A stretch of DNA of 64,000 nt from an archaeon (GCA_018692925.1 JABHLH010000004.1:26523-90522), one strand, 5' to 3'; positions 1 to 64,000 are shown, counted from the stretch's first letter. The notes: generated by a model not told the origin, from the sequence alone. Program-made: numbers and translations.

Positions 1-708
1 CGTGCAGATTTTATAAGAAAAGTAAATGATATTTATGGTACTGGTTTAAAGATTTTAAAAATGAGTGATTATATTGATTCAGATAAATTTCTTTCTGAAA
101 GAGAAAAAATAATTGGTCTTTGTAAATCAGAACCTGAGCTTATGGAAGATATTGAAAGATCTGTTCCTCAGAGTAAAATAGATATTGAAAGAAAAAAAGG
201 TTTTCTTTATTCATTTGATGAAATTACAACTATTCTTGATCTTGATATAAAAATTGGTCCTCCTCGTGAAAATCTATATGATGTCCTTGCTAGAAAAATT
301 GCAACTAAATATGGGAAAAGGGGACTGATGTCATTATTTTTAACTCCAACTTTTCCAGTTGGTGTTGATTGGACATACTTTTTCATAAATGAGGGGATTG
401 AAGATCATGGTATTACTGCATACAAAGCAGGAAGTAAAAGGTTACAACATTTCAGAGTTCTAGTTGGAAAATCTGATCCTAGTATTATTAGAGGTCACAT
501 TGATAATTCATTTATTTCAACAAACTCAGATCTTCCAAATCCTGTTTTAGATATTGGTATTATTTGTGAAATGGCAAAAAGAAGAATAGAAAAATCAAAT
601 TCACCAAGTTCACTTGCAGATGAATTTTATAGAGGAGAAATTACTCCATCACAATTAAAAGAAAAAGTTAAAGGAGATATAGATAAATTTATTTTATCAA
701 AATTTTAA
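1..708 (+). CDS. 5'-truncated CDS; aaRS-like/Rossmann-type partner protein (paralog of 2809..3828)
   Basis: Frame is open from nt 1 (RADFIRKVNDIYGTGLKILKMSDY...) and aligns with the 2809 paralog (RLNFVKKINEIYKTDLRIELMSDY...), so the listed ATG at 61 is internal. Confidence 0.8.
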   Translation, partial: RADFIRKVNDIYGTGLKILKMSDYIDSDKFLSEREKIIGLCKSEPELMEDIERSVPQSKIDIERKKGFLYSFDEITTILDLDIKIGPPRENLYDVLARKIATKYGKRGLMSLFLTPTFPVGVDWTYFFINEGIEDHGITAYKAGSKRLQHFRVLVGKSDPSIIRGHIDNSFISTNSDLPNPVLDIGIICEMAKRRIEKSNSPSSLADEFYRGEITPSQLKEKVKGDIDKFILSKF

Positions 709-709
709 G

Positions 710-1495
710 ATGTCAAATATATACCCAATATTAAAAGGGCTTGTAGGAGCACCAACAGAAAAGAGATTTAATTTTATAGAATCACATCTCAAAAAATTAG
801 GAATGGACCCAAGTGTTTATGAATTAGATTCTCAGAGAGGAAAAGATAAACACATTTCAGTAAAATTTGATTATGGTTCTGATCAGGAATTATGGCTTAC
901 TGCTAACTACGATACTTTTCAAAAATTACCTTCAGCAAATAATAATGCAAGTGGAGTTACAACTCTTTTAGATTTATCTGAGAGATTGTTACAAGGGGGA
1001 GATCTTCCAATAAATTTAAGATTAATATTTTTTGATGCTGGTCTGGATACAGATTTAATAACTCAAAGAAAAAGGAATCCTGGTTTTATTGCAGGGTCAA
1101 AATATTTTTTAGATCATATGCTGAACGAAGAAATTGATTTTATCGAAAATTATGTCGGAGCAATTATTTTACAAGCACTTGGTAAAGGAAATTTATGTAC
1201 TTTCCAAAAAACTGGAAAGAAAAATGAAAACTCTAGCGAGTTAAATAAATTATTAAGATTAAGTGGGGATTCATTTGGAGACACTGTAGAATTAAAAGGA
1301 CAAAGTCCTTTAACTGATAATATTTCTTTTCTAAGAGAAGGTTTAGATGCAACAGTATTAGCAAGATATCATGAAGGTTCTTGGCATAGAATGCAAACAA
1401 AGAAAGATGATCTTTCAAATATAAATCCAAATGTAATTCATTCAACAGTAGATTTTTTACATAATTTACTAATTTCATATGGAGGAAAAGAATAA
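710..1495 (+). CDS. M28-family-like protein, possibly degenerate metal site
   Basis: M28-like pattern ANYDTF...SANNNASGVTTLLDL...TDNISFLREGLDATVL...WHRMQTKKDD; two expected ligands appear as Asn. Confidence 0.6.
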   Translation: MSNIYPILKGLVGAPTEKRFNFIESHLKKLGMDPSVYELDSQRGKDKHISVKFDYGSDQELWLTANYDTFQKLPSANNNASGVTTLLDLSERLLQGGDLPINLRLIFFDAGLDTDLITQRKRNPGFIAGSKYFLDHMLNEEIDFIENYVGAIILQALGKGNLCTFQKTGKKNENSSELNKLLRLSGDSFGDTVELKGQSPLTDNISFLREGLDATVLARYHEGSWHRMQTKKDDLSNINPNVIHSTVDFLHNLLISYGGKE

Positions 1496-2646
1496 TGGAT
1501 CAAAGTGAATTAGAAGAAAAAGCAAGAGAGAATTTTGAAACAAAAAAATCAATAAGCGCTGAAGAAAATTCTTATTATGAAGCAAAAATTGAAACTATGG
1601 GATTAAAAACTTTAGAAAGATTAATTCAATTTCATCCAAATCCAAGTAAACTTATGAAAAAAGGTGTTACCTTTGCTCATCAAGATTTAGAAACTGTTGT
1701 AGAAGCAATAGGAAGAAATAAACCTTGGTCTGTTATTTGTGGACTTAATCCTTCAGGGCCATTACATCTTGGACATAAAATGATCTTTGATGAACTCTTA
1801 TGGTTACAACAACAAGGGGCAGAAGTTTATATCCCAATAACAAATGATGAAAGTTATGTTGTAGGAAAATCTCCAACGCTAGCTGATTCAAGAAGAATTG
1901 CTTACGATTCTGTTATTCCTAGTATTATAGCAATGGGTTTTGATTCTAAAAAAACACATATTTATGTAATGTCAGATTATCCTGAGATTTATAATGTAGC
2001 AATGGATTTATCAAAACATACAAATTTGAATAGGATATTTGGTGTTTTTGGTTTTGGAAAAGATGAAGTTGGTGAAAATCCAGGCACTTTATTTTATCGA
2101 GGTGCAGTTCAACTTGCTCAGATACTTCTTCCTCAATTTGAAGAGTTTGGTGGTCCACAAGCAACTTTAATTAATGTTGGTGTTGACCAATACCCATATT
2201 TATTATTATCAAGAGATGTAGCAAGAAAAAAAGGTTTTGTTCCACCTTCAGCAATTTTTACAAAATTTTTACCAGGTTTAAGTGGCACAGGTAAAATGAC
2301 TTCAAGTAGGATAAAATCTTCAATATTTTTAACAGATAGTCTAAAAGATGCTGAAAAAAAATTAAAAAAGGCTTATACTGGAGGAAGTATATTAGCAGAT
2401 TTTCAGAGAGAAAATGGTGGAGTTTTTGATATTTGTCCAATATATAATTTAAGAGCAAATCATTTTGAACCAGAATATGATTTAAAAGATAGATGTTCTT
2501 CTGGTGACCTTTTATGTGGTTATTGTAAGAAAGATGCAATTACTGAAGTCCTACAATATTTAAGTGAACATCAAGCAAAATTAGAAGATGCAAAATCCAG
2601 AATTGATGAATATTTATTAAAAACTCCTATTCGTTCTATTCTTTAA
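1495..2646 (+). CDS. trpS: Tryptophanyl-tRNA synthetase (copy 1)
   Basis: Class I aaRS motifs GPLHLGH and GKMTSS; archaeal TrpRS-like sequence; start overlaps upstream stop. Confidence 0.85.
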   Translation: MDQSELEEKARENFETKKSISAEENSYYEAKIETMGLKTLERLIQFHPNPSKLMKKGVTFAHQDLETVVEAIGRNKPWSVICGLNPSGPLHLGHKMIFDELLWLQQQGAEVYIPITNDESYVVGKSPTLADSRRIAYDSVIPSIIAMGFDSKKTHIYVMSDYPEIYNVAMDLSKHTNLNRIFGVFGFGKDEVGENPGTLFYRGAVQLAQILLPQFEEFGGPQATLINVGVDQYPYLLLSRDVARKKGFVPPSAIFTKFLPGLSGTGKMTSSRIKSSIFLTDSLKDAEKKLKKAYTGGSILADFQRENGGVFDICPIYNLRANHFEPEYDLKDRCSSGDLLCGYCKKDAITEVLQYLSEHQAKLEDAKSRIDEYLLKTPIRSIL

Positions 2647-2657
2647 AAAATTATAAG

Positions 2658-2745
2658 TGAGAACGCTGGGATTTGAACCCAGATAAGTCGGGCTCTCCAG
2701 AATTTTTTTGGAGCCGACGACACTACCAGATTATGCTACGTTCCC
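2658..2745 (-). tRNA. tRNA-Trp(CCA) with 15-nt intron (2693..2707) at 37/38
   Basis: Acceptor GGGAACG/CGTTCTC, A73, T-arm CTGGG-TTCAAAT-CCCAG, anticodon stem GTCGG/CCGAC. Loop CTCCAA^...^C; BHB central helix CTCC/GGAG with bulges AA^A and AG^C. Confidence 0.93.
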
Positions 2746-2808
2746 GATTAAGTAAGGCTTATAAATAATAGATATTATTTAAATTTATCTGAATAATGGA
2801 GATATATA

Positions 2809-3828
2809 ATGGAAATAAAGGAATTGTTTGCACAAAAAGGATTAGTTCAAGAATATTCTGATTTATCTAAAATATTGTCTCGAAAATCTCAAAAAATAAA
2901 AATTTTTTATGGTGAAACTTATGACGATAAAGGAAATACAATTGATAGTATCAAATATTACTTTTTTGTAGCAAATTTAGCTTATTGTTTAAAAAATATG
3001 GGTTTTAATGTTGAGCCAATTATTCTAATTGCAGATACTGCAGCTTGCAGAAACATTCCTTCAAAATTAAAAGAAAAATTTATTGAAATTGGAAAAGATC
3101 GATTAAATTTTGTAAAAAAAATTAATGAAATTTATAAAACTGATTTGAGAATCGAATTAATGAGTGATTATAATAACACTCCAGAGTTTAAGAAAAATTT
3201 AGACTTAATAAAAGAGATCTGTAATTCGAATGAAGAGCTTATGAAAGATATTGAAAAAACTGTTCCTCCAAGCAAAATTGAAATTGAGAGAGAAAAAGAA
3301 TTTGCTTATTCATTTGAAGAAATAGCAACAATAATTGATCTTGATATAAAGGTTGGTCCTCCTCGAGAAAAATTATATGATATTGTTGCAAATAAAATAT
3401 TAACTAAATTAAATAAAAAAGAATTACTTACTGCTTATTTAACTCCAACTTTTCCTTTGGGTTTAGATTTTGATTATTTTATTGCACATGAAGATATAGA
3501 AGAACATGGTATTACAGCATATAAAGCTGCGAGTAAAAGATTACAAGATAACAGAATTTTAATTGGAAAAACTAATTTAGATTCTGCTAAAAAACTAATT
3601 ACAGATTCGTTTATCTCAAAAAATCAAAATCTTCCAAATCCTATTCTAGATATTGGTATTATTTCAGAGATGGCTGCACAGAGATTAAATGGTCAAATTG
3701 AAGCTATTAAATTACATGACCAATTTTATTTAGAAAATATGGATATAGATAAATTTAAAGAAGAGGTTTATAATTTATTAAGTAAAAATATTTTAGAACA
3801 ATTTGAGGTTAATAACAATGGACATTGA
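2809..3828 (+). CDS. aaRS-like/Rossmann-type partner protein (paralog of 1..708)
   Basis: Clear paralogy to ORF 1 (e.g. LPNPILDIGIISEMA vs LPNPVLDIGIICEMA); segment YYFFVANLAYCLKNMGFNVEPIILIADTAA resembles a class I aaRS/CDPS Rossmann start. Confidence 0.6.
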   Translation: MEIKELFAQKGLVQEYSDLSKILSRKSQKIKIFYGETYDDKGNTIDSIKYYFFVANLAYCLKNMGFNVEPIILIADTAACRNIPSKLKEKFIEIGKDRLNFVKKINEIYKTDLRIELMSDYNNTPEFKKNLDLIKEICNSNEELMKDIEKTVPPSKIEIEREKEFAYSFEEIATIIDLDIKVGPPREKLYDIVANKILTKLNKKELLTAYLTPTFPLGLDFDYFIAHEDIEEHGITAYKAASKRLQDNRILIGKTNLDSAKKLITDSFISKNQNLPNPILDIGIISEMAAQRLNGQIEAIKLHDQFYLENMDIDKFKEEVYNLLSKNILEQFEVNNNGH

Positions 3829-4966
3829 AAGTATTTCAAAAAAAGAACACGTTGAAAAAGAAAGATTAAAAGAGGAAGCAGAGGATTATTATATTGAAAA
3901 ATCAAAAGAACTTAGATTAAAAGATTTAACTCGTTTCAAAAAATATTTTCCTGAACCAAGTGAGAATATGAAAAAAGATATTGCTTTTGCTCACAAAGAT
4001 ATCGACAAAATTGCAACAGCTATTGTTAGTAAAAAACCTTGGGCAGTTGTTTCAGGTTTAAATCCTTCTGGACCATTACATTTTGGACATAAAACTATTT
4101 TTGATGAACTTTTATGGTTACAAAAACATGGAGCTGAAATATTTATTCCTCTTACAAATGATGAAAGTTATATTGTTGATAAAACAAAAACTTTAGCAGA
4201 ATCTAGAAAAATTGCTTATGAATCAGTTATGCCTAGCATTATAGCTATGGGTTTTGATCCTGAAAAAACACATATCTTTGTAGATTCAGATTATCCTGAT
4301 ATTTATAATGTTGCTATGCAATTATCTAAACAATTAAAGATTTCAAAAATAAGAAGTCTTTTCGGATTTAAAGATAGTGATAATGTAGGTTCTTTATTTT
4401 ATAGAGGTGCAGTTCAAGTTTCACAGATTTTACTTCCACAGTATATTGAGTTTAATGGTCCAATAATAACATTAATTCCAATTGGGATTGATCAACATCC
4501 ATATATATTACTTGCTAGAGATATTGCTAAGAAAAATGATATGCTCCCTCCTGCTGAATTAATTATGAAATTTTTACCTGGATTATTAGGTGCTGGTGGA
4601 AAGATGTCTGCTTCAATTAAAGGAAGTAGTATTTTTTTAACTGATGACATTAAAGAGGCAAAAGATAAAATTAAAAAGGCTTATACTGGTGGGATAATGT
4701 CTTCCAAATACCAAAAAGAACTTGGTGGTGTTCCAGAAGTTTGTTCCATATTTTTACTTCAGAAGTATCATTTTTTAAATCAAGAAGAAGCTGAAGAACT
4801 TAATATTAAATGTAGAAGTGGATTAGTTCTTTGTAGTGAATGTAAAAAATGTACAAATGTTTTTGTTGAAAATTATTTAAAGGATCACAAAGAAAAATTT
4901 GAAAAAGCTAAAACTGAAATCCCTAAATTTTTATTGAAAAAAAGAATCACTTCTATTTTAGAATAA
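3818..4966 (+). CDS. trpS: Tryptophanyl-tRNA synthetase (copy 2)
   Basis: GPLHFGH and GKMSAS motifs; collinear with copy 1. Track start at 3803 is a TTG; ATG at 3818 more likely. Confidence 0.85.
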   Translation: MDIESISKKEHVEKERLKEEAEDYYIEKSKELRLKDLTRFKKYFPEPSENMKKDIAFAHKDIDKIATAIVSKKPWAVVSGLNPSGPLHFGHKTIFDELLWLQKHGAEIFIPLTNDESYIVDKTKTLAESRKIAYESVMPSIIAMGFDPEKTHIFVDSDYPDIYNVAMQLSKQLKISKIRSLFGFKDSDNVGSLFYRGAVQVSQILLPQYIEFNGPIITLIPIGIDQHPYILLARDIAKKNDMLPPAELIMKFLPGLLGAGGKMSASIKGSSIFLTDDIKEAKDKIKKAYTGGIMSSKYQKELGGVPEVCSIFLLQKYHFLNQEEAEELNIKCRSGLVLCSECKKCTNVFVENYLKDHKEKFEKAKTEIPKFLLKKRITSILE

Positions 4967-5019
4967 TTCTTTTAAATTTATTCCCCAACATTTATAACTA
5001 ATAAAAAAACAAAAATCTT

Positions 5020-5850
5020 ATGTCTAATATAATTAAAATCAAAGAAATTGAAGTTAAAAGTATAATCACTCCTAGCAAATTACCTTCTGCTGATTTCGTA
5101 ATCAATCCATATATTGGTTGTCTACATTCTTGTATTTATTGTTATGCTGATTTCATGCGAAGGTTTACAGGGCACGGCGACGAGAAATGGGGCGAATTTG
5201 TTGATGTAAAAATAAATGCTGTTTCTGTTTTGGGCAATTTAAATAAAATTAAAGGAAAAACAGTTCTTTTTGGTTCTGTTACAGATCCTTATCATTCGAT
5301 TGAATCAAAATATCAAATTACAAGAAATCTTCTAAAAGCTTTAGTTAATGAAAAAACAAAAATTGAAATCTTAACTAAAAATGGATTACTAGCAAGAGAC
5401 ATTGATATATTACAAAAGTTTGAAGATATTACTGTGGGTTTTTCTCTTGCAATTCTTGATGAATCAACCAGTAAAAAATTAGAACCTTTTGCAAGCTCTC
5501 CTAAGATTAGAATAAAAACTCTTAAGGAAGCTAAAGAAGCAGGTCTAAAAACATTTGTTTTCCTTTCACCACTCTTTCCTTATATTAGTGAGATTGAAGA
5601 AATTATAGAATCAACAAAAGATTATGTAGATTATTTTATGTTTGAAAATTTAAATATTAGAGCAAATAATAGAGTACAAATTTTTAATTTTATAAAAGAA
5701 AATTTTCCTGATTTATTAGAAAAATATCAAGAGATTTATGACAAAGGAAATGAGATTTATTGGGAAGAACTTGAAGAAAAAATAAAAGTCTTATGTAAAA
5801 AACATTCTAAAGAATATAGAATATATTTTCATCATGGTAAAAACATTTAA
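5020..5850 (+). CDS. Radical SAM protein, SPL/Rv2578c-like
   Basis: NPYIGCLHSCIYCYADFM (CX3CX2C) and overall SplB-like organisation. Confidence 0.75.
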   Translation: MSNIIKIKEIEVKSIITPSKLPSADFVINPYIGCLHSCIYCYADFMRRFTGHGDEKWGEFVDVKINAVSVLGNLNKIKGKTVLFGSVTDPYHSIESKYQITRNLLKALVNEKTKIEILTKNGLLARDIDILQKFEDITVGFSLAILDESTSKKLEPFASSPKIRIKTLKEAKEAGLKTFVFLSPLFPYISEIEEIIESTKDYVDYFMFENLNIRANNRVQIFNFIKENFPDLLEKYQEIYDKGNEIYWEELEEKIKVLCKKHSKEYRIYFHHGKNI

Positions 5851-5875
5851 ATAATAAAATATTCTCCAAGTAACA

Positions 5876-6310
5876 ATGAACAAAACTGACATTAAAGAAA
5901 TAATACAAATAATTCTAAGCCATCTTGATAATCAAAAATTTACTTGGAGACTTGAAGGCAGTGCAAATTTACTAATTCAAGGAATAGAAACTTCTGTAAA
6001 TGATTTAGACATTACAACTGATGAAGAAGGAATAAAAATTTTCAGAAATCAACTTAAAGAATATATTGAAAAAGATTTTTTTAGTGAAAAGATAAATGGC
6101 CCTTCAATTATATGTAATATTAACTCTTTTGAAATTGAAATAAATTGTTATGGTGATAGAAAAATAAATTATTTTGATAAAATTCAAGAAATGACTTGGG
6201 AAAATTTAGATATACCTATATTACCCTTAAAATGGGCTAGAGAATTTTACAAACAAATAGATAGAAAAGAGAAAGTTGAATTGATTGACAAACATTTAAA
6301 TATTTCCTAA
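5876..6310 (+). CDS. Nucleotidyltransferase-fold protein
   Basis: LEGSANLLIQG...NDLDI (GS...DxD type motif). Confidence 0.5.
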   Translation: MNKTDIKEIIQIILSHLDNQKFTWRLEGSANLLIQGIETSVNDLDITTDEEGIKIFRNQLKEYIEKDFFSEKINGPSIICNINSFEIEINCYGDRKINYFDKIQEMTWENLDIPILPLKWAREFYKQIDRKEKVELIDKHLNIS

Positions 6311-6324
6311 TAATTCTTTTATTC

Positions 6325-7308
6325 ATGATAATTCCAGAAAAATTAAAACAAGGCGACGAAATTAGAGTAATCGCACCAGCAAGATCTTTATCTTTACTTT
6401 CAGAAGAGAATATTAACTCTGCAATAAAAAATTTAGAAACTGAAGGTTTCAAAGTAACTTTCTCAAAAAATTGCAAAGAGTCAGATATTTTCATGTCATC
6501 TTCAATACAATCTAGAGTAGATGATCTTCATGAAGCTTTTTCTGATAAAAATGTAAAAGCAATCCTTACAGTTATTGGTGGTTTTAATTCAAATCAACTT
6601 TTAAAATATTTAGACTACGAACTAATTAAAAACAATCCTAAGATTTTATGTGGCTATTCTGATATAACAGCTTTAGCAAATGCTATAACAACAAAAACAG
6701 GATTAATTACATATTCTGGTCCACACTTTTCAACTTTTGCTTTAGAAAATGGTGCAGATTATAATAAAGAATATTTCAAAAAATGCTTATCTCAAGATAA
6801 AGAATTTACAGTTGAAGCTTCAAAGACTTGGTTTGAAGATGAATGGTGGATAGATCAAAAAATCACACCTAAGGAAAATGAAGGTTTCTTTGTAATAAAC
6901 AAAGGTAAAGTTGAAGGAAAAATTATTGGTGGAAATCTTTGCACTTTTAATTTACTTCATGGTACAGAATTTATGCCTGATTTAAAAGATTCAATTTTAT
7001 TCCTAGAAGATTGTGTTGAAGACGAAGATTTATTTGTCTTAAATTTTGACAGAGATTTACAATCTATAATTCATCTACCTGGTTTTGAAGGTGTAAAAGC
7101 TATTGTTTTTGGAAGATTTGAAACAAAATCTAAAATGACAAAGGAGAAATTATTAAAAATTCTTGAGACTAAAAAGGAATTAAAAGATTTACCTATTCTT
7201 GCTGGTCTAGATTTTGGTCATACTAACATTATGATGACTTTCCCTATAGGTGGAACATGTTCTTTAGATCTTGACGATAAAGTAGAATTGAAGATTATTG
7301 AACATTAA
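6325..7308 (+). CDS. S66 peptidase (LD-carboxypeptidase / MccF-like)
   Basis: Start LKQGDEIRVIAPA, nucleophile motif LCGYSDITAL, FLEDCVEDED region. Confidence 0.8.
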   Translation: MIIPEKLKQGDEIRVIAPARSLSLLSEENINSAIKNLETEGFKVTFSKNCKESDIFMSSSIQSRVDDLHEAFSDKNVKAILTVIGGFNSNQLLKYLDYELIKNNPKILCGYSDITALANAITTKTGLITYSGPHFSTFALENGADYNKEYFKKCLSQDKEFTVEASKTWFEDEWWIDQKITPKENEGFFVINKGKVEGKIIGGNLCTFNLLHGTEFMPDLKDSILFLEDCVEDEDLFVLNFDRDLQSIIHLPGFEGVKAIVFGRFETKSKMTKEKLLKILETKKELKDLPILAGLDFGHTNIMMTFPIGGTCSLDLDDKVELKIIEH

Positions 7309-7489
7309 AAAAACTAGAATAATCTCCATCAAAAAAAGATTCACTTGAATAAACTGGGTAAGCTAGATATATTTCCCCACAAGAACATTTTGCATATACA
7401 TCTCCAGAAAACTCATCAATTTCACAAATACTTCCTTCTCCGCAACATTCATTCTCAATTAGGCTTCCAATATCAAATTCATCTATCAT
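7295..7489 (-). CDS. Small Cys-containing hypothetical protein
   Basis: 64 aa ORF with CC...C...C.C residues (ENECCGEGSICE...AKCSCGE). Confidence 0.4.
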   Translation of the reverse strand: MIDEFDIGSLIENECCGEGSICEIDEFSGDVYAKCSCGEIYLAYPVYSSESFFDGDYSSFFNVQ

Positions 7490-7570
7490 ATATAGCCTGA
7501 TATTAGAACTCTTATTAAAGATTTTCTATAGAAAGCTTTTTAAAATACTAAATTTCTATGAGTATATCAC

Positions 7571-7643
7571 GGGCTAGTGATCTAGTGGCTATGATGTCTC
7601 CCTTACAAGGAGAATATCGGAGGTTCGAGTCCTCCCTGGCCCA
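7571..7643 (+). tRNA. tRNA-Val(TAC)
   Basis: GGGCTAG/CTGGCCC acceptor, TCTCC-CTTACAA-GGAGA anticodon arm, GGAGG-TTCGAGT-CCTCC T-arm, A73. Confidence 0.95.
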
Positions 7644-7678
7644 TTACTTTTATATAATCTTAATGACTTCTCAACATT

Positions 7679-8050
7679 ATGAAAGGAAATATTCATGGAA
7701 TCGGAAATGAAGGTCGATATAACTATATAGTCTTAAATAAAGAACAAAAAATTATTGACTTTATAGAAAAAGTATTAAAGGACCTATTTCAAGAAGAGAT
7801 ACACTTAGAATATTTCTATACTGATGAATATCAATCCATTGAAGAAGCAAGAGAGAAAAAACCAGGAAAAAAAGTAAAGAAAAAAGTTGAAGAGATTATT
7901 GACCAAAGATTTAATTTTTCTGGAGAAGATTATAAAATAGATCTTATTTTTGGTAAAGATAAAGTTTTCATTATAGCTGATATCAGTCTGGATAAGAGAA
8001 AGGAATTAATTCAGATTCTCAAAGAGATGTTCAAATTCAATGGAGAATAA
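7679..8050 (+). CDS. Hypothetical protein
   Basis: 123 aa ORF with TATA-like upstream sequence. Confidence 0.5.
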   Translation: MKGNIHGIGNEGRYNYIVLNKEQKIIDFIEKVLKDLFQEEIHLEYFYTDEYQSIEEAREKKPGKKVKKKVEEIIDQRFNFSGEDYKIDLIFGKDKVFIIADISLDKRKELIQILKEMFKFNGE

Positions 8051-8134
8051 AATAAAATTTACTCCTAGAGCATTCTAATATTTAATCAAAAGCAATTACA
8101 AAGTTTTATAAATACTAACTAAATTTTTGATATT

Positions 8135-8455
8135 ATGGATTTATTTCAAATAGAATTAGAAAAAACTAAGATTAATTATGATAAAAATTTTCTTAATGAA
8201 TTGAGGGAAAGAAAAGGCACTTTAGAAGGGGAGATTTTTCTTGTTGCTTTAAAAAAAATGAATGAATTAGGTTTTGATGAAGTTGAATTATTACCCTATT
8301 TTAAACCTAGAGAAGATGGTGATCCAGCAATTCTTGTATATAATCCTTTTAATGAAACAGTATCTTTCTTTGAATTAAGTGAATATCTCCCTAAAGACAT
8401 ATTACCAAAATATGAAGCTCTTATTATTAAAATTCAAGAATTAGATAGCATTTAA
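8135..8455 (+). CDS. Hypothetical protein
   Basis: 106 aa ORF with upstream TTTATAAATA promoter-like box. Confidence 0.5.
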   Translation: MDLFQIELEKTKINYDKNFLNELRERKGTLEGEIFLVALKKMNELGFDEVELLPYFKPREDGDPAILVYNPFNETVSFFELSEYLPKDILPKYEALIIKIQELDSI

Positions 8456-9157
8456 TAATTTTGAAATCTCTTTTTTATTTCTACCTGTAGCTTTAGCTAA
8501 TCTTCTACTTACATGTTTATCAAAATCTGTTGTAGGTCCTAAAGAACATGGTTGTTCTTTATCTTCAAAATCTATAGTAATCGTATGATTACTACCTTTT
8601 CTTACATCAAATCCAAAACCTTTTGCAAGACTAGTTATATCAGCTATACTAATCCCATCAGTAGATCTACCTTCAGCTCCAGGAAAAGCTTTAGCTTTAC
8701 TTTTATCAAATATTCGTGGAACTAATAATTTCTCTATTTGAGTAGCTAAAATATTCAATTTCTCAACTTGACTCTCAATATTTTTTAATGTATTTGTTAT
8801 ATCAATTATATCCCTCTTTCTTACATCTCCTTTTATTTTCACAAATATTAATTTAAAGGTAGAAATTAAAGCAGCACCAATTGTAAAAAATTCTCTTCCT
8901 TTTGTTCCAGCTCTTTTTTCAATCAAAGCTTTTTCTTCAGGTTTTATTTTATTAATTCTAATTTCCAATTGAGATATATGTTTCAGACATTTATCCAGTT
9001 CTGTTCGAAATTGATATTTTCCTACATCAGTATTAATATTTTCAAATAACTCCTCTAATTTAGGATTTAACTTGTTAATAGAATTAATTAAAAGAGTCTT
9101 ATGTGATCGACCAATCCTTTTTTTAAACCATCTTGATATTCCAATAAAAAAACTCAT
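8441..9157 (-). CDS. Hypothetical protein with C-terminal HicA-like dsRBD-like region
   Basis: C-terminus LAKGFGFDVRKGSNHTITI... resembles HicA (GF...GSH). Confidence 0.5.
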   Translation of the reverse strand: MSFFIGISRWFKKRIGRSHKTLLINSINKLNPKLEELFENINTDVGKYQFRTELDKCLKHISQLEIRINKIKPEEKALIEKRAGTKGREFFTIGAALISTFKLIFVKIKGDVRKRDIIDITNTLKNIESQVEKLNILATQIEKLLVPRIFDKSKAKAFPGAEGRSTDGISIADITSLAKGFGFDVRKGSNHTITIDFEDKEQPCSLGPTTDFDKHVSRRLAKATGRNKKEISKLLNAI

Positions 9158-9254
9158 ATAAAAATAAAGCTTTTTATTATTAAAATACTTTTCTATTTTA
9201 GATTAGAGCTTATTGCACTAAACTTTTATAAACTTCTTCAAATTTACAATAAAC

Positions 9255-9809
9255 ATGAAATCCTTAGATTTTAATACTGCATTCAAATATCCTTTCAACA
9301 GAGCAAAAGCTATGTGGAATATTCTATGGTTATTCTTACCTATCATTGGTTGGTTTGCTTTGGGTGGATACGGTATTAGAATTGTAAAAGAATTTTCTCA
9401 AGGTAAATTCAAAAAATTACCTGTCTTAAAATTTAAGAGTGATTTAAAATTAGGTTTTATGATGTTTCTAAAAGCTCTTCCTTTTATTTTTGTATATATT
9501 GGATTAATGCTTATTTTAACTTTAATTAATGATTGGTTAAGACTTAGTATTGATACTTTACTGAAAATTTTAGTAGTTCCTATGTTAACAATTAATTTCT
9601 TTAACAAGGAAACTGTAGCTTCTTTATTTGAATTTAAAATTTTAAAAGCTGTTTTCAACAATTTTGGAGACTATCTTATGACTATATTAAAAAGTATAGG
9701 TCTAGCTTTAATCTTTTTTGCAATGTGGATTATTTTAGTAGGTATTCCAGCAGGTTCATTTACAAAGAACATTTTTTTAGCCGATTTTTATAGAAGAAGG
9801 ATAAAATAA
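9255..9809 (+). CDS. DUF4013-like membrane protein
   Basis: Hydrophobic helices; motif WLFLPIIGWFALGGYGIRIVKE. Confidence 0.6.
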   Translation: MKSLDFNTAFKYPFNRAKAMWNILWLFLPIIGWFALGGYGIRIVKEFSQGKFKKLPVLKFKSDLKLGFMMFLKALPFIFVYIGLMLILTLINDWLRLSIDTLLKILVVPMLTINFFNKETVASLFEFKILKAVFNNFGDYLMTILKSIGLALIFFAMWIILVGIPAGSFTKNIFLADFYRRRIK

Positions 9810-9854
9810 TTCTAATTCCAAAGCTTTATAAATTAACACTTAAAATTCTATTTT

Positions 9855-10781
9855 ATGTCATCACTTTTAAGAAAACTAAAGAATGAATCTAGGGCTGTTT
9901 TTCAAGAAGAACCAGGAGCAGACATAGTTAAAGCACTGGGTGCATTATTAAGTAGAAGAATTGTTATTTTAGAAACAGAAAAAAAGTTTTGGAAAGATGT
10001 TCAATATTCTGTTCTTACAAAGGGTTTATTACATAAAGATGAATTAGTTATGACATTTCCTGAAGTTAGAATTGAGAGTATTGATTTAGCTTATTATCCT
10101 GGAAATGATGAAACAACAGATTTAGCTAGAGAATTATTTAAGAAAGTAATTGCAGATGGCGACCCTGTGTTTAAAATAAGAGGAGAACGAAACTCAATAT
10201 TTTTTTATAATCTAGGTTTTTATCAATTTCCAATACTAAAGGGGAAAGAAAGTGACAGAGAAAAATTACTAGCAAAAACTCAAGGGATTATAGATATTTA
10301 TGTTGAACATGATAAAGAATTTCAAGTATTAATGAAGAAATTAAGAAGAGACTATCCTGAAACTAAAGCTGATGCTGAGAGATGGATTGTTAAAAATGAT
10401 CTACCTTTATCCATATTATATCCTACTGAAGGTGTTGAGGTAACTCTTATACAACATTTGATAGTAAATGAAAATACAGGTCTTTTTGTTCCAAACGAAA
10501 ACAAATTAGATTGGTATATCAATAATGCTTTGGTAGTTTTAGAATATCCAGAACTTGCAAAACAAGAAATCTCAAAACGATATTTATCTGAAAGGATAGG
10601 TAATTATGAAACTTATAAAAAAGTTATGATTGAATCTTTAAGGATGGTTGATGCTTCTCCTTATGGAACAGTTGACTGGGAAAGAATTTACAGTATATTT
10701 CCTGAAGCAAAAGATATTCCTTTAAATCCAGAGAGAAAAGAATTACAACTTACATATGCTTACAGACTTTTAGAAGAATAA
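9855..10781 (+). CDS. Hypothetical protein
   Basis: 308 aa ORF preceded by TTTATAAATT promoter-like box. Confidence 0.6.
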   Translation: MSSLLRKLKNESRAVFQEEPGADIVKALGALLSRRIVILETEKKFWKDVQYSVLTKGLLHKDELVMTFPEVRIESIDLAYYPGNDETTDLARELFKKVIADGDPVFKIRGERNSIFFYNLGFYQFPILKGKESDREKLLAKTQGIIDIYVEHDKEFQVLMKKLRRDYPETKADAERWIVKNDLPLSILYPTEGVEVTLIQHLIVNENTGLFVPNENKLDWYINNALVVLEYPELAKQEISKRYLSERIGNYETYKKVMIESLRMVDASPYGTVDWERIYSIFPEAKDIPLNPERKELQLTYAYRLLEE

Positions 10782-10783
10782 TT

Positions 10784-11836
10784 CTAATTCCCCCGAACAA
10801 GATCATCTACTACTTCAATTTCTAAATCTTTTAGAACACTTTTTATTACATTTGGTGATCTTCTATCTGTCAATGGAAATTGTTGAGATTTTTTTTGATC
10901 AAAGTTTAGAGTTCTACCTCCAGGACTTGTTACTCCACCAGTTCCAATTAAATCAACAACTGGAAAAAGTCTATCTCTCAAATTTGAAGCTTCTCTTCCA
11001 CTTAGAGCTAAGGACACATTTGGCAAAGCCATTCTTAACGTAATATATGCTTTTTCAATATCTTCTGATTTTGGTCTTCTAAATCTTCGATCTGGAGATC
11101 CTTTTATTGACGGCAAAGAAATAGAAACATTCGCACCAATCTCTTTTAAGAAGTTCGCATGTTCACAAATACTTTTTATTTCCAAACCAATATCTTCTTG
11201 TAAGCCTAACAATGCACCTATACCAATATTAGGGAAACCATCCATATATGCTTCACTTCCTCTTGCAAGTCTTCTACTAAAATTATTTTTATATCTACTT
11301 TTACTATGAATTTTCCTATAAATCTCTGGATCATAAGTTTCTTGAAATAGTAAAAAATGTTCAGCACCAATTTGAGATAATTCTCTTATAGTACCTTTAG
11401 AAAGATTTTCAAATTCTATCCAAGGATTTAATCCTAAAGATTTTACTAATTTAGTTGAATCAATAATTAGATCTCTATACTTTCCTTCGGGCAAAGTACC
11501 AGAAATTAATATAACATTTGAAACACCAGATTTTTTAATTGCTTTAGCTTCTTCTTCTATTTGTTCTAAATTTAAAGTTCTTCTTTCTAATTCCTTATTT
11601 GAGGATGAATAAGAACAATATGGACAAGCATTTGCACATTCATTAGAAATATAAAGACAAGTATAAAGGCTAGCTTTATCTCCAATTTGATCTTCTCTAA
11701 GTGTTGTTGCAATTTCTCGAGCATAAGGCAATTCTATTCTATTCAATCTATCAAATAATTCTCTAGCTTCATAAGGTTCTAAACCATTTCCACTTTCAGC
11801 CCTTTCATATAAATAATCAAGATTCATAAAACTCAT
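10784..11836 (-). CDS. Radical SAM protein, BioB/ThiH/HydG-like
   Basis: YISNECANACPYCSYS (CX3CX2C), ISGTLPEG, TIM-barrel-like organisation. Confidence 0.75.
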   Translation of the reverse strand: MSFMNLDYLYERAESGNGLEPYEARELFDRLNRIELPYAREIATTLREDQIGDKASLYTCLYISNECANACPYCSYSSSNKELERRTLNLEQIEEEAKAIKKSGVSNVILISGTLPEGKYRDLIIDSTKLVKSLGLNPWIEFENLSKGTIRELSQIGAEHFLLFQETYDPEIYRKIHSKSRYKNNFSRRLARGSEAYMDGFPNIGIGALLGLQEDIGLEIKSICEHANFLKEIGANVSISLPSIKGSPDRRFRRPKSEDIEKAYITLRMALPNVSLALSGREASNLRDRLFPVVDLIGTGGVTSPGGRTLNFDQKKSQQFPLTDRRSPNVIKSVLKDLEIEVVDDLVRGN

Positions 11837-11859
11837 TTTTTTATTCTACTTTAATAAGT

Positions 11860-12735
11860 TTATGATTCTATAAATTCCAAAATATTCTCAAAAACATCTT
11901 GATCATGTATTCCCATCAATACTGTATGCAAAGAATTCACATAATATATCTCTTTTTCTTCACTTGAAATATTCTCATAAATATACTCAGAGCTATAAGG
12001 ATCAGAAGTAGTATCAAAATTCCCATGTACAATAAAAATTTCATCATCAACTTTTCCTAAATTATCTCTAACTTCCTCAGAATATTCCATAACTTCTAAA
12101 ACACTTGATGTTGGAATAAAAGAGTAAGTTTGTCTTCCAATAACAATATCTGTAATTACATTAGCTTTTTTAAAATAAGGAATATATTCTGAAATTTCTT
12201 CGACATAAAAATCTAAATCATTTATTTCTTCTAAAAATATAAAAATTGGAGAACCAATTACTGTTAAAGAATCTAATTCATAGTTCATTGACAACTCCAA
12301 AGCTGATAAAGAACCTAAAGAGAATCCAATAACATTAACTTCTTCATAATTCTCATCTAATAATCCATAATAATATTCACTCTCTTCCATCCAATCTTCC
12401 CATGAAACATTTTCAAGATCTTTATAATCGCTCCCATGACCTTCCATTAAAGGAGCAAAAACTGTATATCCTTTTTCATTTAGATAATTAGCTAGTTGTT
12501 CAACTTCTTGTGGCGAAGCTAAATACCCATGAATAATTAAAACAGCTTTTTCATTTCCTTCTAAAAATATTGGAGAAGCATAAGAATTAATTTCAATATC
12601 TTTCAAAATATTTGTATCTCCTATTGTAATTATAGGATAAGGGATTTTATCTTGTGACAAATCATTAAGAAATGGTAATAAGAAATATACTGCTAATAAT
12701 AAAAATAAAGTAATTAGAATATATTTTCTCTTCAT
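11860..12735 (-). CDS. Membrane-anchored alpha/beta hydrolase
   Basis: N-terminal hydrophobic segment, GFSLGS nucleophile elbow, C-terminal H. ATG at 12735; track start 12744 is TTG. Confidence 0.75.
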   Translation of the reverse strand: MKRKYILITLFLLLAVYFLLPFLNDLSQDKIPYPIITIGDTNILKDIEINSYASPIFLEGNEKAVLIIHGYLASPQEVEQLANYLNEKGYTVFAPLMEGHGSDYKDLENVSWEDWMEESEYYYGLLDENYEEVNVIGFSLGSLSALELSMNYELDSLTVIGSPIFIFLEEINDLDFYVEEISEYIPYFKKANVITDIVIGRQTYSFIPTSSVLEVMEYSEEVRDNLGKVDDEIFIVHGNFDTTSDPYSSEYIYENISSEEKEIYYVNSLHTVLMGIHDQDVFENILEFIES

Positions 12736-12772
12736 AATACTCAAATATCAATATTCTTTATTAATTTAACTT
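12721..12772 (+). repeat. 52-bp direct repeat copy 1 (49/52 identical to 13442..13493)
   Basis: atattttctcttcataatactcaaatatcaatattctttattaatttaactt. Confidence 0.85.
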
Positions 12773-12816
12773 TAATTTTAGTAAGACATATAAATGCTAA
12801 TACTTATACAATAAAT

Positions 12817-13422
12817 ATGGCATTCTTTAATAAAAAATCAAAATTTGATTCTGTAAGTGTTGTTTCAGTCTTTCCAAAGATTGGGACTGTAGTATTAAGA
12901 GTAGACGACAAACTTATTGTTTTTTCACCATCTTATCTTCTTGGTAAACATGGTTCAACATCCAAAGAAGTTAGTTCAAAATTTTTAGAGGTAAGAACAG
13001 CAAGAGAATTACTTCTTGTTTTAAAAGCTCATGTAACTCCAAGAAAATTAAAAGGGGATAGAGTTGAAATAAAAGAAGTAGACATTGGTATAGATTGTGG
13101 ATTTAACAATTTAGTAAAATTAAGTCCAGATTTAATTGGTGTCCTACCTCAAGAAAATGTTAGGGGATCAAATATCAATTTAGTATATACAACTAAAGGA
13201 AAGATTCCAAAAACTCAATTAATGAATTTTATTTTAGTTGGATTTAATCCTAAATTTGGTCAAGGTGTTGAAACTTTATTTAGTGAAAAATATGGTGGTA
13301 ATATTACCTTTAATGAATTTACAAAAGTTTATGCAGTATTAACCTTATTTCCTGGTAAATTTGCACCTCCTTTCCAAGACACTAATTTCTGGAATGAACA
13401 TGCTCTATTAAAAGAGATGTAA
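12817..13422 (+). CDS. Hypothetical protein
   Basis: 201 aa ORF flanked by the 52-bp repeats. Confidence 0.6.
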   Translation: MAFFNKKSKFDSVSVVSVFPKIGTVVLRVDDKLIVFSPSYLLGKHGSTSKEVSSKFLEVRTARELLLVLKAHVTPRKLKGDRVEIKEVDIGIDCGFNNLVKLSPDLIGVLPQENVRGSNINLVYTTKGKIPKTQLMNFILVGFNPKFGQGVETLFSEKYGGNITFNEFTKVYAVLTLFPGKFAPPFQDTNFWNEHALLKEM

Positions 13423-13441
13423 TTTTTTTCTTTTTTGTAAT

Positions 13442-13493
13442 ATATTCTCTCTTCAAAATACTCAAATATCAATATTTTTTATTAATTTAACTT
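13442..13493 (+). repeat. 52-bp direct repeat copy 2
   Basis: atattctctcttcaaaatactcaaatatcaatattttttattaatttaactt; 3 mismatches to copy 1. Confidence 0.85.
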
Positions 13494-14010
13494 AAAAAGA
13501 AGGTTTCCAAAAATCATCTTTTTTGATGTAAGGAAAAGTTCCATAACTATGGTAACAAATATTTCTAAAAATCTGTGGATGAATATCAGCTTTAATATAA
13601 TAATCTGGTCTAATCATTGCTTCTTTTAATAAAATTTTACCACCAAATCCTTTTAAAATAATTTTATCTTCATCAGCTAATACTTCATCTAATCTAAAAC
13701 CATACATAAATCCTGGCCTTCTTTCAATTTCAACAACCTCTCCTCTTAAATCTCTAAATTGCACGTCTCTCATATAACCTAAATTACTAACTGTAACTTG
13801 GCTACCTAATCTAATATCCTTAAAAGTTTTTCCAATAGTTTTACTAAGTAATAAACCAGCATAACCAATCAAAGAATTATGGTCCAAAATATCAATTTGA
13901 GGTAAACAAGATTTATGAGCAAACTGAACAAACATTTCATTTCCTATATTATTCTTCAATAAATCTAAATCTAAATTAGCTCCATTATTTAAGTTCCAAG
14001 ACATAATCAA
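13492..14010 (-). CDS. Hypothetical protein
   Basis: 172 aa ORF. Confidence 0.55.
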   Translation of the reverse strand: MIMSWNLNNGANLDLDLLKNNIGNEMFVQFAHKSCLPQIDILDHNSLIGYAGLLLSKTIGKTFKDIRLGSQVTVSNLGYMRDVQFRDLRGEVVEIERRPGFMYGFRLDEVLADEDKIILKGFGGKILLKEAMIRPDYYIKADIHPQIFRNICYHSYGTFPYIKKDDFWKPSF

Positions 14011-14196
14011 ACTAATTAATTCAAAATTTATAAGCTTTTATTTATTTTAGTAACCTATTTCTCAAAAGTAACCTCTTCCTTTTGCTAAACTTTTGATATA
14101 TAAAGAAATAATCCCAAAAATTTTACAGGGGGTTGATAATAATGAATCCAGACGAATGTCCAAACGAATAAAATATTTTACTTTTTTTATTTTTTT

Positions 14197-14712
14197 TCAA
14201 TCATATCTATGAACTTTCAAATATGTCTTTATATCTTTAACAACATTATCAAAATCATTTTTCAAATCTTTTTCATAATTACCTAATCTACTTCTCTGTA
14301 CAATCTTATCAAATAATTCTCTTAGAACTCTTCTCTCAGGACCTCTTGGATGCATACTCCAATCATCTTCAACATCTCTTTCAATAAAAGGTCTCATTTT
14401 AATTTTCACTTCACCTTTTTGTGCAACTCTAATACTTCCATCTTGCATTTCAACTCTTGCTTCATCAGCAGCTGCTTCAAAATTCATTTCAATAACTTGC
14501 TTTATTAAATTTTCACACCTTTTTTCCATTCTCCATCTAAAGGCATAAACTCTTTTATCTTCATCAACTACTCTCTCACTATAATCAAATTCAATAACAT
14601 CATAGTGTCTTTCAGAGAACCAATTCATCAAATAATTATACAATTCTTTTTGATCATATGTTAAAGTTTTACTTATTGTCTTTGCAGAACTTATAAAATC
14701 TACTTCTACCAT
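14197..14712 (-). CDS. Hypothetical protein
   Basis: 171 aa ORF; similar architecture to the next gene. Confidence 0.6.
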   Translation of the reverse strand: MVEVDFISSAKTISKTLTYDQKELYNYLMNWFSERHYDVIEFDYSERVVDEDKRVYAFRWRMEKRCENLIKQVIEMNFEAAADEARVEMQDGSIRVAQKGEVKIKMRPFIERDVEDDWSMHPRGPERRVLRELFDKIVQRSRLGNYEKDLKNDFDNVVKDIKTYLKVHRYD

Positions 14713-14747
14713 AAACTTTTCTAAAGAAATTACTAATATAAATCTTT

Positions 14748-15239
14748 CTATTTCATTCGAGATTTAATATGCTCTACTAAGTCTAAACAATCTTCCACAG
14801 CTTTTCCTTCAAATGCATCTAACCTAGGTCTTATAACATACCTTTCATAGAATTGTCTTAAGGTTTCATTCCACCAATCTGTTTTAAATGTTTTATTATG
14901 ATTTTTCACCATACTTGAATTTAATCTAACTATTGCTCTTGCCCAAAACGTTTCTTTTCCATCTTCTAAAACTACTTTTCTAACATCTCTTAAAAATAAT
15001 TGAATCTGTATTTCAAATTTTACATAGTGATCAACTTCTCTACTAGCAATCCAAACAGATTCAATTTCAAAACCTACACCTGTATCTTTTTCACTTCTTT
15101 TCTGCTCAAAAAAATAATATTTATGTTCATCAAAAAAAGAAGGCAAATTTCTAACTATTTCTAAGAAATCAATATAAGCATTATGTGTAATTTGATACTC
15201 AATAAAAATTGGTAATGTTTTAAACTTTTCTTTCCCCAT
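14748..15239 (-). CDS. Hypothetical protein
   Basis: 163 aa ORF. Confidence 0.6.
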   Translation of the reverse strand: MGKEKFKTLPIFIEYQITHNAYIDFLEIVRNLPSFFDEHKYYFFEQKRSEKDTGVGFEIESVWIASREVDHYVKFEIQIQLFLRDVRKVVLEDGKETFWARAIVRLNSSMVKNHNKTFKTDWWNETLRQFYERYVIRPRLDAFEGKAVEDCLDLVEHIKSRMK

Positions 15240-15278
15240 ATTCTAATTCATATCAAACTTTATTAATAACCCTTTCGG

Positions 15279-15413
15279 TCAATCATCTTCATGAGCTTTT
15301 AGTCCTTGTTCTTCCATACATTCAGCACAGATTAATTTTCCATCAACTTCATGTAGTTGTCCAAAATTTTCACATTGTCCACAATAACCTTCTTGAGATT
15401 TTTCTTTTGTCAT
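15279..15413 (-). CDS. 44-aa zinc-ribbon-like protein (below ORF-track cutoff)
   Basis: MTKEKSQEGYCGQCENFGQLHEVDGKLICAECMEEQGLKAHEDD: CxxC...CxxC pairs; directly downstream of the CBS gene. Confidence 0.65.
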   Translation of the reverse strand: MTKEKSQEGYCGQCENFGQLHEVDGKLICAECMEEQGLKAHEDD

Positions 15414-15416
15414 TTT

Positions 15417-15869
15417 TTATTCCTCAATATCTTTTTTCATTTGATTTTTACTTAAACTCATATTTGCCCAATCATACATCATTTCATATAAAATTGGTTC
15501 TAATCTTAAAATATCTGTATGGGTCAACAAACCTACTAATTTTCCTCTATAGACAACAGGCAATCTTCTAACCTTATTTTTTTTCATATGTCTTACAGCT
15601 TCATAAAGATCTTCATCAGGTTTTGTTGTATGTAACTTCTTTCTCATAACTTCAGGAATTTTTACTCTTCTAGGACTCATACCTTTTGCAATAACTCTAA
15701 CAATATCTTTTTCAGTAATAATACCTTTAATTTTATCTCCTTCCATCACTAAAAGACTACCAACTCTTTTTTCCAACATAATCTTTGAAGCATAGCTAAC
15801 AGTCCTATCCATAGAAACAATTACTGGATTTTGTGTCATAGCATCCCCAACTTTTACACCAGTTCTCAT
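15417..15869 (-). CDS. CBS-domain pair protein
   Basis: VGDAMTQNPVIVS...GIITEKDIVR...RRLPVVYRGKLVGLLTHTDIL. Confidence 0.9.
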   Translation of the reverse strand: MRTGVKVGDAMTQNPVIVSMDRTVSYASKIMLEKRVGSLLVMEGDKIKGIITEKDIVRVIAKGMSPRRVKIPEVMRKKLHTTKPDEDLYEAVRHMKKNKVRRLPVVYRGKLVGLLTHTDILRLEPILYEMMYDWANMSLSKNQMKKDIEE

Positions 15870-15997
15870 TATAATAAGTATAGACTTTATTCCTATTTAA
15901 GCTTTATTATATATCATTTATTATAATCATTATATAATTTAATTAAGAAAAAATTTTTAAAGCTTAAGTAGTTAGTTAAAATTAAAAGAGGTTATTT

Positions 15998-18900
15998 ATG
16001 TTTAAGAAAACAATTGAGGGGAGAACTTATTATCATACTACTTACAAGGATAAGGATAATAAAATTCGGAACCAATATCTTGGAACTTCTGAATCTGAAG
16101 CTTTAGAAAAAGAAAAAAAAATAAAAAATTTTAAAAAATTCCCTAAATCTGCAATCTTATTTATCTTTCTTGGAATTATCCTAATAACTTTTCTTTTGCA
16201 ATGGAGTACTTTAACTGGTTTCTTTTTTTTAGAAACTACAAACATTGTAACTTTTGACATTGATGATACTTGGGATTTAACAAATTCATTTATTCGTATT
16301 AGCCAAAATGAAACTTTTTTTGACATTAATGATTTAACTGATTTAGTTCAAAATAATAAAATTTCTATAGACTTAAGAAATTATGATTTACTCGAAGGTT
16401 ATCTTTATGTTGATTTAATTGTTGATGATTCTGTTGTAGCAAGCAAGTATGTTTATTTCTCTTTATCCTATGAAGAACCTGAAGAAGAATCAATTCTAGA
16501 AACTATTACTGAAACTTTTGAAGATACAATAACAGAAACTTTTTCTGAAGAAGCAACAGCAGAAACTTCTGAAGAGCAAGATACAACTTCTCTTTTTGAA
16601 ACATATGATAATTGGTTTGATGCTAACTCTACAGGAACTTTTCAAGTTGATTATTTAGCGATAGAACCTCAAACAGCTTTTAACAATAATACTTTAACCT
16701 GTGCAAATGGTACAACTAGTACTGATGTTACACACCTTTATTATTTATGGTATCTAAATGATTCTTATTTGGGTTCAGCAAATAGAAATTCAACTTTAGA
16801 CACAGGAAACTTTTCTGTTGGAGAATATGTAGACTGTGCAATTCTTCCTCAATCAAATGCTGACCTAATTGCATATTGGCCTTTTGATGAAGGCTCAGGA
16901 ACTACAATTAATGATGTAATAGGAAGAAATAATGGGGTCTTAGTAAATAGTCTTGGCTGGGATACTGGAAAATATTCAAAATCAATTGTTTTTTCAGCAA
17001 CCGAAAATATGACAATCACAACACCTTCAGAATTAAATCATACAATGAATTTTACACATGAATTTTGGGTTTATCCAACAGCAGCAACAGATCTTCAAGT
17101 TTTTGATTATGGAACTTTTACAATTTCTGTAAATGCTTATGAACCTCAAATTGATTTTCAAGGTTCTGGAGAAGATCCTGGATTAAAACTTTCAACATTT
17201 GGTGGAGCTCCTAAAAATATTTGGACTCATTTAGCATTTACTTATGATTCCTCAACAATTTCAATTTATGTTAATGGTGTTTTAGATAATTCAACATCTT
17301 ACAATTTAGCTCTTACAGGAATGAACGGTACAGCTTACATAGGAACAGATGAATCAGGTCTTCCTTTTAGAGGATTGATTGATGAATATGCTATTTTTAA
17401 TAGAAGTTTAACAGCTACAGAAGTTTTGGATCATTACCAAAATGGAATAATTACTTATTCTAGAAATTCAACATTAATTGCAGAGACTCAAAAATATAAT
17501 TACAATAATGGAACTTTAACAAATGTAAACATAACAGCAGAGTCAGGCAACATTACTTTAGCAAATGATTCAACAGTTTATTATTCCAGAGGTAATTTCA
17601 CATCACAAATTTTTGAACTTAAAGATTGGAATGATGAAGCTTTCTTAAGATGGAATAATGAAACTCCTGCAGGAACAAATTTAACAATGCAATTAAGAAC
17701 TGGTCACAGATTATACAACGAGAGTATAGTTTGGAGTGAATTTTCTGGTTCAGATCCAACAAGAGCAAAAGATGATAATATAGTTTTAGCTTTAGATTTT
17801 ACATCAAAAGAAACAAATTTAACAACTGAATTAAGAACAGGTAATGATCTAATAATAAAACCAAATTATTTTGTTTATGATGGTGTTCATTCTAGTGGTG
17901 CTTTGTATTCTGGGAAGGTTGTTACATCTGTTTCTAATGGATTTACTGATTTAAGATTAAGTACAGTACAGAATTATTCTATAGAAATTTGGGTAAAACC
18001 AAGAAATACTGTTGAAGACATTGGTTTTCTTTCAAAGACCAATTATCAACTACATACAAATTCTTCAGGAAATTTACAATTTATTATGGATACTGGTAAT
18101 GTAGATTATTCTTTAAATAGTACTTCTGTACTTCCTCTAAATAGTTGGTCACATATATTAATTTCAAATAATGCAGATAACATGACATCTCTTTATTTGA
18201 ATGGAAAAAAAGAATCTAATATTACTATGAATGGAACTATTGCTGGTAGTACATCTATTTTAAAATTAGGTGGTTCTGATGGGAAATCTACTTTTAATGG
18301 TTCAATAGATTCTGTCATAATTTACAATAGAACTTTATCTGAACAAGATGCTTATGAACATTACATTGGTAGATATCATAATTCTAATGGAGAATATACT
18401 CCTGCATTAAATGATGTTTTTCAATATAGGGCAATTTTTGAAACTTCAGATACAGCAATTTCACCAACACTGACTGATATAAATTTAAAACTTAGAAATT
18501 ATACTACCCACATTCAAAATAATCCTGTTAGTGCAACAAATTTAACTGCGCCTGGTTTTTCATTAAATTTAAGTTTAGGTTCTTATTCATTTAATTGGAC
18601 AAATGCAACTGATATAGATTCAGATTATATCTATTATGAATTTATATTAGCTAATTTTAGTAATTTTTCCTCCCCTATCCTTTCTAGATTTGCAATAAAT
18701 AATTTTTCAGAATTAGATAAAGCAGATGATAACTATACTATATTAGTAGAACATTTTGAAAATTTAGAAGATCTTAATTCAAATTCTTGGCTTACAGAAG
18801 ATACTGGATTTGAACCCGGTAGATGGAGTGAAGGATTAGAAATAAGTGGTTCAACTGATTATTTAAAAATTTCAGCATCAGGAGTAATTTCAAATATCTC

Positions 18901-21082
18901 CGGAACAATAGAATTTTGGGCAAAACCTTATTGGGCACCTACTGATTCAGAAGATAATTTTTTCATACATCAAAATAATGATAGGATTGAATTAAATAGA
19001 ACAAATTCTTTATTAAGTTTAAGATTTGGAGATAATCTTCATACACCTTTAACATATAATATAAGTTCATGGTCAGCTTCAGAATGGCACCATATTGCAT
19101 TTTCTTGGGAGACCGAAAAAAATGTAACTTTATTTCTTGATGGTGTTCAAGTGAATAAAACTTCTTTGGATGCTATTCCTCATAATTTTCAAGGTTTCTT
19201 TTTCGTAGGTTCAAGGACAAATTCAGGTGCACAGTTTGATGGTGTTATAGATGAAATCAGAATAAGTAATGTTGCTAGAGATTCAATTACAAATTTAAAT
19301 TGGACAAACTACAGTTATGTTTCACCTTCTAGTTATGCTGATGGAACTTATTTATGGCAAGCAAGAGCATTAAGTTCTAAAGCACAATTATCAGATAGGT
19401 CAAGAACAACATATTTTTCAGCTTGGGATAATGAAACTGTAGTTTTTGAAACCAGAGCTCCTGTAATTTCAATTACTGATGATCCTTCAAAAGAATTATC
19501 TGATGCATCAACATTACTATTATTAACAACTGACGAGCTTTCAACTTGTTATTGGAAAAATAAATCTATTGCTTTTGAACCAATGAGTAGTCCAGATAGT
19601 ATGAGTCACAATGTTACTGTAAATATTACTGAGTATGGTATTGATACATTTTATTTCTTATGTAATGATTCTTTTGGTAGAACTACAAATGAAACTACAA
19701 GTTATTATGTTTTTGAAAATGAAGATGCAATTTATGAAACTTCAGCTAAATATAATTTCACTGCAAATCAAGTAAATAATTTAAGTATTACAACAACAGA
19801 TTCACTAAATTTAACAACTCAAAATGATATTACAGGAAAAGCATATCTGGTTGTTCATACTTGGGCAAAGTTTCCTGAATATACAACCATTGATTATGGT
19901 ATAAAGGCACCAACAAAATATATGACTTATTTTTTAGATGAAAATATTGAAAACAACATTACTGGAAACATTACAATCGATTTAGCTTATTCTTCTTCAG
20001 ATACTGACGACAGAGAAAGAGATACAGCAAGAATTTATTATTTTAATCATTCATTTGATCCGGCAAATAATTTAGGTAACTGGTCTGAATTTTATTCTGA
20101 CATTTACACATTATCTTCTTCTGGTGGAGACGAACTTATTAATACTACTAAAATGGGAACTTATACTTTCTTTGTAAACCTTACAGAAGATTTAATTCTA
20201 TCTAGATCTACAACAGCAGCTTCATCAGGAGAAGGCTTAGCTGCTGACGATGTAATTGAGATTGAAATTGAAGAAGAAGAAGAATTTTATGAACTAGAAT
20301 TTTATTTTACAGAAATTCTTGGTGGGGAAGAAAACTACTTAGAAGTTTATGATGAAGAAACAGGTATTTTAGAACTTTACTTCACTTCAAATACTAACCA
20401 AGAAGATGTATTTATTTTAGTTGGATCTAATGTTAATACTCAAGATGATATTTACAAATCCTTTTATATTGATGGATTAAATTTAAAAGATTCAGAACTT
20501 GATACTTTATCTATTATTTATGGTGTTGAAAAATCCTGGTCAGATAATTATCTTGATCAAGAATTAATAATTCAAGATAAGGATGGAAATACTTTTGCTT
20601 TTGAATTAATTGAGGAAGATGAAGATTTCGGATATTATTATGCTGAATTAGATTCTTTTGCAACTTTCTATGTTACAACTGGAGATACTATTGTTGAAGA
20701 AGTGGTTGAAGAGATTGAAGAAGAAGAGGAAGAAGAAAGTTTTGCTGAAGAAGTTTTATCTTCATTACTTGCAGCAGATTTTGATTCAGAATCAGTTTCA
20801 ACAAGTGTAGCAATATTACTTTACATAATCCTTGCAAACTTTGCAATTTTCTATTTCTTTAGAGCTGGGATCTCTACAATTTTAAGTACTGGGAAATTAT
20901 ATGATATTGAAGATAGTGAATTAACTTTTGAAGAAGAAGATGAGTTTACATCAAAATTGAAAAATTATATCTATTCTCAAATTGAACGAGGTATGGATCC
21001 AATTTCAATAACTAAACTTTTAACAGACAAAGGTTGGGACGAATCAAAAGTTAAAGATATAATTAATAATTTCAAGCTTTAA
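15998..21082 (+). CDS. Giant surface protein with repeated LamG/ConA-like domains
   Basis: TM near each end; repeated LIAYWPFDEGSGTTIND..., IWTHLAFTYDSSTISIYVNGV, EWHHIAFSWETEKNVTLFLDGV motifs; Asn/Thr/Ser-rich. Confidence 0.85.
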   Translation: MFKKTIEGRTYYHTTYKDKDNKIRNQYLGTSESEALEKEKKIKNFKKFPKSAILFIFLGIILITFLLQWSTLTGFFFLETTNIVTFDIDDTWDLTNSFIRISQNETFFDINDLTDLVQNNKISIDLRNYDLLEGYLYVDLIVDDSVVASKYVYFSLSYEEPEEESILETITETFEDTITETFSEEATAETSEEQDTTSLFETYDNWFDANSTGTFQVDYLAIEPQTAFNNNTLTCANGTTSTDVTHLYYLWYLNDSYLGSANRNSTLDTGNFSVGEYVDCAILPQSNADLIAYWPFDEGSGTTINDVIGRNNGVLVNSLGWDTGKYSKSIVFSATENMTITTPSELNHTMNFTHEFWVYPTAATDLQVFDYGTFTISVNAYEPQIDFQGSGEDPGLKLSTFGGAPKNIWTHLAFTYDSSTISIYVNGVLDNSTSYNLALTGMNGTAYIGTDESGLPFRGLIDEYAIFNRSLTATEVLDHYQNGIITYSRNSTLIAETQKYNYNNGTLTNVNITAESGNITLANDSTVYYSRGNFTSQIFELKDWNDEAFLRWNNETPAGTNLTMQLRTGHRLYNESIVWSEFSGSDPTRAKDDNIVLALDFTSKETNLTTELRTGNDLIIKPNYFVYDGVHSSGALYSGKVVTSVSNGFTDLRLSTVQNYSIEIWVKPRNTVEDIGFLSKTNYQLHTNSSGNLQFIMDTGNVDYSLNSTSVLPLNSWSHILISNNADNMTSLYLNGKKESNITMNGTIAGSTSILKLGGSDGKSTFNGSIDSVIIYNRTLSEQDAYEHYIGRYHNSNGEYTPALNDVFQYRAIFETSDTAISPTLTDINLKLRNYTTHIQNNPVSATNLTAPGFSLNLSLGSYSFNWTNATDIDSDYIYYEFILANFSNFSSPILSRFAINNFSELDKADDNYTILVEHFENLEDLNSNSWLTEDTGFEPGRWSEGLEISGSTDYLKISASGVISNISGTIEFWAKPYWAPTDSEDNFFIHQNNDRIELNRTNSLLSLRFGDNLHTPLTYNISSWSASEWHHIAFSWETEKNVTLFLDGVQVNKTSLDAIPHNFQGFFFVGSRTNSGAQFDGVIDEIRISNVARDSITNLNWTNYSYVSPSSYADGTYLWQARALSSKAQLSDRSRTTYFSAWDNETVVFETRAPVISITDDPSKELSDASTLLLLTTDELSTCYWKNKSIAFEPMSSPDSMSHNVTVNITEYGIDTFYFLCNDSFGRTTNETTSYYVFENEDAIYETSAKYNFTANQVNNLSITTTDSLNLTTQNDITGKAYLVVHTWAKFPEYTTIDYGIKAPTKYMTYFLDENIENNITGNITIDLAYSSSDTDDRERDTARIYYFNHSFDPANNLGNWSEFYSDIYTLSSSGGDELINTTKMGTYTFFVNLTEDLILSRSTTAASSGEGLAADDVIEIEIEEEEEFYELEFYFTEILGGEENYLEVYDEETGILELYFTSNTNQEDVFILVGSNVNTQDDIYKSFYIDGLNLKDSELDTLSIIYGVEKSWSDNYLDQELIIQDKDGNTFAFELIEEDEDFGYYYAELDSFATFYVTTGDTIVEEVVEEIEEEEEEESFAEEVLSSLLAADFDSESVSTSVAILLYIILANFAIFYFFRAGISTILSTGKLYDIEDSELTFEEEDEFTSKLKNYIYSQIERGMDPISITKLLTDKGWDESKVKDIINNFKL

Positions 21083-22322
21083 AAAAATCTTTCAAAGTTC
21101 TTTGTTTATTTATATGGTCATAAACTTTACTTGTTTTCAAAGTCATATCCATATTATACTTAAATTTTTTCATAACTAAATCTTTTGCATATTTCAACAT
21201 CTCTTCTTTTGAATCAAACTCTTTTTCATTTTCCAAAGCTTTTCTTGTAGCTTCTCTTACAACCCAAACACCTAATGGCATTGAATATTCATTTGTAATA
21301 AATCTCAAAACTATCACAGCTCCTTGCCTTTTTGATTTCTTGAACTTTTCTAAAATACCAATTCTAGTAGCATAATATCCTCCAACACAATTATCAGCAT
21401 AATTTTTTCTTCCTTCATAAAACTCATGATCAGTCATAACTTTTAATTCTGTATTTGGATTCCACAATGTATCAGGCATATACATTTCAAAAAGTTCAAA
21501 GCTCCAAACTCTAGGAAAAAATAAAATCAAATAATAATTTCCTAAGTATCCACCAAAATATAATTTGTAATCAATTTCTTTAAAATCTTTAACTTCATTT
21601 ATTAAATCTTTTCCTAATGTATCATCCACTGCTGTTATTGACCATCTTGTTGGCACTAATTTTCTTTGTGTTTTTAATCCTAAAGTTCCTATAGATAATA
21701 AATTAGTTAAGAAATTTTCATCATAACCTTTTTTATATAAAATAGATAAAGCTCCTACTGATTTCAAATCATTATCTGAAACAACATAATCCACTTTTTT
21801 ATCAATCTTAGGATTTTCTTGCATAATTGCTTTTTTTAATTCAGCTCTAGCTCCCATAACAGTTTCAACATCAGAAGTTTTTACATTATAATGTGGTTTT
21901 TTATCTAAATTAAATTCAAGATCAACTGGCTTTGATGACATAGCAACTTCTTGGCTAGTACTTAAAAATTTAGAATTATTTGTTTTCACATAAGATTGAA
22001 AACTTGAATTAATTATAACTGATCTAAATTTTAAAACATCATCAATTTCAAAATTTCTTTTACTCCATTCATTTGGTGCCTCATATAATTCTGCATCCTT
22101 TTCAATTTTTTCTGGAGGTGCTAAGATACCTACATTTATTTTGGGATAATTATATCTTCCAACAAAAACTCCTGGTGCTGTTCCTTGAAAATCTTTTTTC
22201 TCTAATTTTTTCCCTTGCAGACTTTTAACTTTAGACATAATTGGGCAATAGCTATGTCCACATTTCAAAGGCTTACTATAATGTTTCCCCATACATTTCA
22301 AGCAATCAAATCCCATTTTCAA
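21072..22322 (-). CDS. nreA: Archaeal DNA repair protein NreA
   Basis: N-terminal CLKCMGKHYS...CGHSYCPI Zn motif, Nre body, C-terminal PIP box QRTLKDFF. Confidence 0.9.
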   Translation of the reverse strand: MKMGFDCLKCMGKHYSKPLKCGHSYCPIMSKVKSLQGKKLEKKDFQGTAPGVFVGRYNYPKINVGILAPPEKIEKDAELYEAPNEWSKRNFEIDDVLKFRSVIINSSFQSYVKTNNSKFLSTSQEVAMSSKPVDLEFNLDKKPHYNVKTSDVETVMGARAELKKAIMQENPKIDKKVDYVVSDNDLKSVGALSILYKKGYDENFLTNLLSIGTLGLKTQRKLVPTRWSITAVDDTLGKDLINEVKDFKEIDYKLYFGGYLGNYYLILFFPRVWSFELFEMYMPDTLWNPNTELKVMTDHEFYEGRKNYADNCVGGYYATRIGILEKFKKSKRQGAVIVLRFITNEYSMPLGVWVVREATRKALENEKEFDSKEEMLKYAKDLVMKKFKYNMDMTLKTSKVYDHINKQRTLKDFFKA

Positions 22323-22494
22323 AATTTAGTAACTTTTCCCTTATATATTCTATGTCAATATTTAACAATAATCACAGAAACCTTTAAAAACTCTCAAATT
22401 TCCAAATTCATTAGTTATTTACCATTATTGGCTAAAGGACATGTGGGCATCACAACCTGAATCCTGCTTTTAGATGCAAATAACAGGAATTCAA

Positions 22495-23073
22495 ATGGGA
22501 ATATACAAATATATTGGAGAAATGTGGAAAAAGCCTAAAGCAAATTTAGGTGGATTATACAAAGAAAGACTAATTAAGTGGAGAAAAGAAGATTCTGTTG
22601 TTAAGATTGAAAGACCTACAAGACTAGATAGAGCTAGATCTCTTGGTTATCGTGCAAAAGTCGGAATTGTTATGTACAGAGTTCGAGTTAAGCGTGGTGG
22701 AAGAAAGAGAGAACAGAGAAAGAAAGGTCGAAGATCTAAAACTCAAAGAAGAGTAAAGATTGTAGGTATGAGTTATCAATGGATTGCTGAACAAAGAGTT
22801 CAAAGAAAGCATGCAAATATGGAAGTTCTAAATTCTTATCCAGTTGCTAAAGATGGTATTTATGCTTGGTTTGAAGTAATCATGGTTGATCCATACAAAT
22901 CAGAAATTAAATCTGATCCTAAATTAGCTTGGTTAAAATTCAGAAAACATACAAACAGAGTATTTAGAGGAAAGACATCTGCTGCAAGAAAGTCCAGAGG
23001 TTTATCTAAGAAAGGTATGGGTGCTGAGAAGTTAAGACCAAGTAGAAGATCAAACAAGAGTAGAAGTAAATAA
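22495..23073 (+). CDS. rpl15e: 50S ribosomal protein L15e
   Basis: [14 protein letters not shown]...[13 protein letters not shown]...[11 protein letters not shown]; likely start 22495 rather than 22474. Confidence 0.95.
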
Positions 23074-23086
23074 ATTTTTTATTTTA

Positions 23087-23434
23087 TTATTTTTTTAATT
23101 TTTTTCGTTTTTTAACTTTAGGTCTAATTGTTCTTACAACAACTACTTCTTGATCTTCATCTTCTTCAGGTCTTGAAAAAAAGAAATCTACTTTACCTAC
23201 TAAAAACATTAACATGAATATTAATAATACAATTAATAACAATGCCATTACAAATAATAAAAAGATTGAACTAAATAAAAATACTAAAAGAAATACTAAA
23301 GGAAAGATTAATGCAATACTAACTCTCATTGGATAGCTCATAACTTTTCTTCCACCCATTTGCAATCTACCTAATTTTAAAAACACTAGAAAAACTAGAA
23401 TCAAAAACAGATAAAATAATATTGTCCAAAACAT
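23087..23434 (-). CDS. Small membrane protein with basic tail
   Basis: Hydrophobic segments then RPKVKKRKKLKK. Confidence 0.55.
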   Translation of the reverse strand: MFWTILFYLFLILVFLVFLKLGRLQMGGRKVMSYPMRVSIALIFPLVFLLVFLFSSIFLLFVMALLLIVLLIFMLMFLVGKVDFFFSRPEEDEDQEVVVVRTIRPKVKKRKKLKK

Positions 23435-23522
23435 AAACTATTCTTTTCTTTTCAACTTTATAAAAATAATTGTTCTCAAACATATCCAAACTTATTTAAA
23501 TAACCCTGACTCATTTTAAATA

Positions 23523-25040
23523 ATGAAAAGAGGTTTGCTAGTTTTACTATTATTAATAATTATTCCGTCAGTCTCAGCACTTTCTGTTACATTAAATGCT
23601 CCAACAGATGCAGTTTCCAACAGTTCAACATCCTTTTTAGTAAATTGTTCGGTAACTGAAGAAACTTACAGCATGACATCAATAAAACTTTACACTGATG
23701 TTACTGGTACTTGGACAGAAACAAGTTCTTCAACAGGAAATATAAGTTCTGCACAATTTCCAGTTTCAAGTTTATCTGATGGTACATATACATGGAATTG
23801 TTTAGCAGAGAATGCAAATTTTGATACTGCTTTTGCAAGTGCTAATAGGACTTTCACAGTTTCAACTTCAACTTTTTCAGGTCCTATAGCAAACCAATCT
23901 TGGGCTGAAGATTCAAATAATACAAATGTTTTCGACTTAGATACTTATTTTTCTGGAGCAACTACATACACTGTTTCAGGTAACACTTCAATAAGAGTTA
24001 TAATTTCTTCTGATAATTTAGTAACTTTTTCTCCAACTATAAATTGGTCAGGTTCAGAAGTAGTTATTTTTTCATCAGATTTAGGAGCTTCTAGTAATAG
24101 TGTTAATTTAACTGTTACAAATGTAAACGATTCTCCTTCTTCAATATTAAATATTTCAAATAAGACTTTAGATGTTAGTGAAAATTACACTTTAGACATG
24201 TCAACTTATTTCAGTGACATTGATGGTGACTCCTTAAATTACACTATTTCCAATTCTCATTTTTCAGTTTCTGAAAATGGTGATTTATTAACAATTATTC
24301 CAGAAACTTCTTGGACAGGTGCTGAAGAAGTTTATATTACTGCTGCAGATTCTGCATTGTCAGCAAGTTCTAATGTATTTACAATAACAGTTGGTACAGT
24401 TACAACAACTACTGCAACAACAAATACTGCACCAAGTGTAGATTCTTTTACTCCAGATGCTGATACAAGTATTGAAGAAGGTGAAGCTGTAGATTTTTCT
24501 GTAACTTCTACAGATGCAGATTCAGATTCATTAACATATGCTTGGTACATTGATGATGTTGATCAATCTCATACAACAGCTTCATTTTCAAATACATTTG
24601 CTACTGTTGGTATTTATACTGTGAAGGTAGAAATTTCTGATGGTACTGATACAATAACTCAGTCCTGGACAGTTGCAGTTCAAACTGAAGAAGAATTAGA
24701 GGTTGCATCTATTTTATCCGACTCTACAGACTCAATAGTCTGTGGGAATGGTGTTTCTGAAGAAGGTGAAACTTGTACTTCTTGTCCATTAGATGTTCAA
24801 TGTGAATCAGGTTATCTTTGTAATGCTGGTATTTGTGAAGAAAAGAAAAGTAGCACAAAAGCAATCTTGATATTTTTACTTACCTTAGGGGGAATTATGG
24901 GTATAGGAGCATTTATATACTACTATACAACTCTTAGAAAAATTGGAAGACAACCAGGCAATTCTCGACCAGGAGTTTCTCTTGGAAAGAGGCAAGCACC
25001 ACCTGTAAATGTTTCAGATTTTTACAAAGGTAGAAGATGA
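23523..25040 (+). CDS. Secreted/anchored protein with Ig/cadherin/PKD-like repeats and Cys-rich module
   Basis: Signal peptide, SYTWNC, PKD-like ...GIYTVKVEISDG, CGNGVSEEGETCTSCPLDVQC, C-terminal TM. Confidence 0.8.
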   Translation: MKRGLLVLLLLIIIPSVSALSVTLNAPTDAVSNSSTSFLVNCSVTEETYSMTSIKLYTDVTGTWTETSSSTGNISSAQFPVSSLSDGTYTWNCLAENANFDTAFASANRTFTVSTSTFSGPIANQSWAEDSNNTNVFDLDTYFSGATTYTVSGNTSIRVIISSDNLVTFSPTINWSGSEVVIFSSDLGASSNSVNLTVTNVNDSPSSILNISNKTLDVSENYTLDMSTYFSDIDGDSLNYTISNSHFSVSENGDLLTIIPETSWTGAEEVYITAADSALSASSNVFTITVGTVTTTTATTNTAPSVDSFTPDADTSIEEGEAVDFSVTSTDADSDSLTYAWYIDDVDQSHTTASFSNTFATVGIYTVKVEISDGTDTITQSWTVAVQTEEELEVASILSDSTDSIVCGNGVSEEGETCTSCPLDVQCESGYLCNAGICEEKKSSTKAILIFLLTLGGIMGIGAFIYYYTTLRKIGRQPGNSRPGVSLGKRQAPPVNVSDFYKGRR

Positions 25041-26104
25041 TAACTGAGGAACAAATAAAAGAAATTAGAGAATTGATTAAACAAGCAAATAATCCAATGA
25101 TTTTATTTGATGATGACCAAGATGGTCTTTGTTCTTTTCTATTAATCAAAAAATATTTAGGCAAAGGTTATGGTTTACCTTATGTGTATAGAGATGGGAA
25201 TGAGAATGATTTTTTAATTGAAAATATTCACAACAATAATCATGATTTACTTATTTTCTTAGATGTTCCTTTTATTGACCAATATTTTTTAGACAAAATT
25301 ACTGAGATTCCTATTGTTCACATTGATCACCATCCTCCTCACAATTTAAAAGCAAAAAATTATCATTATTTTAATCCTATGCTTAATGACAAAGAAAATA
25401 ATCTTTCAACAACTTATTGGGCATACAAAATCAGTGAAGGTCCAGAGTGGTTAGCTTCCATTGGTATTATTGCAGATTGGTTTATCCCTCCTTTTTACAA
25501 AGAATTACAAAAAAAATATCCTGATTTACTTCCCAAAACAGTTAAATCTCCTGGTGATGTTTATTTCAAATCAAATTTATCTGAATTAATCAAGGGTTAT
25601 GCATTTTGTTTGAAAGGAAAAAGAGAAGATGTTAGATCCAACATTAATACTTTATTAAAAATTGAAGATCCTTATGAAATTTTAGAAGAAAAAACACCTG
25701 CTGGAAAGAAAATAAAAAAATATTATTCAAAACGTCTTAAGCGTTATAATAAAATGTTAAATGATGCTTTAGATTCATACAAAAGTTTAGATTCAAAAGA
25801 TAATTTATTTGTATATACTTATGTTTCTGGAAAAGATAGTTTTAGTTCTATGCTCTCAACAGAATTAACTTACCACATAAAAGCAAAGGTTCTATGTATT
25901 GCTCGAGTTAAGGAAGGCGAAACAATTATTAGTTGGAGATCTAGAAAAGTAAGTTTACCTGACAAAATCCAAATAGCTTTAGAAGGATTACAAGGTAGAG
26001 GTGGTGGTCATAAACTAGCTTGTGGAACTGGAATTAAAAATGAAGATTTTCCTGAATTTCTAAAAAGAATGAAAGATTTAATTGATGAAGATTTAAATAA
26101 ATAA
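25037..26104 (+). CDS. DHH-family phosphoesterase (RecJ-like)
   Basis: MILFDDDQDGLCS, VHIDHHPP, C-terminal GRGGGHKLACGTGI (DHHA1). Confidence 0.85.
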   Translation: MITEEQIKEIRELIKQANNPMILFDDDQDGLCSFLLIKKYLGKGYGLPYVYRDGNENDFLIENIHNNNHDLLIFLDVPFIDQYFLDKITEIPIVHIDHHPPHNLKAKNYHYFNPMLNDKENNLSTTYWAYKISEGPEWLASIGIIADWFIPPFYKELQKKYPDLLPKTVKSPGDVYFKSNLSELIKGYAFCLKGKREDVRSNINTLLKIEDPYEILEEKTPAGKKIKKYYSKRLKRYNKMLNDALDSYKSLDSKDNLFVYTYVSGKDSFSSMLSTELTYHIKAKVLCIARVKEGETIISWRSRKVSLPDKIQIALEGLQGRGGGHKLACGTGIKNEDFPEFLKRMKDLIDEDLNK

Positions 26105-26941
26105 TAATACTATTCCTAAACCTAAAATACATCCTAATGTTAAATAAGGCATTGCTGGATAATATTTTCTTTTATCTCCTTTAACAAATAATGCTAATAA
26201 CATTAATGTACAACAAACTGGAATGATATATGTTTTCCAATCTAATAAACCTAAAGAAAATTGTGACATTACAACAGCAGAAAAGATTAATGGGAATCCA
26301 ATATCTCCTCCTCCTAAAATTGCCACTCCTTTTTTGTATGGTACTAAAAGTCCTGCAAAGATTTTTGCTTTACTTTGTGTTTTAGCAAGTTTCACCATAT
26401 GTTTAGTTTTTCTAACTGCAATATAGTCATATACTGAAATTAATGATAATAAAATAAAAACACTAACTACTGATAATAAAGGTGCAAAGACAACAGCAAG
26501 CGCACCATAAATAAATAATTCTGTAAAATTATGAACATAAACATTATCTTTAAATATCTTCCACACAGCAAATATTCCTGCTAATAGTATAGCAAACATC
26601 TCTGGAATAAAAGCATTAAAACTAATTGTTAAGGTTAAAAATATACTCATCAAAAACCAAAATTTCCAAAATTTAAACAATTGAAATTTTATTAAAGCCA
26701 TTGCAACAACTGTAGCTAATAATATTAGTGCAAATATCCAAATGAAAGAAGTTTCTGTACTTGTCTCTGGTCTTTCAATATTTAGTGGTAAGGTATCTAC
26801 ATCATTATATTGTTGATATATTGCCAATCCAAAAATTTGTGACACTAAAAACAGAGCAACAAGAACAAATACAATCTTTGGAGTATGTTTCATTAATAAT
26901 CTAATCTTTAGGAAGTTTAAATAGTTTATTACTAGAAACAT
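26093..26941 (-). CDS. Presenilin/signal-peptide-peptidase-type intramembrane aspartyl protease
   Basis: SVYDY (YD) and GGGDIGFPLI (GxGD) motifs, YPAMPYLTLG (PAL-like), many TMs. ATG of MKHTPKIV (about 26893) may be the start. Confidence 0.75.
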   Translation of the reverse strand: MFLVINYLNFLKIRLLMKHTPKIVFVLVALFLVSQIFGLAIYQQYNDVDTLPLNIERPETSTETSFIWIFALILLATVVAMALIKFQLFKFWKFWFLMSIFLTLTISFNAFIPEMFAILLAGIFAVWKIFKDNVYVHNFTELFIYGALAVVFAPLLSVVSVFILLSLISVYDYIAVRKTKHMVKLAKTQSKAKIFAGLLVPYKKGVAILGGGDIGFPLIFSAVVMSQFSLGLLDWKTYIIPVCCTLMLLALFVKGDKRKYYPAMPYLTLGCILGLGIVLLFI

Positions 26942-26970
26942 TTTTAAATAAAATAGACTTCTAACTAGAC

Positions 26971-27900
26971 ATGAGAGAGAGTGATTTTATTAGTTTTGAA
27001 AATCTTAATAAAAAATTCGGTAAACATACCGTAATAAATAATCTAGATTTGAATATCCCTTTTGAAGGAGTCTTTGGAATTATGGGTCTTTCTGGTTGTG
27101 GAAAAACCACTTTACTAAATATGCTTATTGGATTTTGGCATCCTGACAAAGGTAGAGTTCTCTACAATGCTATTGACATTCATAGAAATAAACAAATCAT
27201 TAGTCAGCTTTTCGGATTTGCAACTCAAGATGGAAGTGTTTATCCCAAACTAACTGTTGAAGAAAATTTACATTACTTTGGAAAGTTATACAATATGAGA
27301 GGTTCAGACATTGAAAAAAGAATGGATGAAATTTTAGATTTTGTTGACTTAAAAGATTCAAGAAACGAAATTGCTGGTGAACTTTCTACTGGTATGTATA
27401 GAAGATTAGACATTGCTTGTTCAATGATTCACAATCCTAAAGTTTTACTTTTAGATGAACCAACTGGTAACTTAGATCCTGTACTTAGAAAAAAATTAAT
27501 GGCTTTAATAAAAAAAATTAGCGACGAAGGAACAAAAGTAATTATCACTTCTCATTTACTTGGTGAGGTTGAACACATTTGTGACACTTTAGCTATTTTA
27601 CATAATGGTAATATTGTAGAGATGGGTTCTCCTGAAGAACTTAAAGATAAATATACAACTGATCAAGTAATAAGATTTGAAACCAAAAAGAAAGATTATA
27701 CTAAGATTATTGCTACATTAAAGAGATCTGGTGTTAAAAAAATCTTCCAGAAGGACAAGGACATATATTTATACACCAAAGATGCTGATAGAATTTTATC
27801 ACAAATTTTAAATTTTGTTTTAGTAAATAAAGATGAAGTAATAAATGTTGAAGTTAGTAAACCTTCAATTGAAGAAGTATTTGAGGCTGTTACAAGATGA
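26971..27900 (+). CDS. ABC transporter ATP-binding protein
   Basis: Walker A GLSGCGKTT, LSTGMYRRLDIA signature, Walker B VLLLDEPT. Confidence 0.95.
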   Translation: MRESDFISFENLNKKFGKHTVINNLDLNIPFEGVFGIMGLSGCGKTTLLNMLIGFWHPDKGRVLYNAIDIHRNKQIISQLFGFATQDGSVYPKLTVEENLHYFGKLYNMRGSDIEKRMDEILDFVDLKDSRNEIAGELSTGMYRRLDIACSMIHNPKVLLLDEPTGNLDPVLRKKLMALIKKISDEGTKVIITSHLLGEVEHICDTLAILHNGNIVEMGSPEELKDKYTTDQVIRFETKKKDYTKIIATLKRSGVKKIFQKDKDIYLYTKDADRILSQILNFVLVNKDEVINVEVSKPSIEEVFEAVTR

Positions 27901-29663
27901 GTTTTTTAGCAAGATTAACAAAGAAAGAGGAACCAAAGAAAGAACTTGCTAAAAAGGAAGATAAAAAGGAAGATAAAAAGGAAGATAAAAAGGAAGATAA
28001 AAAGGAAGTAAAAAAAGAACTTCCAAAGAAAGAGTTAACTCCTCAGGATAAAAAATCTAAAACTATTAAACATAATTTTGATGTTTTTATTGAAAGACCA
28101 AAATTAAACATTTTCATAAAAATATTTTACATTCTTTCAAAGAACATGCGACTTTTAGTTAGATCTAAATTATCTGCATTAATTTTCTTTTTCGGTCCAT
28201 TACTTTTAGTTTTCTTAGTAGCATTAGCTTTTAACACATCAACTTTATATGATTTAAATGTTGCAACTTATTCTGAATCTTATTCGGAGTTAGCAGATTC
28301 GATTATAGATGATTTAGTAGAATCTCAATATAATGTTTTAAAATTTGATTCGCAAGAAGAATGTATAGATGCAGTTAAATCGGGTTCATTCCAAGTATGT
28401 TTAAAATTCCCAAGCACGATGGTCGTCGATAATAGTGCCAATAATATTATTCAGATCTTTGTAGACAATTCCAGATTAAATATTGCTTATTTAATTTCTA
28501 GTCAAGTTTCTACAAGAGTTTCAGTTGAAGCTTCAGAGTTAAGTGAAGATTTGGTTACAGACATTTTAACAGTATTAGATACAACAAACACTGAAGTTGT
28601 CCAAAGTAAATCCTTACTAGATTCATTGATTTCAGATAATTCCAAATTAAAATCTTCAAGTTCAAGTATATCTTCAGATTTAACAAGTGTTGACATTGCA
28701 TATTCAGTTTATGATTCATCAGTTATTGATGCTTCCATTTCTTCATTACATTCAACTTATAATATAAGTAGTTCATCAACAGCTGCAATAGAATCTGATA
28801 TTAATACTTTAGAGTCATATTACAGTTCAGCAACTTCAACTTTAGATACATTAGCAACTGCAATTTATTCATCAACATCTTCTATATCTAGTGTTTCATC
28901 AGGATTAACAAGTCAATCTTCAGACTTAGATGAATTAAGTACTAATTTAGGTGTAATCAGCGAAGGTATTTCTTCTCTAACAATTACAAATGTTGAGAAC
29001 ATTGTTACTCCAATTACAACTGACATTGAACCTATTAGTTCGAACAACAGTTATTTATTTTACATTATTCCAACTTTATTAGTAATTTTAATTATGTTTG
29101 TAACTTTGTTAATGAGTTCATCAAATATTATCGAAGAAAAAACTTCAAGAGCTTACTTTAGAAATTTCATTACTCCAACAAATTTCCTTTTCTTCATGAT
29201 TGGAGAGTTTATATCCAATTTTATTGTTTTAGTTTTACAATCTTCAATTATTATGCTTATTTTATTTTACTTCTTTAACGAACTTGGTTATCAGTTATTC
29301 CTCTTTGCTGGTGGGGTTTTGATTTTAATTGGTTCATTTTACATATTATTAGGAATGCTTATAGGATACTTATTCAATACAAAGCAGAGTGTAACTTTAG
29401 CTACAGTTTCAGCAGCTTTAATCATGCTTTTCTTTTCAAACACCATTTTACCACTTGAAACTCTATCTTCCTTTACAAGACAAATTGTGATGTTTAATCC
29501 ATTTATTATAGGTGAAGGTCTATTGAAGAAGATATTTTTATTTAATTCTAGCTTTGCAGATATTGCTGTACAATTCTATATATTGGTCGGATTCTGTATA
29601 CTTACCTTGATTCTAGCTATTATAGCTAAATATATCTCTAAAAAGTACATAAATTCTATGTAA
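27897..29663 (+). CDS. ABC-2 type permease with large Ser-rich external domain
   Basis: TM + long Ser-rich domain + 5-6 TM C-terminus; overlaps the ATPase gene by 4 nt. Confidence 0.85.
   Translation: MSFLARLTKKEEPKKELAKKEDKKEDKKEDKKEDKKEVKKELPKKELTPQDKKSKTIKHNFDVFIERPKLNIFIKIFYILSKNMRLLVRSKLSALIFFFGPLLLVFLVALAFNTSTLYDLNVATYSESYSELADSIIDDLVESQYNVLKFDSQEECIDAVKSGSFQVCLKFPSTMVVDNSANNIIQIFVDNSRLNIAYLISSQVSTRVSVEASELSEDLVTDILTVLDTTNTEVVQSKSLLDSLISDNSKLKSSSSSISSDLTSVDIAYSVYDSSVIDASISSLHSTYNISSSSTAAIESDINTLESYYSSATSTLDTLATAIYSSTSSISSVSSGLTSQSSDLDELSTNLGVISEGISSLTITNVENIVTPITTDIEPISSNNSYLFYIIPTLLVILIMFVTLLMSSSNIIEEKTSRAYFRNFITPTNFLFFMIGEFISNFIVLVLQSSIIMLILFYFFNELGYQLFLFAGGVLILIGSFYILLGMLIGYLFNTKQSVTLATVSAALIMLFFSNTILPLETLSSFTRQIVMFNPFIIGEGLLKKIFLFNSSFADIAVQFYILVGFCILTLILAIIAKYISKKYINSM
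27951..28009 (+). repeat. 12-bp in-frame tandem repeat (aaaaaggaagat, 4 full units plus partial)
   Basis: Encodes KKEDKKEDKKEDKKEDKKE near the permease N-terminus. Confidence 0.9.
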
Positions 29664-29744
29664 AAGTTACTACTGGTGTGAAGTGAATAAAACGAAAGAT
29701 TTATAAAGGATTTATTTTTCTGTTTCTTTAGTATTGGAGAAAAA

Positions 29745-30548
29745 ATGATCGTAAATGAAGAATTTTTAAAAAAAATCAGATCCTCATTTGATTTAAATAT
29801 TTATGAAGCAAAAGTATGGACAGCATTGCTATCAAGAGGTGTAGCTACAGCTGGAGAACTTGCTGATATTTCAGGCGTACCAAGAAGCAGAAGTTATGAT
29901 GTTCTTGAAAATTTAGAGAAAAAAAGTTTTATTATAATGAAACTTGGAAAGCCTATCAAATATATTGCAGTAAAACCTGAAGAAATTCTAAAGAGGAGAA
30001 AACAGAAATTAGAGAATGAAGCAAAAGAAAGTATTGTTCAATTAGAAAGCGTTTCAAGCACTCCTACATACAAAGAAATCGAACAGTTATACAAACATGG
30101 TATCGATAGAATTGAACCTGCAGATCTTTCTGGAATCTTAAAAGGAAGAAAAAATGTATATGATCATTTAAAATCTATGTTTTCAAATGCTGAAGATACA
30201 GTTTCTATTATGACTACAGAAAAAGGTTTACTAAGAAAACTTGATGTTCTAAAAAATGTTGTTAAAAAAGCAAAAGCTCGTGGTGTTAAAGTTAGAATTG
30301 TTGCACCTATCAAAGAACTCTCATTCTTATCAAAGGATGTTAAAGATGCTGTTGATGTAAGAGTTTCTGATGAAATAACTAAAGCAAGATTTATTCTTGT
30401 TGATGGAAAAGAATTGCTTTTCATGCTTTCAGATGATCAAGAAGTTCATGAAGCATATGATATGGGTATTTGGGTAAAAACACCTTACTTTACACAAGCT
30501 TTAGATCAGATGTTTGAATTAAATTGGAAAGTTTTGAAGAGGGCTTAG
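29745..30548 (+). CDS. TrmB-family transcriptional regulator
   Basis: N-terminal wHTH (FDLNIYEAKVWTALLSRGVATAGELADISGVPRSRSYDVLENLEKKSF) plus TrmB-like C-terminal domain. Confidence 0.9.
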   Translation: MIVNEEFLKKIRSSFDLNIYEAKVWTALLSRGVATAGELADISGVPRSRSYDVLENLEKKSFIIMKLGKPIKYIAVKPEEILKRRKQKLENEAKESIVQLESVSSTPTYKEIEQLYKHGIDRIEPADLSGILKGRKNVYDHLKSMFSNAEDTVSIMTTEKGLLRKLDVLKNVVKKAKARGVKVRIVAPIKELSFLSKDVKDAVDVRVSDEITKARFILVDGKELLFMLSDDQEVHEAYDMGIWVKTPYFTQALDQMFELNWKVLKRA

Positions 30549-30552
30549 ATAA

Positions 30553-30855
30553 ATGAATTTCCAAAGAGAAGATATAAAATATTTTCTAGTAACTTCATTT
30601 TTAATTGGAGCTTGTTGGTTTAATGAAAATATAAAATCAGATCAAGAAATTGCTCAAGATATTTGTTATGAAGATACTACAAGATTAAATGCTACATATT
30701 CTTTAACTAGATTAGATTCATTAGCAAGAGATTATTGTGAAGGAGAAATAACAGAAGATTGTCAAACTGACTTAACAGAATACGCAAATAGTTTACATGC
30801 AGTAGCACATATTAGGGTTGATGAAGACACAATTACTAAAATTTGTGAAGAATAA
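30553..30855 (+). CDS. Small hypothetical protein
   Basis: 100 aa ORF closely following the TrmB gene. Confidence 0.5.
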   Translation: MNFQREDIKYFLVTSFLIGACWFNENIKSDQEIAQDICYEDTTRLNATYSLTRLDSLARDYCEGEITEDCQTDLTEYANSLHAVAHIRVDEDTITKICEE

Positions 30856-30918
30856 ACTATTTTTTTAATAATTTCTATCCCAAACCTTTAAAAATCTCTA
30901 TAAATTACTCTATTCTTA

Positions 30919-32403
30919 ATGAAAGACCTAATTCGTAGCCTTCATCCATTGGAGAGAAAAGTTATTCCCAATTTAAAAAATAATATAACATTAAAGGAAT
31001 TAGCTGAATCTTCAAACTTACAAGAAGTTGAAGCTATGAGAGCATTACAATGGTTAGAAAATAAAAAGGTCCTAAGTTCTAAACAAAATATCACTGAAGA
31101 GATTTCTTTATCTGATTTAGGTACTAAATATCTAAAAAAAGGATTACCTGAGAGAAGATTATTAGAACAGATTAAGGATAAACCTTTACAAATTAGAGAA
31201 ATCAAATTAGACAAGGGTGAAATTAACATTGCTCTTGGAGAATTAAAGAAAAAGGCAGCGATTCAATTAGGAAAAGAAATTTCAATTACTGATCAAGGTA
31301 AAAAAATATTAGATAAAGAATCTTTAGAAGAAAAATTCTTAAAATCTTTACCTAAAATTCTTAAAGATCTTTCTGATGAAGAAAAACATGCTTATGAAGC
31401 TTTAAAGAAAAGAAGAGATTTAATTATTACAAAATCACTAAAAGAAAGAAAAATCAAACTTACAGATCTAGGAAAAGATTTATGCAAAGAAAAAATAGAT
31501 CTAGATTTAATTGAATCTTTAACTCCACAAATTCTAAAAGATAACATTTGGAAGAGCAAAGATTTCCGATCATACGATGTAAAAATTAATGTTCCTCAAA
31601 TTTATGGTGGGCGAAGACAACCTTACATGGAGTCTTTAACAAAAATGAAACATAAATTAGTACAACTTGGTTTCGAAGAGATGGTTGGTCCATTGATTGA
31701 GACTGAATTTTTCAACTTTGATGTTTTATTCCAACCTCAAAATCATCCAGCAAGAACTATGACTGACACTTATCATTTAAAGAAACCTGTTCATGGTAAA
31801 TTACCTGATGAACTTGTTGTAAACAGAGTAAAACTTGCACATGAAGAAGGTGGACAAACTCTTTCTAAAGGTTGGGGTTACAAATGGTCTCCAGAGATTG
31901 CTATGCAGTTAATGCCTCGAGCACACACAACAGCTTTATCAGCTAGAACAATGGCAAAGGGTGTAAAGGTTCCTTGTAGATATTTCGCAATTGGTAGATG
32001 CTATAGGCCTGATGTTTTAGATGCAACTCACTTAATTGAATTTAATCAAATGGAAGGTTTTGTTGCTGACGAATCCATTTCTTTTAAAACATTATTAGGA
32101 ATATTAAAACAATTCGCAATTGAAGTTGCTGGTGCTGAAGAAGTAAGATTCTATCCAGATTATTATCCATTCACAGAACCTTCAGTTCAAATCTCAGCAA
32201 AGCATCCAACTTTAGGTTGGGTAGAGCTTGGTGGTGCAGGAATTTTCAGACCTGAAGTTACAAATCCCTTAAACATTGATGTACCTGTAATGGCTTGGGG
32301 TTTTGGAATTGACAGATTAATTATGTTCAAATTAGGAATAAAAGACATTAGATATTTATTTAGTCAAGATTTAAAATGGTTAAGACAACCGAGGATGGTT
32401 TAA
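30919..32403 (+). CDS. pheS: Phenylalanyl-tRNA synthetase alpha subunit
   Basis: Class II motifs; FNFDVLFQPQNHPARTMTDT, IEFNQMEGF, GFGIDRLIM. Confidence 0.95.
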   Translation: MKDLIRSLHPLERKVIPNLKNNITLKELAESSNLQEVEAMRALQWLENKKVLSSKQNITEEISLSDLGTKYLKKGLPERRLLEQIKDKPLQIREIKLDKGEINIALGELKKKAAIQLGKEISITDQGKKILDKESLEEKFLKSLPKILKDLSDEEKHAYEALKKRRDLIITKSLKERKIKLTDLGKDLCKEKIDLDLIESLTPQILKDNIWKSKDFRSYDVKINVPQIYGGRRQPYMESLTKMKHKLVQLGFEEMVGPLIETEFFNFDVLFQPQNHPARTMTDTYHLKKPVHGKLPDELVVNRVKLAHEEGGQTLSKGWGYKWSPEIAMQLMPRAHTTALSARTMAKGVKVPCRYFAIGRCYRPDVLDATHLIEFNQMEGFVADESISFKTLLGILKQFAIEVAGAEEVRFYPDYYPFTEPSVQISAKHPTLGWVELGGAGIFRPEVTNPLNIDVPVMAWGFGIDRLIMFKLGIKDIRYLFSQDLKWLRQPRMV

Positions 32404-32404
32404 G

Positions 32405-34075
32405 ATGCCCACAATAAATGTATCAATAAAGGACTTGAATATGCTTTCAGCTAAAGAATTCACTTATGAAGAACTTGAGAGCGAAGCAATTCTTTTAGTT
32501 AAAGGTGAGATTGAAGGTGTAGATGGTGATGATATAATTGTAGATGTAAAGGATTCAAATCGTCCTGACTTATGGTCTACTGAAGGTATTGCAAGAGTTT
32601 TAAAATCTCATTATACGGATGAAAAAGGAATCAAAGAATACAAAGTTGAAGAATCTGATATTTATTTACATGTTGACAGGACTGTTGACGATGTTCGTCC
32701 ATTTATTGTTGCTGCTGTAATTGAAGATGTAGAAATTACTGAAGATTTACTAATCCAATTAATTCAAATTCAAGAAAAAGTTTGTTTATCTTTTGGTAGA
32801 AAAAGAAAAAGAGTTGCTTTAGGTATTTATGATTTTGATAAAATTAAATCTCCTTTAACTTACAAGGCTGTAAAACCTGAGTCAGTAAAATTTATTCCTT
32901 TGGAATATAAAGTTGAAATGACTTTAAAGGAAATATTAGAAACTCATCCTAAGGGAATTGAATACAAAGATTTACTAAAAGATTTTGACAAATATCCTAT
33001 TGTTGTCGACTCAAAAAATAATATTTTGTCTATGCCTCCAATTATTAATTCGCAATACTCTGGAAAGGTTTCAGAAAAAACCAAAAATTTATTCCTTGAA
33101 GTAACTGGAACAGATTTAGAAGATACAAAAGTTGCTCTAAACATTTTAGTTGCTGCAATTGCTGATAGATCTGGAAAAATAAAATCTGTAACTTTAGATT
33201 ATGGTGAAGAAAAACTTGTAACTCCTGATTTCACTCCCAAAAAAATGAAAGTTAAATTTGATGACATTGAAAATATTACTGGGATTAAATTAACTTTAAA
33301 AGAAATGAAAGATCTTTTAGAGGGTTTTTGTTACAATGTAAAGAGAGCAAAAGATAGTCTTGAAGTTGAATATCCTTCATACAGACAAGATATTTTACAT
33401 CCTATCGACGTTATTGAAGACATTTTAATTTCATATGGTTACAATAAAATTGAACCTCACTTACCAGAAATTGCAACTGTTGGTGACTTAGATCCATTAG
33501 AAGTTTTCTGTGAAGATGTAAGAAATTTATTACCTGGTTTTGGTGCTCAAGAAATTTTAAACTTTACAATGACTAACATAGAACATCAATTTACAAAAAT
33601 GAATTTAGAAGAAAGAGATGTAATTGAAATTGCAAATCCTGTTTCAAGTAAATGGTCTTGTATAAGGTCTTGGATAATTCCTTCTCTTATGGAATTTTTC
33701 GAAACTAATGTTTCTCAAGAATATCCTCAACAAATTTATGAACTTGGTGATGTACTTATTTTAGACGAATCTGCAGAGACAGGTTGTCACACTGTAAAAA
33801 GATTAGCTTGGGCTTTAGCTGACAAAGAATCTAATTTTACAAAGGCAAAACAAGTATTTGATTTTGTAATGAAATCTATAGGTTTAGAGTATGAAATTAT
33901 TGAAGAAGATCATCCTTCCTTTATTCGTGGTAGGTGTGCAAGAGTAAAAGTTGGAGATAGGAAAGTTGCTTACATTGGAGAGATACATCCTCAAGTTTTA
34001 GAGAACTTTAATTTAGGCTTTCCTGTTTGTGCTTTCGAATTAAACATTTCAGAAATATTTAAATTAAAAAAATAG
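32405..34075 (+). CDS. pheT: Phenylalanyl-tRNA synthetase beta subunit (archaeal type)
   Basis: Follows pheS; VKDSNRPDLWSTEGIARVL, PSYRQDILHPIDVIEDI. Confidence 0.95.
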   Translation: MPTINVSIKDLNMLSAKEFTYEELESEAILLVKGEIEGVDGDDIIVDVKDSNRPDLWSTEGIARVLKSHYTDEKGIKEYKVEESDIYLHVDRTVDDVRPFIVAAVIEDVEITEDLLIQLIQIQEKVCLSFGRKRKRVALGIYDFDKIKSPLTYKAVKPESVKFIPLEYKVEMTLKEILETHPKGIEYKDLLKDFDKYPIVVDSKNNILSMPPIINSQYSGKVSEKTKNLFLEVTGTDLEDTKVALNILVAAIADRSGKIKSVTLDYGEEKLVTPDFTPKKMKVKFDDIENITGIKLTLKEMKDLLEGFCYNVKRAKDSLEVEYPSYRQDILHPIDVIEDILISYGYNKIEPHLPEIATVGDLDPLEVFCEDVRNLLPGFGAQEILNFTMTNIEHQFTKMNLEERDVIEIANPVSSKWSCIRSWIIPSLMEFFETNVSQEYPQQIYELGDVLILDESAETGCHTVKRLAWALADKESNFTKAKQVFDFVMKSIGLEYEIIEEDHPSFIRGRCARVKVGDRKVAYIGEIHPQVLENFNLGFPVCAFELNISEIFKLKK

Positions 34076-34112
34076 AGAAAATTTTAAATAGTAAATTGGT
34101 CTACAAATAATT

Positions 34113-34376
34113 ATGTCTAAGGAAAAATTATGGTGGATGGATATAAAAGATAAAATTAAAATTTCTAAGAAAAGATTTTGTATGCCTCATTATTGGCCTC
34201 ATAAGTTACCTTTTGGAAAAAAAGTATGTAATGAAGCATGTCATATTCATAAGAATCCTATAAGGATGTTACATCATAATTTTTATTGTAAAGTTTTAAA
34301 TTGTCCAAATTATAAATTTATGCGGACCAAAGATAAAAAAATGATTAAGAGAACTTGGCGTAATATATTTTTTTAA
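34113..34376 (+). CDS. Small Cys/His-containing basic protein
   Basis: 87 aa; CMPHYWP...CNEACHIH...HHNFYCKVLNC. Confidence 0.5.
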   Translation: MSKEKLWWMDIKDKIKISKKRFCMPHYWPHKLPFGKKVCNEACHIHKNPIRMLHHNFYCKVLNCPNYKFMRTKDKKMIKRTWRNIFF

Positions 34377-35377
34377 ATTAATTTATAATCAGTATAAAAT
34401 TTTATGGCCTTATTAATTGATTCTTCAAATGTTTGTTTAGGTTTCCATCCTAATTCCATTCTTGCTTTATTAGAATCAAAATATCTATATTTGAAAGTAA
34501 AATTGATTGAATGTGGTGATAAAAGTGGTTTTTTATTTAATGGGAGCAAAGCATATTCCATTAGGCTTAAAGATAATTTTGTTGGTTCAAGGATCCAATT
34601 AGGTGTGATTAGTTTAGGTTTTTTAACATTTAGGGATTTAGCTATAGTACTAAACATTTCTTTGTAAGTAATAGACTCATTTGCAAAAATATAGTTCTCT
34701 CCACTCCTACCTTTTTTCATAACAAGTATGTGAGCATCAATAACATCATCAACTGATAAAACTGAATTTCCTCCAGGGGGGATAAGTTTTAATTTTCCTT
34801 CTTTTATTTTTTTCACAACATTTCCAATGTGCATACAAAGATCTCCTTGTCCATAAATTGTTGTTGGAGATACAATTGAAACATTAAGATTTTGTTTTGC
34901 ATATTTTTCACATTCTTTTATCACTAAATGTTTTGAATACATATACATAACTTTTTTATATTTTTTATAATCAAATTGTGAATCTTCATTTAAAGGTAAT
35001 TTATTTTTTGGAATACCAATACCTGCTGTTGAAGCTGTAACTACAACTTTCTTAACTTTTAGTGTTTTTGCAACTTCAAGAATATTTTTTGTACCTAAAT
35101 AATTAACTTTGTATATTAAATCTTCATCTAATTTATTGTAAGAAACAATACCTGCAATTTGATAAACATAATCACAACCTTCCATTGCTTTGTAAACATC
35201 TTTTATATTAGTAATATCTCCTGTAATTACTTCTAGTTTTAAACCATCTAAAAAAGGGTGCCAAGTTCCTTTAAGGATAAATATTCTAACATCATTACCT
35301 TCTTCAACTAATTTCTTAGTCAGATTTGCACCAACACAACCTGACGCTCCAGTAATTAAAATTTTAGATTTTTCCAT
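34373..35377 (-). CDS. NAD-dependent epimerase/dehydratase (extended SDR)
   Basis: ITGASGCVGANL, YSKHLVIKE catalytic motif. Confidence 0.85.
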   Translation of the reverse strand: MEKSKILITGASGCVGANLTKKLVEEGNDVRIFILKGTWHPFLDGLKLEVITGDITNIKDVYKAMEGCDYVYQIAGIVSYNKLDEDLIYKVNYLGTKNILEVAKTLKVKKVVVTASTAGIGIPKNKLPLNEDSQFDYKKYKKVMYMYSKHLVIKECEKYAKQNLNVSIVSPTTIYGQGDLCMHIGNVVKKIKEGKLKLIPPGGNSVLSVDDVIDAHILVMKKGRSGENYIFANESITYKEMFSTIAKSLNVKKPKLITPNWILEPTKLSLSLMEYALLPLNKKPLLSPHSINFTFKYRYFDSNKARMELGWKPKQTFEESINKAIKFYTDYKLI

Positions 35378-35756
35378 CTTGTTCTCCTTTAAATATTATA
35401 TAAAAAATGATTATTAAAACTAAAGCTAAACCTATTGCTCCACCAAGTGAAAGAAAAGATAAATAATCTAAATGTTCACCTGCAGTAAATATAATGAAAA
35501 CGACTTCATCAATAATCATACCTGCTCCAATAGCAAAAGTAAATAAATCTATTTTATTTAATACTTTATTCTTAGAAAAAAATCTTGAAAAACCTGATAA
35601 TAATACTAAAAAGATACCTATAAACATATGGTGTATTTCATATCCTAAGATATAAATCGATTTTTCTTGAATTATTAAAACCCAAAATCTTAGTAATAAT
35701 ATAGTAATTATAAATATGGCAATGAATAATAAAAGTTCTTTTTTCTTTTTTTTCAT
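35364..35756 (-). CDS. Small polytopic membrane protein
   Basis: 130 aa, four hydrophobic segments; start/stop overlap with SDR gene. Confidence 0.6.
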   Translation of the reverse strand: MKKKKKELLLFIAIFIITILLLRFWVLIIQEKSIYILGYEIHHMFIGIFLVLLSGFSRFFSKNKVLNKIDLFTFAIGAGMIIDEVVFIIFTAGEHLDYLSFLSLGGAIGLALVLIIIFYIIFKGEQDGKI

Positions 35757-35770
35757 TAATACATAGAAAT

Positions 35771-36757
35771 TTATTTCTTATTAAAAAGTTTACCTTTTTG
35801 AATCAATATCTCCTTAGTATCTTTTATTGTGTCTTTTAGAGTATATTTTGGTTTAAAACCTAAATTAATTATCTTTTGCGAACTATATGTTCTATTTTGA
35901 AAAGCCATAAATATATTTTCATATGTAATTGCTGGGTTTTTATTTAGTCTTTCAACTATTTTTATTATTATTAATAAAAAAGGTAATAAGAATTTAGGGA
36001 GATCATATTTTGGAGCTTTTACATTAAAAACTTCTGCAATTCTAGCATTGTATTCTTTAAAAGTATAGTTCTCTGAATTAATAATAAATTTCTCATTAAT
36101 AATTTCTTTTTCCATTAAAAAAATTAATCCATCTGCTAAGTCTCTAACATCTATGAAAGATCCTTTTCCTGGAGTATTAAATAATAATTTTTTATCTTTT
36201 ATTAATCCAAAGAGCTTTGTACTATTCTCTTTCTCTCCTGGTCCAAGAATTAATGGAGGGTATATAATAATTGTATTACAAGAACTTTCTAAGAGTTCTT
36301 TTTCTGGAAGTTTTTTGGAATAAGAATATACACAGTTTTTGTATGGTGTCCAATTAAAATTTTGCTTTTCATCTATAATCTGTTTCCCAAATCCTAAAGC
36401 TGCAGTTGAACTAATATGTATTAATTTTTTAATTTGGTGTTTTTCACATTCTTTAAGAACATTAATTGTACCTTCATAATTAATTTTATTTAACTGTTGT
36501 TTATCTCTTTTTTTAAAAGAAATAAAACCTGCAAGATTAAATACATAATCAATATCCTTGAATAATTTTGACATTAATTCTGGGTGTAGGATATCAATTC
36601 CATAATATACTTTAACATTTTCTAAAGATTCAATATCAATATAAGGATTTTTTTTCTTTTTTCTTGAAAAACAAATAACTTCTATATTTTTGTCATTTAG
36701 TTTTTTAATTAAGTGTTGCCCTAAAAATCCTGTTCCGCCTGTAACTAAAACCTTCAT
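35771..36757 (-). CDS. NAD-dependent epimerase/dehydratase (extended SDR)
   Basis: VTGGTGFLGQHL, YSYSKKLPEKE. Confidence 0.85.
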   Translation of the reverse strand: MKVLVTGGTGFLGQHLIKKLNDKNIEVICFSRKKKKNPYIDIESLENVKVYYGIDILHPELMSKLFKDIDYVFNLAGFISFKKRDKQQLNKINYEGTINVLKECEKHQIKKLIHISSTAALGFGKQIIDEKQNFNWTPYKNCVYSYSKKLPEKELLESSCNTIIIYPPLILGPGEKENSTKLFGLIKDKKLLFNTPGKGSFIDVRDLADGLIFLMEKEIINEKFIINSENYTFKEYNARIAEVFNVKAPKYDLPKFLLPFLLIIIKIVERLNKNPAITYENIFMAFQNRTYSSQKIINLGFKPKYTLKDTIKDTKEILIQKGKLFNKK

Positions 36758-36871
36758 TTTTTATAAATTATTGAAAATTCTCTCTTTTATTAAACCTTGT
36801 TATTTCATTAAAATGATTTTGATTTTAGATAATTAGCAACCAAAACATATAAAAACACTACATTTCTCAAA

Positions 36872-37126
36872 ATGCTTATGGAATATGACTTAGAATTAGA
36901 CAGAGTTGTTGAAGAAATTAAAAAGAACAATGCAAAAACTGTTTTACTTCAATTAGGTGACGGTCTAAAGCCAAGAGCAACAGAAATCACTAAATTATTA
37001 GAGAAAGAAACTTCTGCTCAAATATTCATCTGGTCAGATTCTTGTTATGGTGCTTGTGATCTTCCAAATGTAAATGTAGATTTAATTATTCAATTTGGTC
37101 ATAATGAAATGATGCCAAGTTTTTAG
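36872..37126 (+). pseudogene. dph2: Truncated diphthamide synthase (Dph2) N-terminal fragment
   Basis: 84 aa: KTVLLQLGDGLKPRATEITKLL...SCYGACDLPNVNVDLIIQFGHNEM matches only the Dph2 N-terminal domain, then stop. Confidence 0.7.
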
Positions 37127-37902
37127 AACCAACTACTAAACCAATCTATAACATTTTCTATAATATTCTTTTCTTCAATATCTTCATAACTCTCTTCACT
37201 GCTCTCATCATCATCGCTTGCACCAGGATCATCTCCAAACTCTCCAGAAGCATCACTACATTCGATATCAACTATACATTCATATCCTTCTCCAGAATCT
37301 CCCATTACAAGTGACCCATAACAATGTTCACATGTTTCACATTCACTCTCTTTTTGACTAATTTCTTCATCATTCAAACAAGGTCCAGCATACAAATATA
37401 CACATTCATTAGAACACTGTTGGCAAATATCATTTCCTGTTTCACCCTCTGCACTAGCACCACAAATTAAGCTTGGATCATATCGTGCAACACATTCCAT
37501 AATACAAATTTCTTCTTCACTCATATCTTCTAATAAAGGCTCATCATCTCTAAGTCCACATTCAAGATCACATGTATCATAATAAGAATCTTGACAATCC
37601 CAATCGAATTCTCCACAATCTCTTAGTATACATTCTTGTACACATTGCTCATCTTCAGTTTGTTCTGGCATAACAGCATTACATTCTGTCATACATCCAT
37701 CAGTATAAGGTTCTGCACATACAACATCTCCTATAGTACAATATTGTCCAATACAATTTTCCATACATTCAATTTCTTCATCAGGAACACCCACTCCAAC
37801 ACTTCCATCAATAAATTCTTCTTCAACAACTTGTCCTGTCATTGTACAACTAGTGATAAATAATAAAATTATTAATAATAAAATAGAAACATCTCTTTTC
37901 AT
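37123..37902 (-). CDS. Cys-rich secreted lipoprotein-like protein
   Basis: N-terminal hydrophobic segment with lipobox-like FITSC; repeated C...C...C motifs; acidic. Confidence 0.6.
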   Translation of the reverse strand: MKRDVSILLLIILLFITSCTMTGQVVEEEFIDGSVGVGVPDEEIECMENCIGQYCTIGDVVCAEPYTDGCMTECNAVMPEQTEDEQCVQECILRDCGEFDWDCQDSYYDTCDLECGLRDDEPLLEDMSEEEICIMECVARYDPSLICGASAEGETGNDICQQCSNECVYLYAGPCLNDEEISQKESECETCEHCYGSLVMGDSGEGYECIVDIECSDASGEFGDDPGASDDDESSEESYEDIEEKNIIENVIDWFSSWF

Positions 37903-37933
37903 ATCATATTAGGTGTCATTGTTCTTAATAAAT

Positions 37934-39589
37934 TTATTCCTTAATTCTTCCACAAACTATTGGAAAATAACCTGGAATTACTTCGCTCATAAAATCATAA
38001 AATTCTCCTAATAATACTGAAGCTTCTTCATATTCTTTTGAGTTATAAAAACCATCTTCTTGTTTTATATGAAGTAATCCTGTTTTATAATCATAAATAT
38101 TTATTAATTGGTTAAATGGGCTATCATAATATAATAAATAATTTGATTTGTCATTTTTTAATTTTATTGTTGTTATTGGTTTTTTACCGTAACTTTCTCT
38201 TTCTAATTCTATTGTTAATTCAAATTTAAATCCTTCTTTTGTTTCAACTTCTGTAATAAAACTACCATCACTATATACACTTACTTTTAGTTCATTTCCT
38301 TTAACTTTTTTAAATAACTGTGGAAATCTATTTTCATAATCTAATCTATTTTCATATTCTCTAACAAACTCAGAATCTTGTGGTATTCCTCTTGGATCTA
38401 AAACTAATTCTCTTAATTTTAATTGACTATCTTCAATTAACCTTTTTTCATCTTTTTTAAATTTATTTCTTGCAATAAGATATCCAGGAATCCAAATAAC
38501 ACTAGCAGCACCTAAACCAAATCCTGCAACAATCAAACCTGGAATGATATCCCATGCAGTCATTGCCATAATTACACCTCCAACAATACTTGCTTGTACA
38601 GCCCTAAACATTTGTTCTTGTAATATTCTTTTAGCTCTTTCTCTTTTCATTTCAATTTCTTCAAAACCAACTAAAACTTTCTCTTCTAAAGGTACTAAAG
38701 CTGTTCCTCTATAATTTTGTAAATCTGTAATTACTTCTCTTGCATTTTGATAATTATGATCTAAATTTGCATTAACTAATTTATCTAGAATATTTCTCAA
38801 CTCTTCTGGAATTCTTTGAGGCAAATTATATTGTTTAGCTCCTTGAATTCTACTAATCAAAACTTCTCTTGGTAATCCTCCAACTAAAGCTTCAACAGCA
38901 CTACAACCTAAAGAATATAAATCACATCTAACATCTGTATCTCCAATTTCTTGAGCAGGATGTCTATAAGTAAAAGTTCCAACACCTGTCAAAGCAGTAT
39001 CGTCTGATCCTTCTTCTTTTGAAGTATCCATATCAATAAATCTAACAAAATTATTTTCATCAACATATAAGTGTCCAGGTTTTACATCTCTATGTACTAC
39101 TTCTTCTCCATGTAAATATTCTAAACCTTCTAATGCACTTTCTAATATTGGTACTAATTCATCAGCATTCATTCTACCTTTTTCATGTATAATTTCAGCT
39201 AAACTTTTTCCATTTACTTTTTCTCTAACTGCAATAAAAAATTCATCATGTTCAATAACTTCAATTAATTTAGGAAAATGTGGATTATCTAAAAATTTTG
39301 AAACTTTAATTCCTCTTTGAATTGCTCTTAACAAATTATCATATTCTGCAAATACTAAATTTCCAGCAACAACTTTAGCAACATATTCTTTGCCATCATC
39401 ACCTATTGCATCAAAAACTAAGCCTTGCTTTCCAGAACCTAAAACATCAACAATTTCATAATCTCCAATTCTACCTTCTGGATATTCTTCAAAAAAACTA
39501 CCTAAAACTCTATTATACCTTTTATCTGGATTATCAGCTAATTTTTCCTCTAATTTCCTTCTCTGTAACGATACAACTGCTTGACTCAT
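37934..39589 (-). CDS. Eukaryotic-like Ser/Thr protein kinase, atypical, with TM segment
   Basis: LGSGKQGLVFDA, AKVV, HRDVKPGH, FIDMD, YSLGCSAVEAL; downstream hydrophobic helices. Confidence 0.85.
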   Translation of the reverse strand: MSQAVVSLQRRKLEEKLADNPDKRYNRVLGSFFEEYPEGRIGDYEIVDVLGSGKQGLVFDAIGDDGKEYVAKVVAGNLVFAEYDNLLRAIQRGIKVSKFLDNPHFPKLIEVIEHDEFFIAVREKVNGKSLAEIIHEKGRMNADELVPILESALEGLEYLHGEEVVHRDVKPGHLYVDENNFVRFIDMDTSKEEGSDDTALTGVGTFTYRHPAQEIGDTDVRCDLYSLGCSAVEALVGGLPREVLISRIQGAKQYNLPQRIPEELRNILDKLVNANLDHNYQNAREVITDLQNYRGTALVPLEEKVLVGFEEIEMKRERAKRILQEQMFRAVQASIVGGVIMAMTAWDIIPGLIVAGFGLGAASVIWIPGYLIARNKFKKDEKRLIEDSQLKLRELVLDPRGIPQDSEFVREYENRLDYENRFPQLFKKVKGNELKVSVYSDGSFITEVETKEGFKFELTIELERESYGKKPITTIKLKNDKSNYLLYYDSPFNQLINIYDYKTGLLHIKQEDGFYNSKEYEEASVLLGEFYDFMSEVIPGYFPIVCGRIKE

Positions 39590-39682
39590 ATTTCTTCTTT
39601 TTTAACATATATATATAAAACTACCTAAACCAAACCTTTATAAACAAACTAGAGGCTCAAAGATATAATTAGAGGCACAAAA

Positions 39683-39925
39683 ATGGCAGAAAAACAACTA
39701 AGTAAAGAAGAGCAAATTGGCTTTCATAAAGGCGCACTATCAGTATTAGCTGTAGAACAACAAGAATTCATGAAAATCTTACAAGTAGTACAACAACAAA
39801 TTGAAGCTCATGTAAATGCATTAAAAGGTTTAGGTATTGATTTAGAAGCTGAAGCAAAAAAAGCTATGGCAGATCAAAAAGCACCACAATCTTCAGGTAG
39901 TGATTTAGCTGGACGTTTGGGATAG
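39683..39925 (+). CDS. Small Gln-rich helical hypothetical protein
   Basis: 80 aa ORF with upstream TTTATAAACA promoter-like box. Confidence 0.5.
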   Translation: MAEKQLSKEEQIGFHKGALSVLAVEQQEFMKILQVVQQQIEAHVNALKGLGIDLEAEAKKAMADQKAPQSSGSDLAGRLG

Positions 39926-40882
39926 TCTACCTAAATAAGATTTTAATTTTTCTTTTACTTTTATTTCAAATTCTTTATCTAAATTTAATTTTTCAACTTC
40001 TTTATCCCAATTTAAATCAGGTAATTTTGTAATTGTTCCAACTAATTCTCTTCTAACTTTCTTAATATCTTCTTCAATTCTATAAGCTTCTTTTGTTCCA
40101 AATTTTCTTGTAGCAGGAAATTTTGTAAAAGCATTAGCACCAGCTTCTAATAATCGACCAACTTCTTCATATCTTCTTGCTGTTGTTCCTGCAATAATTT
40201 CTAACTTAGGGAATCTTATTCTTGTTTTAGCAATCCACCAAATATAATCTTCAGTCTCTGGACCTTTAGTAAATGGACTTCCAGTCACTGGTTTCAATGC
40301 ATAAAATGTAATTCTATCTAATTGATGTTTCTCAATAAACTTTTCTAACAAATCAAAATCTTCTTTTTTCTCTCCTAAACCTATAACCATTGTCATACTT
40401 CTTCTAAATCCTTCAGCATATTCAAACATATCTTCATATGGTTCAATATCTTTATCTGGACACATTTCTTTATGTAAGATTGGCTCAACAGTTTCAATAG
40501 AACTAACAATTCCTTTAACATAAGGTCTAAACTTTTCTAAATCTTCTTTACTTATCACACCTAAATTCAACCAAATTTTTTCACCATAAACTTCACTAAC
40601 TAATTTTGTAATCTCAACTAATTCTTCAATTGGAAAGATACCATATCCTCCAGTAAGAAATTCAACTCTCCATCCAAGAGCTTTACATAGAATTGCTTCG
40701 ACGACAACAGATTCTTTTGTTCTTGTAGCTTTATTAGAATGTTTTATTTTATGTTTGATTGTACTTCTAAAGCAAAACTTACAAGTTCCTTTATCACAAT
40801 ACCAACTCAGAAAAATACATCTACCATACCAAGCTTTATTATCATAGTTTTCTCTAAAAACTTTATTAGCTTCTTCAATCAT
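39905..40882 (-). CDS. Radical SAM protein with CX4CX2C motif
   Basis: WYCDKGTCKFCFRS; BioB/HmdB-like barrel; FLTGGYG. Confidence 0.75.
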   Translation of the reverse strand: MIEEANKVFRENYDNKAWYGRCIFLSWYCDKGTCKFCFRSTIKHKIKHSNKATRTKESVVVEAILCKALGWRVEFLTGGYGIFPIEELVEITKLVSEVYGEKIWLNLGVISKEDLEKFRPYVKGIVSSIETVEPILHKEMCPDKDIEPYEDMFEYAEGFRRSMTMVIGLGEKKEDFDLLEKFIEKHQLDRITFYALKPVTGSPFTKGPETEDYIWWIAKTRIRFPKLEIIAGTTARRYEEVGRLLEAGANAFTKFPATRKFGTKEAYRIEEDIKKVRRELVGTITKLPDLNWDKEVEKLNLDKEFEIKVKEKLKSYLGRLSQTSS

Positions 40883-40914
40883 AGAATTTAATATAAAATA
40901 ACTATATTTAAATC

Positions 40915-41922
40915 TTACTCTCCTAAAAATAATTCTGGGAAGTAGGTATATTTGTATTCTTCATATGCAATTAGGGTTTTATAACCTTTAATTCTATTAG
41001 CAAATGTTCTTCGAATTTTATTTAATGTATCATGCAAATCTTCAGGTTTATCGACTGCAAGATAGATCATAACATTATAATTTCCAATGGTTTTTACAGC
41101 CCACAAAACATTTGGATCTTGAATTAAATATCTTTTTAATTTAGCTTCTACATCTTCATATAAACTATTTATTCTCAAAAGAATAGCATAAACTTGATAA
41201 CCTACTGCTCTATAATTAATAGCTGGAATATAATTTCTAATGATTTCTCCATCTTCTAGTTTTTTCATTCTATAAGTCACAGAATCTACTCCTAATTTTG
41301 TTTTCTCTGCAATTTTATAGATAGGCATAACAGCATCTTCTTTCAAAACATTCAGAATTTTAATATCTTTATCATCCACTTTTATTTCTTTAATTTTCTT
41401 TTTCTTTTTTTCAATTTCAAATTCTAAGAAACTTTTAGGAAAAACTCTTCCAACAAATGTTCTAACTACAATTAATAATTCATTTTCTTTAATATATTTA
41501 TCTACTCCATTAAATAATTGGGTCAAATTCCTTTCTAGCTCGTCGATATTTTTTGCAACCATTGCAATTTCAAAATCATATCCTCCACTAAATTTAATCA
41601 CAGCTCTTACAAATGGATAACTAATTAATTTTTTCAAATATTCTTTTTCAATCTCTAAATCAGGTTTATTTAAGTTAACAAATAGATGATATGCTCTATA
41701 ATCTAATTTCTTAATATCGACGACAACTTTATAATTTTGTATGATTCCTTTTTCTTCTAATTGTTTTATTCTATACCTAACACTTTCTTTAGACAAACCT
41801 GCTTTTTTTGCAATTTGATTATGACTCTGTCTAGAATTTTCTTCTAAACATTTCAAGATTTTTTTATCTTTCAAATCTAAATCAAAAACTTTCTTTGCTT
41901 TAATTCGAGGCTCATATTTCAT
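40915..41922 (-). CDS. Tandem Lrp/AsnC-type transcriptional regulator
   Basis: Two HTH + RAM-like halves: DKKILKCLEENSRQSHNQIAKKAGLS... and DIKILNVLKEDAVMPIYKIAEKTKLG... Confidence 0.85.
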   Translation of the reverse strand: MKYEPRIKAKKVFDLDLKDKKILKCLEENSRQSHNQIAKKAGLSKESVRYRIKQLEEKGIIQNYKVVVDIKKLDYRAYHLFVNLNKPDLEIEKEYLKKLISYPFVRAVIKFSGGYDFEIAMVAKNIDELERNLTQLFNGVDKYIKENELLIVVRTFVGRVFPKSFLEFEIEKKKKKIKEIKVDDKDIKILNVLKEDAVMPIYKIAEKTKLGVDSVTYRMKKLEDGEIIRNYIPAINYRAVGYQVYAILLRINSLYEDVEAKLKRYLIQDPNVLWAVKTIGNYNVMIYLAVDKPEDLHDTLNKIRRTFANRIKGYKTLIAYEEYKYTYFPELFLGE

Positions 41923-42022
41923 ATTTTAACTCAAATCAGTAAAAGTATATAAATTTATCCTTTTTTTCGTTAAAATTAGCTAAAACATTTTATAGGGTAT
42001 TTATGACATCCATATCACTAAG

Positions 42023-42937
42023 ATGGTAAGCATAGAAATATACGGAGCAAGAGGATCATACGGCACAGATTTTAAACAGTCAAGAGGCTTTGGTAATTCA
42101 ACAACTTGCTTAGGATTATGGCTAGATAAAGAAGTAATATTCTTTGATGCAGGTTCTGGTTTACCTTTAGCTCAAGAGACAATGAGAGAAAGATCTCCTG
42201 AAGCTGTAACAATTGCATTATCTCATTTACACCATGATCATACATCAGGTTTACTTGGTACTGAACAAATGTACTTTAATCCTAAAGGTGTAGAAGTTGA
42301 TATTATTGGTCCTTACAAAATATTTACAGGATTAAATTTAGAATTTGCAAAATTTGTATCTCCAATTCCATTAGATATTTTAACAAATTTAAGACAGATA
42401 AGTTCACTTCCACCAAATCATTCATTTAGAACTCAAACTGGTCAAGAAGTAACTTCATTTGTAGCAGGATGGCATCCAAGTAATTCTGGATTAATTGAAA
42501 AAGATTTACATTTTGATTTTCATAGAGACTATGGTGTTCAAGGCTACATTATAGAGGCTGAAAGAAAAAAAATAGTATTTTCAACTGACATGGAATTTAG
42601 GTATTATAGAGACTTAGATAATAATATTATTCCATTTACAAAAGATCAAACACAGGCAAGAATAAATCAGTTAATTCGTGCTGCATATGGTGCTGACTTA
42701 TTAATTATGGATGGACAATATAATGAATTAGAATATGAAAAATTTCGAGGTTATGGCCATGCAACTTTTGAAGGAGTATATGAAATTGCATTAGCTGCAA
42801 AAGTAAAAAAATTAATAATTACTCACCACAAACCTGGAAGATCTGATACAGATTTATTTGAAATAAGTAGAAGATTAAATCGAAGAAGTAATTTAGAAGT
42901 TTTTATTGCAAAACAAGGTTCAGTAATAGAAGTTTAG
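42023..42937 (+). CDS. Metallo-beta-lactamase-fold hydrolase
   Basis: LSHLHHDHTSG (HxHxDH), ITHHKPG. Confidence 0.85.
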   Translation: MVSIEIYGARGSYGTDFKQSRGFGNSTTCLGLWLDKEVIFFDAGSGLPLAQETMRERSPEAVTIALSHLHHDHTSGLLGTEQMYFNPKGVEVDIIGPYKIFTGLNLEFAKFVSPIPLDILTNLRQISSLPPNHSFRTQTGQEVTSFVAGWHPSNSGLIEKDLHFDFHRDYGVQGYIIEAERKKIVFSTDMEFRYYRDLDNNIIPFTKDQTQARINQLIRAAYGADLLIMDGQYNELEYEKFRGYGHATFEGVYEIALAAKVKKLIITHHKPGRSDTDLFEISRRLNRRSNLEVFIAKQGSVIEV

Positions 42938-44295
42938 AAAGGTAGAGGATCATAACTTAACAAGAATGTATCCTTATCAATTTCATCATAACCTAAATCT
43001 AATAATTTTTTCTTTATTTTTTTCTTTCCAGCAAAATCAAAATCCTTAAAATCAACTTCATGTTTCAAAACTTTACTTTGAACTTCAGCTATAAATTTCA
43101 ATTCCCTATAACCTCTCTCTATCATTTTTTCTTCATAACCCATCCCTCTCAAACTACAATCATATGAAGACTGAGCAACAATTTCACTTCCAATAACATA
43201 ACTCAAAGAATATTCAGCAATTTCTCTATCAACAAATTCATCCTCTCTAACTTTTCCCAAAAGATATATTTCTCCTTCACTTTTGTTAATATTAATTCTA
43301 AATTTTCTTTTCTTAAAATAAACTTCAGGCACTAACAACCTTGTTCCTTTTTTTATACTTGGACAAATAGCTTTACCATCATTTCCTAAAACATTATATT
43401 GACAACTTCCACAATGTCCATGATTAACTGGATAATCTCTTTTCAATTTTCCTTCAAAAAAACTTTCAAATTTCCCTCTTAATTTCTCTAAATGTGAATC
43501 ATCTCTACTTGTTTCCAACAAAATATCTTTTTTTGCATTATAATGTCTATACTTAATTTTCGGACTAATAATCATAGTTTCTAAATCATTAATTACATCA
43601 TCATCAATTCCTAACTTTTCGAATAAGAAATAATTATCTTCTTTCATTCCATTTCTTAAAATTTCACACAATGCTAATATTCTAAAAGTTACAAAAGCAC
43701 TCTCATCAATAGTTCCATCTTTTCTATCAAAGTCTGTTCTAAATCCCCATGGGTTTGGGTCGTCGATAATTCCACCTCTTCTAATCTCAGGAAATTTAAC
43801 TTTCAAAGGAATTCCTTCAAAATAAACTGACATAGGTAAATTAATAGTTCCTAAAATGGGTGCACCATTTTCTAAAACAAAACTCCAATAATTTACAACA
43901 GCATCTTTCAAATTTTGTCCAGATCTATATCCTTGTCCATTGAAAGCCCATCTAATTTCTCTTCCATGAAACTTTTCTCCTTTAATTGCGTGATTCCATC
44001 TTCCTTGTAACCAACCACTCCAAGCATAAGCATCTCTAAAAGGGAAATTTTCATTCAACTCATTCATATCCATTCTTTCAGGGTCTCTTAAAGTTTTATC
44101 TCTAATCATTTGAAAAATTTTCTTTCTTTCTTGTTGAAAAAATAAAGCCATTGAAGCAAAAGCAGAAACTGGAGCCTTACTTGTTCCTAAATTCTTTCTT
44201 AAAAAATATGAATACTTACAATTAAAAAAACTTTTTAGATCAGACTCAGTAATTAATTCTCCTCTTTCAAATTGCATTTTATTTTTAAAACTCAT
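42934..44295 (-). CDS. Possible Cas4/AddB-like Fe-S PD-(D/E)XK protein
   Basis: N-terminal SFFNCKYSYFLRK plus C-terminal HCGSCQYNVLGNDGKAICPS (Cas4-type four-Cys spacing); active site not verified. Confidence 0.5.
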   Translation of the reverse strand: MSFKNKMQFERGELITESDLKSFFNCKYSYFLRKNLGTSKAPVSAFASMALFFQQERKKIFQMIRDKTLRDPERMDMNELNENFPFRDAYAWSGWLQGRWNHAIKGEKFHGREIRWAFNGQGYRSGQNLKDAVVNYWSFVLENGAPILGTINLPMSVYFEGIPLKVKFPEIRRGGIIDDPNPWGFRTDFDRKDGTIDESAFVTFRILALCEILRNGMKEDNYFLFEKLGIDDDVINDLETMIISPKIKYRHYNAKKDILLETSRDDSHLEKLRGKFESFFEGKLKRDYPVNHGHCGSCQYNVLGNDGKAICPSIKKGTRLLVPEVYFKKRKFRININKSEGEIYLLGKVREDEFVDREIAEYSLSYVIGSEIVAQSSYDCSLRGMGYEEKMIERGYRELKFIAEVQSKVLKHEVDFKDFDFAGKKKIKKKLLDLGYDEIDKDTFLLSYDPLPF

Positions 44296-45859
44296 ATTGT
44301 TTTCCTCTCACTGGTATCAAAACATCATCTATTTGTGGGATTATTTGCCTTCTTCTTGAAGCATACATTGCAGATAATTTAGGAATCATTGTGTGATACA
44401 TAATTTTCAAACAATCCAATTCTCTTAATACTTCAGAATATTCTTCTTTGTTCCAATGTCCAGTAATATGAACAGTAGTAATATTACTTTGAGTTCCATT
44501 CAACACATCTAATTTTGGTCCTGTTAACATATTATAATGATCTAAAACTTCAATTTGTCTTGCTTCATCAACTTCCATAGACTTAGTCCAAGGTCCAGGG
44601 TGCGATCTAATAAATTTACTTCCTTCTTTAGGTTGAATTTCTTCTAACATTGCAACCAAATGATTTGCAGGAATATATACTAAAAATTTATCTTGATTTT
44701 TTTTCATATCTTGTATTGAAACTCTTTGCACTTTCTTTTTATTTCCGTCCCATTTTCTTTTAGGATCTAAATAATGTCTTTGCCAAACTCTATAATCTCT
44801 TTCTACCATTTCTTGAGGATACTCACTATCGATTAAACCATATCTCAACTTAGGCATATAAATTCCAATATATTCATCATTTAATTTTGGATAACCATTA
44901 ACTCCATTAAATTTTGACAAATATTCTCCTTGAGCAGCATCAACTACTAACATTCTCCCAGTTGCTTTAGCTGCATAATACATTGAAGTCATTCTATCAA
45001 AATCTCTAGGTGGGTAAGCAACAGCTGCAAATGCAACATCTTTCAACTGATCAATCATTGCACTTGTAACATCTTCTTCAGTACCTTGATGGTCAAAATG
45101 TAACAAAGAACCTTCTACAAAGAAATAATCAATCTTCTCTCTATGCAAAGCTTCAATAAACTTCTCTGTATCGCCTCTTCTTCTTCCTCTAAACCTTATA
45201 TCTCCACTAACTGCAACTTTACCTGCACTAGTTTCAAAGATCCAACCTGTCGCACCAGGCAAAGAATGATCAACTAAATATGGTGTTCCATAAATATTTC
45301 CAATCTTAACTCTTTCTTCATCTTCCAATTCAACAATAGCTCTTTCAATAGTTGCTAAATCTCCTGAAGCAAATTTTAATCCACCTTGGGTATTTGGTAC
45401 TAAAGCATTTCTTGCAACATAATCTAAAAATTGATTCACAGTTCTTCCACTTAACTTTTGCCAAAGCCTTGCAAGTGTAGCTCCATGTTTATGATAAAAT
45501 AATTTTATATCTGGTCTTAACTTTTCAACTTCTCCAATATGATCATAGTGTGCATGGCTACAAACAATTCCATCAATCCCTGGTTTTCTAAATCTAGGGT
45601 CTCTAAAACCTTGTCCATCTAATCTATAAATTCCAGGAAAGTCTGCTGCTAGTGCTAAACTTTTTGCAATTTCAATTTCACTATGTCTAGCTGGTTTGTA
45701 AGGGAACCCATAATATCGATTATAATGGTCAGGTCTTTGTCCAAAATCAAAGAAAAATCTTGTATCAGCGTCAGTATCATGGAAAAGAATTTGTACACCA
45801 CCTAACTCTCCCCAATCCTTCTTTAATGCTCCTCCATAGAATTTAACTTTAAGACTCAT
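44285..45859 (-). CDS. MBL-fold RNase J/CPSF-like hydrolase
   Basis: CSHAHYDHIG, VSGDIRF; overlaps the downstream gene by 11 nt. Confidence 0.75.
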   Translation of the reverse strand: MSLKVKFYGGALKKDWGELGGVQILFHDTDADTRFFFDFGQRPDHYNRYYGFPYKPARHSEIEIAKSLALAADFPGIYRLDGQGFRDPRFRKPGIDGIVCSHAHYDHIGEVEKLRPDIKLFYHKHGATLARLWQKLSGRTVNQFLDYVARNALVPNTQGGLKFASGDLATIERAIVELEDEERVKIGNIYGTPYLVDHSLPGATGWIFETSAGKVAVSGDIRFRGRRRGDTEKFIEALHREKIDYFFVEGSLLHFDHQGTEEDVTSAMIDQLKDVAFAAVAYPPRDFDRMTSMYYAAKATGRMLVVDAAQGEYLSKFNGVNGYPKLNDEYIGIYMPKLRYGLIDSEYPQEMVERDYRVWQRHYLDPKRKWDGNKKKVQRVSIQDMKKNQDKFLVYIPANHLVAMLEEIQPKEGSKFIRSHPGPWTKSMEVDEARQIEVLDHYNMLTGPKLDVLNGTQSNITTVHITGHWNKEEYSEVLRELDCLKIMYHTMIPKLSAMYASRRRQIIPQIDDVLIPVRGKQYEF

Positions 45860-46115
45860 AATAAAAGAAATTTACTCTTTATTTATAAAAATATTGAATT
45901 AGAAAACTTTATAAATCTCCTCTTATGGAGTATAAATTATGAAAACATTTAATGCTAGATTGGAGAGAGAAAAATTATTAATCTCAGAGTTAATTTCAAC
46001 TAGCATGGCTTCTAGTTCATTTTTCTTTTAATATGATACCATGATCTATATTATTTTTTTCAGATAGTAGATTCTATAGTCGTAAATCAAATATCATAAA
46101 TTAGGAGGATACAAG

Positions 46116-47036
46116 ATGGTAATGCCTCATCAAGTTCAATTTAAAATAATAAAAAAGAGACTAAAAGGTCTCGAAGGAAAAGCAAAATTAAAAGAAATCG
46201 AAGAAATAAGACAAGAATTACCTGGCTTTAACACTGGGCCATATGGTGAAATGAAGAGTTGGTTAACTGATGAAGTTAAGAAAACCAAAACCAGATCAAA
46301 CATTAAGCACCAAGATTGGCTTGGAGTAAAAAGACAAGGTAAAAAACAGTTTGTCCTAGTCGGATGTCCAAGTGTTGGTAAGAGCTCATTAATTCAGAAA
46401 CTTTCAGGAATACAAATCAAAGTTGCTGCATATGAATTTACAACATTAAAGCCTCAACCTGCAGTAATAAATTTGAAAGGTGCAGATATTCAAATAGTAG
46501 ATCTTCCAGGTTTACTAAAAGGTGCTGTTGATGACATTGGTGGCGGAAAAAGGTTAATTGGAATTGTCAGAAATGCAGATGGAATTATTTTCATGCACGA
46601 TCTCTCAAAGCCATTATCTGATATGCAAAAAATTATGGATGAAATTGACAAAGCAAAAATCAAGAAACCTAAAATCATTTTGGGCAACAAAGTAGATTTA
46701 GCTAGAGATAACTTTAGAGAATTAAAAGAAAAATTCTCTAAGGATAAAGTAATTGCAATTTCCACAGAAACTGAAGAAGGATTTAATGAACTGAAAGAAG
46801 AGATTTGGAATTTATCTAACTTGATCAGAGTTTTTACTGTTCATGATAGAAAACCTTTTATCTTAGCCAAAGACTCAAGAGTTAGTGATCTACTTCAAAA
46901 AATTCATAGAGAATTCCTTGAAAAATTCAAAGTGGCAAGAGTGACTGGAAAAAGTGCAAAGTTTCCAAGACAATCTGTTGGAATAAATCATTATTTGGAG
47001 GATGAGGATGAAATTCAGATAATCTTAAAAAAATAA
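46116..47036 (+). CDS. DRG/OBG-family GTPase with TGS domain
   Basis: GCPSVGKSSL, DLPGLL, NKVD, C-terminal TGS; AGGAGG SD upstream. Confidence 0.9.
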   Translation: MVMPHQVQFKIIKKRLKGLEGKAKLKEIEEIRQELPGFNTGPYGEMKSWLTDEVKKTKTRSNIKHQDWLGVKRQGKKQFVLVGCPSVGKSSLIQKLSGIQIKVAAYEFTTLKPQPAVINLKGADIQIVDLPGLLKGAVDDIGGGKRLIGIVRNADGIIFMHDLSKPLSDMQKIMDEIDKAKIKKPKIILGNKVDLARDNFRELKEKFSKDKVIAISTETEEGFNELKEEIWNLSNLIRVFTVHDRKPFILAKDSRVSDLLQKIHREFLEKFKVARVTGKSAKFPRQSVGINHYLEDEDEIQIILKK

Positions 47037-47089
47037 TTTTTTTCTTTTTTTTCAATAAATATAAAAACTCTAAAACTATAATAAATTCT

Positions 47090-48133
47090 ATGAAAGAAAC
47101 ACTTCCAGGTACTTTGAGGATAAAAACTAAAGATTTACAAGTTTACGAAAAAACAAAATCTTCTTGGAAAAAGTCAAAAGTTAAATTTCCAAATGCTAGT
47201 CAAGTAATTAAACTTTTCAAAAAAAGTAAAAATTTAAAATCTTTAATTGACAAAAATGATCCCAACTTTCTAAAAGGACAATTGTCTTCTGAAGGCAAAT
47301 GTCAAGGTGCAAGAATAAATATTTTACCAAACAATAAAACTTTGGACAAAGCATATTCTTTATTTGCAAATCACTTAACTATTCACGATCAAAAATCAAA
47401 TGAACACTGGGATGTATTACTACAAAATCCAGGTGGAACTTATGCTTACATTTACACTTTAGATAAAAAATCAAAAGCAAAATTAAGGAAATACAAAAAG
47501 GTAAAAGAATTTGATAAACATTATCCTTTAATCAAAAGAAAAGTTACTTTGGCATTAAAAAATAAAAATGATCATTTAGCTTTACCTATGTACACATTAC
47601 TAAATACTTACATGCGGGTAGGGAACGAAATTTATTTCAAGGCTCATGGACATAAAGGTCTTACAACTTTAAAGAAAAAAGATATTAAAATCAAAGGCAA
47701 AGAAGTAACTTTCAATTATCTTGCTAAAGATGGAGTTCCAAGAACAATTAAAAAAAATTTTCCTCCAAATTATCTTAGAAGATTAAATAAAAAATTAAAA
47801 GATTTAAAAACTGATTCTTTTGTTTTCACAGGCCCAAATGGACATCCTCTAAAAGATACAAAATTCAAAGAAGCTTTCAAAAGTTATTGTGGGAAAGAAT
47901 TTTATCCACACATAGTTAGATCACACCATGCAAGTTTAAGGGCAAGAGAATTTCTTAAAACTCACAAAACAACAAACAAAAAAGAAATGAAAGAATTCTT
48001 CTTATCATTAGCTCAGGACTTAGGACACAAGAAATTCTCAAAGAAAGAAAATATTTGGAAAGAAAGTTATACAGTTACTCTAAATCATTATGTTGATCCT
48101 GAACTGGTTGAAAAGATCAGAGCTTTGGTATAA
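47090..48133 (+). CDS. Type IB DNA topoisomerase
   Basis: MRVGNEIYF...GLTTLKKKDI, HIVRSHHAS, C-terminal catalytic Tyr region KESYTVTLNHYVDP. Confidence 0.8.
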   Translation: MKETLPGTLRIKTKDLQVYEKTKSSWKKSKVKFPNASQVIKLFKKSKNLKSLIDKNDPNFLKGQLSSEGKCQGARINILPNNKTLDKAYSLFANHLTIHDQKSNEHWDVLLQNPGGTYAYIYTLDKKSKAKLRKYKKVKEFDKHYPLIKRKVTLALKNKNDHLALPMYTLLNTYMRVGNEIYFKAHGHKGLTTLKKKDIKIKGKEVTFNYLAKDGVPRTIKKNFPPNYLRRLNKKLKDLKTDSFVFTGPNGHPLKDTKFKEAFKSYCGKEFYPHIVRSHHASLRAREFLKTHKTTNKKEMKEFFLSLAQDLGHKKFSKKENIWKESYTVTLNHYVDPELVEKIRALV

Positions 48134-48139
48134 TAAATA

Positions 48140-48274
48140 CGCCGAGACTGGGATTCGAACCCAGATATCCAAAGGAAACAAGCTCTCAGGAATCAAATCT
48201 GATATTTTCCAGGCCTACGCTTTCTATTCAATCTGAACAGAAATTTGCGCGATACCAGATTACGCGATCTCGGC
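48140..48274 (-). tRNA. tRNA-Ser(GGA) with two introns (48215..48244 at 29/30; 48185..48206 at 37/38)
   Basis: GCCGAGA/TCTCGGC, G73, T-arm CTGGG-TTCGAAT-CCCAG. After removing both introns: CAAGC-CTGGAAA-GCTTG anticodon arm and class II variable arm TTTCCTTTGGATAT. Intron 1 BHB: GCGC/GCGT central helix, AA^A and AG^G bulges, TTTCT/AGAAA intron helix. Confidence 0.9.
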
Positions 48275-48299
48275 ATATACATACTCTTTTTATTATGGT

Positions 48300-48980
48300 T
48301 TATAAATTTAATGTTTCTTTAAGTTTTTTATATTTCTTATTATGTACAAAACCAATTCTATTAAAATAGTTCTTTCTAGCTTCTTTTTTATTAATAAAGA
48401 TAATATATACTTTTGAATGTTTCAAGTTTTTGGGTGTATATTGATAAGAACAATGTTCAATTTCTAATTCATTCAATAATTCTGAAATTTTATTCATTCC
48501 TTTTTCATTTATTGTTTGTAATTTAATACAATTCGGACCAACATAAGCTTCAGCTGAAAAAAATCCCGAAAGCCAATTTTCTTTTGCACCTTCTATTTTC
48601 CATAATTCTTCTGGAAGAGTCCATTCTTTTAAACCAAAATTTGATATTTCATTTAAATCTTCAATTATTGTTTTTGATCCTAATCTAACTGAAAAAAAGT
48701 TTTGTTTATTTTTTATTTGTGGTTTTTTATTATATAATTTTTGGATTATTTCGCAATATTTATCTAACATATATTTATCATCTGGAAAAAAATCTAGTTG
48801 ATAATGTATAGATTTTTTCTCATTTCTAATTTGTACACTTCCATCTCCAGCAAGTAAACCACATAATAAAGATTTTAGCAATAAGGATTTATTATCTGTA
48901 GGAATATTCCTTTTTTCTTTCTCAATTACTTTTTTCCATCTAGCTTGAGCTACCTTCTTATTTCTTTCAGAATAATCCAT
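48300..48980 (-). CDS. Free-standing LAGLIDADG homing endonuclease-like protein
   Basis: Motifs LLCGLLAGDGSV and WLSGFFSAEAYVG; next to tRNA-Ser. Confidence 0.8.
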   Translation of the reverse strand: MDYSERNKKVAQARWKKVIEKEKRNIPTDNKSLLLKSLLCGLLAGDGSVQIRNEKKSIHYQLDFFPDDKYMLDKYCEIIQKLYNKKPQIKNKQNFFSVRLGSKTIIEDLNEISNFGLKEWTLPEELWKIEGAKENWLSGFFSAEAYVGPNCIKLQTINEKGMNKISELLNELEIEHCSYQYTPKNLKHSKVYIIFINKKEARKNYFNRIGFVHNKKYKKLKETLNL

Positions 48981-49098
48981 TATATATTGATATTGTTAAA
49001 ATTTAAAAAGAATTATATAAAATTTCCGGAAATTTTTCAGATTTATCCAAATATTTATAAAATAGGAATAATTTTAATAGAAACTTAGGTGAAATTAA

Positions 49099-49416
49099 AT
49101 GTATACAAGAGAAGCAACAGGACAAAAAGTTAGATTTATTTACCAAGGTAAGAATGGTAGAGATCCTCAAAACTGTTTTGAAGATCTTAGTAAAGTTATT
49201 ATGCAAGAAATGAATGGTGGTATCACTATAGGTGTTCAGACTGTAATAGATAGAGAATCAGGTGTTTATAGTTATGATCATTTAAGGCTTGATGATCAAG
49301 GTCAAATAACTTTCAATTTTTATGATTCTGGTAGGGATTTGACAAAAAGAGCTAAATCTCGACTTGAAACCTTAGCAAATGAAAAATGTTTTAAAATTGA
49401 AGTGTTTGACAATTAA
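49099..49416 (+). CDS. Hypothetical protein
   Basis: 105 aa ORF with upstream promoter-like region. Confidence 0.5.
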   Translation: MYTREATGQKVRFIYQGKNGRDPQNCFEDLSKVIMQEMNGGITIGVQTVIDRESGVYSYDHLRLDDQGQITFNFYDSGRDLTKRAKSRLETLANEKCFKIEVFDN

Positions 49417-49459
49417 ACAAAAACTTTATAAAAGAATAAATTTATTTTTCTCTTGTTAT

Positions 49460-49562
49460 GCCCTTGTAGTGTAGTACGGTCAATTTAGGTATATTTTATA
49501 TCTAAGACTAGTCATTTCACCCTTTCGAGGTGAGGACCCGGGTTCAAATCCCGGCGGGGGCA
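49460..49562 (+). tRNA. tRNA-Glu(TTC) with 28-nt D-loop intron (about 49483..49510)
   Basis: GCCCTTG/CGGGGGC, TCACC-CTTTCGA-GGTGA anticodon arm, CCGGG-TTCAAAT-CCCGG. Intron after GGTCAA; BHB GGTC/GACT, bulges AA^T and AG^T, 9-bp intron helix TTAGGTATA/TATATCTAA. Confidence 0.92.
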
Positions 49563-49567
49563 CTTAA
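49551..49567 (+). repeat. attL core ccggcgggggcacttaa (within the tRNA-Glu 3' end)
   Basis: Exact 17-bp match to 62335..62351. Confidence 0.92.
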
Positions 49568-49585
49568 CTCTATGGGTATAACAAT
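49565..49585 (+). repeat. Left terminal inverted repeat TAACTCTATGGGTATAACAAT
   Basis: 19/21 match to reverse complement of 62309..62329. Confidence 0.8.
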
Positions 49586-49625
49586 CCCTTTTTAATATCT
49601 GAATATATTGAGAGATATTAAAGGG
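49586..49625 (+). promoter_or_regulatory. Stem-loop CCCTTTTTAATATCT-(12 nt)-AGATATTAAAGGG between attL and integrase
   Basis: 13 bp paired with 2-nt bulge. Confidence 0.7.
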
Positions 49626-49655
49626 TTTAAAAGAAACTATTTCTAAAGAATAAAT

Positions 49656-50888
49656 ATGGGATATGATGGAACAAGAATCTATTACAAAAGCAAAAAAAAC
49701 CAATTAGTAAGGGCCTTTGAAAAGGTAGACGAATCTGATATAACAGCAAACAATAAAAAGTTAATCAAAGAATTTTCTACAAATCTTTTATCAAGAGGTA
49801 GATCTGAACAAAGAGTTTCTAAATTAATTCATCAAGTTAAAGTTTTAGCTGAGGTTGCAGAAAATGATTTAGATCAACTAAATAAAAGGGATATAGAGCG
49901 AATACTCTGTTATATTGAGCAACAAAATAAGCATTCTGCGACAACTAAAGCCGATTACAAGAGAGCTTTAAAACAGTTTTATAAGTGGTTAGAAGAGGAC
50001 GATGATAGGTTGTTTAAAGCGGAGGAATTAGAGAGAATTAGGTTAACAAGATTTTATCAATATATTAAAAAGATTGAAAAGAAAGAACAGATTATACAAA
50101 TAGATCCAACAACAATTCTTACAGAAAAGGATATTGATAAGGTTGTAGAGGCAACTCCTAATTATAAAGAAAAAGCAATGATTAAATTTCTGCATGAAAG
50201 TGGAGCAAGAGTTGGTGAACTTCTTAATATGAAAGTTAAGGATATTGATTTTAAAGGGATGAATGCTAATATAATATTAGATGGTAAAACAGGTAAAAGA
50301 AAAATAACTTGTGTAACTTCAGTTCCTTACCTTGTAAGATATTTAGAGATTCATCCTTTTAAGGATAACCCTAATAGCTATTTTTGGTTAGGTGAAAATA
50401 CAAGAATGATGCATAAACCTATTAGATATATCGGTGCTAAAAAAATTATTGCTAAGTGTTTTAAGAAAGCTAATGTTAGTAAGAGACATAATCCTCATTG
50501 GTTTAGACATAGTAGAGCTTCCTTATTAGCTCCTGAGTTTCCAGAAGTAATGCTTTGTTCATATATGGGTTGGACACTGGGTTCTAAACAGGTTAGAAGA
50601 TATGTTCATTTGTCTAACAAACAATTAGAGCAGGCTTATATGAAAATGTATGGACTTCAAGACGAAAAAGAAGTAAGGAATCTACCATTAAAATGTGGTT
50701 GTGGTGTAATTAATGAAAAGAGTTCTAGATATTGTCATCAATGTAGCAGACCTTTGAATGTTCATGTGGCTCTACAAGATGAAGAGAAGAAAAGTATTGA
50801 GATGGATAAATCAATTAAATTTTTGATGGAGATTATGCAAGATCCTGAGTTGTATAAGAAGTTTCAGGAGTTTAAGGATCAAATTTAA
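49656..50888 (+). CDS. Tyrosine recombinase/integrase with C-terminal zinc ribbon
   Basis: ESGARVGELLNMKVKDI, HWFRHSRAS, VRRYVHLS (R..HxxR..Y); CGCGVINEKSSRYCHQCSRPL. Confidence 0.93.
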   Translation: MGYDGTRIYYKSKKNQLVRAFEKVDESDITANNKKLIKEFSTNLLSRGRSEQRVSKLIHQVKVLAEVAENDLDQLNKRDIERILCYIEQQNKHSATTKADYKRALKQFYKWLEEDDDRLFKAEELERIRLTRFYQYIKKIEKKEQIIQIDPTTILTEKDIDKVVEATPNYKEKAMIKFLHESGARVGELLNMKVKDIDFKGMNANIILDGKTGKRKITCVTSVPYLVRYLEIHPFKDNPNSYFWLGENTRMMHKPIRYIGAKKIIAKCFKKANVSKRHNPHWFRHSRASLLAPEFPEVMLCSYMGWTLGSKQVRRYVHLSNKQLEQAYMKMYGLQDEKEVRNLPLKCGCGVINEKSSRYCHQCSRPLNVHVALQDEEKKSIEMDKSIKFLMEIMQDPELYKKFQEFKDQI

Positions 50889-50926
50889 AGGAATATTTAT
50901 ATATACTTGTGGATATTTGTTATTTC

Positions 50927-51073
50927 ATGGGTTCAAAAAACATTACTTTACGTGTAAATTCTGAACTTTATGATAAATATAGAGACTTCTGCAAAAAGAA
51001 AGGTTGGATTCTCTCTAGACAGTTTGAACTGATGATGGAAGAACAACTAAAAAATAACGAGGGGAGTAAATGA
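50927..51073 (+). CDS. 48-aa ribbon-helix-helix-like protein (below ORF-track cutoff)
   Basis: MGSKNITLRVNSELYDKYRDFCKKKGWILSRQFELMMEEQLKNNEGSK; ATGA overlap with next gene. Confidence 0.7.
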   Translation: MGSKNITLRVNSELYDKYRDFCKKKGWILSRQFELMMEEQLKNNEGSK

Positions 51074-52920
51074 AGTTGTATATTCCTATTGAAGCGAAAG
51101 CCCACACTCCACCATACAAAATTCATAGATATTTTGCCAGGAGGCCTTGGAATGTATTTAGTCAGCTTCTAGATCTTTACAGTAATAAATCAGACATAGT
51201 GTTAGATCCATTCTGCGGAGGAGGGGTCACAATCTATGAAGGCTTGAAGAATGGAAGGAAGATGGTAGGATTTGACTTGAATCCATTATCAATTCTCATA
51301 GTAAAAAATATGATTAAAAAGGAAACGGATAATGATTCAATAAATCAAGCATATACAAAATTGAAAGAATACCTTGAATACTTGTACTCAGAATATCCTC
51401 AGATAAATATTTCCACAGATAAAAAAACCTTGAAACCTACATTAGCTGTTGAAGAATGGAATGAATTGGCTTCTGAAGCAGAATGTAATTTATGTGGGCA
51501 GAAAACAATACTCTCAAATGAACATAAAATAAAGAATGGGCGCTATAGGTGTCAGAATAAAAAATGTGAAGGAAACAAAGAGTATATTGAACCAAAAAAT
51601 TGTAAACGGGTGGGACAGATATATTTATCATCTTTCGCTAAATCACCAATTACCAAAAAATATTATGCTGTTAATTTTGATGATAAAAGACAAAAAGCCA
51701 TTCTCGATCATATCAAATTCCTAAATGCTGAAATAAAAAACAATCATATATCAATCCCGCAAGACAAAATACCTCTGAATTGGGACAGGCAGCATGAAGA
51801 TTTATTACATAGAAAAGGAATAATTCATTTTCAAGATTTTTTCACAAAACGTAATTTGTTGATCAATCTATTATTATTGAATAAAATTAATCAACTTGAA
51901 GTAGATGATAGTGTTCGAGAAATATTGAGAGTTACCTTTAGTAGTAGTTTGAGGGACACGAACATTATGTCCTTTACACACCAAGGGTGGCAATCAGGGA
52001 AACCAACCACTTGGTCTAAACATGCCTATTGGGTTCCTAATCAATTCTGTGAAGTTAACGTAATGGATGCTTTTAGAAAAGCATATTCAAGAGTTAAGAG
52101 TGCTTTAGAATTTAACTCAACATTTGATTATGAAGTGAATAATGTTAATGATTTCTCAGGTTTAAAAAAGGGTAATGTCCTATTACAATCAAATAGTATA
52201 GAGGATTCTAACATACCTAAAAACTCAGTCGATACAATAATTACAGATCCCCCCTATGGAAGCAATGTTCAATATTTGGAATTATCTCATTTTTGGTATC
52301 CTTGGAATAAGGACCTTTATGATAAAAAGAATGTAAATTTTACAAAGGAAGCAGTGTCAAATAGAAAAAAGAATTTTGAAGGATCAAAGGGATTAAAAGA
52401 ATATGAAAATAATTTATTCAGAGTTTTCAATAAATGTTTTGAAGTGCTAAAGCCTAATGGTTTAATGGTATTAACATTCAATAATAAAGATATTGGTGCC
52501 TGGTTAGCATTAATGATTTCCATTTTTAGATCTGGTTTCAAATTTAAAAAAGAAGGGTTATTCTTCCAATCAGGAGTTAAAAACTATAGACAAACAGCAC
52601 ATACAAAATATGAAGGCTCACCATATGGTGATTTCATTTATGTATTTGCAAAGGACGCTGAAGAAAACAAGAAGAAGTCTAATGAAACAGAAGAAGAATT
52701 TATTGAGAAGTTAGATTCATTATTCCTGAAGCATATTAATCCAGATAAGCTGAAAAAAGATCATAATAAGGTAATAAAAGAAATGGTTTTGGAAGTTATA
52801 CCTTTGGTATCTGACTTTGCAACCACTCTACCAACAAATGGGAAACATACGTTGTATGAAAAATATAAAAAAAATCATTTAGACAAGATTTATAGTGGGA
52901 AATATGGCAAGAACAAGTGA
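51070..52920 (+). CDS. DNA methyltransferase (DUF1156/COG1743-like) with zinc-ribbon insert
   Basis: LDPFCGGGVTIYEG motif I, TDPPYGSNVQY motif IV, CNLCGQ...CQNKKC. Confidence 0.85.
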   Translation: MKLYIPIEAKAHTPPYKIHRYFARRPWNVFSQLLDLYSNKSDIVLDPFCGGGVTIYEGLKNGRKMVGFDLNPLSILIVKNMIKKETDNDSINQAYTKLKEYLEYLYSEYPQINISTDKKTLKPTLAVEEWNELASEAECNLCGQKTILSNEHKIKNGRYRCQNKKCEGNKEYIEPKNCKRVGQIYLSSFAKSPITKKYYAVNFDDKRQKAILDHIKFLNAEIKNNHISIPQDKIPLNWDRQHEDLLHRKGIIHFQDFFTKRNLLINLLLLNKINQLEVDDSVREILRVTFSSSLRDTNIMSFTHQGWQSGKPTTWSKHAYWVPNQFCEVNVMDAFRKAYSRVKSALEFNSTFDYEVNNVNDFSGLKKGNVLLQSNSIEDSNIPKNSVDTIITDPPYGSNVQYLELSHFWYPWNKDLYDKKNVNFTKEAVSNRKKNFEGSKGLKEYENNLFRVFNKCFEVLKPNGLMVLTFNNKDIGAWLALMISIFRSGFKFKKEGLFFQSGVKNYRQTAHTKYEGSPYGDFIYVFAKDAEENKKKSNETEEEFIEKLDSLFLKHINPDKLKKDHNKVIKEMVLEVIPLVSDFATTLPTNGKHTLYEKYKKNHLDKIYSGKYGKNK

Positions 52921-54229
52921 AACAAAACTAGTAATTAATGAAGAACTGCATCAATCAGTTTTACCTAAATATCTAGATGTATTAAAAAGGTTGAAAGCAA
53001 AGTTTGAGGTAGTTCAAGATTCAGAATTTTCAAATTTAGTTAATTTCAAAACTAACAAGACTCAACCAATCCACAATTGGTTTGATTATAAACAAGGATA
53101 CGCCTCACTATTAATTAACAAAATAATTGAAAAAGAATCTCCCGGAAAAAATGAATTTGTATTAGATCCTTTTTGTGGCGTTGGTACCACTAATGTCGTA
53201 GCACAAAGTATGGGTTTCAAATCAATCGGGTTTGATATAAATCCTGTCGCTACACTTGCTTCAAAAGTTAAATGTGCAAATTATAGTGAGCAGGATATTG
53301 AGATGATTCAAAAAGAAATAAACGCATTTAGTCCTACTGCTACAAAAATAGTTCCACAATCACCTTTATTAGATAAATCATTTGACACAAAAACTTTTAA
53401 TCAATTAATGAAAATAAAAGGTTTCTATGAAAAAACATCTAATGAAAAGGTTAGTGATTTTCTCAAGCTTGCATATCTCTCAATTGTTGAGAATTGCTCA
53501 AATAGAATCAAGGATGGAAATGGAATAAAGATTGTAAAGAATAAAAAGTCCGTAGGAGATGTTTATGTTTATTATAAATCTAAAGTTGAAAATATGATTA
53601 AGGATATTGGGCTTTCGAAAGAACATCCAAATAGCATCATTATTAATGGGTCTATGTTGATTGATGAAGATTTCAAAAAGATCAAAAAGAAGCAAGCAGG
53701 CATAGTTATATTTTCTCCTCCATATGCAAATTGTTTTGATTATTGTGAAGTATACAAATTAGAACTTTGGATGGGGGATTTTGTACAGGCATATAGTGAT
53801 TTTTGGAATTATCGATCAATTGCAATGAGATCACATGTAAATTCTAAATTTGATCATAATATCAATAATCCTAATCAGTCTGTGGAAATAATATCTCAAT
53901 TAATTTCTACTTTTAATATATGGAATAAAAACATTCCAGACATGGTAAAAGGTTACTTTGATGATATGGAAGAAATGCTTTCAAGATTGAAGGCAGTTAT
54001 GACTCCAAAGTCTAAATGTTATATTGTTGTAGCTAATTCAGGGTATAGGGGAGTACTAGTACCCACAGATTTATTAATATCGGAGATAGCATCTAAGCTA
54101 GGCTTCGTAGTTGAAGAAGTTATCCATGCAAGAAAGATTCGAGCCTCATCTCAACAAATGAAAGAGCTTCATGGCGAATATGAAAATTTGATGAGAGAAA
54201 GTATTATCGTGATTAGAAATGAAATATAA
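52895..54229 (+). CDS. Second DNA methyltransferase (N4/N6 type)
   Basis: LDPFCGVGTTNVVAQ motif I, FSPPYANCFDY motif IV; alternative start 52904. Confidence 0.8.
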   Translation: MGNMARTSETKLVINEELHQSVLPKYLDVLKRLKAKFEVVQDSEFSNLVNFKTNKTQPIHNWFDYKQGYASLLINKIIEKESPGKNEFVLDPFCGVGTTNVVAQSMGFKSIGFDINPVATLASKVKCANYSEQDIEMIQKEINAFSPTATKIVPQSPLLDKSFDTKTFNQLMKIKGFYEKTSNEKVSDFLKLAYLSIVENCSNRIKDGNGIKIVKNKKSVGDVYVYYKSKVENMIKDIGLSKEHPNSIIINGSMLIDEDFKKIKKKQAGIVIFSPPYANCFDYCEVYKLELWMGDFVQAYSDFWNYRSIAMRSHVNSKFDHNINNPNQSVEIISQLISTFNIWNKNIPDMVKGYFDDMEEMLSRLKAVMTPKSKCYIVVANSGYRGVLVPTDLLISEIASKLGFVVEEVIHARKIRASSQQMKELHGEYENLMRESIIVIRNEI

Positions 54230-57089
54230 TAAGCTGTTACTGAGCAAGATAAAAACGTGGAAAGAGTTAGAGAAACAGATAGAAGCTTTACCTACCACTA
54301 AACAGAGAGGAGATGCTTTTGAAGAATTTGTGTTCGTATACTTTAATCTCCATAAAACTCTGTATCAGATTTCTGAAGTTTATATGGAAAAAAATATACC
54401 TCTGAAATATAAACGAAAATTTGAACTGGAAAAGAAAGATTGTGGAGTTGACGGATTAATAATTCATCGTGATGGATCAGCTACAGGTTATCAAGTTAAG
54501 TTTAGAACAGATAGAAAAAAATCATCATATGATGAATTGGCGAAGTTCTGGGCAGAAGCAAAAAAAACAGATAATCATTTGACTATTGCTAACTGTTATT
54601 CCCTCTCAAGGTTATGTGCTAAACATAAAAAACATTTAAGTGTACTCGTAGATGAATTTGATGCTTTAGGTCATGAATTTTATAGTGAATTTTATGATTT
54701 TGTCAATGCAAAACCAGTGAGGAAAAAAGTTTTTAGACCATTTAAATATCAACAAAGAATGATTGTAAACACACTAAAGGGTTTTAGTAAGAATGATAGG
54801 GGAAAGTTAATTGCTGCATGTGGAACTGGTAAAACATTTACTGCATTACGAATAACTGAGGCTATGAAAACCCGAACTGTTCTTTTTCTTGCGCCAAGTT
54901 TAGCTTTAATAAAGCAAACTTTAGAGTCTTGGTCTGAACAGAGTGTGACTGATTTTTCATATCTATGTGTATGCAGCGACAAATCTGTCTCTGATGAGGT
55001 GGATGATGGTGATATAACCTTGTCTGATTTCAACATTCCGGTAACGACATCATTAGATCACATCTCTGCATACTTGTCTCACTCATTTAAAGGAAAAAAA
55101 GTGATTTTCTCAACATATCAGTCATTAGATGTATTAGCAAAAGCTATGAAAAAAACTAAAGGATTTACTTTTGACCTTTCTATCTTCGATGAAGCACATA
55201 GAACTGCAGGTGCAAAAAATTCAGGATTATTTACATTGGGACTTGATGATAATCATATTAGAAGTAAAAAAAGACTATTTATGACTGCGACAGAAAGACT
55301 ACTAAGACCTTGGATTGTAAAGAAAGCTCAAGAGTACAATAGACTTGTATTTTCTATGGATGATGAATCATTATATGGTCCAGTTTTTGATAGATTTAAT
55401 TTTGGAGAAGCTATAGGTATGAATGTAATATCTGATTACAAAATTATTGTAGCGGGTGTTAAAGAAAAAGAAGTATATGACCTAATTAAAAATGACAAAT
55501 TATTAGTTGATATTAAAGAAGGAACAAAGGAATACTATTCCTATGCTCAGAACATATTCAGGCAAGTAATGTTGGTAAAAGCAATGAAAGAATTACCAAT
55601 AAAAAAAGCAGTTACTTTTCATAGTACAGTAAAAGGTGCAAACGCATTTATTGATGGGATTGGCGGGGACGATATTTCATTGAAAAAAATACTTGAACGA
55701 ATGTGGTCGGATTTAGGTGATAATGATTTTTATCTTGACCACATAAATGGAACCATGTCTGCTGGTGAGCGTAAAGAAATACTAGATTTATTTAAGGATT
55801 CTAAATATGGTGTAATCTCTAATGCGAGATGTTTGACAGAAGGAGTTGATGTTCCAATTATAGATAGTATCTATTTCGTTAATCCTAAAAGTTCATTGAT
55901 AGATATTGTTCAGGCTTGCGGAAGGGCACTAAGAAAACCAATTGGCACAACAGAGAAAACAGCATATTTCATTGTACCAATCTTGATACCAGAGGGTAAG
56001 GTAGAAGCAGAGATAGTAAATGAAGTAGATTTTGAGATGCTTCATAACTTGATACAATCTCTTCGAGATCAAGATCTCAGGTTAGCAGAATGGGTAAATA
56101 AAATTAACCTCCAAGCTTCAAAAGGTAAATCCCACAAATTCTCAAAGAATTCAGATTCACCAATTGTTTTGAAGATGCCAGAAAACATTGACATAAAGAA
56201 ATTTGAAGAAAAACTGTATATAAGAATTGCAGAAGTTAATGGTGAACCAACCAAGTTCACATACAAAACTAAAAAGTATGGTAAAAAAGAGAGAAAAAGC
56301 GACTATAAAAGAATATTCACCACCTTGGGAGATTATTCTGTCGAGTCGTATAAAGAAAATCTTGTATTGCCTACCTTGAAAAAATTCAAAACTAAAATAG
56401 CTACCTTGAGTATGGAAAATATAAAAATTAACCACAATAATGTTTCTCATACTAGAAGATTAGGACTAATTGAAAAAGAAGGAAAAGAATTCAAGTTAAC
56501 CCCTTTAGGAGTTCAATTATTTGAAGATAAATTATCTTTTGAACAAATCTTTAAAGGTCAAATGTTAAGATATTATTCAACTGTTAAAGAAGATGAAGGA
56601 AAACGGATACTCTTCCCATATAGAGCTTGTCTAAAAATATTATTGGATGTTAAATCTATAAATTATGTAGAATTTGTATTCGGACTTTATTCAATGATAG
56701 ACTATTCCGAAGAATCAATAGCAGAATCAATAGAGGGAATAAAATATTTGAGAGAGAAATATTCTAATTTAGAAATCTTGAATGAAAAGAATAAACCCAA
56801 AGTACTCAAAGAGTTGAATGATCATTTTGGAACAAATTTTAGTTTAACAGATATCTGGGAAAAGAAGACAACAATTAACAATCAGTTTATTTATTTTAGA
56901 AATCATCTTGCATTATTTGAAGATTGTATCAACTGCGATAGAAAATCCGCAGCTCTCAAGAAGAATGGTGAAAGTAAAATAGTAGCATTGTTGATGAGAG
57001 ATCAAGATTTTGAAAAAGAGTCTGATGAAACACAATTGAGAAGAGGTTATATAGAGAATATCGTGATTTTCATGTTATTCAAATTATAA
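54219..57089 (+). CDS. Restriction-type PD-(D/E)XK nuclease-SF2 helicase fusion
   Basis: N-terminal GDAFEEF...GVDGLIIHRDGSATGYQVKF; helicase ACGTGKTFTALR, FDEAHR, MTATER, QACGRALRKP. Confidence 0.85.
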   Translation: MKYNKLLLSKIKTWKELEKQIEALPTTKQRGDAFEEFVFVYFNLHKTLYQISEVYMEKNIPLKYKRKFELEKKDCGVDGLIIHRDGSATGYQVKFRTDRKKSSYDELAKFWAEAKKTDNHLTIANCYSLSRLCAKHKKHLSVLVDEFDALGHEFYSEFYDFVNAKPVRKKVFRPFKYQQRMIVNTLKGFSKNDRGKLIAACGTGKTFTALRITEAMKTRTVLFLAPSLALIKQTLESWSEQSVTDFSYLCVCSDKSVSDEVDDGDITLSDFNIPVTTSLDHISAYLSHSFKGKKVIFSTYQSLDVLAKAMKKTKGFTFDLSIFDEAHRTAGAKNSGLFTLGLDDNHIRSKKRLFMTATERLLRPWIVKKAQEYNRLVFSMDDESLYGPVFDRFNFGEAIGMNVISDYKIIVAGVKEKEVYDLIKNDKLLVDIKEGTKEYYSYAQNIFRQVMLVKAMKELPIKKAVTFHSTVKGANAFIDGIGGDDISLKKILERMWSDLGDNDFYLDHINGTMSAGERKEILDLFKDSKYGVISNARCLTEGVDVPIIDSIYFVNPKSSLIDIVQACGRALRKPIGTTEKTAYFIVPILIPEGKVEAEIVNEVDFEMLHNLIQSLRDQDLRLAEWVNKINLQASKGKSHKFSKNSDSPIVLKMPENIDIKKFEEKLYIRIAEVNGEPTKFTYKTKKYGKKERKSDYKRIFTTLGDYSVESYKENLVLPTLKKFKTKIATLSMENIKINHNNVSHTRRLGLIEKEGKEFKLTPLGVQLFEDKLSFEQIFKGQMLRYYSTVKEDEGKRILFPYRACLKILLDVKSINYVEFVFGLYSMIDYSEESIAESIEGIKYLREKYSNLEILNEKNKPKVLKELNDHFGTNFSLTDIWEKKTTINNQFIYFRNHLALFEDCINCDRKSAALKKNGESKIVALLMRDQDFEKESDETQLRRGYIENIVIFMLFKL

Positions 57090-57191
57090 AATGATATATA
57101 CATTTTCACTATCATGTTTGTCGTTATTGAAAGAATATCCTAGATTTTTTTGGATTATATGGGGAAGAACTTATTTGAAAAGGTATAATAA

Positions 57192-58631
57192 ATGATATTA
57201 ACTAAATCTAAATTCATGAATGGACTTCAGTGTCCTCGGCTCTTGTGGTTTGCTAATAAAAAACTTCTTCCGGAGATAGACCTTTCTACAGAACATAAAT
57301 TTAGTCAAGGTCATGATTTTGAAGAGTATGTCAAGAAGTTGTATCCAGATAGTCTTGATTTGAATGGTTTAGGGTTTAAAGAGAATCTTGAGAAAACCAA
57401 AGAAGCTGTTAAAAACAAAAAGACTATTTTTGAAGCAAGTTTCATGATTGACAATCTATTTGTCAGATCAGATTTAATTATCCCTCAAGGCGATAGTTGG
57501 GATTTAATCGAAATTAAATCGACAACTCAATCTAAACCTCAACACATTCCTGATTTAGCATTTCAAAAATATGTATTAGAAAAAGCAGGGTTAAAAGTAA
57601 ACAAGTGTTTCTTGATTTATCTCAATAAAGAATATGTCAAGAATGGAGAGATAGATCCTAAAGAATTAACTGTTCAAGAGGAAGTGACTGAAAAGGTTAA
57701 TTCATTTACTGATATTGAATCACACATTCCTAAATTTATAGAAGTAATGAATGCTTCAGAATACAAGGACATTCCAATTGGACAACATTGTAATAAACCC
57801 TATGAATGTCCTCTAAAAAAAGAATGTTGGGGAACTCTTCCAGAAAATAATGTTTTACAACTAACTAACTGGAGAATCTATTGGAAGCTATTCAATAAAG
57901 GCGTTCAAGACATAAAAGACATTCCTGAAGGAACTAAACTTGCAGCAAAAGATGAAGTACTAATTAAATCATTAGAACATAATCCATATATATCTAAAGA
58001 ACACATTAAACACTTCTTAGGTTTATTGAATTATCCACTATATCATTTTGATTATGAAACATTTGACACAGCAGTTCCATTATTTGATCAATCAAAACCA
58101 TACCAAAAGATTGCATTCCAATACTCTCTACACATAGAACAAAAAGATGGATCAGTAGAACATAAAGAGTTTTTAGCAGAAGGTAATGAAGATCCAAGAC
58201 CTGCAATGTTAGAACAAATGAAAACAGATCTAGAAGGAACTGGTGATATTGTAGCATTTAACAAATCATTTGAGATTAGTGTTATGAATAAACTAGCAGA
58301 GAATTTTCCAGAACATAAAGATTGGCTATTGACTGCAATTAATCGGGTGGTAGATCTTGCAGATCCATTCAGAGCATTTTATTATTATAACAACTCACAA
58401 AAAGGATCATATTCTTTAAAGAAAGTTCTTCCCGCAATTACAGGAAAGAGTTATTCAGAACTTGAAATTAACAATGGTGGAGATGCAAGCATGTTGTATT
58501 TCTATAGTCACATCAAGCCGAAATTAAAAAATAAAGAAATTATTAGAAAAAATCTGTTAAAATATTGTAGTTTAGATACAGAAGCAATGGTTTTGATTAT
58601 TGATGAACTAAATAAATTAATCACTGAGTAA
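57192..58631 (+). CDS. DUF2779-like: Cas4-type Fe-S nuclease domain fused to DEDD exonuclease
   Basis: GLQCPRLLWF, ...CNKPYECPLKKECWG; RSDLI...DLIEIKSTT; YHFDYETF and late YCSLDTEAM. Confidence 0.8.
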   Translation: MILTKSKFMNGLQCPRLLWFANKKLLPEIDLSTEHKFSQGHDFEEYVKKLYPDSLDLNGLGFKENLEKTKEAVKNKKTIFEASFMIDNLFVRSDLIIPQGDSWDLIEIKSTTQSKPQHIPDLAFQKYVLEKAGLKVNKCFLIYLNKEYVKNGEIDPKELTVQEEVTEKVNSFTDIESHIPKFIEVMNASEYKDIPIGQHCNKPYECPLKKECWGTLPENNVLQLTNWRIYWKLFNKGVQDIKDIPEGTKLAAKDEVLIKSLEHNPYISKEHIKHFLGLLNYPLYHFDYETFDTAVPLFDQSKPYQKIAFQYSLHIEQKDGSVEHKEFLAEGNEDPRPAMLEQMKTDLEGTGDIVAFNKSFEISVMNKLAENFPEHKDWLLTAINRVVDLADPFRAFYYYNNSQKGSYSLKKVLPAITGKSYSELEINNGGDASMLYFYSHIKPKLKNKEIIRKNLLKYCSLDTEAMVLIIDELNKLITE

Positions 58632-58651
58632 TTTGTTATCTTTTGTTCTAT

Positions 58652-59044
58652 TTAATTTTCATCTTCTTTTAATAATCTTGTTATTGTTGTTTTTGCTAAA
58701 ATATCATCCCAATCTACTCTTGGAGTAGCATCCATAATTAAATTTTTATTTGGAATAAACTTAGTGAGCTGGTCTATGATTATGCTCCTCTTTTTGAAAT
58801 CGTCTGCTTCTTGAAGGTTTACTGCAATGAGTTCACAAATTAAATCTAAAAATTGTTTTTCTTGGATTAAAGAAATAAACATCTTTTGTTGTTTTGTTAA
58901 ATTTTTACATCTAGCCATACCATTTATTCTGTTTTGGATTCTTTTCTTTGAGGTAACTGTTTTTCCTCCTTTAGACTGTATTTCCTTTCTACGCTCTTTT
59001 GTACGCTTATTTAGAGGGATTAAATTAGGGTAGTTTTTTTTCAT
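58652..59044 (-). CDS. Small element protein, resembling terminase-small/DUF5681-type N-termini
   Basis: NLIPLNKRTKERRKEIQSKGGKT. Confidence 0.45.
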   Translation of the reverse strand: MKKNYPNLIPLNKRTKERRKEIQSKGGKTVTSKKRIQNRINGMARCKNLTKQQKMFISLIQEKQFLDLICELIAVNLQEADDFKKRSIIIDQLTKFIPNKNLIMDATPRVDWDDILAKTTITRLLKEDEN

Positions 59045-59128
59045 AGTAAAATAACTAAAATAACTAAAAACTTAGATAAAGGGAAATCTCTTCAATAATA
59101 TAGAAAAAGAAGAAAAAACTTCTAATAC

Positions 59129-60922
59129 CTAAATTAAGTTATTTTTGTTTTTTTCCTCCATTTTCTTTAACTTTATGTGTTTGCTTTCTCCAAGACTATA
59201 TTTACTGTAAGGTTTACCTTCGCCTGCAACATATTCAGATTTTAAAAGTCCAATATTCACAAATTTATTTAACCATTTTTGCCAGGTTGTTTTACTTGCT
59301 ACAGGTCTTTTTGATGCAATCTCTGAAACTTTGAATCCATCGTTTTCAAGCAAATATATTCTACAAAAATCTAGGGCTTTCTTTTCTCTGTGACTAAGTC
59401 CAAAGAAATTTTCATTATCTAGCACTTTGCTCTGATATAAATCTCTAACTACATTAAAATCTTCAACTGTGGCTATGATATTCTTATTGTTGTCTTTTTC
59501 TCTTTGAAATTGATATAAGGCGGTATGACTTTGGATTAAAGCTAAAAATCTACTAAAGTCTCTCTTAACTCTTTGTAAATCAATATGGAACTCACTTGAG
59601 ATTTCATCAGCAAATGGGATGACTACATTTTCATTTTTTAAACCTTTCAAAGCAGCAGTAATTTCTTTATTATAACTAGTGTTGTTAGAATTTTTATGTT
59701 TACTTGCTTGGAAATTGATCACATTTTTTATTTGTTCTAAACTCTCATCCACATTTACTACAATAAATCTATTGCTCATTTCATCATTTAAATCTACATT
59801 TGCAGTTGTTGTAAAAATAGTTGGTTTTCCTTTAATAGAAATGATTTGGCTTTTATTGTCTCTAACACTTGCTGTTTTTTCTAATCCATCACTAATAAAT
59901 ACCTTAAATGTTTCGCTACTCATTAATCCTCTCTGCGCATCTTCAACATAAAGTAACCTATTATTCCAAGTAAAGCTTTCTTTATCTGAGTGTAAATATG
60001 CTAATGCCTGGGCAGTTATTTTACTAAACATATCAATTCTCCCAGTTAAAGAAAATAACTTACATACACTTTTTGTAATATGGCTTTTCCCACTACTGCT
60101 TTGACTACTTTTCATAATATTTGGTGTTTGTTCAAGATTATTGACATAAATTGAACAGAGGGCAATAATGTCAAATTTAACGCTTTCAACATCACCTACA
60201 ACTTTTTTGCTTACTTCTTTTGATAGTATTTCAAGAAGATTATTTTCATTTAAAATAGATAAATCTCCCATATAATTTTTTTCAAGGTGGTCTTTAAGGG
60301 TATCATAATCACAAAAAACTTTACAGCCAAAACAATAAGCTGTATTGGTGTTAGGATAAAAAGTAAAACTTGGAGATGTTTCTTCGTGAAAAGGACAAAG
60401 CGATTTATTATTTACTATCTCCATATTATGGTCAATAGCAAGTTCAATAATTTCTTTGCTCTTTCTTTTTTGTGTTTCTTTTGAATAATTCAAATCCTCC
60501 ATCTCATTCATTAAATTTTCATTTTCATTTTGTAATATTCTTTTAATACCATATTTTTTACCTTCTGCTGCTATTTTCCAATGGGGTTGATTCTCAGCTG
60601 CAATTAAATGTTTTCCTGCAAGGCTGTAATCGGCCTTATCAGGATTTCCAGAATATTTCTTTATAAATTCTTTTTTGTATTGTTTTCTTTGTTTTTCAGT
60701 TAAATCCAAAAGTCCTTGAATTTTTCTAATATGAATGTGTGGGCTTTTTCCTCCATGGTCCCAGATTTCAAAAGCATATTTCTCGTCTAATTTTTTTATT
60801 GTTTTTTCAGTATACTCCAGACCTTCTTCTCTAGTACAATTGTCATGTTCAATTACAATCTCATCATTACGAATTTTTCTAAGTCGCGGGTCTTGATTTT
60901 TCCATGCTTTCTCAAAATTCAT
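59129..60922 (-). CDS. Replication protein: AEP-like N-terminus, CHC2-like Zn finger, AAA ATPase, C-terminal wHTH
   Basis: IVIEHDN, GGKSPHIHIR; CPFHEETSPSFTFYPNTNTAYCFGCKVFCDY; Walker A SQSSSGKSH, LLYVEDAQ. Confidence 0.75.
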   Translation of the reverse strand: MNFEKAWKNQDPRLRKIRNDEIVIEHDNCTREEGLEYTEKTIKKLDEKYAFEIWDHGGKSPHIHIRKIQGLLDLTEKQRKQYKKEFIKKYSGNPDKADYSLAGKHLIAAENQPHWKIAAEGKKYGIKRILQNENENLMNEMEDLNYSKETQKRKSKEIIELAIDHNMEIVNNKSLCPFHEETSPSFTFYPNTNTAYCFGCKVFCDYDTLKDHLEKNYMGDLSILNENNLLEILSKEVSKKVVGDVESVKFDIIALCSIYVNNLEQTPNIMKSSQSSSGKSHITKSVCKLFSLTGRIDMFSKITAQALAYLHSDKESFTWNNRLLYVEDAQRGLMSSETFKVFISDGLEKTASVRDNKSQIISIKGKPTIFTTTANVDLNDEMSNRFIVVNVDESLEQIKNVINFQASKHKNSNNTSYNKEITAALKGLKNENVVIPFADEISSEFHIDLQRVKRDFSRFLALIQSHTALYQFQREKDNNKNIIATVEDFNVVRDLYQSKVLDNENFFGLSHREKKALDFCRIYLLENDGFKVSEIASKRPVASKTTWQKWLNKFVNIGLLKSEYVAGEGKPYSKYSLGESKHIKLKKMEEKNKNNLI

Positions 60923-61139
60923 ATTTCTCTCCTAAAATATTTTGTATTTCAGTATCAATTGCTCTATTAAATTCATCTTTTAATATTGTAAGAACAACTC
61001 CTTTCAACTCCTTTTTTGAAAGGTCTGGAAACATTGTGTGTAAGCTCTCACATTTTTTTTCAGGATCTTTAGAGTATAAATAAAAACCAAATCCTGATTT
61101 ACGACTTTCTTTTATAATTCTATATTTTCCTTCTATCAT
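60912..61139 (-). CDS. Small element protein
   Basis: 75 aa ORF overlapping neighbours in an operon-like string. Confidence 0.5.
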   Translation of the reverse strand: MIEGKYRIIKESRKSGFGFYLYSKDPEKKCESLHTMFPDLSKKELKGVVLTILKDEFNRAIDTEIQNILGEKYEF

Positions 61140-61326
61140 TTTCTGTCTCTCTCCATTCTGAAATTGTTTTTACTTCAGAAACTTTTATGCTAACTTCTCT
61201 GTTATATTTGTCTTTTATTACAAGAAAATCTTCTGAAATAGATATCATCGGTCCTGTCCAATATCTATTGTCATTAGTTATTACCCTAATGTGTTTATTC
61301 TTGTATTTTTCTAAATGTTCTATCAT
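61120..61326 (-). CDS. Sm/Hfq-like small protein
   Basis: YKNKHIRVITNDNRYWTGPMISISEDFLVIKDKYNREVSIKVSEVKTI pattern of an Sm fold. Confidence 0.5.
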   Translation of the reverse strand: MIEHLEKYKNKHIRVITNDNRYWTGPMISISEDFLVIKDKYNREVSIKVSEVKTISEWRETENDRRKI

Positions 61327-61441
61327 TTTTCTTATCTTCTCCGTTTTTGTTTAATGATTCAAAGTAGAATTTTCTAACTAGTTGTATCTCTTTTGGAAAT
61401 GTTGCTTCTAGTTTTCTATCAAGTCTTTCTAATTGAACCAT
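61295..61441 (-). CDS. 48-aa element protein (below ORF-track cutoff)
   Basis: MVQLERLDRKLEATFPKEIQLVRKFYFESLNKNGEDKKNDRTFRKIQE; overlaps next start. Confidence 0.4.
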   Translation of the reverse strand: MVQLERLDRKLEATFPKEIQLVRKFYFESLNKNGEDKKNDRTFRKIQE

Positions 61442-61548
61442 ATGATAATTATTACCAGATCCTTTATAATCCCTTTAATAATGTGGCAAATCTGAGTATA
61501 TTAAAAAAGGAAAGATTTAAATAGGATGAAAAATTAATAGAAATTAGA

Positions 61549-62307
61549 ATGAAAGAAAGAAAGAATGTGATAGATAATTTAACAGATTTTCAAAAGGATT
61601 TACTAATTTTTCTAGCATTATTTGGTCACGAATATAAGAATTTAGATTACAATTCTCAAACAGTTTATGATTTAGAAGAGATTAGAGAATATGAAAAAAA
61701 AGGGTTTAAAGTAAAAGAATTAGAAAAAGAAGGTTGGATTGAGAGAAAGTTAATTCCAGAATATTTAGGTTCTTGTTCACCTCAAAATATTTGGAATATG
61801 ACTAAAAAAATTTCTGAAAAAACTAACTGGATTGAAGTTGATAAAAAAGAATATCAAGACAAAATTAAGAAAAGAAAACATGAAAAGACTTTTTGGAGAC
61901 TAAAAAGAGGAATTAAAACTCAAAGAGATTTGATAAAGAGTTTTGCACTAAGTAGTTCAAATATTAAAGAGGCAAAAAGATATCTTAACCTATTGCCAAA
62001 GAGCTTCAAATATATTCATGAGGATCGTTCTTGGATAAAAATATTTAGTCATTCAGAGTATTATAAAAAACAAGAAAAAAGGACAATTAAAAAAGGGCTA
62101 TATCTCTCAAGTTATCCCTTATTAAAAGAAGAGTATTTAGTAAATTTTTATGAAGAAGCTGAAGAATTATCTTCAGAATGTATTAGGAGATTAAAACTGC
62201 ATCTAAATTTTTTTGAAGAACAAAATAGAAATGAGAGAGTAATATTAAAAATATCAAAGGAAAGGTTAAACAAAATGAAAAAAACAAGCAGGAGGTCAAA
62301 GAAATAG
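61549..62307 (+). CDS. Element-encoded hypothetical, basic, possible DNA-binding
   Basis: 252 aa ORF ending directly before the right IR. Confidence 0.55.
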   Translation: MKERKNVIDNLTDFQKDLLIFLALFGHEYKNLDYNSQTVYDLEEIREYEKKGFKVKELEKEGWIERKLIPEYLGSCSPQNIWNMTKKISEKTNWIEVDKKEYQDKIKKRKHEKTFWRLKRGIKTQRDLIKSFALSSSNIKEAKRYLNLLPKSFKYIHEDRSWIKIFSHSEYYKKQEKRTIKKGLYLSSYPLLKEEYLVNFYEEAEELSSECIRRLKLHLNFFEEQNRNERVILKISKERLNKMKKTSRRSKK

Positions 62308-62308
62308 C

Positions 62309-62329
62309 ATTGTTATACCCGTTGAGTTA
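62309..62329 (-). repeat. Right terminal inverted repeat
   Basis: ATTGTTATACCCGTTGAGTTA; 19/21 to the left IR in inverse orientation. Confidence 0.8.
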
Positions 62330-62334
62330 TTAGT

Positions 62335-62351
62335 CCGGCGGGGGCACTTAA
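62335..62351 (+). repeat. attR core ccggcgggggcacttaa
   Basis: Exact 17-bp copy of the tRNA-Glu 3' end without the rest of a tRNA. Confidence 0.92.
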
Positions 62352-62466
62352 TACTTACTTTCTAAGGTTATATTTTAAATTTCTTATTATTTTGTTATGG
62401 TCCAGCTAACATAGAAACTTCTATTCTAATTCAAATTCTTGACTGAGGAGGATGAAAAAATAAAAA

Positions 62467-63549
62467 TTAAACTTTTGATTCTCGAGCTTGTTCAATTAGT
62501 TTCTTACCTAAATCCAAATAATCTTTTTTTATTTTCTCCAAGAAGTCAATTAATTTATCAATTGTTGCAATATACGGAGCTGAATAAGTTCCACGCATTG
62601 CTTTAGTTTTAATTAAATTCAGTTCAGCTATAAATTTATTTGCTTGCCTTATTGAAATTGGAATTTCCTCTATAAAATTTTTACTTCTAGGTTTAAATTC
62701 ACCTGTTTCTTTAAATTCTAGCATATTAACATAGTAAGTATAAGAAAAATTTTCAATTTCTTTAAATATAGAAGAATAATGAGTTACACGTTCTTTGTCT
62801 GTATTCATAGCGAACTCTAAAAACATATCTGAGTCTGGATCATTTCCAAATCCAATTTCTTTTATTGCTCTCATTAAATTTTCTTCTGGATCTATATCAG
62901 GTAGCACATTATGAATTAAACTTTTAAATGACCAACTTAGTCCTCCAATTGCTGAAGGGACATAACCTTTCTCCTTTATTCTATTATAAACTGCAGATTC
63001 AATTGTTTGTTCTTCAGAAATTTCAATAGGAATAATTTTAGCTTTTCCAGGATTTTTATTCCTTAAGTTCTTAATAGCACCTAAAATTTCAGCATTTTCT
63101 GTTAGTTTTAATCTTCCCAAAATAAAGGTATCAGAAGGAAGCAAGCTAAAAATTTGTATATAAATATCCTTTAGAGGGATTAGTATAGCATATTTTCTTT
63201 TGTTAAATTTATTATCTGTATGATTTGAAACTGTTGAATTTAAAGTAAAATGTATCGTTTCACGAGGGAAATAAATTTTTTCTCTGTAATATTTAAAAGG
63301 ATAATGCCCTGTAGGATAAATAATTCCATCTTCTGGAAAAGTATCAGTGAGGTGTACAGCAATAATGGCTTCTTTGTTTAATCTTTTATAAGTTTTAATT
63401 ATATTTTTTTCTCTAGCATTAGCTAAAGCTTGAGCTTTTTCAGAAAATGAGTATTGTTGTTCTAATGCCTTTCTCGCATCTTCTAATTCAGCAGGTGTTA
63501 AAACCATTATAATTTCTTTGTTTAAAATATATATAAATCTTTCCTTCAA
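62467..63549 (-). CDS. Hypothetical protein
   Basis: 360 aa ORF; likely start at MVLTPAELEDARKALEQ. Confidence 0.6.
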   Translation of the reverse strand: MKERFIYILNKEIIMVLTPAELEDARKALEQQYSFSEKAQALANAREKNIIKTYKRLNKEAIIAVHLTDTFPEDGIIYPTGHYPFKYYREKIYFPRETIHFTLNSTVSNHTDNKFNKRKYAILIPLKDIYIQIFSLLPSDTFILGRLKLTENAEILGAIKNLRNKNPGKAKIIPIEISEEQTIESAVYNRIKEKGYVPSAIGGLSWSFKSLIHNVLPDIDPEENLMRAIKEIGFGNDPDSDMFLEFAMNTDKERVTHYSSIFKEIENFSYTYYVNMLEFKETGEFKPRSKNFIEEIPISIRQANKFIAELNLIKTKAMRGTYSAPYIATIDKLIDFLEKIKKDYLDLGKKLIEQARESKV

Positions 63550-63694
63550 AAAGTTCTATTAAAAAAGAATTTAAAATAATAATCTTTTAAAGGATGTTAA
63601 AAGAAAGAAATAAAGTATAAACTCTTAAATTTTTAAAAATAAAAAAATAATTCAAAACCAAAAACATATAAACTATAATAAACAAAGATAAAAA

Positions 63695-64000
63695 ATGGAT
63701 ATAGGTTTTCTTGTAATAATTGTCACATTTTTGATTTACTATTTTTCATTAGTTATTATAGAAAGAAAATTAGTTTCAGAACCTAAAGATATTATTGACA
63801 AATTTTTTTCAGTAACCTTAACTTATGCTGGAATTTCTTTAATTTATTTTTCTATTACAGGACAACCATTTTTAACAGATTCGGAGTCAAGTTATAATGT
63901 ATATATTTTCATAATAGGTTTTGTGGCTGTTCTTTGGGCTATTCCTCATTTGTTAAAAGAATTTAAAACCTTTAGGTCATTTTTTAAAATTAAAAAGAAA
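63695..64000 (+). CDS. Membrane protein, 3'-truncated by window end
   Basis: MDIGFLVIIVTFLIYYFSLVIIERKLV...; open to the end of the window. Confidence 0.55.
   Translation, partial: MDIGFLVIIVTFLIYYFSLVIIERKLVSEPKDIIDKFFSVTLTYAGISLIYFSITGQPFLTDSESSYNVYIFIIGFVAVLWAIPHLLKEFKTFRSFFKIKKK

Follow-up and report, generated by a model that had tools for sequence, protein, structure and literature searches.

A putative ATP-dependent restriction-modification operon with two separate DNA methylases and a Type ISP-like nuclease-motor protein in an archaeal genome

Introduction

Do four overlapping genes in an archaeal genome (985 kb in 19 contigs), encoding a small putative DNA-binding protein, two DNA methyltransferases (MT1 and MT2) and a nuclease-helicase (HEL), make up a restriction-modification system, and if so, to which kind does it belong? 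The genes lie within a stretch of 64,000 nt (the window), and a preliminary description of this DNA had proposed a candidate undescribed system with the domain content of Type ISP enzymes, split over several genes, with two methylases and no obvious HsdS. The gene set was examined by profile and structure searches, by comparison with homologous loci and against the systems already known.

Materials and methods

Homologous loci were sought with an X-masked composite of conserved MT1, MT2 and HEL peptides. The query peptides present at each locus were checked separately to exclude that the association was produced by the composite query. Full-length HEL was modelled with AlphaFold2 from a 12-sequence alignment (pLDDT 75, pTM 0.61), and residues 600–956 were also modelled (pLDDT 72 overall, about 85 for residues 700–950). 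The nuclease-motor tree also included seven plasmid-borne Type ISP homologs and locus L002.

Results

Four ORFs were confirmed on the plus strand between 50927 and 57089 (Table 1), as the preliminary description had placed them. From 5' to 3' they overlap by 4, 17 and 11 nt and are accordingly read as a single operon. Promoter and terminator scans gave matches no more numerous than in shuffled sequences, composition along the operon was not distinct, and no att-like direct repeats were found around the operon or the integrase gene directly upstream of it. A DPANN-like archaeal host may be supposed from the genome size of 0.99 Mb and the archaeal XerA-type match of the integrase. The DUF2779 gene that begins 102 nt past HEL was excluded from the system because it was not seen beside the homologous operons listed.

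Table 1. Coordinates of the operon, its motifs and surrounding genes in the window
Feature	Coordinates	Strand	Remarks
Probable ribbon-helix-helix (RHH) ORF, 48 aa	50927..51073	+	Alternative GTG start 50909; accessory
MT1, DNA methyltransferase, 616 aa	51070..52920	+	Pfam/PADLOC matches, motifs
MT1 Cys4 ribbon (C139, C142, C161, C166)	51484..51567	+	Invariant in 15/15 sequences
MT1 catalytic motif IV DPPY, residues 393–396	52246..52257	+	Invariant in alignment
MT2, DNA methyltransferase, 441 aa	52904..54229	+	GTG start 52895 in mechanical ORF list
MT2 catalytic motif IV SPPY, residues 271–274	53714..53725	+	Invariant in alignment
HEL, nuclease, SF2 motor and predicted recognition-domain protein, 956 aa	54219..57089	+	Sequence, models
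HEL N-terminal Mrr-type nuclease domain	54219..54713	+	E35, D78, Q92-x-K94
HEL SF2 helicase-like motor	54729..56126	+	Walker A 54819–54836, DEAH 55188–55199, MTAT, QACGRALR 55911–55934
HEL C-terminal domain, residues 700–956	56316..57086	+	Predicted Type IIS-like DNA-recognition fold
HEL NNVSH motif	56436–56450	+	Invariant in 12/12 sequences
HEL TTxxNQ motif	56868–56885	+	Invariant in 12/12 sequences
Protein with three Laminin_G_3 stretches, 1694 aa	15998–21082		Probable large surface protein
Match to eukaryotic-type topoisomerase I catalytic core	47090–48133		Topoisom_I, E 7.7e-14
Stand-alone LAGLIDADG-type protein, 226 aa	48300–48980	-	
Tyrosine integrase, archaeal XerA-like	49656–50888		Probable C-terminal zinc ribbon
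DUF2779 protein, 479 aa	57192–58631	+	Cas4-like nuclease and RNase H-like domains
Protein with DnaG-type CHC2 zinc finger, 597 aa	59129–60922	-	

Both methylases matched N6_N4_Mtase of Pfam (MT1, E 1.5e-22; MT2, E 1.1e-14). A nearly full-length match of MT2 to the PADLOC MTase_II profile (E 6e-75) bore out its earlier identification as a second methylase. Motif I (DPFxGxG) precedes motif IV in both proteins, DPFCGGG being followed in MT1 by the Cys4 ribbon and then DPPY, and DPFCGVG in MT2 by SPPY. Among amino-methylases DPPY goes with m6A and SPPY with m4C, a rule that is imperfect; judged from motif IV, MT1 is probably m6A-like and MT2 m4C-like. MT1 had been called COG1743/DUF1156-like with a Zn ribbon; the ribbon is real, but the DUF1156 likeness is distant (72 bits against the DUF1156-type profile NF042963, for which the cut-off is 1000). 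Both proteins are of the PF01555 type. Searches of PDB sequences with MT1 and MT2 returned neither LlaBIII nor LlaGI, and thus gave no sign of their being detached Type ISP methylase domains. MT2-like methylases also exist without a HEL partner, and the wider MT2 family was present in 30 of 396 Bacteroidota genomes. A Pseudanabaena plasmid carries two MT2-related SPPY-type methylases in tandem with an annotated HNH endonuclease (L033 9001–12926), so that two methylases are there combined with a further kind of nuclease.

HEL matched ResIII (E 4.7e-21) and Helicase_C (E 3.7e-11) of Pfam, and Mrr_cat_2 just below the cut-off (E 4.2e-4). Its residues 13–635 aligned with residues 14–661 of LlaBIII over the full extent of nuclease and motor (E 1.6e-75); the D..QxK nuclease motif and the helicase motifs were in register. 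The Pfam helicase matches and this alignment confirm the 956-aa PD-(D/E)XK-SF2 helicase first reported. Compared with the PDB, the full-length model found LlaBIII first (E 8.9e-31) and LlaGI second. Across 12 HEL sequences E35, Q92 and K94 are invariant, as is D78 except for a tyrosine in one MAG homolog (L048 8827–11715); Walker A, DEAH, MTAT and QAxGRxLR are kept apart from single changes. In tblastn searches of plasmid sequences, mostly annotated Type ISP enzymes were matched, over a span reaching only to about residue 726, and of the 1646 positions of the PADLOC REase_MTase_IIG profile only the N-terminal 640 or so were matched. For residues 600–707 the model, of mixed to low confidence, shows a small number of helices along with a disordered linker.

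Residues 637–956 of HEL had no match in Pfam, among plasmid-encoded proteins or among PDB sequences, and the corresponding part of some homologs gave weak winged-helix hints. When the model of residues 600–956 was compared with the PDB using Foldseek, the best 12 matches were all to N.BspD6I or to the recognition domain of BpuJI (E 3.6e-4 to 1.1e-2, probability 0.99–1.00), followed by a thirteenth at E 0.18 and probability 0.13. The TM score against the Type IIS structures was 0.43 when normalised to the query, in which roughly a quarter of the residues are disordered. In a viral structure library the best match was a phage protein that bears the name of FokI (probability 0.92, E 0.09). No sequence similarity of the domain to Type IIS enzymes was detected, and the PF09491 (AlwI family) profile had no match in any genome searched, controls included. 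On the modelled fold, HEL probably bears its own, Type IIS-like DNA-recognition domain in its C-terminal 250 or so amino acids. No HsdS was found in the operon, nor any such gene common to the homologs, and the HsdS/HsdM/HsdR arrangement of Type I systems is not present; the earlier remark on HsdS was thus right for the operon, but a specificity element probably does exist in this predicted domain.

BrxA of BREX is also related to BpuJI by fold (PMC9240713), so that the fold alone is no proof of site-specific reading by HEL. DNA binding is lost in the BpuJI mutants N67A and Q208A (PMC9240713); the invariant C-terminal residues of HEL could instead serve folding or partner contacts. Mean pairwise identity was 0.42 in the C-terminal domain against 0.53 in the motor, a moderately greater divergence. 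In Type ISP enzymes, in contrast, the target recognition domains (TRDs) are described as varying far more than the first half of the protein does (PMC4872093), and this difference suggests that the HEL homologs share a target sequence.

The composite query was matched in two viral contigs and in 14 genome loci. Besides the window, 13 loci (L039, L040, L042–L049 and L051–L053) contain all three of MT1, MT2 and HEL, and the set in the window is therefore not due to chance. A survey of co-occurrence had been suggested for all four genes, and it is the three large ones, not the RHH gene, that were found together. The carriers are Bacteroidota, Cloacimonadota, Methanobrevibacter, a Thermoguttaceae bacterium (Planctomycetota) and the two viral contigs. 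The methylases are separate genes in all 14 full-set loci, window included. In loci with methylase query peptides only, HEL adjoins in six of eight (L041, which stops at a contig edge within MT2, was set aside), and both methylases adjoin in the two loci with the HEL query peptide only. L054 has a distant MT2 only. HEL is convergent, on the opposite strand, in L040, L052 and L053, and tandem in the remaining loci.

Some homologs are interrupted or altered. The genes of L047 are frameshifted, and HEL of Bacteroides faecalis (L045 12231–15118) lies in two frames with the break just before Walker A. This split and the D78Y change in L048 may be due to sequencing errors, phase variation or decay. 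In the viral contig IMGVR_UViG_3300005804_000113 (L040 9400–15505) the three genes stand after the terminase, between phage head-morphogenesis and portal genes (PHROGs), and a phage thus appears to carry the complete system.

Divergence was matched between MT1, MT2 and the nuclease, the motor and the C-terminal domain of HEL: their distance matrices were correlated at r 0.90–0.98, and none of 5000 permutations reached values as high. In the nuclease-motor tree the 12 system proteins formed one clade (support 100/99), apart from the plasmid-borne Type ISP homologs and L002. The system is rare, being present in one of 396 sampled Bacteroidota genomes, which was the seed itself.

The closest same-phylum homolog (L002 1459–4842) was excluded from the system for its different architecture: a Type ISP-like nuclease-helicase followed by helicase-associated-domain-like repeats in place of a methylase. 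Its exact placement in the tree is unsure because of its long branch. Apart from it, no strong relative of HEL was found in that phylum. A LAGLIDADG-like ORF lies beside L002.

After an MT1-MT2 pair with about 50% identity to that of the window, Pedobacter terrae (L050 9914–16757) encodes proteins of 389 aa and 411 aa with an AAA_5 ATPase between them, in place of HEL. The more distant L034 has a similar layout, with a weak McrBC match for its last gene. In L050, then, near relatives of MT1 and MT2 go with a McrBC-like effector, which suggests an exchange of marking and cutting modules. Upstream in the same Pedobacter locus a TmtA-like protein is encoded (4754–8008; PADLOC E 7e-290).

The 48-aa ORF was without a supporting match in Pfam, NCBIfam and PADLOC searches. 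Its RHH assignment is backed by the sequence pattern and by a small RHH-like ORF in the equivalent position of L031 (7784–7975), but not by the profile libraries. In L043, L045, L046, L048 and L051 an HTH_3/XRE-type gene occupies this position (called in L045 by near-identity to L043, and from a weak HTH match in L048), and some other loci have no regulator. Since a helix-turn-helix gene or none takes its place elsewhere, the RHH gene was judged not to belong to the core. The presence of such a gene in front recalls the controller genes known from other restriction-modification systems.

Discussion

The best explanation of this restriction-modification-like gene set is that, on the present evidence, it works like an ATP-dependent restriction-modification system. 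We hold it probable that the operon encodes such a system, with three core proteins acting on an asymmetric site of which MT1 and MT2 each modify one strand. The observations beneath it are the gene content, the intact catalytic motifs, the homology to LlaBIII, the repeated co-occurrence, the matched divergence and the single helicase clade. The recognition domain in this explanation is a model prediction, and we infer the steps of the mechanism and the base specificities. Against the explanation weigh the MT2-like methylases that exist without HEL and the pairing of MT1-MT2 with another effector in L050. In the most economical account, HEL would find its asymmetric site through the Type IIS-like C-terminal domain. 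On an unmethylated site, ATP hydrolysis by the SF2 motor would drive movement along the DNA and the N-terminal Mrr-type nuclease would cut, the probable trigger being, as with Type ISP enzymes, a collision of two HEL molecules or the blockage of one. MT1 (probably m6A) and MT2 (probably m4C) would each mark one strand of the same site, and expression is probably controlled by the small DNA-binding product of the leading gene, RHH here and XRE elsewhere. With both strands marked, every daughter duplex would keep one mark after replication. A Type ISP enzyme methylates a single strand of its asymmetric site and spares its own DNA by cleaving only where two unmodified sites stand head to head (PMC4666363); under one-strand marking, such site pairs are needed to tell self from foreign. 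Conservation of the HEL motor makes ATP-independent cleavage unlikely.

Other readings of the locus were weighed against this one. In Type ISP enzymes the target is read by the MTase-TRD part, as in LlaBIII (PMC7049714), and by extension MT1 and/or MT2, complexed with HEL in a split Type ISP-like holoenzyme, might read the target here, as HsdM-HsdS does in its own enzymes, while the HEL C-terminus served as coupler or DNA grip. The tight gene overlaps, the matched divergence of MT1, MT2 and HEL, and the different effector that partners MT1-MT2 in L050 speak for such an arrangement. We nevertheless consider it rather unlikely: the predicted C-terminal fold resembles complete recognition domains of methylase-independent enzymes and not a helical coupler, the convergent HEL genes of L040, L052 and L053 indicate that close co-translation is not required, and neither methylase is LlaBIII-like by sequence.

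The distant relationship of MT1 to DUF1156-type methylases, which belong to BREX-related systems (PMC12839542), would also be in keeping with a defence of BREX/DISARM-like or Type IV-like nature, where self-DNA is marked by the methylases and HEL acts by a replication block or by DNA degradation that involves no site-specific cleavage. The BREX-related Type-1 systems, however, combine a DUF499 ATPase and a methylase with a Swi2/Snf2 helicase (PMC12839542); no DUF499 ATPase was found beside these genes in the window or in the neighbours examined, and the HEL motor is of the Type ISP type by both sequence and structure, so that a defence of this kind appears very improbable. Least credible of all, and only barely so, is a mobile-element remnant that has lost restriction. 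The adjoining integrase gene, the interrupted homologs in L045 and L047 and the D78 replacement in L048 could be taken as signs of decay, but the four ORFs of the window are intact, and retention of the catalytic motifs down to 32–38% pairwise identity across phyla points to selection.

A more far-reaching form of the restriction-modification reading may be put forward tentatively, with the balance of our judgement somewhat against it: that a Type IIS reader was grafted on a Type ISP translocating nuclease and joined by m6A and m4C methylases, that the result is a separate class without need for head-to-head sites, and that one target is kept across phyla. If the graft is real, self and non-self would be discriminated in this class without head-to-head site pairs. 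In the operon a motor of the Type ISP kind seems to have lost its tie to the Type ISP methylase and to have gained a separate reader and two methylases. The system allows a direct test of whether head-to-head communication becomes dispensable once both strands are marked, and would be a natural example of the re-targeting of a translocating nuclease. The engineering of restriction enzymes to new specificities has been called an unaccomplished challenge (PMC4872093).

Comparison with known systems

At the profile level, the gene set matched no catalogued system in PADLOC, the methylases matching generic MTase_II profiles, and no description was found in open-access papers. The check for an already catalogued defence subtype was accordingly negative at this level, and the word "undescribed" may stand for PADLOC, Pfam, NCBIfam and open-access papers, but its reach ends with these sources.

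With the Type ISP enzymes LlaGI and LlaBIII the system shares a homologous nuclease and SF2 ATPase motor, and an asymmetric-site logic is expected. Those enzymes, however, are single chains that continue into an alpha-helical coupler, a methylase of the gamma class (PMC4872093) and a TRD. HEL, in contrast, has 956 aa and no methylase (intact Type ISP ORFs compared have 1554–1705 aa) and ends in a predicted Type IIS-like domain, and the two methylases are separate genes of another type, PF01555. Since it has neither the single chain nor the gamma-class methylase, the system was not assigned to Type ISP. That it is a fragmented Type ISP chain was ruled out on the PF01555 type of the methylases and their lack of a sequence match to LlaBIII or LlaGI; of the initial likeness to a split Type ISP enzyme, the motor and nuclease, the separate genes and the two methylases remain, but not the fragmented chain.

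LlaJI uses two methylases to modify its site fully, and its restriction enzyme contains a recognition domain of its own (PMC1459862, PMC12707154). Two separate methylases for an asymmetric site, adjacent to the genes of an NTP-dependent restriction enzyme that reads for itself, would be common to both systems. The LlaJI methylases are of the m5C type, however, and its restriction enzyme combines a B3 recognition domain with a McrBC-like GTPase and nuclease, whereas the window has a Type ISP-like motor together with DPPY and SPPY methylases. L050 and the more distant L034 are the only loci in which McrB/McrC-like genes come after the two methylases, and for want of McrBC-like subunits the system was not filed under LlaJI; nor was it assigned to Type I.

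ATP-dependent restriction with a recognition domain of its own is also found in NgoAVII, which consists of a PLD/B3 protein and a separate helicase. CglI shares with the present system ATP-dependent restriction, an own recognition domain and an asymmetric site, but has its PLD nuclease and B3 domain on one protein and its helicase on another (PMC5737866), whereas HEL is one chain built of other domains.

BREX-related Type-1 systems (DUF1156 methylase, DUF499 ATPase, Snf2 helicase-nuclease) have in common with the operon a distantly related methylase and the logic of methylase plus helicase-nuclease. They differ from it in the helicase family, and the operon has two methylases; no BrxC, DUF499 ATPase or PglZ was found among the window genes scanned around it. 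The Type IIS enzymes N.BspD6I and BpuJI share the predicted recognition fold of the HEL C-terminal model (N.BspD6I/BpuJI/FokI-type), with no similarity at the sequence level, but they have a local cleavage domain where HEL has a putatively translocating nuclease. The operon would thus join a Type ISP-like motor and nuclease with the logic of LlaJI and a predicted Type IIS-like reader.
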